A DNA stretch of 64,000 nucleotides, taken from Paenibacillus sp. E222 (lineage in GTDB: Bacteria; Bacillota; Bacilli; Paenibacillales; Paenibacillaceae). Under the pieces are notes generated by a model, which worked only from the letters and a program-made list of their open reading frames with translations, had not been told where the DNA came from and searched no databases. The position numbers and the translations under genes were made by a program. Of this stretch, positions 1 to 64,000 are shown piece after piece. Location: positions 3,720,001 through 3,784,000 of the forward strand of contig NZ_CP058552.1 in NCBI RefSeq assembly GCF_013401555.1, written 5' to 3'. The stretch's first letter is position 1, and every line of letters starts with the position of its first letter.

Positions 1-314
1 CCTTTATCAAAAACTTCTACAACGAAGATATGCAAGTGCGTGGACTCGTAGAAGATGGTGTGTTACCAGCCATGAAACTGGATGAAAAAGTGCTGACAGA
101 CAGCATCACCGACGATTTGATGAAAGAAATTGTAGCTGTTCTGAATGCGTCCCAGACTTCATTCCCGGCATTTGATGCGCTCGTTCAGGCTGATGTAACG
201 ACAGAGATCAGCAATCTGCAAATTCAGAAGCTGATTGGTGGACAAACGACGCCAGAGAAGATGGCCGAAGAATTGCAAAAGGTTCAGGAAGAGGCCAATG
301 CTTCAGTAGAATAA
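1..314 (+). CDS. Sugar ABC transporter substrate-binding protein, C-terminal part
   Basis: The window begins inside this gene; the frame is open from base 3 and ends at TAA 312-314, leaving about 103 residues. The visible part has the mixed helical C-terminus of family 1 extracellular solute-binding lipoproteins, ending in the usual last helix (TTPEKMAEELQKVQEEAN). Its position directly before two CUT1-type permeases supports this. It would capture an oligosaccharide outside the membrane and hand it to the permeases. The lipobox and ligand-binding half lie outside the window, so the substrate cannot be read here. Confidence 0.8.
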   Translation, partial: FIKNFYNEDMQVRGLVEDGVLPAMKLDEKVLTDSITDDLMKEIVAVLNASQTSFPAFDALVQADVTTEISNLQIQKLIGGQTTPEKMAEELQKVQEEANASVE

Positions 315-363
315 ACAATACACGATCATTCAAGCAAAGAAACGTAACTGCTAACACCATGCT

Positions 364-399
364 GGTTTACCCCGGTTGGAACTCTGCCGGGGTAAAACC
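364..399 (+). terminator. Strong stem-loop between binding protein and permease genes
   Basis: GGTTTACCCCGG (364-375) pairs with CCGGGGTAAAACC (387-399) around an 11-base loop. No run of T follows. This is the usual position of an mRNA-stabilising or partly terminating hairpin that keeps the binding protein in excess over the permeases. The role is inferred from position. Confidence 0.6.
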
Positions 400-485
400 C
401 TTGGTCCTTTCTAAAGAATTACACTGCTGAGGAATCTGCTCTATACATGAGCATAAGAAGTTGAAGTCACTGAAGGAGGTAGATC

Positions 486-1370
486 ATGAACACTTCACTC
501 CGCAGCCCGCTGATCTATACGTTGTTTGTGTTGCCTGCACTGATCTTGTTTATCATGTTTTTCCTGTATCCTATCGGCAGTTCACTCTATTACAGTCTGA
601 CCAGTTGGAATGGGGTATCCGCAGAGCCGCGTTTTGTGGGACTGTCCAATTATGCAAAGGCATTGACAGATGAACGTTTTTGGATTTCAACTCGCAATAA
701 CGGTTTCTTTATCGCATTTTCCGTTTTGATCCAGGTACCTATCATTGTGCTGTTTTCCCTGCTCATAGCGAACGTAAAGAAATTGAAGGGTTTGTACAAA
801 ACAGCCGTCTTTTTGCCGTCCATTATGTCAACGGCCGTCATCGGTATTCTGTGGGGCTTCATCTATGAGCCTAACATCGGCCTGCTGAATCAGTTACTTG
901 AAACGGTAGGAATTTCGCCGGTCTATTGGCTGTCCGATAATCGGTTCGCAATGATATCCATTCTCGTAACCAATGCTTGGCAGTGGACGGGATTCTATAT
1001 TGTTATGGTTTTGGCAGCCATTCTGGCTATTCCCAAGGATTTGGATGAAGCGGCAGCCATTGATGGTGCAACAGCCGTACAAAGAGCATTCAAAATTACA
1101 TTGCCACTTATCAGACCTATCATTTCCGTCGTCATCATGCTGTCCATTGCGGGGGCGATGAAGGCAGCTGATATTGTTCTGGTTATGACCAAAGGTGGGC
1201 CTGCAGGCTCTACTGAAGTGCTTGCTACGTATATGATCAAATATGCGATTACCAATTTTAAATACGGCTATGGTAATACGATTGCGGTTCTGATCTTTGC
1301 TCTGACGCTTGTGCTCACCGCGGTATATCAGTTGCTGGTGGCGAGACGCAACGAAAGGGTGGAATATTGA
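486..1370 (+). CDS. Carbohydrate ABC transporter permease (UgpA/LplB type)
   Basis: 294-residue inner-membrane permease of the CUT1 sugar importer family. About six hydrophobic segments are visible, the first at residues 12-35. The EAA loop that docks the ATPase is DEAAAIDGATAVQRAFKITL, near residues 185-205. Start ATG 486 has a GGAGG-type ribosome site at 473-479. It forms a heterodimer with the next gene product, whose start overlaps its stop. No ATPase gene lies nearby; CUT1 importers in Firmicutes often share an MsmX/UgpC-type ATPase encoded elsewhere. Substrate is not determined by sequence alone; the neighbouring hexosaminidase suggests an amino sugar. Confidence 0.92.
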   Translation: MNTSLRSPLIYTLFVLPALILFIMFFLYPIGSSLYYSLTSWNGVSAEPRFVGLSNYAKALTDERFWISTRNNGFFIAFSVLIQVPIIVLFSLLIANVKKLKGLYKTAVFLPSIMSTAVIGILWGFIYEPNIGLLNQLLETVGISPVYWLSDNRFAMISILVTNAWQWTGFYIVMVLAAILAIPKDLDEAAAIDGATAVQRAFKITLPLIRPIISVVIMLSIAGAMKAADIVLVMTKGGPAGSTEVLATYMIKYAITNFKYGYGNTIAVLIFALTLVLTAVYQLLVARRNERVEY

Positions 1371-2200
1371 TGGCAAAGAGCATAAAAGGCAGTATACCTC
1401 ATGTTTTGTTGATGCTGTATCTACTTGCAATTCTGTTTCCCTTTTTATTCGTAATCTTTTCTTCATTTAAGCAGGATAACAATGAGATCGCACTGAATCC
1501 GTTCGGTCTGCCTTCCACATGGGTGTTTAATAACTACGTGGAGGCTTGGGTAAATGCCAAGATTGGAACGTATTTCTGGAACAGTATGTACATTTCGGTC
1601 TTGTCCTCAGTTGGAACCATTATACTTGGTGCCATGTTTGCTTTTGCTATAACGCGGATGAGACATCGCAAATGGAGCATGTTTCTGTACAGTCTCATTC
1701 TGGCGGGTATGCTGATTCCAAACAATGCGCTCATGCTGCCGATTTACTTGCTTGTCCGCAAGCTCGGCATTCTGGATACTCATCTGGCGCTGATCATTCC
1801 TTATGTTGCGAATGCAATTCCGTTCACGATTATTATTTTGGCAGCCTTTATGCGGTCGCTCCCTGGAGAAATTGAGGAAGCCGCTGTTATGGATGGGTTG
1901 AGGGCTCCGGGTATCTTTGCTAGAATAGTGATACCCCTTACAGTTCCAGCCATTGTTACGGTGTTTATCGTGAATTTCCTCGGCAACTGGAACGAATTTT
2001 TACTCGCCAACTATTTCTTATCCACTGATAAACTGCGTACATTGCCCGTCGGCATGGTCCAGTTTCGTGATCAGTATCAAATGAATTATGCCCAGATGTC
2101 AGCAGGCATTGTATATAGTGTTGTACCGGTTGTTGTAATCTACGCCATATTGCAGGAGAAAATCATTGAAGGTGTAACGGCAGGTAGTGTTAAAGGTTAA
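1370..2200 (+). CDS. Carbohydrate ABC transporter permease (UgpE/MalG type)
   Basis: 276-residue second permease of the CUT1 importer. ATG 1370 overlaps the TGA of the upstream permease (1368-1370), the usual sign of translational coupling; a TTG at 1367 is a less likely start. The ribosome site is AAAGGGTGG at 1354-1362. Six membrane segments are visible, with the EAA loop EEAAVMDGLRAPGIFARIVI around residues 168-188. It completes the channel with the first permease. The gene ends 31 bases before the sensor kinase gene, so transport and sensing are probably co-transcribed. Confidence 0.92.
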   Translation: MAKSIKGSIPHVLLMLYLLAILFPFLFVIFSSFKQDNNEIALNPFGLPSTWVFNNYVEAWVNAKIGTYFWNSMYISVLSSVGTIILGAMFAFAITRMRHRKWSMFLYSLILAGMLIPNNALMLPIYLLVRKLGILDTHLALIIPYVANAIPFTIIILAAFMRSLPGEIEEAAVMDGLRAPGIFARIVIPLTVPAIVTVFIVNFLGNWNEFLLANYFLSTDKLRTLPVGMVQFRDQYQMNYAQMSAGIVYSVVPVVVIYAILQEKIIEGVTAGSVKG

Positions 2201-2231
2201 TTAACGATGCGTTATATAGGGAGAACGGGAA

Positions 2232-4073
2232 ATGAACTTGCGGATGAAGCTGGCCATGGCATTTCTGTTGCTCATCATTGTACCGATGTGCACGCTTGGA
2301 ATCGGCATGTTCTTGGTCACATCACATACGATTGAGAAAAAATACAATCAGCAGTCTGAATATGCACTCCAGGCGATTAGCTATAATATCGAGAATGTTT
2401 TTCAGCAGATCAACAATGTCACGGACAATGGCATCGCCACATCGGTATTCCAGATGGCTTTGAACGCCAAAGATCCGAGCAAACAGGATCTTGGAATCGG
2501 TAATCAATTGTCGCTGAATGCCAGTCAGCGTAATTTCCGTTCCCTTTTATACAACTACCCATTCATCAGTTATGCCTTCTTGTATGATTTGCGTCCGCGT
2601 TCGTCCCAGGACAACCAGATTGTCTCTATATTTACGAAGGAAAATTTTCAAGCACTACCTTTTCAACAATTTAAGGTTCATCCAATATTCAAAGAAATCC
2701 AGGAGCTCAACGGCGTGCCCAAATGGCTGGCCCCTCTGGAATATCCTGAACTGACGGGCGTAGAGCCTGTCTTTACTCAGATTCGGTTAGTCAAGGAACT
2801 TAGTTATTTTCAGAATATTGGGGTCCTTGTCGTTCAGATTAAAAAAGGGGAGATGGACCGCATCTTCCGCCATCTGCAGATAAGTGATTCTGCACAGGAT
2901 ACTTCGTTCCTGCTGATCAATGAAGAGGGTCTGATCGTATACGATCCTTCCGGACGCTACAGCGGAGAGAAGATGGAGAATCTGGGTGTGCGATCTGGAA
3001 TTTACGGACCGGGATTCAGCAGCACCAGAGCAGTGTTCGATGGCAGTGAAAGCATCATTTCACAATATCATCTGAAAAACTATAACTGGAGTCTGGTCAG
3101 TGTTGCTTCATGGGAAGCATTATCCGCAGAGACGAATGTGTTCGCAGGCTGGTCGATTATTATCATTCTGCTGTGTCTGCTTGCTGCGATGGTTTTCAAT
3201 GTGTTCTTCATGAACCGGATTACCGGCAATATTGCGGTGCTCGTACGATTCATGAGACGTGTAGATGACGGGGATTTTAATGCCCGGGTCGAAGGAAGTG
3301 GCTTTGACGAGATGCAGTTGCTCGCCCAAGGATTCAATGAATTGCTGGATCGGATCGGAGGTCTGTTCCGACGTGTGCGTGCAGAGCAGGAACAGAAGGC
3401 CAAGGCAGAACTGCGCGTACTTCAAGCCCAGATCAAACCTCATTTTCTATTTAATACGCTGGAATCTATTAACGGACTAGCCATGAGGGGAGAAGGGCGT
3501 AAAGTAAGTGAAATGGTGACACGTCTTGGCAATATGCTGCGGATCAGTATCCAGGATCAGGAGGAGATTTCGCTCAGTGAGGAGCTAAGGCACTTGCAGA
3601 GTTATCTTGAGATCCAGCATTACAGGTTCAGTGATTTGTTCCGGTATGAGATCGACATTCCGTCTCATCTGTACACATCTTCCATACTCAAGCTTACTCT
3701 CCAACCCCTTGTGGAAAATAGTATTCAGCACGGGTTCGAGGGAATTGAATATCAGGGTGTACTTCGGATCAGTGCATTTGTGGAAAGGAATAACTTGGTG
3801 CTGCGAGTTGAGGATAATGGTATCGGTATTCCCCAGGAAATGTTGGCTCGATTCGAATACATGGCAGAAGACCCGCCTGAATACATCATGGCTGAGGGAA
3901 CGAAGCAGCTGTCTTCAATGGCAGAGCGTCGAGGGCTGGGTTTAAGAAGTGTTGCAGATCGGATAAGGATTCAATATGGGGCCGGATACGGAGTGTTTAT
4001 ATGTTCTTCTCCGGGACATGGCACGATCATTCAATGTATTATTCCACAATATGAGCAGGGGGAAGATGAATGA
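2232..4073 (+). CDS. Sensor histidine kinase, YesM family
   Basis: 613 residues. It has a first membrane helix (about 8-30), an extracellular sensing region of roughly 270 residues, a second helix (about 303-327, IIIILLCLLAAMVFNVFF), a HAMP linker and a His_kinase domain with QAQIKPHFLFNTLESI carrying the phospho-accepting His. A HATPase_c domain follows (PLVENSIQHGF; VEDNGIGIP). This order is diagnostic of LytS/YesM kinases that pair with AraC-type regulators. Its stop overlaps the start of the partner regulator. It probably senses a sugar, or the binding protein loaded with sugar, outside the cell; this is inferred from the neighbouring importer. Confidence 0.93.
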   Translation: MNLRMKLAMAFLLLIIVPMCTLGIGMFLVTSHTIEKKYNQQSEYALQAISYNIENVFQQINNVTDNGIATSVFQMALNAKDPSKQDLGIGNQLSLNASQRNFRSLLYNYPFISYAFLYDLRPRSSQDNQIVSIFTKENFQALPFQQFKVHPIFKEIQELNGVPKWLAPLEYPELTGVEPVFTQIRLVKELSYFQNIGVLVVQIKKGEMDRIFRHLQISDSAQDTSFLLINEEGLIVYDPSGRYSGEKMENLGVRSGIYGPGFSSTRAVFDGSESIISQYHLKNYNWSLVSVASWEALSAETNVFAGWSIIIILLCLLAAMVFNVFFMNRITGNIAVLVRFMRRVDDGDFNARVEGSGFDEMQLLAQGFNELLDRIGGLFRRVRAEQEQKAKAELRVLQAQIKPHFLFNTLESINGLAMRGEGRKVSEMVTRLGNMLRISIQDQEEISLSEELRHLQSYLEIQHYRFSDLFRYEIDIPSHLYTSSILKLTLQPLVENSIQHGFEGIEYQGVLRISAFVERNNLVLRVEDNGIGIPQEMLARFEYMAEDPPEYIMAEGTKQLSSMAERRGLGLRSVADRIRIQYGAGYGVFICSSPGHGTIIQCIIPQYEQGEDE

Positions 4074-5704
4074 ATCTAACCGCGTTGTTGGTTGACGATG
4101 AGCTGCCGATTTTGGAGAATTTGAGTTTTATTTTGCCATGGGAAGACATGGGCATTGAAATTGTAGGTACGGCCAGAAGCGGGTCCGAAGCACTGGATAA
4201 AGTTGCAGAATGTCACCCTGACATCATGTTATGTGATATTCGCATGCCATCTATGGATGGTCTGGAACTGATTCAAATATTACGTGAGCAAGGTGAAACT
4301 TGCGAGATTATTTTGCTGACAGGATATCAGCAGTTCGAGTATGCTCGTACAGCCATTCGTCACAATGTCCATGATTACATATGCAAGCCAATCGATTATC
4401 TGGATCTGGAACAGAAATTACGTGAGCTGGCTAGTCAGATTCAGAAGAAACGGTTGGAAGTGGAGGCCGAACGCCACCGCAAATCGGAGATGGAAGTATG
4501 GGTAAGGCACAAACATATCATTGACCTGATACGAAAAGAGGAAGATTCATTATATTCTTCCCCTCCTTCTTCCCCCGAACCACAGGCATCTTCGTTACGA
4601 TATATCCTGCTGCTTATCGATGTGTCGGGTTATTTTAAACATTCGATCGGATGGTCTGGGGCTCGGCATCAAAGCTGGCATGGAATGATCCGTTCCAAAC
4701 TTAGGGAGATTACAGACCGGATTTGTGCAGGAACTCTGCTGATTTCGGCCCGTAAGGGAGAATGGTGCATGTTGGTGGAGGCGTCAGATGAATGGAGACT
4801 GCGAGCAGATGCACTGGCTCAACAGGTTCAGTTGGAACTAGATATGACATTTGAGATAGGTTCAGGCATGAAGACAAGGGTCATTCAGGATGTTATGCCT
4901 GTGAAACTGGATGATCAGATGGCTGAGCGATACCGGCACTGTCAGCGATTACTAATCATGAATGATTCTAATCAGCGCAGCGATGCGCTGGAACAAGAAT
5001 CTGCTGAGCACTCTATGATGTCATCCAAAGAACCTTCCAGCAGGACAACAATGTGGATTACAAAAGAGGATTTGGACTTGATCACCCGCTGGATCAGACA
5101 GGGAAATAAACAAGGATTGATAGACCTGCTAGTGAGGCTCAAACATCGAATGAGCGAGCATAAGAGTACGCTGGATGGCGTAGCCGAAAATAGTCTGCGT
5201 TTTCTGCTGGTACATATGCTTCGTGAATTGCGCGAAGTACATGTCATGGCTGAACAGGACGAAATACACTTCTGGAGTGCATTGCATTCAGCAACCTCCA
5301 TCAAGGAATTAATCGAACTGGCAGAGGCACTTGCTTATGTTTGTCATGACAAGAAAAGTGTTCCTCGCCCTTCTGTGTCTGAGTTGATCAGTTCTGCGTG
5401 CGAGTATATGAACGCCAGACTGGAATGTGATCTGGGCATTGATGAGGTAGCTGACTGGCTGGGGATCAGTCCGGGTTATTTTTGTCAGCTGTTCAAAAAC
5501 CAGATGGGTGTAACCTTTGTTGAATATATGACCCATAAGCGGATGGAGAGTGCAGCTTTATTATTGAGTACCACGGAATGGAGTATTACAGCCATTGGAG
5601 AAGCGACGGGGTATAAGGAGCGGCGATATTTCTCCAAAGTATTTCATAAACATTTTCACATGAAACCATCCGAATTCAGGTCGAACCAAAGAGCAGGTTC
5701 ATAA
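4070..5704 (+). CDS. Response regulator, AraC type (YesN family)
   Basis: 544 residues. The N-terminal receiver domain has acidic residues VDDE at 8-11, phospho-acceptor D56 in LCDIRMPSMDG, and the conserved Lys in CKPIDY. A long central region follows, then a C-terminal AraC double helix-turn-helix (about residues 440-540, DLGIDEVADWLGISPGYFCQLFK and the second HTH ending in FHKHFHMKPSEFR). ATG 4070 overlaps the kinase stop by four bases. It most likely activates the upstream importer genes and the downstream hexosaminidase gene, 13 bases away. Confidence 0.93.
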   Translation: MNLTALLVDDELPILENLSFILPWEDMGIEIVGTARSGSEALDKVAECHPDIMLCDIRMPSMDGLELIQILREQGETCEIILLTGYQQFEYARTAIRHNVHDYICKPIDYLDLEQKLRELASQIQKKRLEVEAERHRKSEMEVWVRHKHIIDLIRKEEDSLYSSPPSSPEPQASSLRYILLLIDVSGYFKHSIGWSGARHQSWHGMIRSKLREITDRICAGTLLISARKGEWCMLVEASDEWRLRADALAQQVQLELDMTFEIGSGMKTRVIQDVMPVKLDDQMAERYRHCQRLLIMNDSNQRSDALEQESAEHSMMSSKEPSSRTTMWITKEDLDLITRWIRQGNKQGLIDLLVRLKHRMSEHKSTLDGVAENSLRFLLVHMLRELREVHVMAEQDEIHFWSALHSATSIKELIELAEALAYVCHDKKSVPRPSVSELISSACEYMNARLECDLGIDEVADWLGISPGYFCQLFKNQMGVTFVEYMTHKRMESAALLLSTTEWSITAIGEATGYKERRYFSKVFHKHFHMKPSEFRSNQRAGS

Positions 5705-5717
5705 TGGGGAGGAAAGC

Positions 5718-7379
5718 ATGCGTATGAATTCGATCGATCAGCTTTCGTTGGAACAGCGGGTAGGACAGCTGTTTATGTGTGGATTCCATGGACAGCATGC
5801 GGATGAACAGATCAATCAATTGATCCATGATTATCATGTTGGAGGCGTCATCTATTTCAGACGGAATGTGGAAAGCGTAGACCAGTTAAAACGACTGTCT
5901 GCCGACTTGCAAGCGATCGCGGCTGAAGCCGGAGATTTACCCCTGATGATCTCCGTGGATCAGGAGGGCGGGATGGTGGCCCGGATTGACCAAGAGGGAG
6001 TGACCCAGGTACCTGGAAACATGGCGCTTGGAGCTACGGGGAATCCCGACTATACCTTGGAATGTGCGCAAATTCTAGGTCATGAGTTAAAAAGCATCGG
6101 TATCGATATGAACCTCGCTCCAGTGTTGGATGTGAATAATAACGTTCTTAACCCGGTCATCGGCGTGCGCTCCTATGGCGAGAATGCGGAGAGTGTAGCT
6201 GCTCATGGTGCCGCAGCCATCAAAGGGTATCAATCCCGAGGTGTTGCTGCGACAGCCAAACATTTTCCGGGACATGGAGATACAGCGGTGGATTCACATC
6301 TGGGTATGGTCACTGTACCTCACGACCGGAACAGACTGGATCAGGTGGAGCTTCTGCCGTTCCATCGCGCTATTGAGGCCGGAGTGGATGCTATCATGAC
6401 TGCTCACGTCATCTTCCCGGCAATTGAACCGGAGCCGATTCCAGCTACATTGTCCCGTAAAGTATTGACGGGGCTGTTACGCGAAGAAATGGGCTTTGAC
6501 GGCATTATTATTACAGACTGTCTGGAAATGCATGCGATAGCCAAGCCATATGGTGTGGCCGAGGCAGCCGTTCTTGCCGTTGAGGCAGGTGCTGATCTAA
6601 TTCTGGTCAGTCACACACTGCAAGATCAAATCTCTGCTGTGGAAGCTGTTGTGGAAGCCGTTCGTACTGGACGAGTGGATGAAGCCACCATTAACCAGGC
6701 ATTGGAACGTATTATTTCATGGAAGGCAGCACGTTGTGGTCAGTGGGAGCATACGTTTGTCTCCATGGAAGAGGATGATGCTGTGTCGAATGGATCTGAT
6801 GAGGACGGGATCACGTTCTCAACAAAAGTGAAAGATGAATCATCAAGGTCGCTGGCCTCCATCGAATCCAGGCTGGATGAGATTGCTTCCAATAGCATTA
6901 CTGTAGTTCAGAATGATGGATTGCTTCCCTTAGACCCTGAAAAGAATGTGTATGTCATCTGGCCGGAGGTTGTGCAACGCACAGAAGTGGATGAACCATG
7001 GTCTCACACAGATTCGCTTGGTGTGGCGTTATCGCAGCTGAGAAGCGGAGTTCGGGAGCACAAAATAACGACACAGCCCACTTATGATGAAGCGGACAAG
7101 ATCCTAAAGGATGTGTCGGAGGAAGATCAAATCATCGTATGTACGTACACTTCCGCAGGCCATCTTCCGAAAGGGCAACATTATTTGGTTCAAAAACTTA
7201 GTGAGAAGCATTCCCTGATTGTCGTTGCTCTGCGTAATCCATATGATCTATTGGAGATTCCAAAGCCGGGAAGTTACGTATGTACCTACGAGAACACTCC
7301 TGCAGTGGTTCGCGCATTGTCCCACGTCTTAACAGGTGAATTGCAGCCAACCGGACGCTTGCCCGTTAGTTTGCGTTAG
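5718..7379 (+). CDS. nagZ: Beta-N-acetylhexosaminidase, GH3 family (NagZ-like)
   Basis: 553 residues with no signal peptide, so probably cytoplasmic. The GH3 barrel occupies about residues 8-345 with the bacterial NagZ motif KHFPGHGDTAVDSHLG (His/Asp acid-base dyad) and the nucleophile Asp in IIITDCLEMHA. The C-terminal ~200 residues form a Rossmann-like GH3_C domain typical of two-domain Firmicute enzymes. It cleaves terminal beta-linked GlcNAc from chito- or muropeptide-derived sugars. ATG 5718 has GGGGAGG upstream at 5704-5710. Lying directly after the two-component genes, it suggests the importer carries GlcNAc-containing oligosaccharides; that link is inference. Confidence 0.9.
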   Translation: MRMNSIDQLSLEQRVGQLFMCGFHGQHADEQINQLIHDYHVGGVIYFRRNVESVDQLKRLSADLQAIAAEAGDLPLMISVDQEGGMVARIDQEGVTQVPGNMALGATGNPDYTLECAQILGHELKSIGIDMNLAPVLDVNNNVLNPVIGVRSYGENAESVAAHGAAAIKGYQSRGVAATAKHFPGHGDTAVDSHLGMVTVPHDRNRLDQVELLPFHRAIEAGVDAIMTAHVIFPAIEPEPIPATLSRKVLTGLLREEMGFDGIIITDCLEMHAIAKPYGVAEAAVLAVEAGADLILVSHTLQDQISAVEAVVEAVRTGRVDEATINQALERIISWKAARCGQWEHTFVSMEEDDAVSNGSDEDGITFSTKVKDESSRSLASIESRLDEIASNSITVVQNDGLLPLDPEKNVYVIWPEVVQRTEVDEPWSHTDSLGVALSQLRSGVREHKITTQPTYDEADKILKDVSEEDQIIVCTYTSAGHLPKGQHYLVQKLSEKHSLIVVALRNPYDLLEIPKPGSYVCTYENTPAVVRALSHVLTGELQPTGRLPVSLR

Positions 7380-7663
7380 CACGTTCGAAATCTCTTAATC
7401 TCTAAATCTCTCTGTGGCATGGTGCTTATTCAACCATGTTCTGGAGGGTTTTTTTATTGGAATTTGTGGCTGGTTTTTAAACTGGCTTCACTCCAAAACG
7501 AAAGTTTAATAGATAACTATTTTCATAGTATTTTCGCTCGATTAAAAGTTTACAATCGTTATCAAATATTTTTAGCAACTTTTCCCGGTAGTAAGCGTCT
7601 AATAGTATGACTTTTTGAGGGGGATATTTATAAAATGGGAGCAGAAGGAGCCAAAGAAAAAGA
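7380..7663 (+). other. Intergenic region, 284 bp
   Basis: AT-rich spacer between nagZ and the stalk-domain protein gene. It holds a weak hairpin (ATGGT 7420s with ACCAT 7430s) followed at distance by a T-run near 7450, which may terminate nagZ, and an AGAAGGAG ribosome site around 7644-7651 for the next gene. Nothing else convincing was seen. Confidence 0.4.
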
Positions 7664-9922
7664 ATGAATTTGAAGAAGAAATTATCCGTACTTACCGCTT
7701 TAGCTGTATTCCAAGCGTTTGCAGCGATTCCAGCGAATGCACTGGCAGCCGATCAAAGCGATACAACAACAGTGAATACAGCCAATGTTAAATCCGTGGA
7801 GGTTGTGAAGAAAGAACAAACGATCGCGGAATCGGATGTAAAGTCCGGGTCAGATTCAAAACAGTCTGATAACAATGAAGTCGAAGGAACAAACCCGGTG
7901 ACCAATGAACCAACAGGTACAGACGTTACTCCGGTTGACCCTGTTATAGATCCTGCTGATGAAGAGGATGCGGGAGAGGAAACAACTGTTCCAACAGCTC
8001 CAGTTGAGGTTGAGCAACCATCTACAAGCGGTCAATCTGTAGCCGGAAGTAAAGGCGGAGATCTGACACTTTATATGAACAGCAACAAAATGGTGCAAGA
8101 CGGCAAAACCTATCTTGCCGGACAGCCGATGGCTGTTAAAAATGGCGTATCTTATGTAGCGATCCGCGCACTGGTTGATCGGGTTGGTTATGAAGTGAAA
8201 TATGATAATACAACCAAAGAAACCATTATTATTAGTGGCGAAGATGAGCTTCGCTTCAAAACGAATAGTAGCGTTTACACAGTTAACGGTGAATCCAGAA
8301 CGATGAAGGGCCCTGCCTATCAACAAAAAAATACGTTCATGGTGCCACTGACGTCGATTACTCAGGCACTCAACATTACTTATAAAGTGAATCAGTCTGC
8401 GAAGACTGTAGTACTGAACCTGAATACCAAACCGGTAGCCAGCTTCACGGTACCAAAAGAGATTTTTGTAGGAGACACGGTGACATACAACACTAAATCC
8501 AGCTCTCCCAAGGGATTGGACATCGTCGACGAGCGCTGGACTGGTCGTCAGGATTCGTTTGACCAACCAGGTACATATACGGTAACGTATGCTGTCCAGG
8601 ATTCGAGCGGGCAATGGAGTGATCCGTATTCTGTTACGATTCAGGTACAGAAACCCAATCTTCCTCCTGTAGCGATGTTTATGACGGACAAGGAAGAATA
8701 CAAAATGGGTGAAAAGATCACGTACATTGATCAAAGCACCGATGACGAAAATGCTATTGTGAAAACTGAATGGGAAAACAATGCTCTGGCATTCTTTGTT
8801 CCGGGACCGAAAACAGTAACGATTACGGTTACGGACAAACATGGTGCTAGTAACAGTTATACCAAGAATGTCAATATCACCAATGAAACACTGTATACTA
8901 TCTCTGATTTTAATCAGTTGTTCACGCCGGTAGGTGACAAGTTCAGCTTCAACGGCAGTGAAGTTCCTGCCATGGAGAAAGTTCCGTACACTTATTACGA
9001 TGAACAAAGTGTGCTGATTCGCAGTAACAGCCCGGAAACCGTTAATTCGGAAGGGATTGTGTACAAAGAGACTTCAATCGGTCAGACCCGTTTCATGATT
9101 CACCATGTAAATAACACCGGCAAAAACGTGAAAATGTACGTTGTTGCTACGAATAATAATATGTATGCAGCAACATTAGAGCAGCAAAATATGGGCTTCG
9201 CAGGTCCTTCGCCATTCGCAACAGTAGCCGGAAGATTATCAATTGAACGTTGGTTCCAGTCTATGCAAGATGGCACTGGAAAATTGAATGTTGTACTGCA
9301 GCCAGGAGAAAGCAAATTGATTCTTACTGAACTCAATGCTCTTCCCATGAAGCAAGGGCAAGTTATTTCGCTGTATTCTGATGTTTTCAGCGACTACAGG
9401 CTGGATTACAACATTATCATGATCGAAGAAAATAAAGATCCGATGGCCGTATGGTCCACACTGCCTGTTCTGGATCGTGATGGTGTACACAACCGTGGAA
9501 CGTATCCGAATGCAACACGTGTCATTACGTATGACCAAGAAGTAGGTTCGAAGCCTGCTCGTCTGCCGCTTGGGGATAATGCAAGTGACCCGAATCTGGT
9601 CGGCACAGACCCTATGGCCTATACGGAAGCTTCTAACGCGGGTAACTTCGGCGTACTTTACAAAATTACACTGAACAATGTGGCTCCGCGCACACTGATC
9701 TCATTCAACCCTCGTGGTGGTAGATACTCGGGTGTGGCACTCGTTAATGGTCAGGTTGTGCAGATTTCGAATAGCAGTAAATCCTTAAGTGCACCAAATG
9801 AACAAAGTGTACTCTATCGCACAGGTTCGTACGGCGAAGCTGTAACGATTGTGTTCTCGGCGGCACCAGGAAGCAACCTTCCTGTCAACTTGCTGTTCAC
9901 ACCGCTTCCGACAGAGAAGTAA
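7664..9922 (+). CDS. Secreted stalk-domain protein with PKD-like repeats
   Basis: 752 residues. It has a Sec signal peptide (residues 1-29, ending near ANALAA) and an acidic, Pro/Thr-rich low-complexity linker (about 30-127). A copper-amine-oxidase N-terminal-like stalk domain follows at about 132-264, seen in LAGQPMAVKNGVSYVAIRAL and MVPLTSITQALNITYKVNQS. Two PKD/Ig-like repeats lie at about 266-350 and 352-432, followed by a C-terminal region of about 310 residues that I do not recognise. No catalytic motif is visible and no copper ligands are expected in this stalk family. It is probably a cell-surface or matrix protein. It appears monocistronic, with a terminator after it. Confidence 0.8.
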   Translation: MNLKKKLSVLTALAVFQAFAAIPANALAADQSDTTTVNTANVKSVEVVKKEQTIAESDVKSGSDSKQSDNNEVEGTNPVTNEPTGTDVTPVDPVIDPADEEDAGEETTVPTAPVEVEQPSTSGQSVAGSKGGDLTLYMNSNKMVQDGKTYLAGQPMAVKNGVSYVAIRALVDRVGYEVKYDNTTKETIIISGEDELRFKTNSSVYTVNGESRTMKGPAYQQKNTFMVPLTSITQALNITYKVNQSAKTVVLNLNTKPVASFTVPKEIFVGDTVTYNTKSSSPKGLDIVDERWTGRQDSFDQPGTYTVTYAVQDSSGQWSDPYSVTIQVQKPNLPPVAMFMTDKEEYKMGEKITYIDQSTDDENAIVKTEWENNALAFFVPGPKTVTITVTDKHGASNSYTKNVNITNETLYTISDFNQLFTPVGDKFSFNGSEVPAMEKVPYTYYDEQSVLIRSNSPETVNSEGIVYKETSIGQTRFMIHHVNNTGKNVKMYVVATNNNMYAATLEQQNMGFAGPSPFATVAGRLSIERWFQSMQDGTGKLNVVLQPGESKLILTELNALPMKQGQVISLYSDVFSDYRLDYNIIMIEENKDPMAVWSTLPVLDRDGVHNRGTYPNATRVITYDQEVGSKPARLPLGDNASDPNLVGTDPMAYTEASNAGNFGVLYKITLNNVAPRTLISFNPRGGRYSGVALVNGQVVQISNSSKSLSAPNEQSVLYRTGSYGEAVTIVFSAAPGSNLPVNLLFTPLPTEK

Positions 9923-10313
9923 TTACTTCTCCTGTCACCAGGAACGGACGGTTTGGAGTGAAAGTTAATATGCTATATATCCTGTCACCCCAAAAGTCGC
10001 CCGAAGGATTAAACTTCTGAACCGTCAGAAGAAAGAGCTGTCCCAAGTCATGCAAGTGACGGGGGCAGCTCTTTTTTAGTTCAGCTTGTAATTAGCGGTA
10101 TCTAAGCGCTTTCGTTGACTATGAACTTCATTTAAGGCATTATTAGAAGTATATAAATCAAGCATAAGTATCAGCATTTTGCATATTTTGATTCCACACG
10201 CTAACGGGTACAATACCTAGACAATTAGAACCACTCCGATCTAGGGATTGCTGGATTGCAGTCGCTCTTTGGATGTATGCAGAATGCTCGTATGACAGGA
10301 GGTGTTTTAGGTC
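9923..10313 (+). other. Intergenic region, 391 bp
   Basis: Contains the terminator at 10032-10077. An AT-rich stretch follows with a possible -10 element TACAAT near 10210 for zur and an AGGAGG-type ribosome site at 10300-10306. No additional ORF with a plausible ribosome site and no Zur-type operator were found. Confidence 0.4.
10032..10077 (+). terminator. Rho-independent terminator after stalk-domain gene
   Basis: AAAGAGCTGtCCC pairs with GGGgGCAGCTCTTT and is followed by a T-run at 10072-10077. Confidence 0.85.
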
Positions 10314-10778
10314 ATGCTGTCGACAGAACAGATTATTACTACCATGTCCTCGCAGGGGCTCCGCATTACGGATCAGCGGAAAACACTGGCCCGGTTATTT
10401 GCCGAATCCCCTGGGTATTTAACACCCAAGGACGTCTATGAATATATGGGGAAAACCTACAGCGGACTGAGTTTTGACACGGTGTACCGGAATTTGCGTG
10501 TCATGCAGGAATTGGGTGTGCTGGAACAGGTCATCTTTGAAGATGGGGTGAAGTTCAGAGCACATTGCAGCGAGGATCACCATCATCACCATATGATTTG
10601 TCTGAAATGCCAGAAGACATATCCCATCGTTTTTTGCCCGATGCAGCTTGCAGATGCGCCAGAGCAATTCCAGGTTGTCGATCATAAATTTGAAGTTTTC
10701 GGGTACTGTAAGGACTGTGTAGAATATATGCCAGCCAAAGTGTCATCCGGACATCAGCACACTCACGGGAAGCACTGA
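10314..10778 (+). CDS. zur: Fur-family zinc uptake regulator Zur
   Basis: 154-residue Fur-family repressor. The winged-helix N-terminus (about 1-80) includes the recognition region [16 protein letters not shown]. The C-terminal dimer domain has a His cluster ([13 protein letters not shown]) and a CxxC pair in YCKDC that with the first CxxC-like pair forms the structural zinc site. A further His-rich tail (GHQHTHGKH) is present. Zur rather than Fur or PerR is chosen because a Zur-like palindrome overlaps the promoter of the zinc importer 3 kb downstream. When zinc is bound it would repress zinc uptake genes. ATG 10314 follows an AGGAGG ribosome site at 10300-10305. Confidence 0.82.
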
Positions 10779-10780
10779 CG

Positions 10781-11032
10781 ATGAAGTTATCCCGCAGACT
10801 GGTTCAGGCTCCCATTCGGGTGTATCGCAGCTATATCTCTCCATTGAAGCCGCCGACATGTCGTTTCTATCCTACCTGCTCGGCTTACGCGATGGAGGCG
10901 ATTGAGGTGCACGGTGCGTTCAAAGGATCGCTGCTTGCGGCAAAGCGTATTGCGAAATGCCATCCGTTTCATCCAGGCGGAGTGGATCTGGTGCCGCCGA
11001 AGGCTGAAAAGTCTGTGATGGTATCGGATTAA
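10781..11032 (+). CDS. yidD: Membrane protein insertion efficiency factor YidD
   Basis: 83 residues with the family signature [20 protein letters not shown] and KCHPFHPGG, including the conserved cysteines. YidD is a small membrane-associated helper of YidC-dependent insertion. It starts two bases after the zur stop, so the two are co-transcribed. The basic amphipathic N-terminus (residues 1-20) would bind the membrane surface. Confidence 0.93.
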
Positions 11033-11083
11033 CGATTCAATGGTCGTTTTGCCGGTTTGAGTTGATTTAAGATTGCTGTCCAC

Positions 11084-11113
11084 TTGACAAAGGAGGCAGT
11101 ATTTCAGTATATT
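11084..11113 (+). promoter_or_regulatory. Probable SigA promoter of the metG leader
   Basis: TTGACA at 11084-11089 with TATATT at 11108-11113 (18-base spacer). TATAAT at 11119-11124 is an alternative -10 with a poor -35. It lies just upstream of the T-box leader. Confidence 0.55.
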
Positions 11114-11129
11114 TTTCGTATAATGATTT

Positions 11130-11400
11130 CCAGTGAAGGGATAAGTACAGACACACCCCCAGTGCAGAGAGCCGGATGAGCTGAGAACCGGTCTGGGAGG
11201 AGGATGGAATATGGTCCCGGAGGAACCTCTTTCGAGCGTGCAGACGTTGATTAGAACGGCTGTCGTAAGGCTGAGGCGTGATCCAGCGTTAATGGGCGGT
11301 CGAAGGACCGGCAGAGCCTGTGGTTTGCGAAAAGCACGGGGAATTTGGGTGGTAACACGTGAGAGCAACTCTCGTCCCATATAGGGACGGGAGTTTTTTG
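11130..11400 (+). ncRNA. T-box riboswitch leader of metG
   Basis: The leader ends with the T-box sequence GGGTGGTAACACG (11347-11359) and a terminator in which CTCTCGTCCC (11369-11378) pairs with GGGACGGGAG (11384-11393) before six T residues. The upstream stem I region is GC-rich, with paired GCCGG/CCGG segments at 11171-11190. An ATG at 11211-11213 in a purine-rich bulge is the likely Met specifier. Uncharged tRNA-Met would stabilise the antiterminator and raise metG expression. T-box identity is firm; the exact specifier is less certain. Confidence 0.9.
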
Positions 11401-11413
11401 TGTTCTTTTTTAG

Positions 11414-13492
<2,079 letters not shown>

Positions 13493-13541
13493 GGTTTTGA
13501 CTGTGTAATCAAGAAATTGATTTATATTGTTGTAATAGAAG

Positions 13542-13572
13542 GTGGCTCGATGAGAATCGGGTCACTTTTTAT
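13542..13572 (+). terminator. Terminator after metG
   Basis: GTGGCTCGAT (13542-13551) pairs with ATCGGGTCAC (13556-13565), then TTTTTATTTT. Confidence 0.75.
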
Positions 13573-13663
13573 TTTGGGATGACATCGCATCTAAGACGAA
13601 GAAAACAAGCATATACTGTTATGAACTCCGTGCTCAAGGAAAGAATGAATAGGACAGAGCGGC

Positions 13664-13692
13664 TTGACAAGTTCGAGCAGGTTACCTATAAT
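13664..13692 (+). promoter_or_regulatory. SigA promoter of the zinc uptake operon
   Basis: TTGACA at 13664-13669 and TATAAT at 13687-13692 with a 17-base spacer, a perfect consensus promoter, so expression must depend on repression. Confidence 0.85.
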
Positions 13693-13696
13693 TCTT

Positions 13697-13715
13697 TCAG
13701 TAATGTTTACGATTA
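13697..13715 (+). promoter_or_regulatory. Zur-type operator before znuA
   Basis: CAGTAATGTTTACGAT is an imperfect palindrome (reverse complement ATCGTAAACATTACTG) close to the Bacillus Zur consensus TCGTAATNATTACGA. It begins about five bases after the -10 element, covering the expected transcription start, where bound Zur would block initiation. Confidence 0.7.
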
Positions 13716-13736
13716 AGAGATGCGGAGTGAATACTA

Positions 13737-14795
13737 GTGAAACTTTATTATGGAAGAAATTCAGACCAGGTAAACCGGACTTTAGCGACAGGTAGAAGAA
13801 GGCATATGAAATGGTTGCTTAGTGGTCTGCTTGTTCTTAGTTTGCTCATATTGTCGGCATGCGGTCAGAATAATTCGGAGAATGCCAAGCTGGTGGAAGG
13901 CAAAGTGAATGTGATCACGAGCTTCTATCCTGTCTATGCGTTTACGGCCACAATTGGCGGAGAAGATGCAAATGTCATTAATTTGCTGCCAACAGGTGTT
14001 GAACCACATGACTGGACGCCAAAAAGTCAAGATATTGTAAATACATCCAAAGCCCAGTTATTTCTATACAATGGTGCAGGACTGGAAGGATGGGTCCCCA
14101 ACTTCCTGAAGTCACTGAATAGCGATACCAAGGTGAAGTCAGTTGCAGTAAGTGAAGGGGTTACTCTATTGACTGCTGAAGGTGATGATGGACACGGTCA
14201 TGGTGAAGAACAGGTGGATGAACATAGCGACGAACATGCAGATGAAGCGAACGCAGAGGACATTGCAGACCATCATGTGGACCCACATACATGGGTAAGT
14301 CCAAAATCGGCAATGGTAATGGCCGAGAATATCAAAAACAGCCTGGTTGAAGTAGACCCTGCACATAAAGAAGGATATGAACAACGCTACGAAGAGCTGC
14401 GGACCAAGCTGGAAGCACTGGATCAGCACTTTACGGATGAATTGTCCAACGTACCGAACAAGGAAATTGTCGTATCACACCAAGCCTTTGGGTACCTTGC
14501 ACGTGATTATGGGTTGACCCAGCATGCTATTATGGGACTTTCTCCAGATGCGGAGCCCACAGGTCAAGATATTGTGAAATTAGCCAAGTTGGTGAAGGAT
14601 GAAGGGATTAAATACATTTTCTTCGAAGAGCTGGTGTCTGATAAACTGGCGAAAACCCTTGCTAATGAAGCGGGTGTAGAGACCATGGTATTGAATCCGG
14701 TAGAAGGTTTAACCAAAGAACAGGCGACCAACGGGGATGATTATTTCACCCTGATGGAGAAAAATTTGCAAAATCTGCTGATCGCATTAAAATAA
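13737..14795 (+). CDS. znuA: Zinc ABC transporter substrate-binding lipoprotein
   Basis: Cluster A-I (ZnuA/AdcA) zinc-binding protein with lipobox LLILSAC. GTG 13737 has GGAG at 13724-13727 and gives 352 residues. ATG 13806 would give a normal short signal peptide (MKWLLSGLLVL...) but its AGAAGG is only three bases away, so the start is open. A His/Asp/Glu-rich loop (GDDGHGHGEEQVDEHSDEH, about residues 143-161) and ligands such as H in VDPHTWVSP and VSHQAFGYLA fit zinc rather than manganese. It delivers zinc to the ZnuCB channel encoded next. The Zur-like operator supports this. Confidence 0.92.
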   Translation: MKLYYGRNSDQVNRTLATGRRRHMKWLLSGLLVLSLLILSACGQNNSENAKLVEGKVNVITSFYPVYAFTATIGGEDANVINLLPTGVEPHDWTPKSQDIVNTSKAQLFLYNGAGLEGWVPNFLKSLNSDTKVKSVAVSEGVTLLTAEGDDGHGHGEEQVDEHSDEHADEANAEDIADHHVDPHTWVSPKSAMVMAENIKNSLVEVDPAHKEGYEQRYEELRTKLEALDQHFTDELSNVPNKEIVVSHQAFGYLARDYGLTQHAIMGLSPDAEPTGQDIVKLAKLVKDEGIKYIFFEELVSDKLAKTLANEAGVETMVLNPVEGLTKEQATNGDDYFTLMEKNLQNLLIALK

Positions 14796-14850
14796 GATAG
14801 ACTGAAGGATTCGTTTGCAATCCTTATATATAATGAAGGGCGGCTTTGCC

Positions 14851-15609
14851 ATGCAGCAAATCATGCCATTGTGTCATGATCCAATCATAGAGATCGAGAA
14901 ACTATCATTTTCCTACGGAGACCAGCGAGTAATTGAAAATCTTGATTTTATGGTCCAGGAAAGGGATTTTGTCGGGATTATCGGTTCAAACGGGGCGGGC
15001 AAAACGACATTACTGCGGATGTTGGTTGGACTATTACCTCCAGCCGAGGGAGATATCAAGCTATTCGGACAGTCGATCCGCCGTTTTAAAGATTGGGAAC
15101 GGATTGGTTATGTTCCGCAAAAAAATGCGTTTAACCCATTGTTCCCTGCGACGGTACGGGAAGTCGTGATGTCCGGCTTGTACAACAACAAGAATATGTT
15201 CCGCCGCATGTCTCGTAAATGTCAGCAGCAGTGCACAGATGCCCTGCAAGTGATGCGGATCGAGGATCTAGCGAACAAACGAATTGGACAACTGTCCGGC
15301 GGACAGCAACAGCGTGTATTTTTGGCACGGGCGCTTATTAATCACCCTGATCTGTTGATTCTGGATGAACCGACGGTGGGCATTGATGCGGAATCCCAGG
15401 CCAGCTTTTTCGAACTGATTACCCATATGCATGAACATCACCGGATGACATTCCTGATGGTATCACATGATATGGATCGGATGGAGAGTTATCTCGGTTC
15501 CAAAGCAGCGGTGACGAACGGAAAGATTCATTTCCATGTTCGTCACTCCCATGAGGTGGAAGACTGTGCCGAGACTAATTTGCAGCATACCACCACCCAG
15601 GTTCGTTAG
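14851..15609 (+). CDS. znuC: Zinc ABC transporter ATP-binding protein
   Basis: 252 residues from ATG 14851, which has AAGGGCGG eight bases upstream; earlier in-frame ATG/TTG codons lack a good ribosome site. Walker A is GSNGAGKTT, the signature is LSGGQQQRV, Walker B is LLILDEP, and the switch His is in VSHDMD. It powers zinc import with the ZnuB permease. The gene lies 55 bases after znuA and is followed by znuB in the same operon. Confidence 0.93.
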   Translation: MQQIMPLCHDPIIEIEKLSFSYGDQRVIENLDFMVQERDFVGIIGSNGAGKTTLLRMLVGLLPPAEGDIKLFGQSIRRFKDWERIGYVPQKNAFNPLFPATVREVVMSGLYNNKNMFRRMSRKCQQQCTDALQVMRIEDLANKRIGQLSGGQQQRVFLARALINHPDLLILDEPTVGIDAESQASFFELITHMHEHHRMTFLMVSHDMDRMESYLGSKAAVTNGKIHFHVRHSHEVEDCAETNLQHTTTQVR

Positions 15610-15659
15610 ACGCGAGTGCGCAACCAGATTAGAGCAAGGCCGAAGGAGTCGTGTGTGTT

Positions 15660-16463
15660 TTGGAAATATTAATGAGTGATTTTTTTCAGCGGGCGCTGGC
15701 GGGTGGATTGCTAATCGGCATCACCGCACCGTTGATCGGATTGTTTCTGGTGCTGCGCCGTTTATCCATGATCGGGGATACCCTGTCACATGTAACGATT
15801 GCGGGGGTTGCACTCGGATTCCTGATTGAAGTGTATCCGATTGCGGTGGGACTTATTTTTGCCGTGCTCGCATCATTTGCGATAGAGAAACTTCGCAAGG
15901 CTTACAAAAGTTACGCCGAGTTATCGATTGCGATTATCATGTCCGGTGGAGTAGCGCTGGCTTCGTTGTTCTTCACACTGGGCAAAGGATACAATACAGA
16001 TGTTATGAGTTACCTGTTCGGCAGTATTTATACACTAGACTCCACGGATTTGAAGCTGGTTGGTGTGGTCACGCTGATCGTGGTCATCGTTGTAGCGCTG
16101 TTACATAAGGAGTTTTTCCTGCTCAGCTTTGAAGAGGATGCCGCAGCGGTTACCGGATTGCCCGTGAAAGTGCTTAACATGTTGATTACCGTGATGACAG
16201 CTCTTGTTATTAGTACGGCGATCAAAATCGTCGGCGCATTGCTAGTATCCGCATTGCTGACCATTCCGGTAGCTGTCAGCTTGCTAATGGCACGAAGTTT
16301 CAAATCGGCGATTATATTGTCCGTGGTCATTGGCGAAATTGCTGTGGTCATTGGACTGGTTGTGGCCGGGATCTGGAACCTTGCACCGGGAGCAACGATT
16401 GTACTTTTGCTTATCATGATGCTGATTCTTACGATGATTGGAAAAAAAGGGTTCCGAGCCTGA
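15660..16463 (+). CDS. znuB: Zinc ABC transporter permease
   Basis: 267 residues from TTG 15660, chosen because AAGGAG (15643-15648) is 11 bases away and the resulting N-terminus (MEILMSDFFQRALAGG) matches the family; GTG 15651 would add three residues but sits two bases from the ribosome site. Seven to eight hydrophobic segments with the ABC-3 features RALAGGLLIG and GDTLSHVTIAGVALG are visible. It forms the membrane channel for zinc. It is the last gene of the Zur-regulated trio. Confidence 0.92.
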   Translation: MEILMSDFFQRALAGGLLIGITAPLIGLFLVLRRLSMIGDTLSHVTIAGVALGFLIEVYPIAVGLIFAVLASFAIEKLRKAYKSYAELSIAIIMSGGVALASLFFTLGKGYNTDVMSYLFGSIYTLDSTDLKLVGVVTLIVVIVVALLHKEFFLLSFEEDAAAVTGLPVKVLNMLITVMTALVISTAIKIVGALLVSALLTIPVAVSLLMARSFKSAIILSVVIGEIAVVIGLVVAGIWNLAPGATIVLLLIMMLILTMIGKKGFRA

Positions 16464-16510
16464 GTCTGAACGTGAGCAAGTGAGCCCCAGGGAAGGGAGA
16501 CATCCGCTTC

Positions 16511-17224
16511 ATGCCTGATGTTAATGTGTGGCTGGCTTTTGTAGCAGGATTAGCTTCGTTTATATCGCCATGCTGTCTTCCGCTGTATCCTTCGTATCTT
16601 TCCTACATTACGGGGATGACGGTACAACGGTTGAAGGATGAACGCAATCAGCGTGAAGTTCGCTTCAAGACATTGACTCACACGCTGGCGTTTATTTTGG
16701 GCTTCTCGGCTGTGTTTTATTCGCTCGGGCTGGGAGCCGGATTATTTGGTCAATTTTTCAATGATAACCGTGATCTTATTCGTCAATTATCCGCAATCTT
16801 GATTATGTTAATGGGTTTATTTTTGCTTGGTTTGTTCAAACCTCAGTTTCTGATGAAAGAGCGCAAGCTGGATATGAAATGGAAACCAGCGGGTTACTTG
16901 GGCTCATTTATTTTTGGCATTGGTTTCTCGGCAGGCTGGTCGCCTTGTATTGGACCGATTTTGACTGCTATCATCGCGATGGCTGCGAGCGAACCAACCA
17001 CCTGGTTGGCTTTGATTACGGGTTACACGGCCGGATTTGCGTTACCGTTCTTCATTCTGGCCTTTTTCATCGGTTCTACACGCTGGATCTTGCGTTATTC
17101 CAATATCATGATGAAAGCCGGGGGCGCATTAATGTTGTTCCTCGGCGTGCTGTTATTCACGGATCAGATGACGAAAATCACGATCTGGCTACAGCAAATT
17201 ACACCAGACTGGATGATTATCTAG
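16511..17224 (+). CDS. ccdA: Cytochrome c biogenesis protein CcdA
   Basis: 237 residues with six membrane segments and the paired redox cysteines in SPCCLPLYPSY (near residue 20) and GWSPCIGPIL (near 140). CcdA passes electrons from cytoplasmic thioredoxin across the membrane to reduce extracytoplasmic thiols for cytochrome c maturation and, in spore formers, cortex synthesis. It lies 47 bases after znuB and may be read through with it. A terminator follows at 17277-17332. Confidence 0.92.
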   Translation: MPDVNVWLAFVAGLASFISPCCLPLYPSYLSYITGMTVQRLKDERNQREVRFKTLTHTLAFILGFSAVFYSLGLGAGLFGQFFNDNRDLIRQLSAILIMLMGLFLLGLFKPQFLMKERKLDMKWKPAGYLGSFIFGIGFSAGWSPCIGPILTAIIAMAASEPTTWLALITGYTAGFALPFFILAFFIGSTRWILRYSNIMMKAGGALMLFLGVLLFTDQMTKITIWLQQITPDWMII

Positions 17225-17276
17225 CGCAGAGTAACGACGCTTTTTGTTTTACTCAATTGTTATTTTAAATATGAAC

Positions 17277-17332
17277 AAAGCAGGCTACATGGGAACCAGA
17301 ACAATTCTGGGACCATGTAACCTGCTTTTTTA
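17277..17332. terminator. Bidirectional terminator between ccdA and splB
   Basis: AAAGCAGGCTACATGG pairs with CCATGTAACCTGCTTTTTT. A-run on the left and T-run on the right serve the convergent genes on both strands. Confidence 0.85.
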
Positions 17333-17374
17333 ATCAATGGCTCTTATCAAAAGTTGCTAATGCCGGCTCTACGC

Positions 17375-18445
17375 TTAGGTGAAGTAATCAATGTTGGCCA
17401 GTGGAAAATGCTCAAAAATGCGCTCGGTTATAAACTCGCGCAGGGCATCCTGCTGATCATCCTTATACACATATTTATATTGTCCCCAGCGGCCCCATTT
17501 CATTTTCCGCTTTTCGATATCCATCTCCAGCTTGGTTTTGGGGTATCGCTTCTCGATGGTGGCTTTTGCTGTTTTGGTGAAACGATGCTGGATCATTTCA
17601 AAGGTTAGATCCTTGGTTGCTTCTTCGGGAAGTGTGACGGCAAGCTTTTGTAAAAGCTCACTATATCCTTCTTCCCATCCGTCGTACCAAATAATTGGGG
17701 CAATAATGAATCCGAGCGGATAACCGGCATGAGCTATTTTGCCTGCAGCTTCAATCCGCTCTTCAAACCGTGAGGTGGCTGGCTCAAAATTTTTGATCAC
17801 ATAATCGGAATTCACACTGAAACGGATACGAGTGTGTCCGTTATGTTTGATGTCTAATAATGGATCGACATGATGATATTTGGTTACAAAGCGAAGTCGC
17901 CCATGCTCCTCATCCGCCATAAAACGAATCAGGTCACCGAGATTTCCCGTAATATGCTCCAGACCTACGGGATCGGATGTACACGCTGCTTCAAAACGGG
18001 TAAGTTCAGGTGCACGTTCCTCAATGTATCCCTTGGCAGCCTCAATGATCTCTTCGGTGTTTACATAGACACGTACATAGGGCTTGGCCCCAAGTGTTGT
18101 TTGAAGATAACAATAATGACAGTGGCCCATACAGCCTGTGGAGATGGGAATGGCATATTCGGCGGAAGGCTTCGATTGGTCAAACTTGAGTGTTTTACGC
18201 ACGCCGACGACAAGGGTACGCTTCGCCATTCGGTACTTTTCCTGTTCCGTTTCACCAGGGAGATTGGTAATTCGATTGTGGGATGTCGTCATCTGATATG
18301 GGATATCTTTAGAAGTAACCCATTCCATAATTCGTTTGCCTTTCTCATATTCCAGCGCACCGGGTTCAAAATACACCAAATCGGGAATAAAGGGTTTAGT
18401 GCCTTTTGCTTTGCGAACGGGTGGATGCGCTACACTTGTACTCAC
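17375..18445 (-). CDS. splB: Spore photoproduct lyase
   Basis: 356 residues. The radical-SAM cluster motif is GCMGHCHYC (spacing CxxxCxxC, near residue 108). The second catalytic cysteine lies in EAACTSDPVG, equivalent to the conserved H-donor Cys of the Bacillus enzyme. The enzyme splits the spore photoproduct thymine dimer during germination using S-adenosylmethionine. The GTG start has AAAGGAG upstream. It is convergent with ccdA and divergent from mntR. Its presence shows a spore-forming host. Confidence 0.95.
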   Translation of the reverse strand: MSTSVAHPPVRKAKGTKPFIPDLVYFEPGALEYEKGKRIMEWVTSKDIPYQMTTSHNRITNLPGETEQEKYRMAKRTLVVGVRKTLKFDQSKPSAEYAIPISTGCMGHCHYCYLQTTLGAKPYVRVYVNTEEIIEAAKGYIEERAPELTRFEAACTSDPVGLEHITGNLGDLIRFMADEEHGRLRFVTKYHHVDPLLDIKHNGHTRIRFSVNSDYVIKNFEPATSRFEERIEAAGKIAHAGYPLGFIIAPIIWYDGWEEGYSELLQKLAVTLPEEATKDLTFEMIQHRFTKTAKATIEKRYPKTKLEMDIEKRKMKWGRWGQYKYVYKDDQQDALREFITERIFEHFPLANIDYFT

Positions 18446-18604
18446 GAGATCACTCCTTTCATTACGGAACCTTGCTTAGTTTGCCTCGTTTCGGGAGAAG
18501 TCACCCTTGCCAATACTTGCGTAATGGTAACGGATTTGAACCCTGAGAAGCATTTAAAGGACAGGAAATAGTGAATGAATTGTGTTGGACTTGCCAATGC
18601 GTAT

Positions 18605-18619
18605 TGATAACATGTATCA
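18605..18619 (+). promoter_or_regulatory. Palindrome upstream of mntR, possible metalloregulator site
   Basis: TGATAAC-A-TGTATCA is a 7-1-7 near-palindrome just before a TATAAG element and 58 bases before the mntR start. The arrangement resembles a Fur-family operator but does not match the known MntR box, so the binding protein is unknown. Confidence 0.35.
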
Positions 18620-18676
18620 TTATAAGATAGGGACCAGGCAAGAATATTGTCGGTCAGAGAGAAGAGAGGGAAGCAG

Positions 18677-19105
18677 ATGCCAACGCCCAGTATGGAAGAT
18701 TATTTGGAGCGTATATACAAATTAATTGATGAAAAGGGCTATGCTCGTGTGTCTGATATAGCTGAAGGTTTGGAAGTACATCCTTCATCGGTGACGAAGA
18801 TGATCCAAAAGCTGGACAAAGACGAGTACCTGATCTATGAGAAGTACCGCGGGCTGGTACTTACGCCAAAAGGCAAAAAGATGGGCAAACGACTGATGGA
18901 GCGCCATCATCTGCTTGAACAATTTTTGACGACGATTGGTGTCCAAGAGGAAAATATATACCAGGATGTTGAAGGAATTGAACACCATCTGAGCTGGGAT
19001 TCCATTACCTGCATCGAATCTTTGGTTGAATATTTCCGCCAAGATGAGAATCGACTGCGTGATCTTAAAAGTATTCAGGAAGTCATGAGCAATACAGAAT
19101 CCTAA
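18677..19105 (+). CDS. mntR: Manganese transport regulator MntR
   Basis: 142 residues, the exact length of the Bacillus protein. ATG 18677 follows GAGGGAAG; an in-frame TTG at 18647 was rejected. The winged helix ([38 protein letters not shown]) is followed by a dimerisation domain with metal ligands visible as the Asp near residue 8, Glu11, His77 in [10 protein letters not shown] and the GIEHHLSW motif. When Mn(II) binds, it represses manganese uptake genes. It opens the block syntenic with B. subtilis yqhN onward. Confidence 0.95.
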
Positions 19106-19162
19106 GCCTTCAAAAGCCAGACTCGCCTGGAAAATCACAATGAATATCCAATCAAAATCAGA

Positions 19163-19201
19163 GGATGCACCTGCCGCTAAAACGGTAGGTTGCGTCCTTT
19201 T
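19163..19201 (+). terminator. Terminator after mntR
   Basis: GGATGCACCTGCCG pairs with CGGTAGGTTGCGTCC, then TTTT. Confidence 0.75.
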
Positions 19202-19314
19202 GCTTTTTCTTGACCAAAATTTGGCGATTATTCGCAACTTAACAATCATTAGGAGCGTCTATTAAACTAGCAGAATTTGCCGCGAATTTATAATTATTAT
19301 GGAGGATTGCACTG

Positions 19315-20913
19315 ATGAAGCTTCGTAAAGGATTGATCCTGCTGCTCATTTTTGTTCTGGGTTTACAAACCTCGGGACTGACGGCGCAGGCAGCTAGTCA
19401 AAAGGAAATTGTCATTTATTTGGATGGTCAACGTTTGGAATCGGATGTCTCACCTTACATTTTGCCCAAGGTAAATGTAACGATGGTTCCTCTGCGTGTG
19501 ATTAGCGAAGGACTGGGTGCATCTGTGCTTTGGTCACAGGCTACGCGTACAGTTACAATCAAGAAATCCGATTCAGTCATTACGATGACGAGTGGACGCC
19601 AGCAGGCAACAGTGGACAGTACCGTGGTTGATCTTGATGCATCGGTCGAACTGAAGCAAGGTCGTGTCATGGTACCGATTCGATTCGTCAGTGAGAACTT
19701 GGGGATTCAGGTCACCTGGAACCAGTCTGAGCAGACGATTAATCTGACCACAGGTAATGCCCCTAATCCTAATCCAGTAACACCAGCAGAGCCTGGAGGG
19801 ACAGGAACTACGCCAAATACGGATGAGATGCGAGGAGCCTGGATTTCAACGGTAAACGGCGACTGGCCTTCATCTAGTGCCAAAGGAAATGTGGAGAAAC
19901 AAAAGCTGGAGTTCATTCAGCAGCTTGATACGTTGAAGGATATGGGAATGAATGCTGTATTTGTTCAAGTGCGAGCGAATGGGGATGCGATCTATCCATC
20001 AGGTCTTGTACCGTGGAATAGTGTGCTGACAGGTACACAAGGGAAAGACCCCGGATATGATCCACTTGCATTTATGATCGAGGAAGCTCACAAACGGGGT
20101 CTTGAGTTCCATGCCTGGTTCAACCCGTTCCGGGCTACCAATTCGGCAACGACAACCGGGCTTGCTGCCAACCATGTATCCAAGCTTCACCCGGACTGGA
20201 TTGTTAACGCATCAGGCAAGCTGTATATCAACCCAGGCATCCCGGAAGCGAGACAGCATATTATTGACTCCATTATGGAAGTGGTTAATCAGTATGATGT
20301 TGATGGCGTACATTTGGATGATTATTTCTATCCTTCCAATGTAACGTTTAATGATGATGCGGCTTTCAAAGCATACAACACCTTGAATACGAGTGACCGT
20401 GCAGAATGGCGCCGGGACAACATCAATCAATTCGTCAAGCAGCTTGGAGAGAACATCCACAAGGTGAAAGCTGGCGTTGAATATGGCATTAGCCCATTTG
20501 GTGTATGGCGTAATAAATCAGTTGATATGACAGGTTCTGATACAAAGGCAGGAGTAACCGCTTATGACAGCATGAATGCGGATGTGCGGACATGGATTAA
20601 GCAGGAGTGGATTGACTATGTTGCACCCCAAGTGTACTGGAGCATGACACTAAGCGCAGCACGATATGACAAGGTGGTTGACTGGTGGGCTAATGAAGTA
20701 GCTAATACGGATGTGAAATTGTATATTGGTCACTCGCCTTATAAGCTCGGCACACCGGAAATCGGGTGGCAGACATCACAGGAAATCATTGATCAGCTTA
20801 TGTATAATGAGAAATATGACACGGTGAAAGGGGACATTTTCTTCAGCTCACAGTACCTGACGAAAAATCCGCTCGGCTTGATCGCCAAATTAAAAGCTTA
20901 TTATGGATTGTAA
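19315..20913 (+). CDS. Secreted DUF187 (GHL10, YngK-like) glycoside hydrolase with stalk domain
   Basis: 532 residues. It has a signal peptide (1-27), a copper-amine-oxidase-like stalk domain (about 30-145, with two repeats reading VTMVPLRVISEGLGASVLW and VMVPIRFVSENLGIQVTW), a Pro/Gly/Thr linker (148-170) and a DUF187/GHL10 TIM barrel (172-532). The barrel begins MRGAWISTVNGDWP and includes GVHLDDYFYP with candidate acidic catalytic residues. Such proteins are thought to cut glycans in the cell wall or matrix; the substrate is not known. ATG 19315 has GGAGG at 19302-19306. It shares its stalk module with the protein at 7664-9922. Confidence 0.87.
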   Translation: MKLRKGLILLLIFVLGLQTSGLTAQAASQKEIVIYLDGQRLESDVSPYILPKVNVTMVPLRVISEGLGASVLWSQATRTVTIKKSDSVITMTSGRQQATVDSTVVDLDASVELKQGRVMVPIRFVSENLGIQVTWNQSEQTINLTTGNAPNPNPVTPAEPGGTGTTPNTDEMRGAWISTVNGDWPSSSAKGNVEKQKLEFIQQLDTLKDMGMNAVFVQVRANGDAIYPSGLVPWNSVLTGTQGKDPGYDPLAFMIEEAHKRGLEFHAWFNPFRATNSATTTGLAANHVSKLHPDWIVNASGKLYINPGIPEARQHIIDSIMEVVNQYDVDGVHLDDYFYPSNVTFNDDAAFKAYNTLNTSDRAEWRRDNINQFVKQLGENIHKVKAGVEYGISPFGVWRNKSVDMTGSDTKAGVTAYDSMNADVRTWIKQEWIDYVAPQVYWSMTLSAARYDKVVDWWANEVANTDVKLYIGHSPYKLGTPEIGWQTSQEIIDQLMYNEKYDTVKGDIFFSSQYLTKNPLGLIAKLKAYYGL

Positions 20914-20937
20914 AACAATTTAACGTCATATGACCAA

Positions 20938-20998
20938 CCCCTGTTCTCATACAGTGGCAGTAGTAGCATGGACTGCCTGGAGAACGGGGGTTTTATTT
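20938..20998 (+). terminator. Terminator after the DUF187 gene
   Basis: CCCCTGTTCTC pairs with GAGAACGGGG, with an inner GGCAGT/ACTGCC stem, followed by TTTTATTT. The 3' arm also carries the ribosome site of the patatin gene. Confidence 0.7.
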
Positions 20999-22000
20999 GT
21001 GTTGATTAATGGAGTATTTGAAGGTGGCGGCGTTAAGGGGATTTCGCTGGCTGGCGCCGTAAAGGGTGCGGAGGATCAAGGTGTTGAGTTCAATCGCGTA
21101 GCGGGCACGTCATCGGGCTCCATCGTAGCTGCTTTGCTGGCCGCGGGCTATTCGGCGGAAGAGATGAAAGTCATTATCGAGAATACGCCGTTTGCTTCGT
21201 TGCTGCGACGTTCTCCCCTATTTGATACCAAGTGGATCGGACCCGCAGCGAGGCTGTTTTTGAAGAAAGGGTTATATTCTGGGGAAGCACTGGAATGCTG
21301 GATTCGGGATATGCTGAAAAAAAAGGGAGTGCGGACGTTTGCTGATTTGCCTCCAGGTAAGTTGCTAATCATTGCATCGGACATTTCCAACGGCACTATT
21401 TTGGTGCTTCCAGATGATATCAAACGATTCGGAATTGATCCTTCGAAACTGGAAGTAGCCAAGGCTGTACGTATGAGTTGCAGTATCCCCTATTTTTTCG
21501 ACCCGGTTGCCATTCGCAGATCCCCGATCCTGTCCAAAGGATTACGCTTTGCGGACCAGTTTGTTTACATCGTCGACGGAGCATTGCTGAGCAATTTTCC
21601 ACTCTGGTTGTTTGATGGAGAGCGTACAGAACGTGGAGGAGATCTCATCCCTGTAGTCGGTTTTAAAATGGTTGGCAAAATCGAAGGAGAGCCAGCTAAA
21701 ATCAGAGGGCCTCTAAGTATGCTTCAGGCATTGGTTGAAACGATGCTTACTGCTCATGACGAGCGATATATCGAACAGGTTAATCGTTTCCGAACTGTGA
21801 AAATTCCTACCCTTGGAATTAAACCTACAGAATTTAACCTTTCCGTACAGGACAGTACTGCTTTATATCAATCTGGGGTCACTGCTGGTACTGAATTTTT
21901 CAGTGGATGGAATACCAAGATATACAGTGAACAGCTGGACAAACAGAAACGAGAGTTAAGAAAGAAACAGGCGGAGACCCCACCGCTGACTCCTGTATAA
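20999..22000 (+). CDS. Patatin-like phospholipase (YqhO-like)
   Basis: 333 residues from GTG 20999, with GGGGG at 20986-20990 as ribosome site; an ATG at 20930 would run through the preceding terminator and is rejected. The patatin Ser-Asp dyad is seen as AGTSSGS (GxSxG) near residue 40 and VDGALLSNFP. The oxyanion loop is FEGGGVKG. The enzyme would hydrolyse acyl esters of phospholipids at the inner face of the membrane; the substrate is unknown. Location after mntR matches B. subtilis yqhO. Confidence 0.88.
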   Translation: MLINGVFEGGGVKGISLAGAVKGAEDQGVEFNRVAGTSSGSIVAALLAAGYSAEEMKVIIENTPFASLLRRSPLFDTKWIGPAARLFLKKGLYSGEALECWIRDMLKKKGVRTFADLPPGKLLIIASDISNGTILVLPDDIKRFGIDPSKLEVAKAVRMSCSIPYFFDPVAIRRSPILSKGLRFADQFVYIVDGALLSNFPLWLFDGERTERGGDLIPVVGFKMVGKIEGEPAKIRGPLSMLQALVETMLTAHDERYIEQVNRFRTVKIPTLGIKPTEFNLSVQDSTALYQSGVTAGTEFFSGWNTKIYSEQLDKQKRELRKKQAETPPLTPV

Positions 22001-22004
22001 AAAT

Positions 22005-22042
22005 GAAAAAGCAATTCTCCGCATGTTTGGAGAATTGCTTTT
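22005..22042. terminator. Bidirectional terminator after patatin gene
   Basis: AAAAAGCAATTCTCC pairs with GGAGAATTGCTTTT; A-run and T-run on opposite sides serve both convergent genes. Confidence 0.85.
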
Positions 22043-22068
22043 CTGTGTATTTCACCGATATTGGTGCT

Positions 22069-22401
22069 TTAGTGATACTTAGGTACGTCCTCATCACTTT
22101 TACCCTTTTGTCCCTGAATCACTTGGAAAGGATAATCCTTGCGTTTTTTGGTAGAACCGCTACTTTTTCGAGTGCTAGACTGCGCATTAACTTTAGCCAT
22201 GGTTTTAGCCGATGGTTTAATCTTCGGTGACGATGCCTTGCGTGCCCAACGGCGGGGCGGATATTTATAGAGCAGGAACACAACTCCGAACACGACGAGG
22301 GGGATGATAATTTGAGATAAACCTCCACTTCCCAGCCTAGCCAAGATTCCAATAGCAGCGAGTGCAATGAACGTCCAAAATAGGATTGCCTGCTTGTTCA
22401 T
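22069..22401 (-). CDS. Small membrane protein (YqhP position)
   Basis: 110 residues from ATG 22401, which lies after the yqhQ stop with AAAGGGTG as ribosome site; GTG 22410 is a less likely start. Two hydrophobic helices fill residues 1-45, followed by a strongly basic, Ser/Lys-rich cytoplasmic tail. I recognise no domain. It is in the place of B. subtilis yqhP and is coupled to yqhQ, so the two probably act together. Confidence 0.65.
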   Translation of the reverse strand: MNKQAILFWTFIALAAIGILARLGSGGLSQIIIPLVVFGVVFLLYKYPPRRWARKASSPKIKPSAKTMAKVNAQSSTRKSSGSTKKRKDYPFQVIQGQKGKSDEDVPKYH

Positions 22402-22406
22402 ATCAT

Positions 22407-23408
22407 TCACCCTTTCACAGGATCAAGTGTTGCAACAGGAACTTCCGACGTGGCGGATACGTTTGCGAGTTTGGCATCCAATTCACGCATACGGTTAAAC
22501 GAAGCAATGGATACTTCTACCTGTTCATTCGTTGGCTCTTTGGTTGTCAGCAATTGCAGCCACAGCCCCGGGTATCCGAGATAACGAAGTACAGGGATGT
22601 CACGTACCGAGTTGGTCAACTTCAACAATTCGAATGAAATACCGAGTACGACTGGCAACAACAGCAGCCGCTGTCCCATACGCTCCCAGAGGTTATCGTA
22701 TGTGAAGAGCGAGTACAAAAATACGCCAATAATGACAGTTAACATAATAAAACTACTTCCGCAGCGGTAGTGCAGACGGCTATACTTCTGCACATTCTCT
22801 GGTGTAAGCTCTTCTCCGGCTTCATGAGCACTAATGACTTTGTGTTCTGCACCATGGTATTGGAACAGCCGTTTAATCATCGGTGTCTGGGAAATCAGCC
22901 ACAGATAGGCAAGCAACAGAATCAGCTTAATTCCGCCTTCCAGTAAATTATGCAAAAACTGATTGTCGAATGCATTTTTGAAAAGAAAATTCTCAATAAC
23001 AACCGGCAACAAGGTAAGCACTATTTTACCAAAGAGGAACGAAAGGATAGCTACTGCGGTGACGCCGATAATCATGCTAAGGCTCCAACCTGAGCCTTCT
23101 TTTTCTTTTTGCTTTGCTTTTTCTTCAGGTTCCAGTTCATCATCAGCGTATGCGTCAGCAGAATAATTGAGGTGTTTGCTTCCTTTGACGCTCGAATCTA
23201 TAATGCTGACAATCCCGCGCAGTAGTGGAATCCGCCGCAATTTCATGACCCAGGACTTGTCTTGCTTGGGAACTTCCAGATACGTAATTTCGCCGTCTTT
23301 TCTTCGCACAGCTGTAACGTTGACATGTTTACCGCCGAACATTACGCCCTCAATGACAGCTTGCCCCCCGTAGCTGACAGGCTTGGATTGTTGAGGCAAA
23401 TTATTCAC
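22407..23408 (-). CDS. yqhQ: DUF1385 membrane protein YqhQ
   Basis: 333 residues with the DUF1385 signatures YGGQAVIEGVMFGG at the N-terminus and FQYHGAEHKVISAHEAGEELT in the middle. Four hydrophobic segments are visible (about 115-140, 165-190, 238-262, 270-290). The reaction is unknown; some DUF1385 proteins are described as putative metal-dependent enzymes. It is divergent from yqhR and sits in the conserved mntR-aroQ block. Confidence 0.88.
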   Translation of the reverse strand: MNNLPQQSKPVSYGGQAVIEGVMFGGKHVNVTAVRRKDGEITYLEVPKQDKSWVMKLRRIPLLRGIVSIIDSSVKGSKHLNYSADAYADDELEPEEKAKQKEKEGSGWSLSMIIGVTAVAILSFLFGKIVLTLLPVVIENFLFKNAFDNQFLHNLLEGGIKLILLLAYLWLISQTPMIKRLFQYHGAEHKVISAHEAGEELTPENVQKYSRLHYRCGSSFIMLTVIIGVFLYSLFTYDNLWERMGQRLLLLPVVLGISFELLKLTNSVRDIPVLRYLGYPGLWLQLLTTKEPTNEQVEVSIASFNRMRELDAKLANVSATSEVPVATLDPVKG

Positions 23409-23614
23409 CTTCCTATTCTGTTCTCGGCCTTCATGGTCGAAGGCAGTTTAATAACCCTATTGTATCGAATTTTGAGAGCAATTTCTAGTTTACGAGTCGA
23501 TCCATTGATGATGTTGTTATCTTTGTCCTTATTTGTACATACTACCCGATAGAGTTAGGACGAAAATGGAGATTTATTCGCAATTTTGCAAACTGAACAT
23601 GAAGGAGAATTTTG

Positions 23615-24193
23615 ATGACTGAATACACGGGTGAACGCACATCCCATAAGGAAAATCGACGTGCTGACAAAGGGGAGGAAAAGGACCGCGGGAAACGTCC
23701 TACCCAGCGACAAGGCCAGTCACATTATTTCACCAAACCGTTCCCATTTGCAGTGGAGCTAGGTTTCTTCGCAGGTTTTATCTGGGGAGGTTTGCATTGG
23801 CTGTCTTATCTGCTTCATTTTACGATTGTGCCACTGGGATTTCTGGCTGAACCGTTTTTCAAGCACAATTTTATCTATACTGCAGCTGGGCATTTGACCG
23901 GCTGGCTATTTTTTATTGTCTTTTCGGTCCTCACCTCCCTGATTTACACGTTCACTTTGAAAAAATGGAAAGGACCGATTCCAGGCATGGGATACGGGAT
24001 TTTATGGTGGCTCATTATCTTTGTTCTGGTAGGTCCCAAACTGGATATGGTGAAGCCTTTAAACCGCTTAACCTGGGATTCGATTATTACCGAATTTTGC
24101 TTCTTTTTGTTGTGGGGACTGTTTATTGGCTACACCGTAGCCATGGAGTTTACGGATGAACGGAAACGTGAGCCAGAGAAAGCGGGAGCATAG
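23615..24193 (+). CDS. yqhR: YqhR family membrane protein
   Basis: 192 residues. A highly charged N-terminal tail (about 1-40) precedes four membrane segments, with the conserved GFFAGFIWGGLHWLSYLLHF and a last helix FFLLWGLFIGYTVAMEF. ATG 23615 has AAGGAG upstream. Function unknown; the family is conserved next to yqhQ and aroQ in Bacillales. Confidence 0.85.
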   Translation: MTEYTGERTSHKENRRADKGEEKDRGKRPTQRQGQSHYFTKPFPFAVELGFFAGFIWGGLHWLSYLLHFTIVPLGFLAEPFFKHNFIYTAAGHLTGWLFFIVFSVLTSLIYTFTLKKWKGPIPGMGYGILWWLIIFVLVGPKLDMVKPLNRLTWDSIITEFCFFLLWGLFIGYTVAMEFTDERKREPEKAGA

Positions 24194-24270
24194 CCGCAAA
24201 AAAGCTTCTCAATCCGGCAATGGCTGTGTTAAAATAGCAGATGGTTATTTGCAGAAAGGGTGGAGCAGCT

Positions 24271-24714
24271 ATGAAACGGATTGTTGTAATCAATGGCCCG
24301 AACCTGAACATGCTCGGTGTACGTGAACCCGGCATCTATGGAACGCTTAGTCTGAAGGATATTGAAGACAAAATTCGCAGACAGGCGGAGGAGCTTGGTG
24401 TCTCCATCGCTTTTTATCAATCCAATCACGAAGGGGACATCATTGATCGCATTCATGCAGCGATGGGCGATGCAGACGGAATCATGCTGAATGCCGGAGC
24501 ACTGACCCATTACAGCTATGCTGTGCGTGATGCCATCAATGCCGTAAAAGTTCCTACAGTAGAAGTACATCTATCCAACATTCATGCACGCGAAGCATTC
24601 AGACATCATTCAGTAATTGCTGCAGAAACAATCGGGCAAATTGCCGGATTTGGCGAAGTAAGCTATGAACTGGGGCTGCTGGCTCTCGTGCGTCATCTGG
24701 ACAAACAAACCTGA
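24271..24714 (+). CDS. aroQ: Type II 3-dehydroquinate dehydratase
   Basis: 147 residues from ATG 24271 (ribosome site AAGGGTGGAG); an upstream ATG at 24241 lacks one. Motifs are [17 protein letters not shown] with the catalytic Tyr, [24 protein letters not shown] and the catalytic His in RHHSVIA. It dehydrates 3-dehydroquinate to 3-dehydroshikimate in the shikimate pathway as a cytoplasmic dodecamer. It is followed 39 bases later by papA. Confidence 0.96.
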
Positions 24715-24753
24715 GCCGGGGACCCGGGAATGTGAGAGAAAGAAGGGTAACCG

Positions 24754-25827
24754 ATGGAAAACAAACGAGTAAATAAGTTGCGTGAGGCCATGCATAAACA
24801 TGAACTCACAGCTATGCTGATTACAAATCCGATTAACCGTCGTTATATGACGGGTTTTACAGGTTCAGCAGGATATGTGCTGATTACGGAACAGGAAGCT
24901 TATCTGCTTACCGATTTCCGTTACATGACACAGGCGCCGCAACAAGCCAAAGGATTTACCGTTGTGGAACATGGACCAAAACCGTTGGAATCCGTACGCG
25001 AATTGCTTGCATCGGCAAACATCAAACAGGTCGGCTTTGAGCAGGATCATGTCACCTATGGTACGCATACTGCTTATGCTGAAGCGCTTCAGTCCATTGA
25101 ATTGAAAGCTGTATCCGGTATAGTGGAGCAACTTCGCATGTTCAAGGACGAAGATGAGATCGCTGTAATGCAAAGAGCTGCGGATCTGGCAGATGCAACA
25201 TTCAGTCACGTTTTGCAATTCGCAAAAGCGGGTATGACTGAACGTGAAGTGGATTTGGAGATGGAGTTTTTCATGCGCAAACATGGAGCAACTTCCTCTT
25301 CGTTCGACACCATTGTGGCATCGGGTGAACGTTCTGCTATGCCTCACGGTGTAGCAAGTGGCAAAGTCATCGGACAAAATGAGTTAATTACATTTGACTT
25401 TGGTGCTCTTTTGGATGGATACTGTTCAGATCTGACACGTACCATCGCAACAGGCACACCTGTACCTGAACTGCGTAAAATTTACGATATCGTACTGGAA
25501 GCCCAGTTACATACGCTGGCGAACCTGAAACCGGGCATGACCGGACGGGAAGCAGATGCATTGGCACGTGATATCATTGCAGGACACGGATATGGAGAGC
25601 AATTTGGACACAGCACAGGCCACGGTCTGGGTATGGAAGTCCATGAGGCTCCTCGTTTGTCCAAGCTTAGCGACGATGTATTGAAACCGGGCATGGTGGT
25701 AACCGTTGAACCGGGTATCTACATTGACGGCCTTGGCGGCGTGCGTATCGAGGATGACGTGGTGATTACCGAGACAGGTATTCACATTTTGACGAATTCG
25801 GACAAGAAGTTCACCGTAATCGGCTAA
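24754..25827 (+). CDS. papA: Xaa-Pro aminopeptidase, M24 family (YqhT/PapA)
   Basis: 357 residues. The N-terminal creatinase-like domain spans about 1-130. The C-terminal pita-bread domain carries the five metal ligands in FDFGALLDGYCSDLTRT (two Asp), GHSTGHGLGMEVHE (His), VTVEPGIY (Glu) and RIEDDVV (Glu). It removes N-terminal residues preceding proline. In Bacillus this gene always neighbours efp, whose product relieves stalling on proline runs; that pairing is kept here, with an inverted-repeat element between them. Confidence 0.94.
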   Translation: MENKRVNKLREAMHKHELTAMLITNPINRRYMTGFTGSAGYVLITEQEAYLLTDFRYMTQAPQQAKGFTVVEHGPKPLESVRELLASANIKQVGFEQDHVTYGTHTAYAEALQSIELKAVSGIVEQLRMFKDEDEIAVMQRAADLADATFSHVLQFAKAGMTEREVDLEMEFFMRKHGATSSSFDTIVASGERSAMPHGVASGKVIGQNELITFDFGALLDGYCSDLTRTIATGTPVPELRKIYDIVLEAQLHTLANLKPGMTGREADALARDIIAGHGYGEQFGHSTGHGLGMEVHEAPRLSKLSDDVLKPGMVVTVEPGIYIDGLGGVRIEDDVVITETGIHILTNSDKKFTVIG

Positions 25828-25839
25828 ATTACAGCCAAC

Positions 25840-26109
25840 GGTGATATAAGACGATTTTTAATTTATAGGTACAGGTTATTGCTGATTGTTATGGACCATT
25901 GCAAAAGTAGTGAAGGGAGCGGAATCGATTCTGAAGAAGCGAAGCGCTCGCCTTTGTCTCCTCATTTTAAACCCTATTAAAGTCTAATCGGGAAAATAAG
26001 GAGACAACAGCGATCGGAAGAACGATCCGAACCCGTAACGGTCACGTTGCACATGATCATCAATTCAGAATGAACCCACCTTTAAATTAACGCATCGTCT
26101 TATATCACC
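25840..26109. repeat. 270-bp terminal-inverted-repeat element between papA and efp
   Basis: GGTGATATAAGACGAT (25840-25855) is exactly repeated inverted at 26094-26109. The arms extend inward with TTAATTTATAGGT (25858-25870) against the complement of ACCTTTAAATTAA (26078-26090). Inside, TTGTCTCC (25954-25961) pairs with GGAGACAA (26000-26007), and the loop is a further nested stem CCCtATTA/TAATcGGG. No ORF is present. It looks like a MITE-like or structured repeat rather than a promoter. No second copy was noticed in this window. Confidence 0.7.
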
Positions 26110-26140
26110 TACTTTTCAACCATATCAGGAGGGATTTTTT

Positions 26141-26698
26141 GTGATTTCAGTAAACGATTTTAAAACAGGCTTGACCGTACAAGTAGACAACGACATCTAT
26201 ACCGTACTTGATTTCCAACATGTTAAACCAGGTAAAGGCGCTGCCTTCGTACGTTCCAAACTGAAAAACCTGCGCAACGGTAACACCGTTGAGAAAACAT
26301 TCCGTGCAGGTGAAACCATTGGACGTGCCATCATCGAAAACCGTGGCGTATCCTACCTGTATGCTAGTGGTACAGAGCACACGTTCATGGACAACGAAAC
26401 TTATGATCAGTTCACACTGACAAGCGACCAATTGGAATGGGAATTGAACTTCCTCAAAGAAAACATGAACGTAAAAATCGTTAGCTACCAAGGTGAAATC
26501 CTCGGAATCGACTTGCCTACAAGCGTAGAGTTGAAAGTTATCGAAACAGAGCCAAGCGTAAAAGGTAACACGGCACAAGGCGCTACTAAAAACGCAAAAG
26601 TGGAAACTGGCTTGAACGTACAAGTGCCATTGTTCATTAACGAAGGCGATGTTCTGCTGATCGATACTCGTGAAGGTAAATACTCTTCCCGCGCGTAA
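26141..26698 (+). CDS. efp: Elongation factor P
   Basis: 185 residues from GTG 26141 with AGGAGGG upstream. KOW-like domain I includes [15 protein letters not shown], where the lysine at the loop tip (GKG) is the site of modification in Firmicutes. OB domains II and III follow, ending in [16 protein letters not shown]. It enters the ribosomal E site and relieves stalling at polyproline. Codon use is strongly biased (GTA, AAA, CGT), as for highly expressed genes. Confidence 0.97.
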
Positions 26699-26734
26699 CG
26701 TTCGCATAATGTAAGCTTAATAAAGCGTTAATTC

Positions 26735-26769
26735 AACCCTTTGCCGTTTCTCTGGCAAAGGGTTTTTTC
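26735..26769 (+). terminator. Terminator after efp
   Basis: AACCCTTTGCC pairs with GGCAAAGGGTT, then TTTTT. Confidence 0.9.
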
Positions 26770-26889
26770 GAAAAAAGATTAGCCTATCAGACGCTTTCGT
26801 AATATACTGGGTTAAAGTCATTTTTCGGAGAGAATAATGACGGTGGACATCAATTATGCATACTGCACAAGGTAGGGAGTGGATTTGCG

Positions 26890-28143
26890 TTGTCATTGTA
26901 CGTCATGAAATTTGGGGGCAGCTCGGTCGGAGATACAGAGCGCATGAAGCGTGTAGCCGGACGTGTTGTAGAAAAAGCGGATGAAGGACATCAGTGTGTA
27001 GTCGTGGTTTCGGCCATGGGGGATACCACGGATGATCTGATTGATCAGGCGAAACAGCTGAACAGTGAACTGCCTGCACGTGAGATGGATATGCTTTTGA
27101 CTACGGGAGAACAGATCTCGATTTCATTGTTATCCATGGCGATTCAGGCACTAGGACGCAAAGCCATTTCATTTACAGGCTGGCAAGCGGGATTCCGGAC
27201 AGAGCCGGTACACGGCAAAGCACGGATTAACGATATTCATCCGGAACGGGTGAATGAGGCGCTGGCTGAGGGCAACATTGTAATCGTTGCAGGTTTCCAG
27301 GGAATGACGGAAGACGGCGAGATTACGACACTTGGCCGCGGGGGATCGGATACAACAGCAGTAGCCTTGGCAGCAGCTATTAAGGCGGATGCTTGTGAGA
27401 TTTACACGGATGTAGATGGTATCTATTCCACCGATCCGCGGATCGTGAAGGTTGCACGCAAGCTTAAGGAAATTTCGTACGACGAGATGCTGGAACTGGC
27501 CAACCTGGGAGCAGCGGTATTGCATCCGCGTGCTGTTGAATACGCGAAGCATTCCGGTGTGCCTTTGATTGTAAGATCCAGCTTTAACCATAATGAAGGA
27601 ACGGTTGTGAAGGAGGAAGCAACAATGGAACAAGGCGTGGTAGTTAGTGGAATTGCCTATGACAAAAATGTGGCTCGCATCAGTATTCTGGGTGTACCAG
27701 ACGTACCGGGGGTTCTCGCTGAAGTGTTTGGTGCCCTTGCATCAGAACAGCTGGATGTCGACATTATCGTTCAGAGTGGTGTGATGGACGGTAAAGCAGA
27801 CTTCTCGTTCTCTGTTGCGCTGTCTGACCGGGAGAACGCACTGCGTGTCATTGAAGCCCTCCATAGCCGCCTGCCTTACCGTGAAGTTACTTCTGAAGAA
27901 GACCTGGTGAAAGTCTCCATCGTTGGCGCAGGCATGGTTAGCCATCCGGGTGTTGCTGCGAAGATGTTCAAAGTCATCTCGGGCGAAGGCGTGAGCATCA
28001 AGATGGTCAGCACTTCCGAGATCAAGGTATCCTGTGTTATTGACGGAGAGAAGCTTCATGACGTAATTAAGGCGCTGCATACAGCATATGATCTGGATAC
28101 GGCTGAGCAGGCAGTCATTGGCGGACCGCAAGTTCGCAGATAA
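26890..28143 (+). CDS. lysC: Aspartate kinase (LysC type)
   Basis: 417 residues from TTG 26890 with GGGAGTGG at 26875-26882. The kinase domain (about 1-245) begins VMKFGGSSV and has TLGRGGSDTTAV and EIYTDVDGIYSTDPRIV. Two ACT domains (about 265-340 and 345-410) give feedback control. It phosphorylates aspartate, the first step to lysine, threonine, methionine and dipicolinate. I looked for an L-box lysine riboswitch in the 190-base upstream region and found none. A strong internal start for a beta subunit is described separately. Confidence 0.94.
   Translation: MSLYVMKFGGSSVGDTERMKRVAGRVVEKADEGHQCVVVVSAMGDTTDDLIDQAKQLNSELPAREMDMLLTTGEQISISLLSMAIQALGRKAISFTGWQAGFRTEPVHGKARINDIHPERVNEALAEGNIVIVAGFQGMTEDGEITTLGRGGSDTTAVALAAAIKADACEIYTDVDGIYSTDPRIVKVARKLKEISYDEMLELANLGAAVLHPRAVEYAKHSGVPLIVRSSFNHNEGTVVKEEATMEQGVVVSGIAYDKNVARISILGVPDVPGVLAEVFGALASEQLDVDIIVQSGVMDGKADFSFSVALSDRENALRVIEALHSRLPYREVTSEEDLVKVSIVGAGMVSHPGVAAKMFKVISGEGVSIKMVSTSEIKVSCVIDGEKLHDVIKALHTAYDLDTAEQAVIGGPQVRR
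27625..28143 (+). CDS. Aspartate kinase beta subunit from internal start
   Basis: ATG 27625, in frame with lysC, is preceded by AAGGAGG at 27610-27616, an ideal Shine-Dalgarno sequence with eight-base spacing. It would give a 172-residue protein of the two ACT domains alone (MEQGVVVSGIAYD...). B. subtilis aspartokinase II is known to be made of alpha and beta subunits, the latter from an internal start in the same frame. The signal seen here is as good as that of an independent gene; production is inferred. Confidence 0.75.
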   Translation: MEQGVVVSGIAYDKNVARISILGVPDVPGVLAEVFGALASEQLDVDIIVQSGVMDGKADFSFSVALSDRENALRVIEALHSRLPYREVTSEEDLVKVSIVGAGMVSHPGVAAKMFKVISGEGVSIKMVSTSEIKVSCVIDGEKLHDVIKALHTAYDLDTAEQAVIGGPQVRR

Positions 28144-28168
28144 AAACAATACAGTTGTAAAGACACAC

Positions 28169-28216
28169 TAAAGGTGTACTGTGTATTCCCATTCGGGATC
28201 GCAGTACACCTTTTTA
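28169..28216. terminator. Bidirectional terminator between lysC and the ComB-like gene
   Basis: AAAGGTGTACTG pairs with CAGTACACCTTTTT; suitable for both convergent genes. Confidence 0.85.
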
Positions 28217-28222
28217 GGTTGT

Positions 28223-28972
28223 TCACAGCAATTTAAACAGCCGTTCCTTACGTGTTCCTCTGAATGGTTGCATCCGGTTCCCTTCACCCATCTCTGGAAC
28301 ACAGTCCAGCAAGTTCAATTGGGTGCAATACGTTATGTCATGTATCCTCCCTAGCCTTTCCAGCCTTCGACCACCAGCGGATACTCTAACAAGATCGGGT
28401 AATTTATCCTCGGCATGAGAGGCAGCCTGATGGAGCGCCAGGCCCAAATCGTTCAGCCTAATGGGGAAAGTGGATTGTCGGTACAACTCCTCGATAATGC
28501 TGCCTGCACATAAACCATCTTCCAGCGCGAACTCATCCTGATCCCCTGCGCATAACAATAAAATATCCCGGCGCAGCTCGCACAGAACATCCGCGACAGC
28601 CTTCACATTGAGAAATGAGCCTGCGAACACATGTCTAGCCTTGGATGCCTTGATCAGGGCACGTGTACCATCTGTCGTAGTCAGAATAATGGTTTTACCC
28701 GCAATATTCGGAGTCATATATTCATAGGGGGAATTGCCCACCTCGAATCCTGTAATTTTTTTATTAAAACGCTCCCCACCACGAATGGCATCCTGCACGT
28801 TCAATTGTTTCGCTTGAGGAACAGTTTCTACAGCAATGACGTCCGCTGCATCGTATGCCAGTGCCGTAACGATGGTACTGGTCGTTCGCAACACATCGAT
28901 GACAACCACACATCGTCCTGCAATATCCATTCTTCGAACTTCATTCACATTACCTACCACATCGACTCGCAC
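28223..28972 (-). CDS. comB: 2-phosphosulfolactate phosphatase family protein
   Basis: 249 residues from GTG 28972, nine bases after AAAGGAG; a longer frame reaches 29050 without a ribosome site. ComB-family motifs are VVIDVLRTTSTI, GGERFNKKITGFEVGNSPYEY and ILTTTDGTRAL. The family hydrolyses 2-phosphosulfolactate to sulfolactate; in Bacillus the related yitC belongs to a spore sulfolactate pathway. No other sulfolactate gene is nearby, so the substrate here is by family only. Confidence 0.85.
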   Translation of the reverse strand: MRVDVVGNVNEVRRMDIAGRCVVVIDVLRTTSTIVTALAYDAADVIAVETVPQAKQLNVQDAIRGGERFNKKITGFEVGNSPYEYMTPNIAGKTIILTTTDGTRALIKASKARHVFAGSFLNVKAVADVLCELRRDILLLCAGDQDEFALEDGLCAGSIIEELYRQSTFPIRLNDLGLALHQAASHAEDKLPDLVRVSAGGRRLERLGRIHDITYCTQLNLLDCVPEMGEGNRMQPFRGTRKERLFKLL

Positions 28973-29157
28973 TCCCCACAACTCCTTTCTGTATTTGGGG
29001 ATAGGTGGTTCTGTCCTTTTTATCCCGGAATGAATATCACCTGTCTGCAAGCACTATATGCACTTGGATCTAGACGGGTGCCTAGAACAAGAACAGTAGT
29101 CTGATCTATGATTTTTAAACTCTCCTCCCTATTTTGAAGAAAATGATAGAGTTCAGC

Positions 29158-29186
29158 GTCATAAATTCAATGTACACACATAAACT
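29158..29186 (+). promoter_or_regulatory. SigE-like promoter of the spoIIIA operon
   Basis: GTCATAAA (29158-29165) and CATAAACT (29179-29186) with a 13-base spacer resemble the mother-cell SigE consensus. It lies 63 bases before spoIIIAA, the expected place and sigma factor for this operon. Confidence 0.55.
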
Positions 29187-29248
29187 TGAGATATGAACAA
29201 GCACCAGGAACGCAATAAAACCGAATTCAAGGTTGGAGGGGCCTATTC

Positions 29249-30253
29249 ATGATGGTGAACTGGAAGGATCTCTTTCCGGAACCGATTCGAACCATTCTGG
29301 GAAGAATGCCGCCCGCTTTATTAGATAAAGTGGAGGAAGTACGTATCCGTGAAGGAAGACCACTGGAAATCAATGCAGGAGACACCTATCACTTCCTCAC
29401 ACCCCAGGGCAGTCCGACTTCGAAGCCTGATGAAGCCTATATTCCTTTAAAAGAGGTAACACACAGGCTGCTGGATCTGATCAGCAATCATTCGCTTTAT
29501 ACATTGGAAGAGGAGCTGCGTAAAGGCTTCATCACTATTCCTGGCGGGCATCGGATTGGACTGGCTGGCCGAACAGTGCTAAGTGGAGGCCGCGTCGAAT
29601 ACCTGCGCGACATCAATGGATTCAATGTCAGGGTGGCCCGAGAAATTCACGGAGTCGCTGATCGGATTTTGCCATATCTGCTGGACATGAAAAGTGGACA
29701 GGTCATGCACACCTTAATTCTTTCACCTCCGCAGCAAGGCAAGACCACATTACTGCGGGATCTGGCAAGACAGATTAGCAGTGGAACCAAACTTACGGGT
29801 GTCAATGAACTTGTTCAGGGCATGCGTCCACGTCTAAAGGTTGGCATCGTTGATGAGCGGTCCGAAATTGCTGGAAGCTACAAGGGCGTACCTGGATTTG
29901 ATGTGGGACCTCGTACCGATGTCATGGACGGTTGTCCAAAGGCTGAGGGCATGATGATGATGCTTCGCTCCATGTCTCCCGATGTTCTGATCGTGGACGA
30001 GATAGGCCGACCGGAAGATGCGGAGGCGGTCATGGAAGCACTACATGCAGGCGTATCGGTCATCGCCACTGCGCATGGTCGTGATCTGGCCGAGCTTTCT
30101 TCCAGACCTGCACTGAGAACCCTGATCGTCGAGCAGATGTTCCAGCGTTATGTACAGCTGCAACGGACGAGCCGGGGCATGACCTTTCGAATGGCCGATG
30201 GCAAAATGCGCGGTCTCCAGCAGGCAGAAGTGGGAGGTGAGGCCTTTGGTTAA
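29249..30253 (+). CDS. spoIIIAA: Stage III sporulation protein AA, secretion-type ATPase
   Basis: 334 residues. A VirB11/PilT-like cytoplasmic ATPase: P-loop PPQQGKTTLL near residue 155, Walker B VLIVDEIG and a conserved KVGIVDERSEIAGSY. It would power the SpoIIIA-SpoIIQ channel between mother cell and forespore. The start follows GGAGGGG at 29235-29241. Its stop lies inside the start of spoIIIAB. Confidence 0.96.
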   Translation: MMVNWKDLFPEPIRTILGRMPPALLDKVEEVRIREGRPLEINAGDTYHFLTPQGSPTSKPDEAYIPLKEVTHRLLDLISNHSLYTLEEELRKGFITIPGGHRIGLAGRTVLSGGRVEYLRDINGFNVRVAREIHGVADRILPYLLDMKSGQVMHTLILSPPQQGKTTLLRDLARQISSGTKLTGVNELVQGMRPRLKVGIVDERSEIAGSYKGVPGFDVGPRTDVMDGCPKAEGMMMMLRSMSPDVLIVDEIGRPEDAEAVMEALHAGVSVIATAHGRDLAELSSRPALRTLIVEQMFQRYVQLQRTSRGMTFRMADGKMRGLQQAEVGGEAFG

Positions 30254-30764
30254 CATGCTCGGTGCCGTCATCATTCTGCTGGCCAGTACCCTAGCCGGAT
30301 TCTACAAGGCGAGGCAGTATGCCTTGAGGCCAAGACAACTGCGAGAATTAATCGCTGCTCTTCAGCGGTTGATGACAGAGATTAACTACGGGCTGACCCC
30401 GTTGCCTGATGCTATGGGGAAAATGGGGGCCCAGACAAAAGAGCCTGTTCGGACGCTGTTCCTCCACGCAGCCAAGCAGATGGAGCCACCTCATGGACAC
30501 ACTGCTCGTGAGAGTCTTCAGTCTGGTATAGAAGAGGCGTGGGGAAGATCAGCCATGAAGGCGGACGAGCGGGAGGTCATGCTGCAATTGAGCTTCAGCC
30601 TTGGCACCAGCGATCGTCAGGATCAGACCAAGCACATCTCGTTAGCCATTCAGCAACTAATGCATGAGGAATCCCGCGCCCAAGCCGATCAAATGAAATA
30701 TGAACGAATGTGCCGCAGTCTCGGGATGCTTGTCGGAGCGTTAATCGTCATTCTGATCTTCTGA
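30246..30764 (+). CDS. spoIIIAB: Stage III sporulation protein AB
   Basis: 172 residues from TTG 30246, which overlaps the spoIIIAA stop by eight bases and has GGAGGTGA at 30233-30240. N-terminal helix MLGAVIILLASTLAGFYKA, a helical middle resembling GspF-type platform domains, and a C-terminal membrane anchor LGMLVGALIVILIF. It is a membrane component of the SpoIIIA channel. Confidence 0.93.
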   Translation: MVNMLGAVIILLASTLAGFYKARQYALRPRQLRELIAALQRLMTEINYGLTPLPDAMGKMGAQTKEPVRTLFLHAAKQMEPPHGHTARESLQSGIEEAWGRSAMKADEREVMLQLSFSLGTSDRQDQTKHISLAIQQLMHEESRAQADQMKYERMCRSLGMLVGALIVILIF

Positions 30765-30793
30765 AATAGCCGGGATAGTGAGGTGCCAAGGTC

Positions 30794-30997
30794 ATGAATT
30801 TAGAAGTGAACGCAATCTTTCAAATTGCGGGCATCGGAATCATCATTGCAATGATTCATACGGTGCTGAAACAAATGGGAAAGGAAGATATGGCTCACTG
30901 GGTGACCGTGATCGGATTTGTCGTTGTATTGTTCATGGTGGTCCGAATGCTGGACAGCCTGCTGCAAGAGATCAAATCGATATTTCTTTTTCAATGA
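30794..30997 (+). CDS. spoIIIAC: Stage III sporulation protein AC
   Basis: 67 residues with two hydrophobic helices (about 9-28 and 35-55) and the conserved GIGIIIAMIHTVLKQMGKEDMA. Small membrane subunit of the SpoIIIA complex, 29 bases after spoIIIAB. Confidence 0.94.
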   Translation: MNLEVNAIFQIAGIGIIIAMIHTVLKQMGKEDMAHWVTVIGFVVVLFMVVRMLDSLLQEIKSIFLFQ

Positions 30998-31029
30998 AAA
31001 CGGTCATGAAGCCGGGATGGTGGTGACCT

Positions 31030-31419
31030 GTGGAAATTATCCAAGTTGTAGGTCTGGCGCTCATCGCAACGGTGCTCATTCTAGTTATCAAAGAACAGAA
31101 GCCGATGTTCGCTTTTCTGATAGCTGCTGCTACCGGCATCGTGATCTTCATGCTGCTGATTGGCAAGATTGGCGCGGTGATCGAGGTGTTGAAACGGCTT
31201 GCCGAGAATTCAGGCATGGAGAGCATTTATCTGAAAACTGTACTGAAAATTATAGGCATAGCGTACATTGCTGAATTCGGCGCACAGATTGTCAGGGATG
31301 CAGGCCAGGAGAGCATTGCTTCTAAAATTGAACTTGCTGGCAAGGTGCTGATCCTTGTACTCGCGATACCCATCATCAGCATTATTATCGAAACCGTCAT
31401 GAAGCTGATGCCGGTATAG
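31030..31419 (+). CDS. spoIIIAD: Stage III sporulation protein AD
   Basis: 129 residues from GTG 31030 with GGTGGTGA upstream. Three to four membrane helices with the conserved ENSGMESIYLKTVLKIIGIAY, homologous in its first half to SpoIIIAC. Membrane subunit of the mother cell-forespore channel. Confidence 0.94.
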   Translation: MEIIQVVGLALIATVLILVIKEQKPMFAFLIAAATGIVIFMLLIGKIGAVIEVLKRLAENSGMESIYLKTVLKIIGIAYIAEFGAQIVRDAGQESIASKIELAGKVLILVLAIPIISIIIETVMKLMPV

Positions 31420-31440
31420 AGGGAGGCGTGCGGACTTCAT

Positions 31441-32631
31441 ATGAAAATGATGCATCACAAGCCGCAGTGGCGCCTTACCTTCGTGCTGACGCTGTGTTTT
31501 CTATTTGCCATCATGGGACAGGTGGCCGCTGGTTCTCCCTCGGGAGAGTGGATGCAGCAGCAGGCTGACCAGCTTCCCAAGGATCAGGTGGAAAAATACT
31601 GGGACCAACTCATGCAACAATACGGCGGTTTTTTTCCGGAAGGAAAAACGCCTTCCTTTATGGATATGTTAATGCCCGGCAATGAAGGGTTTAGCCTGAA
31701 GTCGGTGTTTATAGCGATTGGAACCTTCATGCTTCATGAAATTTTATATAACGGCAAGCTTCTGGTCACGATTGTGATGCTGAGTGTGCTGAGCATGATT
31801 CTGGAGACGTTGCAGACCGCTTTTGAGAAAAACAATATTAGCAAAATCGCTTATTCCATTTGTTACATGGTCATTATTATCATCGCCATAAACAGCTTCA
31901 GTGTGGCGATTGGATACGCCAAGGATGCCATTGCCAGCATGATCAACTTTATGATGGCCATGGTGCCCCTGTTGTTTACACTGCTGGCTTCCATGGGAAA
32001 TGTCATTACCGTTTCTGTGACTCATCCGCTGATCATTTTCATGATTCATCTGGTCGGTACATTGATCCACATGCTGGTGTTCCCGCTACTCTTTTTCTCA
32101 GCCGTATTACATCTCGTCAGTTCCTTGTCCGACAAGTACAAGCTTACACAGCTGGCAGATCTCTTACGGAATATTAGTGTAGCTCTGCTCGGTATACTGC
32201 TTACGATGTTCCTGGGCGTAATTTCGGTGCAGGGGGCATCGGGCTCCGTGGCAGATGGTGTCAGTCTGAAAGCGGCGAAGTACATCGCAGGCAACTTTGT
32301 CCCCATTGTCGGCAGAACGTTTGCGGATGCAACGGACACGGTGATCACAGCGTCACTCCTGGTGAAAAATGCAATCGGACTAACGGGTGTCATCATCATC
32401 TTGTTTTTATGCGCGTTTCCTGCACTTAAAATTCTGACGTTAGCCCTGATCTACAACATAACTGGCGCGATCATGCAACCGTTAGGAGATACGCCGATTG
32501 TAGGATGTCTGCAAGCGATAGGTAAAAGCATGCTTTACGTATTTGCAGCACTTGCTGCTGTCGGACTGATGTTTTTTCTGGCAATCACGATCCTACTAAC
32601 CGCAGGCAATCTGACCGTCATGATGAGATGA
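31441..32631 (+). CDS. spoIIIAE: Stage III sporulation protein AE
   Basis: 396 residues with an N-terminal signal-like helix (11-30), a short extracytoplasmic segment and about seven further membrane helices after residue 85. Polytopic subunit of the SpoIIIA complex, which contains FDVGPRT-free, non-enzymatic membrane sequence only. The order in the operon and the length match B. subtilis. Confidence 0.94.
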   Translation: MKMMHHKPQWRLTFVLTLCFLFAIMGQVAAGSPSGEWMQQQADQLPKDQVEKYWDQLMQQYGGFFPEGKTPSFMDMLMPGNEGFSLKSVFIAIGTFMLHEILYNGKLLVTIVMLSVLSMILETLQTAFEKNNISKIAYSICYMVIIIIAINSFSVAIGYAKDAIASMINFMMAMVPLLFTLLASMGNVITVSVTHPLIIFMIHLVGTLIHMLVFPLLFFSAVLHLVSSLSDKYKLTQLADLLRNISVALLGILLTMFLGVISVQGASGSVADGVSLKAAKYIAGNFVPIVGRTFADATDTVITASLLVKNAIGLTGVIIILFLCAFPALKILTLALIYNITGAIMQPLGDTPIVGCLQAIGKSMLYVFAALAAVGLMFFLAITILLTAGNLTVMMR

Positions 32632-32661
32632 GGGGATGCTCGATAGAAAGGGGCTGGAAGG

Positions 32662-33540
32662 ATGGGGTGGCTGAGCAGCTGGCTCCGGGAATTGATCATG
32701 ATAGTTCTGCTGGCGACTTTCGTGGATATGTTATTGCCCAACAGATCCATGGAACGCTATGTCAAGCTTGTGCTGAGCCTCCTTATCCTGCTAACCCTGT
32801 TATCGCCTATAACAAAGCTCTTGAAAAGTGATCCTGTTGGCGAGCTTAAGCGAGCGATGACCGCCATGGATTCGCCATCGGATGGAAATGCAACACTTGA
32901 ACAGATTTTGGCTCAGGGCAGGCGGCTGCAATCCAATGAACAGGAACAATCGCTGCAATGGACAGCCAAAGAGCTGGCTAACGTAATGAAAGGGCAAATT
33001 GAAGAAACAACCGGGGAGCGAGTGCAGTCTGTTGAGGTAAAGCTCGCCATGAGTACTACTAAGCCGGAGACGGACTTGACTTCCTCGGTGGAACTTCCGG
33101 TGATCCAGTATGTTTTGGTGGAGATGACAGGTGAGGCAGCAGCGGGGAAAGTCAGCCTCAACACAGATCAGCAGGAAGCAGCGGCAACGACAACACCGAT
33201 ATTCGAATCTGACCCGGAATCCGAAGCCACTGAATCACCTCCAGTAAAGGAGCCAATCCAGATTGGTCAGATTGAGGTCCCTGATGTACAGATCGAGGTG
33301 AACAGTGGCAGCAATCATGAAAGTAGCATGGGTAAGGGTAACTCTGGCGAACCGCAAAATGGACAGGGAGCTGACTCCACACCTGTGTCGGGTGGGCAGG
33401 CAGAGACAAACTCTCAGCAAGGACAGACGTCCTCCCGATCTGAACGAGCAGTACAAATAATTACGCTATTGACAGAGAAGTGGGATATCGATGCCAACAA
33501 AGTACAGGTGAAAGAAAAGAAAAGCGCTTCGGCGCTGTAA
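32662..33540 (+). CDS. spoIIIAF: Stage III sporulation protein AF, expanded
   Basis: 292 residues, against about 206 in B. subtilis. The N-terminus has two membrane helices (LSSWLRELIMIVLLATFVDMLL and the LLSLLILLTLLSPI region), and the C-terminus ends with the conserved EKWDIDANKVQVKEKK. Between them, about residues 165-255 are a Glu/Ser/Gln/Pro-rich low-complexity insert that accounts for the extra length. The core ring-building fold would be residues 75-165. Component of the channel. Confidence 0.92.
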   Translation: MGWLSSWLRELIMIVLLATFVDMLLPNRSMERYVKLVLSLLILLTLLSPITKLLKSDPVGELKRAMTAMDSPSDGNATLEQILAQGRRLQSNEQEQSLQWTAKELANVMKGQIEETTGERVQSVEVKLAMSTTKPETDLTSSVELPVIQYVLVEMTGEAAAGKVSLNTDQQEAAATTTPIFESDPESEATESPPVKEPIQIGQIEVPDVQIEVNSGSNHESSMGKGNSGEPQNGQGADSTPVSGGQAETNSQQGQTSSRSERAVQIITLLTEKWDIDANKVQVKEKKSASAL

Positions 33541-33555
33541 GAAGGAGGGTATCCG

Positions 33556-34194
33556 ATGAGGCAATGGCTCAAAAAGATGGAAAGCTGGCTCGGCGGAGGA
33601 GAAGGCGGGCAGCGGCGCAGTCAAACCTTTCGCTGGCTGATTATCCTTGGTTTGATCGGTGTCGGAATTATGCTGTTCAACTCTTTCGTCAATGTCAAAA
33701 AGATTGATTCCGAAAATATCGGTCGCGAGCCTCCTGATCCGGCTACATCCATGGCATCCATACAGGCGGATCCGACGGATCAGAATCCATTTCAGGCGAT
33801 AGAGATCGCATTTGAGGACAAGATCAAGGGTGTGCTGGAAAATATCGTTGGTGTGGGAACTGTTGATGTGATGGTGACCGTGGATTCTACAGAGGAGCTT
33901 GTTGTACAGCGTAATGTGAAGGATTCGCAGCAGCTCACCGAAGAAACGGATGCAAACGGGGGAAAGCGACATATGACGCAATATACCCGGGATGGCGAAA
34001 TTATAACGTATGAAATATCAGGGGATCAGACACCGATTGTCACGAAAAAGCTCAAACCGCAGATCCGGGGCGTGCTTGTCGTTGCCAGAGGTGCAGAGAA
34101 CAAGGTTGTGAAGGACCTGATTACAGATGCTGTGGAAAAAGGACTGAATGTTGCGGCCTACCGGATTTCGGTTGTTCCGCGCAAGCAGGATTAG
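33556..34194 (+). CDS. spoIIIAG: Stage III sporulation protein AG
   Basis: 212 residues. One membrane helix at about 27-48 (FRWLIILGLIGVGIMLFNSF) and an extracytoplasmic ring-building domain containing IVGVGTVDVMVTVDSTEELV and IRGVLVVARGAENK. In B. subtilis this subunit forms a large ring in the intermembrane space. ATG 33556 has GAAGGAGG upstream. Confidence 0.95.
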   Translation: MRQWLKKMESWLGGGEGGQRRSQTFRWLIILGLIGVGIMLFNSFVNVKKIDSENIGREPPDPATSMASIQADPTDQNPFQAIEIAFEDKIKGVLENIVGVGTVDVMVTVDSTEELVVQRNVKDSQQLTEETDANGGKRHMTQYTRDGEIITYEISGDQTPIVTKKLKPQIRGVLVVARGAENKVVKDLITDAVEKGLNVAAYRISVVPRKQD

Positions 34195-34259
34195 TCCAGA
34201 ACATGTATCACAAAATTTGATTGTCATAAGAATGAAGCCAATTCGAGGAGGAAGTTCTA

Positions 34260-35111
34260 ATGAATAACAAACGTCAAACGGTATGGCTCGTATCCATGCT
34301 GAGTCTGATGGTCATTTTGTCCGCCTATTACCTGTTCACTGAAGATTCCGGTCCGATTAATACGCCTGTAGCTGACAGCACCCAGGTGGATGGTATGAAG
34401 CAAGGAGAAGCGAAGGAAACGGCTGGAATCCTTGATCCGACAGAAGGTCTGGTTGTGAATGAAGTGGTGAATGGCGGCGAAGTTACAGGCACTGAAGGAG
34501 ATCAAACGGCAGCTGAATCTGTGGATAATCCTGCGGTTGTAGACGGTAAAGAAGCTGGAGACACCGAGAAATCACCAGCTGCGGAATCCGGCGAGAAACA
34601 AGGTGAAGCGGGTAAAGGCAGCGAGAAAGGTACAGACAAAGGTACAGACAAAGGCGCAGTAACCACCCCTGAGACAAGTACTGGAACAGAAGGCAGCGCA
34701 ACGAAAACCGATGAGGACGTTCTCAAAGAGATGGAGGAGCAGAATACGGCAGCGTCTGCGAGCAGCCAGTTCCAGAACTACCAGTGGCAGCGTGAGGAGA
34801 GCAACAATCGCAAGTATGAAGAACTTATGACCGTTGCGGGTGATCTGAGCAAAACACCAGAAGAAAATGCCAAAGCAACAGAGCAGCTTCGTACGCTGGA
34901 AGAAAAAGAAGCCAAAATCAATGGCATCGAAGAAACCCTGTCACAACAGTTTGCCAATGCCATCGTTCAGGAGGATGCCGACAAGTATAAAGTTGTTGTT
35001 CTCAGTGACAAACTGGATGTAAAACAGGCGGTTTCCATTGTGGATCTGGTTATGAAAGAACTGGCTGTATCCCAAAATAAAATCAGCGTGCAATACGTGA
35101 CAGAACAGTAA
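34260..35111 (+). CDS. spoIIIAH: Stage III sporulation protein AH
   Basis: 283 residues, longer than the roughly 218 of B. subtilis. One N-terminal helix (about 7-24), then a long low-complexity Glu/Gly/Lys/Thr linker (about 40-155) and a YscJ/FliF-like ring domain (about 165-283) that would bind forespore SpoIIQ across the septum. The operon terminator follows. Confidence 0.94.
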   Translation: MNNKRQTVWLVSMLSLMVILSAYYLFTEDSGPINTPVADSTQVDGMKQGEAKETAGILDPTEGLVVNEVVNGGEVTGTEGDQTAAESVDNPAVVDGKEAGDTEKSPAAESGEKQGEAGKGSEKGTDKGTDKGAVTTPETSTGTEGSATKTDEDVLKEMEEQNTAASASSQFQNYQWQREESNNRKYEELMTVAGDLSKTPEENAKATEQLRTLEEKEAKINGIEETLSQQFANAIVQEDADKYKVVVLSDKLDVKQAVSIVDLVMKELAVSQNKISVQYVTEQ

Positions 35112-35114
35112 TCT

Positions 35115-35172
35115 AAAAAATGGAAAAGTAGCCCCGAGAACTGGATCAGATCTCGGGCTCTTTCCATTTTTA
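35115..35172 (+). terminator. Terminator of the spoIIIA operon
   Basis: AAAAATGGAAAGTAGCCCCGAGA-type arm (35115-35140) pairs with TCTCGGGCTCTTTCCATTTTT (to 35171), giving a long stem followed by T residues. Confidence 0.85.
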
Positions 35173-35174
35173 AT

Positions 35175-35188
35175 GATTATGATATAAT
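35175..35188 (+). promoter_or_regulatory. Likely promoter of accBC
   Basis: Extended -10 element TGATATAAT with TATAAT at 35183-35188; the -35 is weak. No FapR-type palindrome was recognised near it. Confidence 0.5.
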
Positions 35189-35244
35189 ACATAAAGCCAT
35201 ATGACCGTCCTAGTGAGACTGGCATGATGCCGAAGGAGTGAATA

Positions 35245-35715
35245 ATGGAAATGTTTAAATTGAGTGAGATCAAAGAGCTGATCAAACTGGTAGATGAAAG
35301 TTCCGTTCAAGAGTTGGAAATTGAAAACGAAGGATCACGGTTGTCGATTCGCAAACCGGGTAAAACCGAGTATGTTCAGGCAGCTGCTATTCAACCGCAA
35401 ATGATTGCTGCACCACAGGTGCAACCCGCTGCAGTGGTGGCTGAGGCTGCTCCTCAAGTCGATACTACAAGTCATTTACATAAAATTGTATCCCCGATGG
35501 TGGGTACTTTTTACAGAGCTTCCTCGCCGGAAGCGGGTCCTTTTGTAAGCGCTGGTGATAAAGTTGTTGAGAAAACAACGGTATGTATCATTGAGGCGAT
35601 GAAGCTGATGAACGAGCTTGATGCTGACATCAAGGGAGAAATCGTTGAAGTGCTGGTTGAGAACGGACAGCTGGTTGAGTATGGACAACCCCTGTTCCTG
35701 GTGAAACCGGAATAA
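35245..35715 (+). CDS. accB: Biotin carboxyl carrier protein of acetyl-CoA carboxylase
   Basis: 156 residues. N-terminal helix [14 protein letters not shown], an Ala/Pro/Gln-rich hinge (about 48-75) and a biotinyl domain (80-156) with the biotinylation motif EAMKLM. It carries carboxybiotin between AccC and the transferase for malonyl-CoA synthesis. It lies 55 bases before accC. Confidence 0.97.
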
Positions 35716-35770
35716 CGGTTATAACCGCATAACGGCAACTGCATGAGCTTCGAAGGAGGACAATAACGAA

Positions 35771-37114
35771 ATGAAATTTCAAAAAATACTGATTGCGAAC
35801 CGTGGCGAAATTGCGGTACGTATTATTCGTGCCTGTCGTGAAATCGGCATTTCGACGGTAGCAGTCTATTCGGAAGCGGATAAAGACTCCCTGCATGTTC
35901 GTCTCGCAGATGAAGCGTATTGTATCGGGCCTACACTTTCGAAAGACAGTTATCTAAACTTCACCAACCTGATGAGTGTAGCTACACTGACAGAATGTGA
36001 TGCGATCCACCCAGGTTATGGATTCCTGGCAGAGAACGCTGATTTTGCAGAAATCTGTGGTTCCTGCAATATTACGTTCATCGGCCCTTCTCCAGAAGCC
36101 ATTACCAAAATGGGTGATAAGGCTGTCGCCAAACAAACGATGAAGGATGCAGGTGTTCCTGTCATTCCGGGATCCGACGGTTTGGTTGAAAATATGAATG
36201 AAGCCATTATGATTGCTAGAGATATTGGATATCCTGTCATTATCAAAGCTACCGCTGGTGGTGGAGGTAAAGGGATTCGTATTGCTGAAGATGAAGAGGC
36301 GCTGATCAAACAAATTACAGCTGCCCAGCAGGAAGCACAGAAAGCTTTCGGCAATGCCGGAGTATATCTGGAGAAATTCCTGACAGGCATGAAGCACGTG
36401 GAAATTCAGATCATTGCAGACAAACATGGAAATGCAGTGCATCTGGGCGAGCGTGATTGTTCTGTTCAGCGTCGACGTCAAAAGCTGGTGGAAGAAGCAC
36501 CTTGTCCAATCATCTCCGAAGATGTGCGTACATTGATGGGAGAAGCCGCAGTAAGGGCAGCGCTTGCGGTGAATTACTCGGGAGCAGGTACACTTGAGTT
36601 CTTGCTCAGCCCTAACGGTGAATTCTATTTCATGGAAATGAATACACGTATTCAGGTTGAACACCCTGTAACTGAAATGGTTACTGGCGTGGATTTGATC
36701 CGCGAAATGATCTCGGTAGCTGAAGGCAATCCGCTTTCATTCCGTCAGGAAGATGTTGTGATCAATGGCTGGTCCATTGAGTGCCGTATCAACGCAGAAG
36801 ATCCGGACCGTAATTTTATGCCGTCACCAGGCAAAATTGGTTTCTATCTTGCACCAGGAGGACCGGGTGTACGTGTAGATAGTGCAGCTTATCCGGGATA
36901 CACGATCTCTCCTTATTATGACTCCATGATCGCCAAATTGATCGTGTGGGGAGCAAACCGTGAAGAGGCTATCGCGAAGATGAAGCGTGCATTGGCTGAA
37001 TTTGCGATTGAAGGCATTTCCACAACGATTCCTTTTCATCAGAAATTGCTGGAGCATCCAACGTTTGTTCGTGGGGACTTTGATATCAAATTTCTTGAGG
37101 AAAATGAGATTTAA
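35771..37114 (+). CDS. accC: Biotin carboxylase of acetyl-CoA carboxylase
   Basis: 447 residues. ATP-grasp carboxylase with N-terminal [19 protein letters not shown], the glycine-rich ATP loop [12 protein letters not shown], and the catalytic [14 protein letters not shown]. It carboxylates the biotin of AccB using ATP and bicarbonate. Ribosome site GAAGGAGG upstream of ATG 35771. Confidence 0.97.
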
Positions 37115-37132
37115 AAGGTATATTGGGCTTGT

Positions 37133-37161
37133 TTGTCATAATGTAGCCCAAATGATATAGT
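37133..37161 (+). promoter_or_regulatory. SigA promoter before the yqhY leader
   Basis: TTGTCA (37133-37138) and TATAGT (37156-37161) with a 17-base spacer, which would start transcription near 37168 directly before the structured leader. Confidence 0.7.
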
Positions 37162-37167
37162 ATGTAA

Positions 37168-37335
37168 TAATAAGAGCGCATGTCTCCTGCAGAGGATAAG
37201 CCGCCGCACATACGCGGATGAAGTTGCAGGAGTTCCGGTAAAGCCGGACCGGAAGGGTTCTGAAGGCCAGGTAGGCCTGAGCACCAGCGCCCTGACGGAT
37301 GGCCGCAAACTTATTTCGCGAAAGGTGTGTTGAAC
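37168..37335 (+). ncRNA. Candidate structured leader RNA upstream of yqhY
   Basis: About 165 GC-rich bases with at least three consecutive stems: CTCCTGCA (37184-37191) with TGCAGGAG (37225-37232), enclosing CCGC/GCGG; TTCCGG (37233-37238) with CCGGAA (37249-37254); and GGTTCT.AGGCC with GGCCT.AG.ACC around loop AGGTA (37257-37285). A fourth weaker pairing (GCG/CGC) reaches 37306. No T-run follows; a TTTCGCGAAA palindrome (37314-37323) abuts the ribosome site. I do not match it to a known riboswitch class. It could control translation of yqhY. Confidence 0.55.
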
Positions 37336-37339
37336 AGTT

Positions 37340-37750
37340 ATGAGTACACTGCCGACAGAATTTGAACGAACGGATATCGGTGAAATCCAGATCGCACCTG
37401 AAGTTATTGAAGTGATCGCTGGACTGGCTACAGTTGAAGTTAAAGGTGTTGCAGGCATGAGCGGTGGATTCGCTGGTGGATTTGCTGAATTGCTTGGTCG
37501 CAAAAACCTTTCCAAAGGCGTTAAGGTTGAAGTAGGTCAGCGTGAAGCTGCTGTGGATGTTTCCGTTATTATTGAATATGGTTACCGTCTGCCACAGGTG
37601 GCTACCGAAATTCAACAGAACGTGAAGCGCTCCATTGAGAACATGACAGGATTGAATGTGAATGAAGTGAATGTGCACATTCATGACGTTCAGTTCAAGA
37701 GCACCGAGAAAGTGGAAGAAATCGACCTGAACAGTCAGCGCGTAAAATAA
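37340..37750 (+). CDS. yqhY: Asp23/Gls24 family protein YqhY
   Basis: 136 residues with the Asp23 family core GEIQIAPEVIEVIAGLATVEVKG and NVKRSIENMTGLNVNEVNVHIHDV. The family is membrane-associated through AmaP, which follows in this locus. In B. subtilis yqhY lies with accBC and its loss selects mutations in acetyl-CoA carboxylase genes, so a role in lipid homeostasis is likely. Here it has its own promoter and leader. Confidence 0.92.
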   Translation: MSTLPTEFERTDIGEIQIAPEVIEVIAGLATVEVKGVAGMSGGFAGGFAELLGRKNLSKGVKVEVGQREAAVDVSVIIEYGYRLPQVATEIQQNVKRSIENMTGLNVNEVNVHIHDVQFKSTEKVEEIDLNSQRVK

Positions 37751-37752
37751 AA

Positions 37753-37797
37753 GAAGACAGATTCCCCCGGCATCACTGCCGGGGGTTATCCCGTCTT
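37753..37797 (+). terminator. GC-rich hairpin between yqhY and amaP
   Basis: CCCCCGGCA (37764-37772) pairs with TGCCGGGGG (37777-37785), extended by AAGAC/GTCTT outside. The following TTATCCCGTCTT is a poor T-tract, so it may attenuate rather than stop transcription. Confidence 0.5.
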
Positions 37798-37898
37798 GGA
37801 CAGGTCTTCATAATAACCGTAAGCTTGCACCTGAGGGTTATCCTTTTGCCAAAGGGCAGGTTAAGCCATGTTAGTGAGCAAGGGAGGCTGTGCAGTTC

Positions 37899-38438
37899 GT
37901 GGCTAAAATACTGGATCGGCTTCTGTTGTTTATATACAGCATAAGCGTTGGAGCAATATCGGCAGCAGTCATACTTCTTATCAGTGGTGTGCTGCCTTAC
38001 GAATTGAATTACCAGCAGGAACAAAACGTCATTATTGCGGCGGTAGTTGCAGCAGCGATTTTGTTTATCCTGAGTTTGCGATTTTTCTACATCTCGGTTC
38101 GGCGTGATCGTGCTTCATTGCCATCTGTAGATCAGCGTACTGAGTATGGTGATGTGCAGATTTCGATGGAAACGATTGAAAATCTCTGTCTCAAAGCAAC
38201 TTCCCGTTTCCGGGGAGTTCGTGATGTCAAAGCTCGTATTCGTGTGGTTGAATCCGGACTGGAGATTATGATCCGTGCAGTAGTGGATGGCGAGACGCCA
38301 ATCCCGACGCTGACAGCCGAACTGCAGAAGGCAATACATGATCATGTACAGGAGATTACGGGTATCCCGGTTTCTTTTGTCACCGTGTATATTGCCAACG
38401 TTACCCAGTCGCCTAACTACAAGAGTCGAGTGGAATGA
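37899..38438 (+). CDS. amaP: Alkaline shock response membrane anchor protein AmaP
   Basis: 179 residues from GTG 37899, 11 bases after GGGAGG (37882-37887); the GTG at 37890 is too close to it. Two N-terminal membrane helices (about 8-30 and 45-70) and a cytoplasmic Asp23-like domain (VRDVKARIRVVESGLEIMIRAV). It anchors Asp23-family proteins such as YqhY at the membrane. Confidence 0.88.
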   Translation: MAKILDRLLLFIYSISVGAISAAVILLISGVLPYELNYQQEQNVIIAAVVAAAILFILSLRFFYISVRRDRASLPSVDQRTEYGDVQISMETIENLCLKATSRFRGVRDVKARIRVVESGLEIMIRAVVDGETPIPTLTAELQKAIHDHVQEITGIPVSFVTVYIANVTQSPNYKSRVE

Positions 38439-38452
38439 GGTGAGTTTCACTG

Positions 38453-38686
38453 ATGCTGTGGAGAGAGATTTGGGATAGTCACAGAGGCCGAATTACTGGA
38501 ATTGTCGGCGGCATCTTTTTTGGATTTCTTTATGTATGGATCGGTTTTTGGGATATGTTGTTCTTTGCACTCTTGGTGTTCATCGGTTATACGTTGGGCA
38601 GACGAAGCGACTCGAAGCTGGGCTCGTTCATTCCCTGGAGGGAATGGGGGCAATGGCTTGGTGATCGCTGGCGTCCCTTTAAGTGA
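38453..38686 (+). CDS. DUF2273 small membrane protein
   Basis: 77 residues with two hydrophobic helices (about 16-33 and 34-52, GGIFFGFLYVWIGFWDMLFFALLVFIGYTLGRRSD) and a Trp-rich basic tail. DUF2273 proteins occur with AmaP and Asp23 proteins. It starts 14 bases after amaP, so the three are one unit. Confidence 0.88.
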   Translation: MLWREIWDSHRGRITGIVGGIFFGFLYVWIGFWDMLFFALLVFIGYTLGRRSDSKLGSFIPWREWGQWLGDRWRPFK

Positions 38687-38881
38687 GCCACCTGAACCCT
38701 GCAATATGTTTCTTCCGAAAATAGAGCTGTAGTTTAGGTTGCCCGTTTTTTGGAGGAAACGATTGCAGGTTTTTTTGTGAAAAGGGATAACAATATAATA
38801 AGATCTCTGATTCCATCAAAGATTTTATATTTTAAAATAAGCATGATGACGCTCCACAGGGAGCGCTGCAGGAGGCAGGAC

Positions 38882-39334
38882 ATGAAAAGACGTTTGGCAA
38901 GGGAAATTGCAGTACAAAGTCTGTATCAGATGGAAATGAATGAAGTGGGCGCAGCTGAAGCCGTGAATATGCTGATCAATGAAGCCGCTGAAGACAATGA
39001 AACTGAAGTGGTTATTCATGATGCAGATGTAATGCGTACCTACGTGACCGAAATGGTACAGGGCGCATGGAACAATAAAGAAGCGATTGACGGATTGTTG
39101 GTCGATTATTTGAAAGGCTGGCAGATTAGCCGTCTGTCACGTGTAGATCGCCAGATTTTACGGCTTTCCACGTATGAAATGGTGTTCCGTGATGATATTC
39201 CGGCAAAAGTATCTGTCAACGAAGCGATTGAATTGTCCAAGTATTTTGGTACAGATGAATCGGGTAAGTTCGTTAACGGCGTACTTGGGCGCATGATTCA
39301 GGAAGTCAGCACCATCAAAGCAAAACTGTCTTAA
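38882..39334 (+). CDS. nusB: Transcription antitermination factor NusB
   Basis: 150 residues from ATG 38882 after GCAGGAGG. The all-helical NusB fold is seen in MKRRLAREIAVQSLYQMEMNEV and VDRQILRLSTYEMVFRDDIP, ending VNGVLGRMIQE. With NusE (S10) it binds boxA RNA in rRNA antitermination. A TATAAT at about 38794-38799 may be its own promoter. Confidence 0.95.
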   Translation: MKRRLAREIAVQSLYQMEMNEVGAAEAVNMLINEAAEDNETEVVIHDADVMRTYVTEMVQGAWNNKEAIDGLLVDYLKGWQISRLSRVDRQILRLSTYEMVFRDDIPAKVSVNEAIELSKYFGTDESGKFVNGVLGRMIQEVSTIKAKLS

Positions 39335-39355
39335 GTTACAATTAACTACAGTGCG

Positions 39356-39524
39356 TGTTCAAAAAGACCGATTTTCAGTACCGAGAAGATGGGATGAAGC
39401 TAGAAATGGAGTAGCGGAGCGTAGGGAAAACTACGTGAGCAACGGACATTTCGGCTGAATTTCATATTCGATGCTGATGATGCCGATAGGCATCCTTCGT
39501 AATCAAAAGCTGACTTTTTGAACA
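39356..39524. repeat. 169-bp palindromic element between nusB and folD
   Basis: TGTTCAAAAAG (39356-39366) is exactly inverted as CTTTTTGAACA (39514-39524). The pairing continues imperfectly inward and resumes at GAAGCTAGAAATG (about 39395-39407) with CATTTCGGCT (about 39449-39458). The centre is a perfect CGTAG/CTACG stem around GGAAAA. No ORF is present. The whole element can fold as one long hairpin, typical of dispersed non-coding repeats. It has neither sequence nor arms in common with the 25840-26109 element. Confidence 0.7.
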
Positions 39525-39562
39525 ACCTCTAAAATATGTTCACATAAGGGAGAGAGAGTACA

Positions 39563-40420
39563 GTGACAGCATCTATTATTAACGGAAAAGAAGTATCCCA
39601 AGAAATGCGCGCAAGCATGACAACAGAAGTGAAACAGCTTAGCGAACAGGGGGTAGTACCTGGCCTGGCTGTTGTGCTCGTCGGGGAAGATCCGGCATCC
39701 CAAGTATATGTGCGTAACAAAGAAAAAGCATGTCATGACCTCGGTTTCTATTCCGAAGTTCATCGTTTGGATGCAAGCACGTCCCAAGAGGATCTGCTCG
39801 CGTTGGTGGACAAGCTGAACAAACAGGAATCCATTAACGGTATTTTGGTTCAGCTCCCATTGCCGAAACATATCGAAGAGAAAGCGGTGATTGATGCAAT
39901 CGCCGTGGACAAGGATGTGGACGGATTCCATCCGGTTAATGTGGGGAACCTCGTCATTGGAGACGATAGTTTGTTGCCATGTACGCCTGCGGGCGTGATT
40001 GAGCTAATCAAGCGTACGGGTCTCGAAATGTCAGGCAAACATGCCGTAGTTATCGGTCGCAGCAATATTGTGGGCAAACCGGTATCCTTGCTGCTTCAAC
40101 GTGAGAACGCAACGGTAACGATGTGTCATTCCCGTACAGCGAACATGAAAGAGATCACCCGTCAGGCAGACATTCTTGTGGTTGCTATCGGTCGTGCAAA
40201 CTTTGTGGATGCCGATTTCGTCAAACCGGGTGCTGTTGTAATCGATGTGGGAATGAACCGCTTGGATAACGGTAAACTGGCAGGGGATGTAGATTTCGAG
40301 AGCGTGAAGACGGTATCTGGCCCAATTACTCCAGTTCCTGGTGGCGTTGGTCCAATGACAATTACCATGTTGATGCAAAATACACTGATCGCTGCCAAAC
40401 GCGCTCACGGATTGGCCTAG
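39563..40420 (+). CDS. folD: Bifunctional methylene-THF dehydrogenase / methenyl-THF cyclohydrolase
   Basis: 285 residues from GTG 39563. Motifs are [14 protein letters not shown] with the catalytic Lys, QLPLPKHI, and [14 protein letters not shown] of the NADP-binding region, ending [14 protein letters not shown]. It interconverts 5,10-methylene- and 10-formyl-tetrahydrofolate. It lies nine bases before xseA. Confidence 0.97.
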
Positions 40421-40429
40421 GTCGAATCT

Positions 40430-41794
40430 GTGGCAGATCAAAAGATTTACTCCATCAAAGACCTGAACCGATACATCCGGATGAAACTGGAATCGGATCA
40501 GGTACTGTCGGATGTATGGCTGCGCGGAGAGATCTCCAATTTTACACATCACTCCAGCGGTCATATGTATTTTACATTGAAGGACAAGGACAGCCGAATT
40601 AAGTCCATTATGTTTGCTTCCCATAATCAACGATTGCCCTTTGTACCGAAGGAGGGTGCAAGGGTTATTGCTCGTGGTAATGTTTCGGTATATGAGCGGG
40701 ATGGACAATATCAGTTCTATGCCACACACATGCAACCGGACGGTATTGGAAGTCTGTATATGGCCTATGAGCAGCTGAAAAAAAAGCTGGAAGACGAGGG
40801 GCTGTTCTCTGCATCACGGAAAAGGCCGATTCCCCGTTTTCCACAGACGATTGGTGTGGTTACTTCACCTACAGGTGCTGCGGTAAGGGATATCATGATT
40901 ACATTGCAGCGCAGATATCCATCTGCCCAAGTGATTCTATATCCAGTACTCGTTCAAGGTAAAGGTGCGGCTCCATCCATTGTGAAGGCCATCAATAACC
41001 TGAACCGAATGGGCGAAGCCGATGTGCTGATTGTTGGACGAGGCGGCGGATCACTGGAGGAGTTATGGGCTTTCAATGAGGAGATCGTGGCAAGAGCAAT
41101 TGTGGGTTCGGCCATTCCTGTGATTTCAGCGGTTGGGCATGAAACGGATTTTACGATTGCCGATTTTGCTGCTGATCTGCGGGCGGCAACACCTACGGCT
41201 GCTGCCGAACTGGCAGTACCCAATCGAGCTGAGCTGCTTGATCAGATCGCTCAGCGCCAGCGTCAGCTGCAGCACAGTTTACGTCAGCGTGCTGTTCATA
41301 ATCGGGAGAGATTGGCCAGATTGCAACGATCACCTGTGCTTGTGCATCCCAGACGTACCTTAATGCAGCATACGGAGCGGCTGGATATGCTGCAGCAGCG
41401 TCTTCTGCGAACTGTAGATACACGTATGAAATGGACGACCGAGAAACAGGAGCGTTTGCGTGCAGCGCTGCAGCGGTTCAATCCTCGTGAACAGGTGAAT
41501 GCTGCAAGACGGGAGAATGCATCAGCCCGGCGTCAGCTGGAGGTTGCAATCCGATCCATCACGAGAGCGAAGCAGCAGCAGTGGAAATCATCTGTACGTC
41601 ATTTGGATGCGCTAAGCCCGCTCAAAGTTATGTCACGCGGATACAGCCTTGTATACGACGAGCAGGAGCAACGATTGATCAAATCGATGAAGGATGTACA
41701 GCCAGGAGATTCGATAAAGATTAAATTAACAGACGGACAGCTGGACTGTCAGGTTTGGGGAATGAAGGAGGACGACAATACCCATGGCGAATGA
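40430..41794 (+). CDS. xseA: Exodeoxyribonuclease VII large subunit
   Basis: 454 residues from GTG 40430. N-terminal OB domain (VWLRGEISNFTHHSSGHMYFTLKD), the catalytic core with GRGGGSLEELWAFNEE and HETDFTIADFAADLRAATPTAA, and a long coiled-coil C-terminal region (about 280-400) that wraps the small subunits. Exonuclease VII degrades single-stranded DNA from both ends. Its stop overlaps xseB by 11 bases. Confidence 0.97.
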   Translation: MADQKIYSIKDLNRYIRMKLESDQVLSDVWLRGEISNFTHHSSGHMYFTLKDKDSRIKSIMFASHNQRLPFVPKEGARVIARGNVSVYERDGQYQFYATHMQPDGIGSLYMAYEQLKKKLEDEGLFSASRKRPIPRFPQTIGVVTSPTGAAVRDIMITLQRRYPSAQVILYPVLVQGKGAAPSIVKAINNLNRMGEADVLIVGRGGGSLEELWAFNEEIVARAIVGSAIPVISAVGHETDFTIADFAADLRAATPTAAAELAVPNRAELLDQIAQRQRQLQHSLRQRAVHNRERLARLQRSPVLVHPRRTLMQHTERLDMLQQRLLRTVDTRMKWTTEKQERLRAALQRFNPREQVNAARRENASARRQLEVAIRSITRAKQQQWKSSVRHLDALSPLKVMSRGYSLVYDEQEQRLIKSMKDVQPGDSIKIKLTDGQLDCQVWGMKEDDNTHGE

Positions 41795-42041
41795 ACCGGA
41801 ATTGAATTTTGAAGAGGCAATGGCGGCATTGGAAGACATCGTAGGTCAGCTTGAGCATGGTGATGTTCCACTGGAACAGGCCATCGATTTGTTTCAGCGC
41901 GGAATGAAGCTTTCCCAACTTTGTGGTTTGAAGCTGGAACAAGTGGAACGTAAGATCGAGATGATCGTAGAAGAGGATGGGGAACTTCGCAAGAAACCGT
42001 TCGGCGCTGCCGTCGACGAAAGCGGTGAAGTCAATGAGTAA
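41784..42041 (+). CDS. xseB: Exodeoxyribonuclease VII small subunit
   Basis: 85 residues with the family signature NFEEAMAALEDIVGQLEHGDVPLEQAIDLFQRGM. A coiled-coil partner of XseA. ATG 41784 has GAAGGAGG upstream within the xseA end. Its own stop overlaps the ispA start. Confidence 0.96.
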   Translation: MANEPELNFEEAMAALEDIVGQLEHGDVPLEQAIDLFQRGMKLSQLCGLKLEQVERKIEMIVEEDGELRKKPFGAAVDESGEVNE

Positions 42042-42939
42042 TCGTCCTTCGTTTGAAATGTATCTTGAGGAAGTTACAGCTGAAGTGACGGGAGAGTTGA
42101 GGCAGGCTCTTCCTGTTCACTGGGATGTGCCTCAGTCACTGGTTGACGCGATGCAGTATTCACTTATGGCCGGGGGCAAACGCCTTCGTCCACTTCTGGT
42201 CGTTGCTGCGGCGGAAGCCTTCGGTGCACAGCGTACAGCTGCATTGCCGGTAGCCTGCGCCGTGGAGATGGTTCATACGTATTCGTTGATCCACGATGAC
42301 CTGCCTGCTATGGATAATGACGACTATCGCAGGGGAAAATTAACGAATCACAAAGTGTTTGGTGAAGCGACTGCTATATTGGCTGGCGATGCACTGTTAA
42401 CGCATGCTTTTTACAGTATTGTTCAGGCAGGTCGTCGCAGCGGTGTGTCAGCAGACGCATTATTGTCCATTGTGGAGGATTTGTCCGAACTGGCAGGAGC
42501 AAGAGGCATGGTTGGCGGACAAGTGGCCGATATGGAAGGCGAGCAGGGCATGACAGATCTTGCCCAATTGCAATATATTCATCTGCACAAGACCGGAGAT
42601 TTAATTGTGTTTTCCCTCATTGCTGGCGCTCGTATTGGTGGTGCGACAGAAGGACAGTTGGAGGCGCTGCGTGTATTTGGCAGAGACCTGGGGCTGGCAT
42701 TCCAGATTCAGGACGATATTCTGGACCTGACGGGTGACGAGCAGAAAATGGGAAAGAAAACGCAAAGTGATGTGAATCAGCAGAAGGTCACATACCCCTA
42801 TTTTATTGGCATGGATGCCTCTCTTCAAGAGGTGAAGTCCCTGACGCAATCAGCTAAAGATGCACTTGTTAGAGCGGAGTTACCTGACCCTTCCCGACTG
42901 ATGGAGATCGCAGATTATCTGATGAGTCGAGATCATTAG
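42034..42939 (+). CDS. ispA: Polyprenyl (farnesyl) diphosphate synthase
   Basis: 301 residues from ATG 42034, overlapping the xseB stop by eight bases. The two Asp-rich motifs are DDLPAMDND (first) and DDILD (second), with GGKRLRPLL and a KTGDLI region. The residues just before the first motif (SLIH) fit short-chain farnesyl-type synthases. It condenses isopentenyl diphosphate with allylic diphosphates. It acts directly downstream of the dxs-derived pathway encoded next. Confidence 0.94.
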   Translation: MSNRPSFEMYLEEVTAEVTGELRQALPVHWDVPQSLVDAMQYSLMAGGKRLRPLLVVAAAEAFGAQRTAALPVACAVEMVHTYSLIHDDLPAMDNDDYRRGKLTNHKVFGEATAILAGDALLTHAFYSIVQAGRRSGVSADALLSIVEDLSELAGARGMVGGQVADMEGEQGMTDLAQLQYIHLHKTGDLIVFSLIAGARIGGATEGQLEALRVFGRDLGLAFQIQDDILDLTGDEQKMGKKTQSDVNQQKVTYPYFIGMDASLQEVKSLTQSAKDALVRAELPDPSRLMEIADYLMSRDH

Positions 42940-43114
42940 TTTTGGTTGAGGGTAACTGTTTCAAATCATTCGGAATCGTGTAATCAATTTAATGTGCTTT
43001 TTCTGGGCTTCATGAGGAAGGGTTGGTCCAAGTAGGTATGTGAATACATATTGAGGAAGATCATACGAACCATGCTGGCGAAAATACTCGTTATCTGGAG
43101 TAAAGTGCCGTAAA

Positions 43115-43143
43115 TTATGATTCTTGTTCTTTTATGTTATAAT
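43115..43143 (+). promoter_or_regulatory. Promoter of dxs
   Basis: TTATGA (43115-43120) and TATAAT (43138-43143), 17-base spacer, with an extended -10 TG. It lies in the 281-base gap after ispA, which otherwise shows nothing notable. Confidence 0.6.
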
Positions 43144-43220
43144 GTTTTAATGTTATTTAATAAACTGTGTATATATGGATTACACCAAATCAAACAATCT
43201 AGGAAAGCGGGGAGATTCTC

Positions 43221-45128
43221 GTGCTGCTTCCACAAATTAAACAACCCAGTGATCTAAAGTCGATGTCTCAGGATGATCTTGTTCTTTTGTCGGCAGAGAT
43301 CCGGCAGTTTCTGATTGAGAAGCTGTCCGTTACAGGGGGCCATCTCGCACCCAACTTAGGAGTGGTTGAGCTCACGGTAGCCCTGCATTATTGCTATAAC
43401 AGTCCAGTGGACAAAATGATTTTCGATGTAGGGCATCAGGCTTATGTGCACAAGGTTCTAACGGGGCGGATGGATCGCTTCGATACACTGCGTCAGCATA
43501 ATGGCTTGTGCGGATTTGTTAAACGTAACGAGAGTGAACATGATGTATGGGAAGCGGGCCACAGCAGTACATCGTTATCTGCTGCAATGGGCATGGCGCT
43601 TGCCCGTGATCTTAAGGGTGAAAACAATCAGGTTATCGCTATGATCGGGGATGGAGCGCTTACAGGTGGTATGGCCTTTGAAGCTCTCAATCACATTGGT
43701 CATGAACAGAAAAAGCTGATGGTTATCCTCAATGATAATGAAATGTCCATTGCTCCGAATGTTGGGGCAATGCATAAATATTTGAGCAAAATTCGTTCGG
43801 ATCGCCATTATTTGAAAGCCAAGGATGACGTGGAAGGAATGCTCAAAAAAATTCCTGCCATCGGGGATCGTTTGGCCAAATCGGCGAGCTGGATTAAAGA
43901 TAGTGTCAAATATATGATGGTTCCAGGGGTTCTGTTCGAAGAGCTGGGCTTCACCTATTTGGGACCTATTGATGGACACGACATTCCGAAATTGATTGAA
44001 ACGTTCAAACAGGCGGATAACGTAGATGGGCCTGTAATGGTTCATGTACTGACAACCAAAGGTAAAGGCTATCAGCCGGCTGAGGCCGATTCACACAAAT
44101 GGCACGGAATTTCTCCGTACAAAATTGAATCAGGTCAAGTACTCAAAGCTGTGGGCAAACCGATGTATACGGAAGTTTTTGGTAAAACGTTGATTGATCT
44201 TGCCAAGCAGGATAAACGAATTGTAGCGGTAACACCGGCCATGCCAACAGGTTCGGGTCTCATTCCTTTCAGTAAGGAATTCCCTGATCGCATGATTGAC
44301 GTGGGTATTGCCGAACAGCATGCAGCAACCATGTGTGCAGCACTGGCTATGGAAGGGTTAAAGCCGGTATTTGCGGTCTATTCGACATTTATGCAACGTG
44401 CGTATGATCAAATTGTACATGATATTTGTCGTCATAACGCCAATGTCATGTTCGCCATTGACCGTGCCGGATTTGTCGGTCCGGATGGTGAAACACATCA
44501 AGGTGTGTATGATGTAGCGTTTATGCGTCATATTCCGAATATCGTACTGATGATGCCTAAGGATGAGAATGAACTGCGCCATATGATGAAGACGGCGCTT
44601 GAATATAACGAAGGCCCGATTGCTTATCGTTATCCACGAAACAATGTTGTAGGGGTGCCTCTTGACGATGAACTCATTCCGATTCCAATCGGTACATGGG
44701 AACAGCTTCGTCCATCAGAAGGCTATGCAATTATCGCTTCGGGATCAATGGTACAGCTTGCTGAAGAAGCTGCCGAAACGGTTAAAAGAGAAGGGATTAC
44801 GGTTGGTGTAATTAACGCTCGTTTCCTTAAACCGCTTGATGAGCAGATGCTGAGTGATCTGGCAGTTCGAGGCACGAAGTTAATTGTGCTTGAAGAAGCT
44901 TCCCAAGCAGGCAGTATGGGCAGTGCAGTTCTGGAGTTTTACGCAGAACAAGGGCTGCATGATGTTCATGTGCAACTGATGGGCATTCCGGATCGATTCA
45001 TTGAACATGGCAGTATTGAGGATCAAAGAGCTGAAGTGGGACTCACGGTTGAGAATGTGAGTTCGGAGCTGCGCAGCATGGCAGCCCAATCTTCATTTGG
45101 TATGTCCAGAACTCGGTTCCCTTCATAA
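43221..45128 (+). CDS. dxs: 1-deoxy-D-xylulose-5-phosphate synthase
   Basis: 635 residues. Thiamine-diphosphate enzyme: [17 protein letters not shown] near the N-terminus, the ThDP/Mg motif [18 protein letters not shown], the pyrimidine-domain signature [17 protein letters not shown], and the C-terminal transketolase domain. It joins pyruvate and glyceraldehyde-3-phosphate, the first step of the non-mevalonate isoprenoid pathway. ATG/GTG start at 43221 follows a GGGGAG ribosome site. Confidence 0.97.
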
Positions 45129-45196
45129 CAGGAACAATTAGAGAAACTGGAACACATTATTGATTAATTAGGATTACTAGATGATAGGAGAAAGAC

Positions 45197-46042
45197 ATGT
45201 CACTCCCGAAAGAACGAATTGATGTTCTGCTGGTTGAGCAGGGATATTACGAAAGTCGTGAGAAGGCAAAAGCTGCAATCATGGCTGGTCTGGTATATGC
45301 CAACAATGAGCGGATTGAAAAAGCGGGCATGAAGATTCCACGGGAAGCCGAACTGAAAGTAAAGGGTTCAGTACATCCCTATGTCGGCAGAGGCGGATTA
45401 AAGCTTGAAAAAGCGATCCGTCACTTCGATCTCGACATGAATGGACTTGTGATGCTCGATATCGGTTCATCCACTGGTGGATTTACCGATTGTGCCTTAC
45501 AACATGGCGCATCTCATGTATATGCCATCGACGTAGGTTATAATCAGCTGGATTGGTCACTCCGTAATGATAAACGGGTTACTGTAATGGAAAGAACCAA
45601 TTTTCGTTATGTGACTCCAGAAGATCTACATGGACCTGTGCCGAATTTTGCCAGTATTGATGTATCTTTTATTTCGCTGAGAATTATTTTGCCACCGTTG
45701 CTGGCACTTCTGAAGCAACCGGCAGACATTGTAGCCTTAATTAAACCCCAGTTTGAAGCAGGCCGTGAGAAAGTTGGCAAGTCAGGTGTTGTTCGTGATA
45801 CTAAGGTTCACAAGGACGTTTTGCAGACGATGCTTCGTTTCGCCAATGAACTTGGATTAAAGCTGAACGGTTTAACATTTTCGCCGATTACAGGCGGAGA
45901 AGGCAATATCGAATTTCTCGCTCACTGGCGTCTGGAAGAACCAGAAGCAACACTACAAGAGAACGTTCAGGCTTCACTTGATGCACTTGCAGATCAAGTT
46001 GCAATGGAAGCTGCCCATACTTTTACAGGAAACTCATCATAG
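45197..46042 (+). CDS. TlyA family rRNA methyltransferase / hemolysin-like protein
   Basis: 281 residues. N-terminal S4 RNA-binding domain (about 5-65, RIDVLLVEQGYYESREKAKAAI) and an FtsJ/Rossmann methyltransferase domain with the SAM motif LDIGSSTGGFTDCALQHGA. Homologue of B. subtilis YqxC; TlyA proteins 2'-O-methylate rRNA. The B. subtilis neighbours (dxs before, argR after) are kept, with one extra gene inserted. Confidence 0.93.
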   Translation: MSLPKERIDVLLVEQGYYESREKAKAAIMAGLVYANNERIEKAGMKIPREAELKVKGSVHPYVGRGGLKLEKAIRHFDLDMNGLVMLDIGSSTGGFTDCALQHGASHVYAIDVGYNQLDWSLRNDKRVTVMERTNFRYVTPEDLHGPVPNFASIDVSFISLRIILPPLLALLKQPADIVALIKPQFEAGREKVGKSGVVRDTKVHKDVLQTMLRFANELGLKLNGLTFSPITGGEGNIEFLAHWRLEEPEATLQENVQASLDALADQVAMEAAHTFTGNSS

Positions 46043-46123
46043 GATGGGTTTCTTTTCGCTGGAAAGGTGACATTATAAAAGGAAATCGGTTGTCGAAGCT
46101 CGAATATGTCTTCGAGGTGAGCG

Positions 46124-46612
46124 ATGATGGATGGGCAATATGACACAATGGTTATTGGTGTACTTGCTGTCTGCTTGATTATTTGGCTGTTCTTTGGCTT
46201 TCGTAATTGGGTTAATCGTCCGATTCCGGTAAGCTTGTCGGGTATGCAACTGAATTCAGAAATTCAGGATTCACCGGCAGTCGATCTGCTTGAAGCGGAA
46301 GGATATGAAGTCATCGGAGGTAAAATGAAAGTTCCTTTAGCTATTGAAGCGGATGAATCCGTTTATTACAGCAGGCTGTTCATTGATTATGTAGCCGAGC
46401 GTGATGATGAGAGATATCTGGTGAAGACGTCCCGTCGCAGGCAACCTCTTGAATTTACTGGGCCCTCCCTGCGCGATCGCTTCCTGTATTATTTATTGTT
46501 ATATCCCGGCTGTGAAGGGCTGCTGTATGTGGACATGGAGGAATTGGATATCAAGGTCATCAGACTCATGGACTATCAGGAAGACGTGTACGATGGAGAT
46601 GATCTGGACTAA
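46124..46612 (+). CDS. Membrane-anchored protein of unknown function
   Basis: 162 residues with one N-terminal membrane helix (about 8-27) and an acidic C-terminus. The soluble part has a pattern weakly like a PD-(D/E)XK nuclease fold: a helix with DLLEAEGYEV, then LFIDYVAE and, after a turn, YLVKTSR where the acidic partner of the Lys would be replaced by Leu. This is only a resemblance; no function is assigned. It sits between the tlyA-like gene and argR, a position where B. subtilis has no gene. Confidence 0.7.
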   Translation: MMDGQYDTMVIGVLAVCLIIWLFFGFRNWVNRPIPVSLSGMQLNSEIQDSPAVDLLEAEGYEVIGGKMKVPLAIEADESVYYSRLFIDYVAERDDERYLVKTSRRRQPLEFTGPSLRDRFLYYLLLYPGCEGLLYVDMEELDIKVIRLMDYQEDVYDGDDLD

Positions 46613-46733
46613 GGGTACTTATGGAGCCTGAAAGTTGTTTATATAACGAATGAGGAATAATGGATGGCAAACTTTAAGGAAATTAGAATTAGTCATTTGA
46701 TGCAATACATTGAACTTTTAACTGGAGGCATGT

Positions 46734-47183
46734 ATGAAAGGACAACGACACATTAAGATACGTGAAATCATTAGTCAAAACGAAATTGAAACCCAGGATG
46801 ATCTGGTTGAAGCTTTGCGGAAATCCGGATTTCAGGTGACTCAAGCCACGGTATCACGGGATATTAAGGAGCTTCTTTTAATCAAGATCCCGATGGATGA
46901 TGGACGATATAAGTATTCGCTGCCTACAGACCAACGATATAATCCGATTCAGAAACTGAAACGGGCCCTCGTGGATAACTTCTTACACATCGATCATACA
47001 AACAATCTGGTCGTGATGAAGTGTTTGCCTGGCACAGCTAACTCCATTGCTGCCTTGCTCGATAATATTGAGTGGACTGAAGTGATGGGCACCATCTGTG
47101 GAGATGATACGATACTCATTATCTGCCGGACGGAAAGTAACAGTGTGACCGTAATCGAGCGGATTATGGGTTATATTTCCTAG
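46734..47183 (+). CDS. argR: Arginine repressor ArgR/AhrC
   Basis: 149 residues. N-terminal winged helix ([40 protein letters not shown]) and C-terminal hexamerisation/arginine-binding domain with [15 protein letters not shown] and [14 protein letters not shown] (the conserved GT...DDT loop). With arginine it represses biosynthesis and activates catabolism. Ribosome site GGAGG just before ATG 46734. Confidence 0.96.
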
Positions 47184-47240
47184 AATATAATGGTTCAAAA
47201 ACATAATTTCTGAGTGAGTCATCCGGAGGTGTTTTTGCAG

Positions 47241-48959
47241 ATGTTAGTAACATTGTCGATTCGTAATCTGGCTGTTGTAGAAGAAGTTGATGTGGTTTTC
47301 CACCCGGGCTTCCATGTCTTGTCTGGTGAAACGGGAGCAGGTAAATCGATTATTATTGATGCCCTGGGTTTGATTGCAGGTGGACGAAGCTCTGCCGATC
47401 TGATCCGTTATGGATGTGAGAAGGCCGAGATGGAGGCTCTGTTTGAAATGGAGCCAAGCCATCCGGTATGGGAAACGCTGGAGAAGCTTGGTATCCATTG
47501 TGAGCCGGAGGAGCATCTCGTGATTCGCCGTGAACTGAATACCCAAGGCAAAAGTACATCTCGTATTAACGGCCAATTGGTCAATTTAACGATGCTCCGT
47601 GAAGTTGGAGAGAAATTAATTAATATTCACGGACAACATGAACATCAAAGTTTGTTGCGCGCAGAAAGTCATCTGGGGCTTCTGGATACATACGGGGCAG
47701 CAATCATCGGTCCAGTCAAAACGGAATATCAGGCACGCTACAGTAAATTTATTACGGCGGAAAAAGAACTGCGTGCACTTCAGGAATCCAGTCAACGTGC
47801 GTATCAATTGCTGGACATGTATCGCTTTCAGCTTGAAGAGATTGCAGCGGCTTCTCTAACGCAGGGTGAGGATGAATTACTCGGAGAAGAACGGGTCAAA
47901 CTATCCCATAGCGAGAAAATGATGGACAGTGTTGCTGGTGCATATGATTTGCTTAGCGGTCAACGTGGGTTAGAAGCTGTAAGTATCGCATTGTCACGAA
48001 TTGAAGATATATCAGGATATGACAGCAAAGGCTTGCAGCCTATTGTTGAACAGCTCCAGTCTGCATTTTATCAGCTGGAGGACGCGACGTTTCAGTTGCG
48101 TGATTATCGGGAGAAGATCGAATTTAACCCGGGTAGATTGGAAGAAGTGGAACAGCGGCTGAATCTGATTTCTGGCCTCAGACGGAAATACGGCGACAGT
48201 GTGGAACTTATTTTGAATTATTATGAACAAATTAGCCATGAGACCGACCAGCTGGAGAACAAGGATGAACGTCTGGAGAAGCTGCGTAATGAACGTGACA
48301 AATTGCTCAAATTAGTCATGGAGTCTGCGGAGGAGCTCAGCCGGGTTCGTAAACAATGTGCCGAGGAACTTGCAGCGCAGGTGGAGAGTGAGCTAAAGGA
48401 TCTGCAGATGGAGAGAACGACGTTACGCGTTCAGATTACGCCTTTTGAAGATGCAAAAGGGATTGAATGGAATGGGCGTCGCATTCGTCTTACGCGTCAG
48501 GGTGCAGATAATGCAGAATTCCTGATTTCTCCGAATCCAGGTGAGCCTTTACGTCCGCTCGGCAAGATTGCTTCCGGTGGTGAGTTGTCCCGAATGATGC
48601 TGGCGATGAAGAGTATTTTCGCACGTCATGACCGGATTCCGGTGTTGATCTTTGACGAGGTGGATACGGGGGTAAGCGGAAGAGCAGCACAATCCATTGC
48701 GGAGAAATTATATCGCCTGTCCTCCACTTGCCAAGTATTCTCTATTACTCACTTGCCACAGGTCGCCTGTATGGCGGATCATCAGTATCTCATCGAAAAG
48801 CATGTGTATGATGGACGCACGATGACACAAGTGGAGTCGCTGTCAGACGAAGGCAGAGTGAAGGAATTGGCACGTATGCTGGGCGGAGTGGAAATTACAG
48901 AAAAAACGCTGCATCATGCACAGGAAATGTTGAATTTGGCGGAAGCCAAAAAAGGGTGA
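47241..48959 (+). CDS. recN: DNA repair protein RecN
   Basis: 572 residues from ATG 47241, nine bases after GGAGGTG (47225-47231). SMC-like ATPase: Walker A GETGAGKSIIIDALG near the N-terminus, coiled-coil arms in the middle, and signature/Walker B in ASGGELSRMMLAMKS and PVLIFDEVDTGVSG. It tethers ends at double-strand breaks. No LexA-type box was seen before it. Confidence 0.95.
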   Translation: MLVTLSIRNLAVVEEVDVVFHPGFHVLSGETGAGKSIIIDALGLIAGGRSSADLIRYGCEKAEMEALFEMEPSHPVWETLEKLGIHCEPEEHLVIRRELNTQGKSTSRINGQLVNLTMLREVGEKLINIHGQHEHQSLLRAESHLGLLDTYGAAIIGPVKTEYQARYSKFITAEKELRALQESSQRAYQLLDMYRFQLEEIAAASLTQGEDELLGEERVKLSHSEKMMDSVAGAYDLLSGQRGLEAVSIALSRIEDISGYDSKGLQPIVEQLQSAFYQLEDATFQLRDYREKIEFNPGRLEEVEQRLNLISGLRRKYGDSVELILNYYEQISHETDQLENKDERLEKLRNERDKLLKLVMESAEELSRVRKQCAEELAAQVESELKDLQMERTTLRVQITPFEDAKGIEWNGRRIRLTRQGADNAEFLISPNPGEPLRPLGKIASGGELSRMMLAMKSIFARHDRIPVLIFDEVDTGVSGRAAQSIAEKLYRLSSTCQVFSITHLPQVACMADHQYLIEKHVYDGRTMTQVESLSDEGRVKELARMLGGVEITEKTLHHAQEMLNLAEAKKG

Positions 48960-49079
48960 AACGAGCGGCTGGCGTAATGATTGACAGTAATAAAAGCCTG
49001 GGGGCGAGGTTATCTTATAGGTACGCAATTGGCGACCACCTTTCGTCAAGCGAAAGAAGCAAAGGGAGTGTGACAGCCA

Positions 49080-50411
49080 TTGAATTCCCCCCTCAGGAAG
49101 AAATTGCTAGGTCTTTTATTTGCCTTCTTTCTATGTGTGATCAGCCAGGTCATTCAGCCTGTGCAAAGTTATGCTTCATTGCCTGATGAACTTCAGGTAT
49201 TTGCAGGCAGGCAAGCTGACGTTCATCTCGCTGTACCGGCTGCTTCAAGCGCTGTTGTGGACCGTCCTGACATCATTGGTTTTGATGGAAAGGAAACTGC
49301 GGTCCATGTAACGAAGCAACAACCTTTGCATCTTCATCCCCAACAAACGGGACATGCCAAATTAACGTTGAAGTTGTGGGGCAAAATTCCGGTGAAAACG
49401 GTTAACGTAAACGTGATTCCGGATTTGCGTGTAGTACCCGGGGGACAAACCATTGGCGTCAAAGTAAAATCTGCAGGTATTCTGGTTGTGGGGCACCATC
49501 TGGTCCGTTCTGGACAAGATGAACGTGTATCCCCTGGAGAATCAGCAGGGATTAAGCTCGGGGACCTGATTACTCATATGGACGGTAAACGTCTTGATGG
49601 TGTATCGGGCGTAGCTGAAGCTGTTGAGCTTGCAGGCAAGAGCAAAAAAGGAATTGATGTGGTGTTAAAACGCGGCAAAGAAACAGTTAAGACGCGTTTG
49701 ACACCGGCTTATGATGCCGAAGACAAAGCCTGGAGGCTGGGATTGTACATTCGTGACTCTGCTGCAGGTGTAGGGACATTAACCTTTTATGCTCCGGATC
49801 AGGGCGTATATGGCGCTCTGGGACATGTTATTACGGATATGAACACACAGACCTCCATCGTTGTTGGTAGTGGTCAGATTGTTCAGTCTAATGTAACATC
49901 GATCTCCAAGAGTGAGTCCGGTGATCCGGGGGAAAAACGAGCTCATTTCCTGAAAGAAAGCAAAATTCTGGGCAATATTGAACGTAATACGGCTTTTGGT
50001 ATCTTTGGTAAAATGTCCGGTAATCCTGAACATAGCTTGTATTCAAAAGGCATTCCCGTTGCTTTTTCCCATGAAGTAAAAGAAGGTCCTGCGGAAATTC
50101 TCACTGTCGTTGAGGGCCAGCAGGTGGAACGATTCTCGATTGATATTGTACACGTAGCAGACCAATCCGAACCGGCAACCAAAGGCCTGGTGCTTCGAAT
50201 CACAGATCCGAAGCTGCTGGATAAGACCGGAGGCATTGTGCAAGGCATGAGCGGCAGCCCCATTGTGCAAAACGGTAAACTGATTGGTGCTGTGACCCAT
50301 GTGTTTGTCAATGATCCGAAATCAGGTTATGGCTGCTTCATTGAGTGGATGCTACAGGATGCAGGAGTCATGATGAAAAAGGAACATGCGAAAAACCTTA
50401 AGGCGGGTTAA
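49080..50411 (+). CDS. spoIVB: SpoIVB serine peptidase
   Basis: 443 residues from TTG 49080. Signal/membrane helix at 6-30, a PDZ domain (about 125-220, ESAGIKLGDLITHMDGKRL) and an S55 peptidase domain with GALGHVITDMNT (His) and GMSGSPIVQNGKLIGAVTHVF (Ser). Secreted from the forespore, it cleaves SpoIVFA to trigger SigK processing in the mother cell. Position between recN and spo0A is the classic one. Confidence 0.95.
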   Translation: MNSPLRKKLLGLLFAFFLCVISQVIQPVQSYASLPDELQVFAGRQADVHLAVPAASSAVVDRPDIIGFDGKETAVHVTKQQPLHLHPQQTGHAKLTLKLWGKIPVKTVNVNVIPDLRVVPGGQTIGVKVKSAGILVVGHHLVRSGQDERVSPGESAGIKLGDLITHMDGKRLDGVSGVAEAVELAGKSKKGIDVVLKRGKETVKTRLTPAYDAEDKAWRLGLYIRDSAAGVGTLTFYAPDQGVYGALGHVITDMNTQTSIVVGSGQIVQSNVTSISKSESGDPGEKRAHFLKESKILGNIERNTAFGIFGKMSGNPEHSLYSKGIPVAFSHEVKEGPAEILTVVEGQQVERFSIDIVHVADQSEPATKGLVLRITDPKLLDKTGGIVQGMSGSPIVQNGKLIGAVTHVFVNDPKSGYGCFIEWMLQDAGVMMKKEHAKNLKAG

Positions 50412-50430
50412 CCTCCTTAAGGTTTTTTTG
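50391..50430 (+). terminator. Terminator after spoIVB
   Basis: AAAACCTTAAGG pairs with CCTTAAGGTTTTTTT. The spoIVB stop lies inside the loop. Confidence 0.88.
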
Positions 50431-50513
50431 TCGAATGGAAACATATAATATCGGATAATGAAATAAATTATTTATTATATAGCAATGCGAAAAAAAAATA
50501 AAGAAAAATAATT

Positions 50514-50546
50514 TTCGACAGAAGGAATTTCCTCCCCTGTGTCGAA
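50514..50546 (+). promoter_or_regulatory. 0A boxes and SigH-like promoter of spo0A
   Basis: TTCGACA (50514-50520) and TGTCGAA (50540-50546) are inverted perfect cores of the Spo0A binding box. Between and overlapping them, AGGAATTT (50523-50530) and GAAAATT (50544-50550) with a 13-base spacer resemble a SigH promoter. This fits SigH-driven, Spo0A-modulated autoregulation as in B. subtilis. Confidence 0.7.
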
Positions 50547-50603
50547 AATTTAACCTGTAAGGAAATGTACGAAACGATGTTTAAATTAAAGGAGGATACC
50601 GTT

Positions 50604-51419
50604 TTGCAAAAAATTGAGGTATTGCTGGCCGATGATAATCGTGAATTTACGAATTTGCTTGCCGAATATATATCCGAACAGGAAGATATGGAAGTAACCG
50701 GAATTGCATACAATGGAGAAGAAGTGCTGCAGTTGCTGGAGCAGACTCGCGATGTACCGGATGTACTCATTCTGGATATTATTATGCCTCACCTGGATGG
50801 ACTTGGTGTTTTGGAGCGTCTGCGCAACCTGAATCTGTCTCCACAGCCCAAAGTCATTATGCTTACGGCTTTCGGACAAGAGAATATCACGCAGCGTGCC
50901 GTGCAACTCGGAGCTTCTTATTACATCCTGAAACCGTTTGACATGGAAGTGCTCGCGAATCGTGTGCGTCAACTGGTGGGCACGCAAACTACGATCTCCA
51001 CAGGTGGTGGTGGCGGTTCATCGATGTTTATGAACAAGTCCAACGTGGTACCGATGGGTAAACACAAAAATTTGGATGCAAGCATTACGTCCATCATACA
51101 TGAAATCGGCGTTCCTGCGCATATTAAAGGATATCAGTATTTACGCGAAGCCATCACCATGGTGTATAACAATATCGAAATTTTGGGTGCCATCACCAAA
51201 ACCCTGTACCCAGCGATTGCCGAAAAGTTCAAAACAACGCCGTCTCGCGTCGAACGAGCCATCCGTCATGCCATTGAAGTGGCTTGGACACGTGGCAACA
51301 TCGACAGCATCAGCCACCTGTTTGGCTATACGATCAACATCAGCAAGTCGAAACCGACGAATTCCGAATTCATCGCGATGGTTGCTGACAAGCTGAGAAT
51401 TGAGCATAAGGTGTCCTGA
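50604..51419 (+). CDS. spo0A: Sporulation master regulator Spo0A
   Basis: 271 residues from TTG 50604, eight bases after AAAGGAGG (50588-50595). The receiver domain has [10 protein letters not shown], phospho-acceptor Asp in [14 protein letters not shown] and Lys in ILKPFDME. A Gly/Ser linker and the Spo0A DNA-binding domain follow ([22 protein letters not shown] ... [15 protein letters not shown] ... [15 protein letters not shown]). The output domain is nearly identical to that of Bacillus. When phosphorylated it controls entry into sporulation. Confidence 0.97.
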
Positions 51420-51475
51420 AAGGATCAGGAATAACGATCACCTGAACCCAATAAATACTTATTTACACATAAGCG

Positions 51476-51528
51476 AACACCACGTTTTTATTGAGTCTTC
51501 CAAGACCATTAGAACGTGGTGTTTTTTT
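51476..51528 (+). terminator. Terminator after spo0A
   Basis: AACACCACGTT pairs with AACGTGGTGTTTTTTT. The rest of the 315-base gap before the EAL gene is AT-rich with no clear operator. Confidence 0.88.
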
Positions 51529-51734
51529 GCGCGAATAATATGGAATTCCTTTTTAGAAAAATGAAGCAATCTTTATTAAACAGGAGTGGCTGTAGTGAGG
51601 CTTTCTCAGATATAAATTTTTGAATGGTGAAATTTTTTACAAACTTTTACTTGCAGTTAACGCTTTCTCAGCAAGAAAGTGGTACGATGTGACCACTGAC
51701 AAGATCCACATTATAGGTATAAAGGATGAATTAA

Positions 51735-52595
51735 ATGAAGAGAACGACTTTTTTCTGTACATACATAAATGAACTATACAATTCTCTGAAATATGTACAT
51801 AAATCACTTCAACATTCTATGCTTAGTTACAGACAATTCACCGGACTGCAAAAAATTATGCGTAATAGAATGCTTACTACATATTTTCAGCCAATTTTGA
51901 ATCTGCAGGACGGGCGATGTCTTGGATACGAGATATTAAACCGTCCTCCCATATCTGATCTTTTTCCAAATGCAGAATCTTTTTATCAATTCATTGGTCA
52001 TACGGATCAGGTGTTCACATTTGAACGCTTCTGTCGTGAGATTTCGATTGAAAGATTCAGAGACTCTTTAACTACAGAATGTTATCCCGACAGTACCGTT
52101 GTTTTTTTAAATATACATCCTCAAGTTTTAGCGGATTCTACTTACCGCAGCGGAGAAACAATCAGTCTATTGAACAGTTATGGTCTATCCCCTGAGCAAG
52201 TGGTCTTCGAGCTAACCGAAAAACAGGCAGTCCAGGACTATGTAGAATTCGAACGCATACTCTCGAATTATCGCTCACAGGGCTTTCGGATTGCCATTGA
52301 TGATGCGGGTTCCGGGTATAGCAGTCTGAAGGCGATTGTAAGTCTAAAACCTGATTTTATTAAATTGGACAGAGCGCTGATTAGTCGAGTGGATACACAT
52401 CCGGATCAGCAGCACATTGTTAGAATTCTTAAACAATTTGCTGTCGACTCGGGGACCAGTATCATCGCGGAAGGCATCGAGCGTTACGAGGAAATTCATT
52501 TTTTACGACGTGAAGGTATCGAATACGGTCAGGGTTACGCCCTTGGAAGGCCTGACACAGTATTAAGGCCGTCTCCCTTATCTTTTCCCGGGTAA
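51735..52595 (+). CDS. EAL-domain c-di-GMP phosphodiesterase
   Basis: 286 residues, almost entirely an EAL domain. Key residues are present: YEILNR (EAL variant E-I-L), FLNIHP (Asn), FELTEKQ (Glu), IDDAGSGYS (Asp pair), FIKLDR (Lys), AEGIE (Glu) and GYALGRP after GQ (Gln). So it is probably active in hydrolysing c-di-GMP to pGpG. No sensor domain or membrane helix is seen. It is followed after 19 bases by a GGDEF gene, suggesting a matched pair. ATG 51735 has AAGGAT upstream. Confidence 0.87.
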   Translation: MKRTTFFCTYINELYNSLKYVHKSLQHSMLSYRQFTGLQKIMRNRMLTTYFQPILNLQDGRCLGYEILNRPPISDLFPNAESFYQFIGHTDQVFTFERFCREISIERFRDSLTTECYPDSTVVFLNIHPQVLADSTYRSGETISLLNSYGLSPEQVVFELTEKQAVQDYVEFERILSNYRSQGFRIAIDDAGSGYSSLKAIVSLKPDFIKLDRALISRVDTHPDQQHIVRILKQFAVDSGTSIIAEGIERYEEIHFLRREGIEYGQGYALGRPDTVLRPSPLSFPG

Positions 52596-52614
52596 TTAAG
52601 GATTTAAAAAGTAG

Positions 52615-53595
52615 ATGGTATGGCTAGGTATAGAGGAGGCGAATGGTATATTTACGCAAATAGGTGAGATAGCCGATACGATTCCTGTAGTAGCGCCTGA
52701 AACAAAATGTGATATCGTCTACAATCTTTTTAAATCAAATCCCAATCTGGAAGGTGTGGCAGTTATGGGAGAACAAGGGGTGTCATTAATGATGCGAGCT
52801 CGTTTCTTCCAGCAGATTGGTACACAGTACGGCTATAATTTGTATATGGGACGCCCGGTGGAACTGGTTATGAACGCGCGGGCACTGGTTGTCGATTACG
52901 CTGAACAGATTACGGACGTAAGCGTTCTGGCTATGAATCGATCTGAAGAAGAGTTATACGATCTAGTGCTTATAACAGCTGAAGGCGTTTTGTATGGAGC
53001 AGTTAGTATCCGGCGTCTGCTGCTTGCTGTTGCGGATGTTCGAGCCGAGATGGCGATATTCATGAATCCCTTGACAGGTCTTCCAGGTAACCGAATTATA
53101 GATGAACGATTGGATCAGTTACTACAGCTTGATTATTTTAGTGTTCTATACATAGATTTGGATCACTTTAAATCCTACAATGATAGCTATGGGTTCAAAA
53201 TGGGGGATCAGCTTATTCAAGCTACTGCTAACCTGCTCCGGAAGCTTTTTGTTTTTCCAGAGGCTTTTCTTGGCCATATCGGTGGAGACGATTTTATTGT
53301 GATATTAAATCATCATGAATTTAGGCACGTTTGTGAAGAGGTGATAACAGGTTTTGAGCAGATCAAGGGAGCGTTTTACAATCAGGAGGACTTGGATAAA
53401 CAGTATGTTTTGGGCGAAGGGCGTTCTGGACTGAACCGAGCTATCCCGCTTGTATCGGTGTCGATCGCTGTGGTCACGAACCGTAGAAAACAGTATGAAA
53501 ACATTGATCAAATTGTGAGTGAGGCGACCCGGATTAAAAAAGTATGTAAATCGGTAAATGGCAGCATTATTTGTGGGAATGAGGAAGCCGTATAA
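52615..53595 (+). CDS. CBS-like/GGDEF diguanylate cyclase
   Basis: 326 residues. The N-terminal half (about 15-145) resembles a tandem CBS pair (IPVVAPETKCDIVYNLFKSN, LEGVAVMGEQGV, and LYGAVSIRRLLLAV). The C-terminal GGDEF domain begins MNPLTGLPGNR and has IGGDDF as the active site. No RxxD inhibitory site lies before it. It probably makes c-di-GMP and may sense a nucleotide through the CBS region. The start at 52615 has a poor ribosome site, while a good one (GAGGAGG, 52635-52641) lies 20 bases downstream and leads to no in-frame start codon, so translation initiation is uncertain. Confidence 0.82.
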   Translation: MVWLGIEEANGIFTQIGEIADTIPVVAPETKCDIVYNLFKSNPNLEGVAVMGEQGVSLMMRARFFQQIGTQYGYNLYMGRPVELVMNARALVVDYAEQITDVSVLAMNRSEEELYDLVLITAEGVLYGAVSIRRLLLAVADVRAEMAIFMNPLTGLPGNRIIDERLDQLLQLDYFSVLYIDLDHFKSYNDSYGFKMGDQLIQATANLLRKLFVFPEAFLGHIGGDDFIVILNHHEFRHVCEEVITGFEQIKGAFYNQEDLDKQYVLGEGRSGLNRAIPLVSVSIAVVTNRRKQYENIDQIVSEATRIKKVCKSVNGSIICGNEEAV

Positions 53596-53626
53596 CCAGT
53601 AATGTCGGGAAAAACATTAGATACGG

Positions 53627-53676
53627 AAAAAACCGTTATTTAAAGGTAGAAGAGACCTGTAAATAACGGTTTTTTA
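53627..53676 (+). terminator. Terminator after the GGDEF gene
   Basis: AAAAAACCGTTATTT pairs with AAATAACGGTTTTTT, with inner AGGT/ACCT. Confidence 0.88.
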
Positions 53677-53710
53677 TTGGAGAATAGTTATCCATTATGT
53701 AATCTAATTA

Positions 53711-54522
53711 AACCCGAATGCCGAGCGATGTATAGGATGGAACAGGGGATGCATTGGATTGAGTCTCTTGAATTTTTCCTGGGTCTTTATCATTCTGCGT
53801 AGCATTGGAAATCTTCGATTTATTTTCAGCTTTGTTCTCTTTATTTACTTCCTGATCTTCATCTGCATGAGATGGTGGAGTAGAATGGATAGCTTTTTGT
53901 TGGTACCGGTTGGTTGATTTCTTTTAATTTTTCCCCGATAGACTGATCAACCAACCTTACGGATTTGAGAATCAATCTCTTGGACCATCTCACGTTTCAT
54001 TTGAAAAACAGTTTGTTCTGCGTTCTCCAGCATCATCGACATGCCCATGTCGTTTCCTGTGTCATAATCGAGAACGATCCGGTCTAAGCGGGTTTCTCCT
54101 TCTAATGTTTGAATGGACCCGTGCATGCGATCACGCAAACCAACCAGTTTGCCTAACTGATCATAAGTCTGGCTATGTTTGATTAGATGCCCCATTGCCG
54201 GAGCCTGATTTTCGTCAGTGAGCTCAGAGGGTTGAGGCTGTTGTTAATTGGGTTGCTCAGACTGTTACAATTTATTTTTTCTTGTAATCTCCTCACTTTT
54301 GATTTGAGCGATTTGATTATCGACCTGTTGGATGAAACTCGTTATAGATTTAACTCGTTCTGCCTTAATTATGGAGTCCAACTGATCATTAGATTTGACA
54401 GATTGCAGTTCTTCATTAAGCCTGATTTTTTGTTTCATAAGTCCCTGAATTTCCTTATCTCTACTGGAGACTTGACTCCCTGAGGTGAAGCTGCTTTTGG
54501 AGGCAGGTCAAATTGAATTCAT
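53711..54522 (-). pseudogene. Decayed FlxA-like family gene
   Basis: Reading the minus strand from ATG 54522 gives one continuous protein-like frame broken by TGA at 54508-54510 and TAA at 54265-54267 and 54244-54246. All three stops can arise from CGA or CAA by a C-to-T change. The first part (SRDKEIQGLMKQKIRLNEEL ... AERVKSITSFIQQVDNQIAQ) is the FlxA-like coiled-coil family. The frame ends at 53947 but continues in a second frame ([19 protein letters not shown]) and, after another shift, in a third (KAIHSTPPSHADEDQ ... SYTSLGIRV) to a stop at 53711. Five lesions make a functional product impossible. A ribosome site GAAAGGG still precedes the ATG. Confidence 0.8.
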
Positions 54523-54648
54523 AATCTTTTCCCTTTCATAGTTATATCGTGGCTACTTACATATATGAAATGTTACGAGAAGCAAATGAAGATACCCTGA
54601 CGAATAAGTTGACTTTCACTTGTGTGTTGCTTACTTGTTAATAATAAA

Positions 54649-54663
54649 TGATAATGGTTATCA
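54649..54663 (+). promoter_or_regulatory. Fur box before the first AraC-lipoprotein gene
   Basis: TGATAAT-G-GTTATCA matches the 7-1-7 Fur consensus TGATAATNATTATCA except one base. It directly abuts ATG 54664, so translation more likely starts at the later in-frame ATG 54715. Confidence 0.75.
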
Positions 54664-55098
54664 ATGAGTGAAGGACTGTTTAGTCAATTTATTAGACGGA
54701 GTTGGGTTAATGAAATGTGGAATAATTATTACATACTCTGGAACTATGCTGCTGTGAGTATTGCGGATATACGTTATATGGAGTTAAGGCCAACTGAGGA
54801 GCTAACCTATAAATTTCCTGCGAGCACATTTGTGTTCACCATCCAGGGTAAAGCCTATGTGACCATAAACGACCAGAAGCATGAAGTGAGTCGTTTTTAT
54901 ATTCTCCATGGTGGAAAGGGAAGCGTGCTGCATATTGAAGCTGGACAATCCGGATTGAACCTGTTTTACCTTATGTACAAAGTAAGTCTGCCAAGTGGAG
55001 GAAGAACCGATTTGGGCAACATGATGGAGCACATGAACCCATTTCAGCTAACCTATGGTTTTGCCCCCAAGTCACCAATTGTGCTGTTGAGCAAGTAA
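54664..55098 (+). CDS. N-terminal fragment of AraC-type iron regulator (frameshifted)
   Basis: 144 residues aligning with residues 1-130 of the intact paralogue at 56859 (AAVSIADIRYMELR / AAVKILDIRRIVME; FYILHGGKGSVLHIEAG / FCILHGGKGSSLDIRVS; LTYGFAPKSPIVLL / LQYGFTPSNPLAIL). It is the ligand-binding N-terminal domain of a Btr-type regulator. After PIVLL the frame meets TAA at 55096-55098, but adding one base near 55090 restores a continuous frame into the next ORF (EQVKQIYTLWNQ) in perfect register with the paralogue. It is therefore a one-base-deleted part of a 669-residue gene, 54664-56672. Real mutation or sequencing error cannot be told apart. Confidence 0.75.
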   Translation: MSEGLFSQFIRRSWVNEMWNNYYILWNYAAVSIADIRYMELRPTEELTYKFPASTFVFTIQGKAYVTINDQKHEVSRFYILHGGKGSVLHIEAGQSGLNLFYLMYKVSLPSGGRTDLGNMMEHMNPFQLTYGFAPKSPIVLLSK

Positions 55099-55253
55099 AA
55101 CAGATATACACGTTATGGAATCAAAAGAACCCCATACATCATTTTCAGGCAAAAAGCCTGTTTTATCCTTTTGTAGAGCAAGTATCAGCACAAATTCCTC
55201 ATGCTGCATCTCGCTATTCCGTTACGGATCAGGTCAGCAAAGTCATCGAAATT

Positions 55254-56672
55254 GTGGAATCATCTTATGCGGAGCCATTGACGTTGCATGTTTTGGCAGA
55301 GAAGGTTGGCAGCAGTCCCAGAAGTCTGTCCCGCAAGTTTAAGCAGGCCACGGGTTATAGTCCAATCGATTATTTGATTCAGTTCCGTTTGTTCAAGGCC
55401 AAGGAGATGCTGCTGCATACCGACGCTACATTGGATGAGATTGCAGCAGGCATCGGTTATCCGGACGGATATTATCTGGGACGTATGTTCAAAAAACATA
55501 CAGGTGTTTCTCCACTTCAGTTCAAGGAGAAAACATCTGGACCCCTTAAATGGCCTGATCTGACATCGACCTTGGCGCGAAATGACATTTCCAGTGGAAG
55601 AGTGGGAAGGTATGTTTATAACGATGATGATAATCATTATCAATATAAACACGGAGGGTCATTGTACATGAATAGACAGACCAGAACGGGAATGCTGCTT
55701 AGTATTTTATTAAGTCTTACTTTACTGCTGAGTGCCTGCTCGCCAGGGGCAACTAGTAATTCTGTTGGAGAAACCGCCGGAAGAAATGGGACTTCGAGTG
55801 CCACCAGCACAGTAACGGCAGATAGCCAATCGAGCGCTCCCGTGCCTCGGATCATCTCGACAATTAAGGGAGATATCACGGTACCGGCTGAACCCAAGCG
55901 AATTGTAGTTGATTTATATTTGGGAAGCCTGATTGCTCTGGGAATCAAGCCAGTCGGTACACCGGAAATGAATCTGAAGAATCCGTATTTTATCAAATCA
56001 CTTGAGGGCGTAGAGAATATTGGTGAATACGAAACCATTTCTCTTGAAAAGGTATTGGAACTTCAACCAGACCTGATTGTCACGGGTGATCCTGATTTGT
56101 TTGATTCTTTTAGCAAAATTGCGCCTACGCTTGTTATTCCTTATGGAGAGTTGAAAAATACCCATGAAGAAATCGCTTATTTCGGTAAAGCGTTGAACAA
56201 AGAAAAAGAGGCTGAGTCATGGTTGGCCGACTACGACGGACGAATTGCGGATGCCAAGAAGCGTGTAAGTGAAGCAATCGACGCAGATGCAGAAGTATCC
56301 GTTATGCAATTTTACGATAAAGGACCGTTAGCCTTTGGTGATAATTTTGGGCGTGGAGGTCAGGCTGTGTACAGTGCTCTCGGATTGAATCCTCCGGCAG
56401 ACAAAAAAGAGATATTAATGAAAGATCAGCTTGTTGAAGTCTCGTCCGAATCCATACCCGAATTTGCCGGTGATTACATTATTCTTACGGCAGACAACCT
56501 AACTTTGGAGGAATTGAAATCCAAGCCAGTATGGAGTTCGCTTGATGCCGTTAAGAATGATCGTGTGTTTATCTGGAGTCCGGATCGTTCATGGTACTTT
56601 GACCCTATTGCAACGTTGGATCAGACCGAGGAATTGGCAGCTTGGTTCACGAAGACACCGGATCAAAAGTAA
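55254..56672 (+). CDS. AraC HTH plus siderophore-binding lipoprotein (second part of frameshifted fusion)
   Basis: 472 residues from GTG 55254, although the coding frame extends upstream to about 55091 (QAKSLFYPFVEQV and VTDQVSKVIEIVESS). The AraC double helix-turn-helix (LHVLAEKVGSSPRSLSRKFKQ ... FKKHTGVSPLQFKEK) fills residues 1-95. A 40-residue linker encoding a Fur box follows, then a full lipoprotein with signal helix and lipobox LLLSACS and a FeuA/FecB-type binding domain. No stop separates the two parts. The regulator part is disabled unless the frameshift is bypassed; the lipoprotein part can still be made from its own start. Confidence 0.8.
   Translation: MESSYAEPLTLHVLAEKVGSSPRSLSRKFKQATGYSPIDYLIQFRLFKAKEMLLHTDATLDEIAAGIGYPDGYYLGRMFKKHTGVSPLQFKEKTSGPLKWPDLTSTLARNDISSGRVGRYVYNDDDNHYQYKHGGSLYMNRQTRTGMLLSILLSLTLLLSACSPGATSNSVGETAGRNGTSSATSTVTADSQSSAPVPRIISTIKGDITVPAEPKRIVVDLYLGSLIALGIKPVGTPEMNLKNPYFIKSLEGVENIGEYETISLEKVLELQPDLIVTGDPDLFDSFSKIAPTLVIPYGELKNTHEEIAYFGKALNKEKEAESWLADYDGRIADAKKRVSEAIDADAEVSVMQFYDKGPLAFGDNFGRGGQAVYSALGLNPPADKKEILMKDQLVEVSSESIPEFAGDYIILTADNLTLEELKSKPVWSSLDAVKNDRVFIWSPDRSWYFDPIATLDQTEELAAWFTKTPDQK
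55628..55642 (+). promoter_or_regulatory. Perfect Fur box inside the first fusion gene
   Basis: TGATAATCATTATCA is an exact 7-1-7 Fur palindrome lying in the coding sequence of the linker, 26 bases before the internal lipoprotein start and just before GGAGGGTC. Confidence 0.85.
55668..56672 (+). CDS. Siderophore-binding lipoprotein from internal start, copy 1
   Basis: 334 residues from ATG 55668, in frame with the AraC part. GGAGGGTC lies at 55653-55660. Signal peptide with basic n-region MNRQTRTG, h-region LLSILLSLTLLLS and lipobox Cys in SACS; Ser/Thr-rich spacer; then a class III periplasmic-binding fold (RIISTIKGDITVPAEPKRIVV, LEKVLELQPDLIVTG). It would bind a ferri-siderophore at the cell surface. 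No FecCD-type permease is encoded nearby. It is intact in spite of the frameshift upstream. Confidence 0.8.
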   Translation: MNRQTRTGMLLSILLSLTLLLSACSPGATSNSVGETAGRNGTSSATSTVTADSQSSAPVPRIISTIKGDITVPAEPKRIVVDLYLGSLIALGIKPVGTPEMNLKNPYFIKSLEGVENIGEYETISLEKVLELQPDLIVTGDPDLFDSFSKIAPTLVIPYGELKNTHEEIAYFGKALNKEKEAESWLADYDGRIADAKKRVSEAIDADAEVSVMQFYDKGPLAFGDNFGRGGQAVYSALGLNPPADKKEILMKDQLVEVSSESIPEFAGDYIILTADNLTLEELKSKPVWSSLDAVKNDRVFIWSPDRSWYFDPIATLDQTEELAAWFTKTPDQK

Positions 56673-56722
56673 ATCTTTCGGATCATTGGTTGATGAAATT
56701 GAATCCTGGTCAAAATTCAGTT

Positions 56723-56741
56723 GATAATGAAAATTATTATC
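56723..56741 (+). promoter_or_regulatory. Fur box before the second fusion gene
   Basis: GATAATGAAAATTATTATC matches the 19-base Fur consensus GATAATGATAATCATTATC at 17 positions. It lies 118 bases before ATG 56859. Confidence 0.8.
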
Positions 56742-56858
56742 ATCTATAATGAAGGAATAATAGTGAACCACTATAATGCTCCGGTTAAGGATGGTTTGCA
56801 GAATAATGACCTGTACAAGGTCTTTGTTCCTGGTGAGACTGGGATTGGAGAGTAATCG

Positions 56859-58838
56859 ATGCAATTAAACGAACAGATGAATAGCTGGAATCATGCGGCT
56901 GTTAAAATTCTGGATATACGCCGGATCGTCATGGAGGCAGGGGAGATACAGGAGTCCTATTTGCTTCCGGCAAACGCTTTTATATACAGCATTCGGGGTG
57001 CAGCTCAACTTAAATTGGATGGGAAAACACACGAAGCACAGCGATTCTGTATTCTGCATGGTGGTAAAGGATCATCACTGGATATTCGGGTGAGCGAAAA
57101 GTTTGAATATTACTTGCTGTTCTACAGGGCATTCCTTGCGTTCCCAACTCATCGTAAAACATGGCGGTTGTCACAACCTCCTCAGATTGCTCCGTTCTCT
57201 TTGCAATATGGATTTACGCCGAGCAATCCTCTTGCTATATTGCGCTATTTTGAAGAACTGGAGAAAGCGTGGGATCAGGCGAGCAGACTGGACTTGCTAC
57301 AAGTAAAAAGTTTGTTCTACCAATTTATTCATGAGCTGTTGTTTCAATTGGCAGAGCAGGAAGTCAGAACAGTGCTTCCAGACCCTATTGAGCAAACACT
57401 TCGCTACATCCAGGAGCATTATAGGGAACAGGTGACTCTGGATTTTCTGGCTGAACAATTCAACTACAGCTCCCGTCATTTATCTATGCAATTTAAAAGA
57501 AAGACAGGACACAGTCCGATTGATTATCTCATTCAAACGAGACTGACCAAGGCCCGGAATCTGCTTGTGCGATCCGATGCCACCCTGCGCGAAATCGCGG
57601 CAGAAGTGGGATACACGGATGTGTATTATTTCAGCCGTATTTTCAAAAAACATGTGGGCCTGTCCCCCACACTCTATCAGCAGAAAATAAGGAACCAGAC
57701 CCTGGCAGAGGATCGTCCATTACAATTCTCCGAATCATCCATTGGCTGGAGATGGAAGCGAGGATATATTGATTATGAGAATCATTATCAATATATAGAC
57801 GGAGGGTCTACATCAATGAAAAGAAGAAAAACAAGCTCCAGCATGATTTTGGTTGCACTTTTAAGCATCACAATGCTTTTATCGGCATGCTCCGCTGGCT
57901 CTGCAACAACAACAGTTACGGGGGAAGGTACGAATACGAACTCATCTACGAGCACAGCCGCATCTTCATCATCAGATTCAGGTAGTCAAACGAACAATGA
58001 AAATGGAACACGCACGGTCTCCACGGTTAAAGGTGATGTTGTTGTCCCGGCAAATCCTAAACGGGTGGTTGTACTTTATCTTCAAGGAGATGTTGTAGCG
58101 CTTGGAATTAAGCCTATTGCGACGTCTGACGTATTTGATGGGGCTGCATATAAGAATGAGCTTGAAGGGGTAAATTCACTAGGCACCTGGTTCGAACCAA
58201 ACCCTGAGGCTGTCATTGATCTGGACCCGGATTTGATCATTGTTCCTTCAGAAGAGACTTACACGCTATTAAAAGATATTGCACCAACTGTGTATGTCCC
58301 ATATGAGAAAATGACAACGGAAGAAAGACTTCATAGTATCGCTAGCATTTTCGGCAAAGAACAGGAAGCAGACGTTTTAATCGACAATCTTAACAGTAAA
58401 GTTGAAGAGAGCAAGAAAAAACTTGCTGATGCAGGTATACTGGACAAAACGGCCTCCATCGTCGAGGGTGGGCTGAAAGAGATGGTCATTGTAGAAAGTA
58501 AGCAATACGGCCGAGGATCTCAGGCTATATACGAGTACTTGGAAATGAAAGCACCTGAAGCGGTCCAGAAAAAAATTGACGTCGTTTCCGACGCTGCAGG
58601 TTCGACCTTGTCCATGGAAGTTCTTCCTGAGTATATGGGAGACTACGTGTTTCGTTCGGTATATGAAGGGGCAGATAACCTTAACGATAATCCAATCTGG
58701 AATAGCATACCCGCTATCAAAGAAGGCCGTCTAATCGAGATTGATTTTGATTTCTTCTATTACTCGGATATCTATTCCATCAACAAGCAAATCGATTTTG
58801 TTGTCGAGCATCTACTCGCAGCTCCCAAAGTAAAGTAA
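56859..58838 (+). CDS. AraC regulator fused to siderophore-binding lipoprotein
   Basis: A single uninterrupted 659-residue frame. Residues 1-165 are the N-terminal domain of Btr/YbbB-type regulators (FCILHGGKGSSLDIRVS). About 170-275 are an AraC double HTH (VTLDFLAEQFNYSSRHLSMQF ... FKKHVGLSPTLYQQK). Residues 295-319 are a linker encoded by a Fur box and a Shine-Dalgarno site. Residue 320 is an ATG starting a lipoprotein with lipobox LLSACS and a FeuA/FecB-like binding domain. Btr of B. subtilis also joins AraC and binding-protein domains but is cytoplasmic; here a membrane helix and lipobox lie between, so the full product would be a membrane-tethered regulator with an external sensor. GGAGAG precedes ATG 56859. 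Confidence 0.85.
   Translation: MQLNEQMNSWNHAAVKILDIRRIVMEAGEIQESYLLPANAFIYSIRGAAQLKLDGKTHEAQRFCILHGGKGSSLDIRVSEKFEYYLLFYRAFLAFPTHRKTWRLSQPPQIAPFSLQYGFTPSNPLAILRYFEELEKAWDQASRLDLLQVKSLFYQFIHELLFQLAEQEVRTVLPDPIEQTLRYIQEHYREQVTLDFLAEQFNYSSRHLSMQFKRKTGHSPIDYLIQTRLTKARNLLVRSDATLREIAAEVGYTDVYYFSRIFKKHVGLSPTLYQQKIRNQTLAEDRPLQFSESSIGWRWKRGYIDYENHYQYIDGGSTSMKRRKTSSSMILVALLSITMLLSACSAGSATTTVTGEGTNTNSSTSTAASSSSDSGSQTNNENGTRTVSTVKGDVVVPANPKRVVVLYLQGDVVALGIKPIATSDVFDGAAYKNELEGVNSLGTWFEPNPEAVIDLDPDLIIVPSEETYTLLKDIAPTVYVPYEKMTTEERLHSIASIFGKEQEADVLIDNLNSKVEESKKKLADAGILDKTASIVEGGLKEMVIVESKQYGRGSQAIYEYLEMKAPEAVQKKIDVVSDAAGSTLSMEVLPEYMGDYVFRSVYEGADNLNDNPIWNSIPAIKEGRLIEIDFDFFYYSDIYSINKQIDFVVEHLLAAPKVK
57776..57790 (+). 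promoter_or_regulatory. Fur box inside the second fusion gene
   Basis: TGAGAATCATTATCA, one mismatch from the 7-1-7 consensus, is coding DNA for the linker (ENHYQY) and lies 25 bases before the internal ATG 57816. Confidence 0.8.
57816..58838 (+). CDS. Siderophore-binding lipoprotein from internal start, copy 2
   Basis: 340 residues from ATG 57816 with GGAGGGTC at 57801-57808. Signal peptide MKRRKTSSS plus h-region ILVALLSITMLLS and lipobox Cys in SACS, Ser/Thr/Asn-rich spacer, then a TroA-like binding domain (TVKGDVVVPANPKRVVV ... PEAVIDLDPDLIIVPS). It would act as a free surface receptor for iron-siderophore. It is a diverged paralogue of the copy-1 lipoprotein. Separate production from this start is inferred from the embedded Fur box and ribosome site. 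Confidence 0.8.
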   Translation: MKRRKTSSSMILVALLSITMLLSACSAGSATTTVTGEGTNTNSSTSTAASSSSDSGSQTNNENGTRTVSTVKGDVVVPANPKRVVVLYLQGDVVALGIKPIATSDVFDGAAYKNELEGVNSLGTWFEPNPEAVIDLDPDLIIVPSEETYTLLKDIAPTVYVPYEKMTTEERLHSIASIFGKEQEADVLIDNLNSKVEESKKKLADAGILDKTASIVEGGLKEMVIVESKQYGRGSQAIYEYLEMKAPEAVQKKIDVVSDAAGSTLSMEVLPEYMGDYVFRSVYEGADNLNDNPIWNSIPAIKEGRLIEIDFDFFYYSDIYSINKQIDFVVEHLLAAPKVK

Positions 58839-58935
58839 TCAACAGATAATCAAACCGATGGTAGTTTTGTATAAGAAATGTTTGAATTTTAGCCATTGTA
58901 ATTTGATAAGTTTCCCATTAGACTAGGAAAAGAGT

Positions 58936-58954
58936 GATAATGAGAATCGATATC
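58936..58954 (+). promoter_or_regulatory. Fur box before the ferredoxin-NADP reductase gene
   Basis: GATAATGAGAATCGATATC, close to the 19-base Fur consensus, 43 bases before ATG 58997. Confidence 0.75.
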
Positions 58955-58996
58955 AAATAGTCGAGTGGTTTGGATCGAACTGATGGAGGTAACTAC

Positions 58997-60034
58997 ATGG
59001 ATCAGCATTTGGAATTATATGATGTAACAATTATCGGCGGGGGACCTGCCGGCATGTATTCTGCATTTTACAGCGGGATGCGTGATATGAAGACCAAGTT
59101 GATTGAGGCGAAGGATAGATTGGGTGGTCGCATGCTCTTTTATCCAGAGAAAATGATCTGGGACGTTGGCGGCGTTACCCCGATTCTGTGTGAAAATTTG
59201 ATTAAACAGCTGGAAGAACAGGCGAGAACGTTTGAGCCAACGATTGTGTTCGAACAGCAAATTGAAGGATTCAAACGTCAGCCTGATGGCACAATTCTGC
59301 TGACATCGCATACAGGAGAACAACACTGGACACGTACCGTCATATTGGCGATCGGGTATGGTATATATAAAATGGCCAAACTGGAGCTTGAAGGCGCTGA
59401 CCGTTATGAGGTTACGAACCTTCACTACACAGTACAGGAGCTTGAACCTTTCCGTGGCAAACGGGTACTGATCTCTGGTGGGGGTGACTCCGCTGTCGAT
59501 TGGGCCAATGAGCTTGAAGCACTGGCAGAACAAGTGACGGTGGTGCATCGTCGTGACCGCTTTGGTGGATTGGAGCGCAATGTACTGCGGATGAGAGAAT
59601 CCTCAGTAGATATTCGGACACCATACGCCGTTGATACCCTACATAGTCAAAGTGGTGAGATCATCGAACAGGTGACGATATCCCATGTTGAGACAGGTGA
59701 GAGTGAAGTTCTTGATGTGGATGCGATTATCGTCAACCATGGCATGAAGAGTGATTTTGGCCCGATCCGGGATTGGGGACTTGATCTTGGTGAATGGCAT
59801 GTCACCACAACAGAGAAGCTGCAAACGAATATTCCAGGCGTCTTCGCTGCAGGAGACTTTGTAGATTATGGAAGTAAACTGTATCTGATTGCTGGTACAT
59901 TTACGGATGCGGCCCTCGCGGTAAACAGTGCAAAACTGTATATGGACCCTGAGGCAGAGAAAGTTGCCTATGTGTCTTCCCATAACAGCCGTTTCAAGGA
60001 GAAAAATAAAGCACTTGGTGTTGTGGAAGAATAG
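58997..60034 (+). CDS. Ferredoxin/flavodoxin-NADP reductase (YumC type)
   Basis: 345 residues from ATG 58997, seven bases after GGAGGT (58985-58990). Thioredoxin-reductase-like fold without the CxxC: FAD motif [16 protein letters not shown] near the N-terminus, NADPH motif [15 protein letters not shown], and a second FAD motif [15 protein letters not shown]. It passes electrons from NADPH to ferredoxin or flavodoxin. The Fur box suggests it is induced on iron starvation and may help reduce the iron released from siderophores, which is an inference. A terminator follows at 60077-60113. Confidence 0.9.
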
Positions 60035-60076
60035 AATCTCTTCATATAATTCAACTCCAATTGTTCAAATCAAACG

Positions 60077-60113
60077 AAGTAGTTCTGGCTGATGTCGGAA
60101 CTGCTTTTTTTTG
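60077..60113 (+). terminator. Terminator after the reductase gene
   Basis: AAGTAGTTC pairs with GAACTGCTTTTTTTT. Confidence 0.82.
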
Positions 60114-60169
60114 TTTCCATTTTCGGTATGAACCTCCTCAAATTGCACAACATAGAACAGGCACCGGAA

Positions 60170-60198
60170 TTGAACATGCATCATCAACTGTCTATAAT
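60170..60198 (+). promoter_or_regulatory. SigA promoter of the NlpC/P60-like gene
   Basis: TTGAAC (60170-60175) and TATAAT (60193-60198) with a 17-base spacer, 64 bases before ATG 60262. Confidence 0.75.
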
Positions 60199-60261
60199 GA
60201 GCCTTAGAAGTGAGGAGAAACATCAAGAAACGTTAAACAGATTAGAGTGGAGTGCACAATT

Positions 60262-60906
60262 ATGAAAAAAGAAATTCAACGTATATCCACATTCATTCAT
60301 CGGTGGTTCAAAGGCCCTGAGAAAAAACGCATCAAATGGTCGGAAGTCTATCTCGCTGTTGCTGGGAAAATGCACCGACTTCTGGTGGAAGGCCGGCGCG
60401 CACGTTCAGCAGCCAGGAGGCTGCATCAGGATTTGCCTATTATCGCTTTGGGCCAGATGAAGCTGGAGCCGGGAGATATTTTATATACGCCAAGTTCGGA
60501 ATCGACTTATTACGCCGGGCATATGGGGATTATTGGACTCGACGGTAAAGTGTATCACGTACACCCTTATGGACCTGTGTTTGCCGATTCCTTGGAATGG
60601 TACGTTACCCGCTTTTATGAGGGGGACCGTTTCATTGTATTTCGTTCCCGTTTGAATCAGGCTGGTGTGAAGGCAGCGCAGTGGGTGCATGATCATTATA
60701 AGCAGGTGAAATTCTATCGATTGCAGACGAATCTGCGCAGCATTGAACGAAACTATTGTTCCAAATTTATATATCAGGCGTACCAGTTTACATCTGGACT
60801 TGATCTGTGGAGCCGAAAGTTTGTGAAGCTGAATCAGGGATATATCTATCCGTTTCGAATTGAGCGCTCACCCGCGCTGGAGGTTCTTGGAACGTTTTAT
60901 AAATAA
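60262..60906 (+). CDS. Permuted papain-like (YiiX/NlpC-P60-type) hydrolase
   Basis: 214 residues from ATG 60262 (GTGGAGTG at 60247-60254 as ribosome site). The order of catalytic elements is His first (YAGHMGIIGLDGKVYHVHPYG), Cys later (ERNYCSKFIYQAYQ), which is the circularly permuted NlpC/P60 layout. No signal peptide; the N-terminus is basic and amphipathic. Such proteins are amidases or lipid-linked hydrolases; the substrate is unknown. Confidence 0.8.
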   Translation: MKKEIQRISTFIHRWFKGPEKKRIKWSEVYLAVAGKMHRLLVEGRRARSAARRLHQDLPIIALGQMKLEPGDILYTPSSESTYYAGHMGIIGLDGKVYHVHPYGPVFADSLEWYVTRFYEGDRFIVFRSRLNQAGVKAAQWVHDHYKQVKFYRLQTNLRSIERNYCSKFIYQAYQFTSGLDLWSRKFVKLNQGYIYPFRIERSPALEVLGTFYK

Positions 60907-60914
60907 GGCTAGTT

Positions 60915-60973
60915 AACCGACGGAAGTTCCTTACTTTTACAAGAGGAAGGGGCGGGTTCTGTCGGTTTTTTTT
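60915..60973 (+). terminator. Terminator after the NlpC/P60-like gene
   Basis: AACCGACgGAA pairs with TTCtGTCGGTT before a run of eight T. The rest of the gap up to 61139 holds no recognised site. Confidence 0.75.
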
Positions 60974-61138
60974 GTATGCATAGAGATCAAAAACAGGAAA
61001 AAGGCTCAAAACGTCGAATAGAATATGAGATAGGCATGTACAACTTGGAATCGTATACATAACCAATGCAGGATCAATTTTTGCCTAAACATAAGCAATT
61101 CACCCCTTAGAAGGCAAACAAGGAAGAGAGAGAAAGAG

Positions 61139-61354
61139 ATGAAATGGCTCAACTTTATGCGCAGGTTCAAATCAACCTCAAACGTAGTAAACCTATCCGA
61201 CTATACTCCCAGGAAGGAAAGGAGGTATTATTGTTCCATCTGTAGTAAAAAAGTGAAGTCTATTGTGCATTATGCGACTTCCCAGGGAAATGTTACAGGT
61301 GTATGCAGTTCTTGTAAATCATTGGCGGAACATCGAGGAATGTTGCCCCTTTAA
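61139..61354 (+). CDS. Small protein with two CxxC motifs
   Basis: 71 residues: a basic N-terminus and a four-cysteine zinc-ribbon-like module (YYCSICSKKV ... GVCSSCKSLAEHRG). ATG 61139 follows a purine-rich GGAAGAGAGAG. No family recognised. It lies 90 bases before another zinc-ribbon protein gene on the same strand, and the two may be functionally linked. Confidence 0.6.
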   Translation: MKWLNFMRRFKSTSNVVNLSDYTPRKERRYYCSICSKKVKSIVHYATSQGNVTGVCSSCKSLAEHRGMLPL

Positions 61355-61444
61355 TAAGGAAGAGATACGCTCAGGAAATAACATTGCTTTGATTTATGAG
61401 CGTTTTTGTAGTACATTAGCAAATGTATTCGAAGGAGGATTCTA

Positions 61445-61921
61445 ATGTACTCAGGTAGACAAGACGATACTTTATACATCATGACCTACACCTTAAACAG
61501 CGGTATCAAGGGTACGGTTCCACTGTCAAATAAGCAGATTATTGAGTGGCTGGATTGCTACAGAAATGAGAAGCGCTTCGTGACCGAAATCGGCAAGGAG
61601 TTTTTTGGATTGAATGCAGGGTTGGTAGCAGATTTCAAAGTTCAGAATCATTTATCGGATTATCAGCAGACGATTATGCCTACACAGCAGCAGGATAACA
61701 TGGAACGTTTGTCCAGCGCATATAAATCAACTGAGTTATTAATGAAGATTGATTGCAAATGTGGCACGGCATATGTTACGGAATCTCCATATAAGCGCAC
61801 CAAATGGTATTGCACCAAGTGCAAAGAAATTGTATTTTTGGATGCCAAAAAAGGAATGGTAGAAACGTCGCGTGGCGACGCTTACTACATGACCAACAAA
61901 TATTTTGTTTCCCGGGACTAG
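61445..61921 (+). CDS. Hypothetical protein with C-terminal zinc ribbon
   Basis: 158 residues from ATG 61445 with GAAGGAGG at 61433-61440. The C-terminal third has a four-cysteine ribbon (IDCKCGTAYV ... WYCTKCKEIVFLD). The N-terminal 100 residues are not recognised and begin YIMTYTLNSGIKGTVPLSNKQ. A terminator with AAGCATCGC follows. Confidence 0.7.
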   Translation: MYSGRQDDTLYIMTYTLNSGIKGTVPLSNKQIIEWLDCYRNEKRFVTEIGKEFFGLNAGLVADFKVQNHLSDYQQTIMPTQQQDNMERLSSAYKSTELLMKIDCKCGTAYVTESPYKRTKWYCTKCKEIVFLDAKKGMVETSRGDAYYMTNKYFVSRD

Positions 61922-61939
61922 CGGGAGATGAGGTATGGG

Positions 61940-61967
61940 AAGCATCGCTGTGAGGCGGTGCTTTTTT
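61940..61967 (+). terminator. Terminator after the zinc-ribbon gene
   Basis: AAGCATCGC pairs with GGCGGTGCTT, then TTTTT. Confidence 0.8.
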
Positions 61968-62042
61968 GTGTACACAGAAAGGGCTAATGACGAAGATAAG
62001 GAGAGGTATATTAAGGGTATGCTGGTAAAATGGAGATATAAT

Positions 62043-62068
62043 AAAAAAAGCCCTCAGGGGCTTTTTTT
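62043..62068. terminator. Bidirectional terminator
   Basis: AAAAAAAGCCC pairs with GGGCTTTTTTT around TCAG; it can end transcription from both sides, including tdk on the minus strand. Confidence 0.8.
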
Positions 62069-62144
62069 GAAATCTCAGGAAACCTGTAGCAGCAGATACC
62101 GCCGATCAGAACCTATAGATTGATCATTGAAAAACTGAATCAGC

Positions 62145-62738
62145 TCAGCATTCAACTTTGTGAGGAGGAATGAAGCAGCAGCGACAGCGCGGCTCATAAG
62201 CTTCTGAATCGCCAATCATGACGACTGGTCCAAGCGTTACAGGCTCTCCATTAACGATACGCTGGGTGAAAGCCGCATCCGGGCTTCCGCATACGGCACA
62301 GAATGCCGACAGTTTCTCAATGTCATCCGCCATGGCGAGCAAACCGCCTACATATCCAAATTCCTTGCCACGGTAATCCATATTCAATCCATCCACAATG
62401 ACATGTTTGCCACAGTAGGCTAGCTCGGAGACCAGTTCCATGATGGCACTGCTGAAAAATTGTACTTCATCAAAGGCAACAACATCAGCATCTTTGGTTT
62501 GAGTCAGGATCATTTCTACGGATTCCGGGGTCAATTGCCGGGGAATGGAATGAGCAGGCAGACGATAGCCGATACGGCTAACAATCTCGTCTTGGGCAAA
62601 CCGATCATCTTCGGCAGGTTTGTAAGCAACGACCTTTTTACGGCCAAATTGAATTAATTTCTGACAACGGCGAATGAGTTCACCGGATTTTTCACTAAAC
62701 ATAGGTCCTGTAATTACGGTAATTCGTCCTGTTTGCAC
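62145..62738 (-). CDS. tdk: Thymidine kinase
   Basis: 197 residues from GTG 62738, ten bases after GAGGAG (62749-62754); the frame runs on upstream to 63089 but that sequence overlaps the divergent gene and is not protein-like. Type II kinase: N-terminal P-loop GPMFSEKSGELIRRC, Walker-B-like VVAFDEVQFF with catalytic Glu, lasso/zinc region with CAVC and CRCC, and YEPRCRCCF at the end. The glycine before the P-loop Lys is Glu here (GAA for GGA), unusual for GxxxxGK. It phosphorylates thymidine for salvage if active. Confidence 0.87.
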   Translation of the reverse strand: MQTGRITVITGPMFSEKSGELIRRCQKLIQFGRKKVVAYKPAEDDRFAQDEIVSRIGYRLPAHSIPRQLTPESVEMILTQTKDADVVAFDEVQFFSSAIMELVSELAYCGKHVIVDGLNMDYRGKEFGYVGGLLAMADDIEKLSAFCAVCGSPDAAFTQRIVNGEPVTLGPVVMIGDSEAYEPRCRCCFIPPHKVEC

Positions 62739-62922
62739 AGTTCTGCTACTCCTCTCACATACGGGATTCAACAAAAAAAAGCGACCATTACAGAGTACCA
62801 CAAAATCTTTAGTAAGAGCCAGAACTAATCTGAGCAGCTTTGTGTTACTATATGGATTGTTAAGCTGTTGGTTACGGCAGTGTAGTGCATAAGCCAGGAG
62901 CGATTGAAAAGAGGTGTTAACG

Positions 62923-63135
62923 ATGAGTGAAGCATTATCCGAATTACAAGAACGATATGAACGTTTGAAAGGACAGTCAGTCCTGGACGAAGCTGCGCAG
63001 GCGTTGTTTGCAGACTTGTTCGCTGAAGCGGAGCGGCTGCAAGCCAGTAATCTGACGTTACGCAGAACGATTCTGAAGTCCTCTTCCAAAGAGTCGCGTA
63101 TGTCTACAAAGCTGCGGGATGCATTATACGAATAA
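62923..63135 (+). CDS. Small coiled-coil protein
   Basis: 70 residues from ATG 62923 with GAGGTG upstream. It is mostly predicted helix with heptad-like Leu spacing (LSELQERYERLKG ... ALFADLFAEAERLQASNLTLRRTIL). No family recognised. Divergent from tdk; the shared 184-base gap probably carries both promoters. Confidence 0.6.
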   Translation: MSEALSELQERYERLKGQSVLDEAAQALFADLFAEAERLQASNLTLRRTILKSSSKESRMSTKLRDALYE

Positions 63136-63143
63136 CCCGGGGA

Positions 63144-63491
63144 CTACTCCGGGTTCTCTTCTGTCTGCAATTTGCGGGGAAATAGAATACCTGCTGTAAT
63201 TCTGGCAATCATGGCGAAGGTGAGGCCGATACCTGCAAACATATAGATGACCGTAAAAGCCTTGCCGAATCCGGTCGATGGTACAAAATCCGGGTGTCCC
63301 ACCGTGGTTAACGTTACTGCGCAGAAGTAGAGGGCATCAATCCAGTGCAGCCCTTCAACGCGGGTATAAAATAACGTGCCCGAGAGAAGTGTCGCCGCAG
63401 TTAATACAAACAGAGCCAGGAACTTCTGGTCCTTGAAGGCATGAAAAATGCCTTTAAGCAATCTTTTTAGCGTAATGATAAATGAGACCAT
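63144..63491 (-). CDS. Two-helix potassium channel family protein
   Basis: 115 residues with an outer helix (about 27-47), a pore helix and an inner helix (about 82-104). The selectivity filter reads TTVGHPDFVP in place of the common TVGYGD; the same His-Pro variant occurs in some bacterial channels. No cytoplasmic sensor domain. It would form a small tetrameric cation channel. Confidence 0.85.
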   Translation of the reverse strand: MVSFIITLKRLLKGIFHAFKDQKFLALFVLTAATLLSGTLFYTRVEGLHWIDALYFCAVTLTTVGHPDFVPSTGFGKAFTVIYMFAGIGLTFAMIARITAGILFPRKLQTEENPE

Positions 63492-63661
63492 GTTGATCCA
63501 TCCTGTCTATGGAAGAGTGGGCATTGTGCATATTCAAGATGCTAACTCTGAATTTATGCAAAATACGTGTTTGAATAAATAAGCATTATACCTGATCGAG
63601 TACCGTATATAAAGGCAGATGTAAAGTTCGGAAGTTGAAATGTTGCGTAGCCAGAAAAAAT

Positions 63662-63697
63662 GACAAAAAGCCCGGACTCAGGAAGTCGTACCGGGCG
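63662..63697 (-). terminator. Terminator of the DUF2627 gene
   Basis: On the minus strand GCCCGG pairs with CCGGGC followed by TTTTTGTC; it overlaps the last codons of the gene. Confidence 0.7.
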
Positions 63698-63995
63698 TCT
63701 CTGCTTTGTCGGCTGAGGGTGCGCTTTTTGAACGAAAACGGGGGCCTACATAATTACGCTTGCGGTCACGGAACAGAATCCAGCCTCCCAGAAAACTCAT
63801 GCCTGCGGCGAACAGGACAAGTCCTCCACCAAAGGAGAGCCATTGAAAACCTGGTGAGATCTGCTCGTTCCCATGCTCGGCATAATACAGGAAAAGGGCA
63901 TCCTTCATCATCAGAAAACCCTTCATTGCCATTAACCCGGGAATGACCAGAACAATAATCGCCACAAATCGTGCAAAGATCAGTCTAGTATTCAT
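63678..63995 (-). CDS. DUF2627 membrane protein (YqzF-like)
   Basis: 105 residues from ATG 63995, with GTG 63998 as alternative; upstream sequence is cut by the window. Two membrane helices (about 10-28 and 50-75) and the family signature GGWILFRDRKRNYVGPRFR. Function unknown. Confidence 0.78.
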   Translation of the reverse strand: MNTRLIFARFVAIIVLVIPGLMAMKGFLMMKDALFLYYAEHGNEQISPGFQWLSFGGGLVLFAAGMSFLGGWILFRDRKRNYVGPRFRSKSAPSADKAETPGTTS

Positions 63996-64000
63996 CACCA

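Follow-up and report, generated by a model that had tools for sequence, protein, structure and literature searches.

A stop-free reading frame of Paenibacillus joins an AraC-type regulator to a lipobox helix and a FhuD-like siderophore receptor, with a Fur box, a predicted internal promoter and a likely operator inside its coding sequence

A gene of Paenibacillus sp. E222 encodes an AraC-type regulator, a membrane helix with a lipobox and a FhuD-like siderophore receptor in a single open frame, and this fusion is conserved among the relatives compared. The gene occupies positions 56859–58838 of the window, i.e., the whole stretch of 64,000 nucleotides of DNA that was analysed, and all features described here lie on its + strand. 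Comparison among homologous sequences supports the fusion itself, a stop-free junction between the two halves, a constraint at the DNA level on a Fur box and an internal start within that junction, and a direct repeat that tracks the encoded helix-turn-helix (HTH). We consider it likely that the gene would make two proteins. Its first start would give a sensor-regulator tethered to the membrane, and a predicted internal promoter would give a free siderophore receptor, whose synthesis the sensor would induce.

The initial annotation had described one stop-free frame running from an AraC regulator into a lipoprotein, and this is borne out by a 659-aa translation in which HTH_18 and Peripla_BP_2 both score over their Pfam cut-offs. 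HTH_18 covers residues 197–275 (57447–57683) with 81 bits against a cut-off of 33.6, while HTH_AraC reaches 61.2 bits against 26.6 and Peripla_BP_2, at residues 429–630, reaches 73.8 bits against 27.5. A structural model predicted from 41 sequences (mean pLDDT 81, pTM 0.45) consists of an N-domain (13–119), an HTH region (176–284), disorder (284–325), a helix (327–343), a second disordered stretch (345–382) and a binding-protein fold (384–654). The N-domain of the regulator half (56895–57215) is beta-rich by the secondary structure of the model and falls within the stretch that aligns with the Btr model. The hydrophobic helix, together with the lipobox LSAC ending at Cys344 (codon 57888–57890), spans 57837–57890, and is identified from the model helix and from 41 database proteins. 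The remaining fold is assigned as a class III substrate-binding domain of the FhuD/FhuD2 type (58008–58820) based on Pfam and on PDB sequence and fold matches. A CadC/ToxR-like layout had also been proposed for the full-length protein; the model fits it in that helix 327–343 sits between the AraC and FhuD-like halves, but the low pTM of 0.45 means that domain placement, and hence topology, is not settled by the model.

Matches to the fused gene were found in 61 of 75 genomes of the genus, with up to 12 per genome (E <= 1e-70), and in 133 of 295 genomes and 12 of 19 genera of the family (E <= 1e-50). In the class they occur in 43 of 398 genomes, which belong to 11 of 145 genera (E <= 1e-50). 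A few of these matches span one half alone. The genome to which the window belongs has four such genes. Besides the window gene there are two paralogues of full length (35% identity) and an adjacent copy with a broken AraC half. Among the matches listed, one stop falls within the match in four rows of the genus search and two rows of the family search. Eight rows of the class search contain one stop inside the match; six of them are TAA rows from one other family (f23; L106–L108 and L113–L115) whose fetched loci are intact frames of 675–695 aa, and the TAA placed for L106 shows that the match ends on the normal stop. Of the other two, L111 is an intact 663-aa frame and L130 is a broken copy. 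Both halves lie in one frame at 205 of the 209 loci examined, which had been chosen by full-length matches. Among the other four, L133 and L134 are also one frame with a receptor half below the 60-bit cut, while in L121 and L130 the break lies past the lipobox or within the N-domain, and not between the HTH and the internal start. The same frame in named isolates (22 loci, all within the 209) and in public protein sets rules out an assembly or annotation artefact.

The AraC half was also used alone as a query in 40 genomes (E <= 1e-40), so that fused copies were not preselected. It gave 33 matches in 11 of the 40 genomes, 30 of which sit in frames of 625–731 aa, and no stand-alone regulator of about 290 aa was among the 33. 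Two of the other three matches are broken in the receptor half, and the third, L237, is a decayed copy. When these 40 genomes are compared with the receptor half, it matches many stand-alone lipoproteins at up to 38% identity, and all seven of its matches at 58% identity or more lie in frames of fused length.

The junction was compared in 75 representatives of at least 600 aa and less than 70% identity to one another, selected from the 214 frames that passed our lipobox rule among 221 distinct frames. Between the end of the HTH and the internal start, the coding frame is open in 75/75, the +1 frame in 21/75 and the +2 frame in 0/75. The length of this linker takes 16 different values from 24 to 55 codons. 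Its mean is about 45 codons, in place of the 24 of the initial annotation. That annotation had named, as the result that would refute it, a junction interrupted by stops or frameshifts in most strains; this was looked for in the 209 loci, the AraC-half matches and the 75 representatives, and was not found. A chance open frame is ruled out by the 205 of 209 loci, the AraC-half query and the frame test (75/75 against 21 and 0). As a control we used 12 distinct Btr-like ORFs with an AraC HTH hit, ten from the genome of the window, one from G523 and one from G650 (13 rows, one being a cut duplicate). Seven of the 12 carry a Fur box of at least 14/19 at 53–79 nt past the stop codon, indicating that a control region alone demands no open frame.

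The junction is control DNA as well as coding sequence, as had been claimed, given that the comparison reveals constraint at the DNA level on its Fur box, Shine-Dalgarno site and internal start. A Fur box had been placed at 57776–57790; the palindrome is present, inside a 19-bp box at 57771–57789 that codes for part of the peptide YIDYENHYQY and agrees at 17 of 19 positions with the Fur-box consensus GATAATGATAATCATTATC. A junction box of at least 14/19 occurs in 70 of the 75 representatives, a clear box being absent in five. Its codon register is identical in 73/75, and in 70/70 of those scoring at least 14/19; the family peptide YIDNDNHYQY is the translated Fur box plus two flanking codons. 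The mean score is 16.3 at the junction versus 12.2 for the best other site in the same frames, and in 49/70 the box ends exactly 26 nt before the start, which for this spacing is the furthest ATG upstream of the Cys.

Pooled codon choice within the box is nearly uniform, with GAT in 46/46, AAT in 60/62, TAT in 60/62 and CAA in 51/54, compared with background fractions of 0.71, 0.66, 0.71 and 0.49, respectively; the weakest preference is at the last Tyr (TAT in 33/40). In 37 orthologues, pS over codons 303–312 is 0.000, the lowest window of the gene, versus a median of 0.545. The lowest or joint-lowest five-codon pS falls in the Fur-box codons in the window's own group and in seven of eight other ortholog clusters, the eighth (L106, 95% identical) being too uniform to be informative. 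A weaker test, in which genes were resampled singly with synonymous codons, reached significance at 0.05 for only 15 of the 75, because the peptide itself limits the codons. Combined with each other, pooled codon choice and pS rule out peptide conservation alone, and indicate from comparison of sequences that the Fur-box codons follow the DNA and not the peptide alone.

A predicted internal promoter, P2, encloses the Fur box, with TTGATT at 57769–57774, a 17-bp spacer and TATATA at 57792–57797; its assignment draws on the letters, the family consensus and a position test. In that consensus, hexamers like TTGATA and TATAAA flank the box 17 bp apart. The summed hexamer match is 7.23 of 12 at the P2 register, the top of 25 offsets, with 6.77 at one other. 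The hexamers are imperfect in that the −35 element reaches 5/6 in 10/70 and the −10 element at least 5/6 in 22/70. Downstream of P2, the Shine-Dalgarno sequence GGAGGG (57801–57806) precedes an internal ATG from which 57816–58838 reads as a lipoprotein precursor of 340 aa, a reading based on aligned start codons and database proteins. Counted in the aligned column, 72 of the 75 representatives have a start codon where the lipoprotein begins and three have none, with ATG in 65, GTG at all five Val and TTG at both Leu. Met occupies this position in 41/41 database proteins (the window protein and 40 picked for spread from the 120 listed), and the mean Shine-Dalgarno match length is 4.65 at the internal start versus 2.99 at 566 other ATG codons.

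The whole gene would be served by a second predicted promoter, P1 (56721–56750), with TTGATA at 56721–56726, a Fur box at 56723–56741 (17/19) and TATAAT at 56745–56750, the hexamers being 18 bp apart. A Fur box of at least 14/19 lies upstream of the gene in 43/75 representatives, compared with 6/75 downstream of the ORF as a control; at the same threshold, P1 boxes are weaker than junction boxes (43/75 versus 70/75). Further upstream, at 54664–56672, is the adjacent paralogue of the same build, in which the AraC half is frame-broken while the junction with its Fur box (55623–55641, 18/19) and the lipoprotein remain in one frame; it is intact in relatives. The P1 Fur box and hexamers, this paralogue and the 22-bp repeat at 57712–57743 were all absent from the initial annotation.

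The repeat consists of ATCGTCCATT (57712–57721) and ATCATCCATT (57734–57743), 22 bp apart within the coding sequence, and is a predicted operator of the encoded regulator. Synonymous change dips in several clusters at about 51 and about 60 codons before the lipobox Cys, and in the window these two dips cover ATCGTCCATT and ATCATCCATT. In the 70 representatives with a Fur score of at least 14, the best self-match of an 8-mer averages 6.33 at shift 22 versus 3.8–4.8 at all other shifts from 9 to 39. A self-match of at least 7/8 occurs at shift 22 in 30/70 and in 0–2 at other shifts from 15 to 29, while in a control stretch of the HTH none reaches this level at shift 22 and the maximum at any shift from 15 to 29 is five. 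With 12 letters at shift 22, at least 8 matches are found in 53/70 versus 4.9% of shuffles, and 17/70 fall below 8/12. The letters of the repeat vary among subfamilies and its two copies tend to agree. Distances in the repeat zone correlate with those of the HTH at 0.54, the N-domain at 0.25 and the receptor at 0.29, the HTH value possibly being raised by shared descent without binding because the repeat adjoins the HTH codons. AraC/XylS regulators typically bind direct repeats spaced by some two turns of the DNA helix, and the 22-bp repeat is likely the operator of the encoded AraC protein, as judged from these alignments. Self-match at shift 22 was not raised, and no such repeat was seen, in 37 zones upstream of P1; a repeat by P2 and none upstream of P1 suggests that the induced promoter is P2 rather than P1. 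Within the genome of the window the repeat pattern matches exactly at its own gene only, five other sites appear at 3 mismatches versus one in a reversed control, and this search found no wider regulon of the window regulator.

The helix and lipobox are present in 212 of the 221 distinct frames. The Cys in 75/75 representatives is by construction, because these had passed the lipobox rule; Leu341, Ala343 and Cys344 are found in 41/41 database proteins, which were not chosen for a lipobox, and the n-region is net positive in 67/75 representatives. For the receptor half, FhuD2 and FhuD proteins rank highest in the PDB by sequence and by fold (TMt 0.85 for FhuD2 4b8y). Glu450 and Glu587, each aligned to a Glu in FhuD2, are invariant in 75/75 representatives; residues of this kind serve to dock the permease. 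A FecCD permease gene lies directly downstream on the same strand in 19 of the 217 frames with enough downstream sequence (10/75 representatives), and 198/217 have none beside the fused gene. In genome G086 two permease genes follow the fused gene with no other receptor gene between, so that the receptor would there have to come from the fused gene. No FecCD permease was found beside or near the window gene, and its receptor would therefore share one encoded elsewhere.

The two halves are only loosely congruent, with a distance correlation of 0.33 against a permuted maximum of 0.20. Strict co-inheritance of both halves was thus not found, and a fixed pairing of sensor and ligand is not supported. 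The halves have in part been exchanged between members, as exemplified by L202, which compared with the window gene has 59% identity in the AraC half and 31% in the receptor. Four members (L123 and L131–L133) have lost the helix and lipobox, and three of them retain HYQ of the Fur-box peptide. In a tree of the receptor half, the four fall into a group of seven with support of 100/100, together with two helix-bearing members and one Btr-like protein; only this placing was used, since the rows L239_549 and L022_551, labelled Btr, are frame-broken helix-bearing copies that inflate the counts of label changes. Given the retained HYQ and this grouping, the comparison suggests that, at least here, the membrane form can give rise to cytoplasmic regulators like Btr.

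Taken together, a slightly better than even case can be made that the gene is a one-frame induction circuit, in which an outside siderophore sensor is tied to a DNA-binding domain, its operator, a Fur-controlled promoter and a receptor that is the second half of the sensor itself. In the course of events that we hold most likely, Fur would leave both promoters upon iron starvation. Transcription from P1 would then yield scarce full-length protein, with its HTH inside, its lipobox helix in the membrane and its receptor outside, and the P1 message must be read through because no stop exists at the junction. Binding of a ferric siderophore by the receptor domain would bring the AraC domain onto the 22-bp repeat of its own gene, where it would activate P2. 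Much more free lipoprotein of the right specificity would follow, plus the permease where a FecCD gene comes directly next, such that the circuit would amplify solely the receptor whose ligand is present. The conserved lipobox would also let signal peptidase cut the full-length protein, and such cleavage by signal peptidase II, if it occurs, would end signalling.

The same lipobox raises the possibility that cleavage is the signal rather than its end. The full-length chain would be inserted, lipidated and cut at the lipobox, leaving all receptor free and the AraC half on a membrane stub, or set free by a further step of proteolysis. The lipobox with its hydrophobic helix in 212/221 frames and Ala343–Cys344 in 41/41 database proteins agree with such a pro-protein, but the internal-start product already needs the lipobox, whose conservation is thus no specific sign of a pro-protein, and lipidation and cleavage would have to work behind a cytoplasmic domain of 300 residues; we regard it as rather unlikely. 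If instead the full-length protein stayed in the cytoplasm, sensing imported siderophore with its receptor half while the helix served the internal lipoprotein only, it would resemble Btr, which is its best NCBIfam hit, and the four members without helix and lipobox, with their place in the receptor-half tree, would fit as well. However, the helix and lipobox in 212/221 and the net positive n-region in 67/75 amount to a strong export signal, and members with a lost helix are few, making a cytoplasmic location hardly probable for the family.

The missing stop could also be a passive by-product of double coding, in which only a separate regulator and a separate lipoprotein matter and the frame is kept open by constraint on operator and Fur-box DNA. 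The DNA before the ATG is indeed strongly constrained, and the Fur palindrome has stops in one reading, such that only some registers can be open. By contrast, a linker of 16 lengths (24–55 codons) is open in 75/75 while the other two frames are closed in 54/75 and 75/75, the downstream Fur box of 7/12 Btr-like relatives comes after a stop, and a P1 message without a stop must be read through. We therefore hold a passive origin to be very improbable.

Btr (YbbB), the bacillibactin regulator of Bacillus subtilis, is thought to sense imported siderophore in the cytoplasm and is not known to have a helix or export signal between its halves. It had been named as the known relative, which holds for the AraC half, where the Btr model is the best NCBIfam hit: the window protein aligns to positions 9–270 of the 531 of NF049932, in the AraC half only, with 121.9 bits against an equivalog cut-off of 900. 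The likeness consists of a homologous AraC half and of an AraC HTH followed by Peripla_BP_2 in one chain, whereas the window gene has a lipobox helix between the halves and a receptor half that is itself translatable as a lipoprotein; feuA of the Btr system, on the other hand, stands as a gene of its own. CadC and ToxR have winged-helix (OmpR-type) DNA-binding domains and resemble the predicted arrangement in having DNA binding at the N-terminus, one membrane helix and a C-terminal sensor outside. By contrast, the DNA-binding domain here is AraC-type (HTH_18/HTH_AraC), the sensor is a class III binding protein and the helix carries a lipobox. The receptor half is like FhuD, FhuD2 and FtsB in its best PDB sequence and fold matches, two invariant Glu and a lipobox Cys after a signal helix, and differs in being fused in frame to a regulator. 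FecA-FecR-FecI represents surface signalling of Gram-negative bacteria. By analogy, the fused protein would likewise report an outside ferric siderophore to transcription of the receptor, with one protein in place of a receptor, an anti-sigma and a sigma factor.

A FeuA-like sensory domain is ascribed to Btr in a passage of PMC9609785, and a passage of PMC3896406 places a ybbB regulator upstream of feuA in B. pumilus. In Table 1 of a 2026 survey (PMC13293324), 229 of 6,023 PBP2 genes in siderophore clusters carry another domain, HTH_18 in 98.7% of those, and according to a passage of the same survey Paenibacillus leads the compared genera in receptor genes per siderophore cluster, with a ratio of 29.43. 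The pairing of HTH_18 with Peripla_BP_2 is thus already in print as a domain count, and the words Btr, fused, fusion and lipobox are absent from the main text of that survey. In titles and abstract openings of the open-licence literature, searched with partly narrow terms, we found no membrane-helix AraC-receptor fusion, internal start or in-frame operator; the in-frame direct repeat is the element new here. Where databases name these proteins, 'AraC family transcriptional regulator' prevails, with occasional use of 'ABC transporter' or 'iron complex transport system substrate-binding protein', which hides the double role in annotation.

If the proposed circuit is true, one frame would serve as regulator, operator, promoter and receptor at once, and would represent a Gram-positive one-protein counterpart to siderophore surface signalling. 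Because the putative operator lies in a known place in most members (53/70 at 8/12 or more), an AraC-type recognition code may become readable from sequence at scale, and in receptor-rich genomes it could be predicted which receptor each sensor controls. With more than 200 distinct copies and up to 12 per genome, the family would form a natural library of AraC regulators, each with its own operator and ligand receptor.

Directly upstream of the fused gene (56859-58838, forward strand) lies a paralogue of the same AraC-receptor fusion (54664-56672), whose AraC half is frame-broken at about 55035-55098 and of which an unbroken version is present in relatives. The internal Fur box, the internal start and the lipoprotein of the paralogue are all intact, which is what a receptor served by a separate promoter would predict. 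Farther upstream of the two fusions are adjoining genes for EAL-domain and GGDEF-domain proteins (51735-53595). Frameshifts or stops were found in a minority of fused copies (loci L237, L238, L239, L121, L130, L158, L163 and L222), with lesions falling in the AraC half in some and in the receptor half in others; L237 is decayed at more than one place.

The gene next after the fused gene encodes a thioredoxin-reductase-like or ferredoxin-NADP reductase-like flavoprotein (58970-60034) and possesses a separate Fur box of its own (58936-58954, 16 of 19 consensus matches). By eye, a similar flavoprotein start (MYDVTIVGGGPAGL...) closes the cluster at locus L245, to which a distant fused gene belongs, and stands behind two FecCD genes. 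In a B. pumilus study (PMC3896406), the peroxide-induced genes bpj08410-bpj08440 are labelled as Fur-regulated and encode a ferredoxin-NADP reductase, an HTH-type regulator, a binding protein and a permease, the last three being described as without significant homology to known proteins of related Bacillus. This set looks like the window cluster in unfused form.

Four fusions (L123, L131, L132 and L133) lack the helix and lipobox, and three of them retain the HYQ of the peptide encoded across the Fur box; they are apparent conversions to the cytoplasmic, Btr-like form. Finally, in the comparison of L202 with the window gene the AraC half and the receptor half gave strongly discordant identities, and likewise for L089, L211 and L111. 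On sequence comparison, this mismatch points to swapping of halves across the junction.
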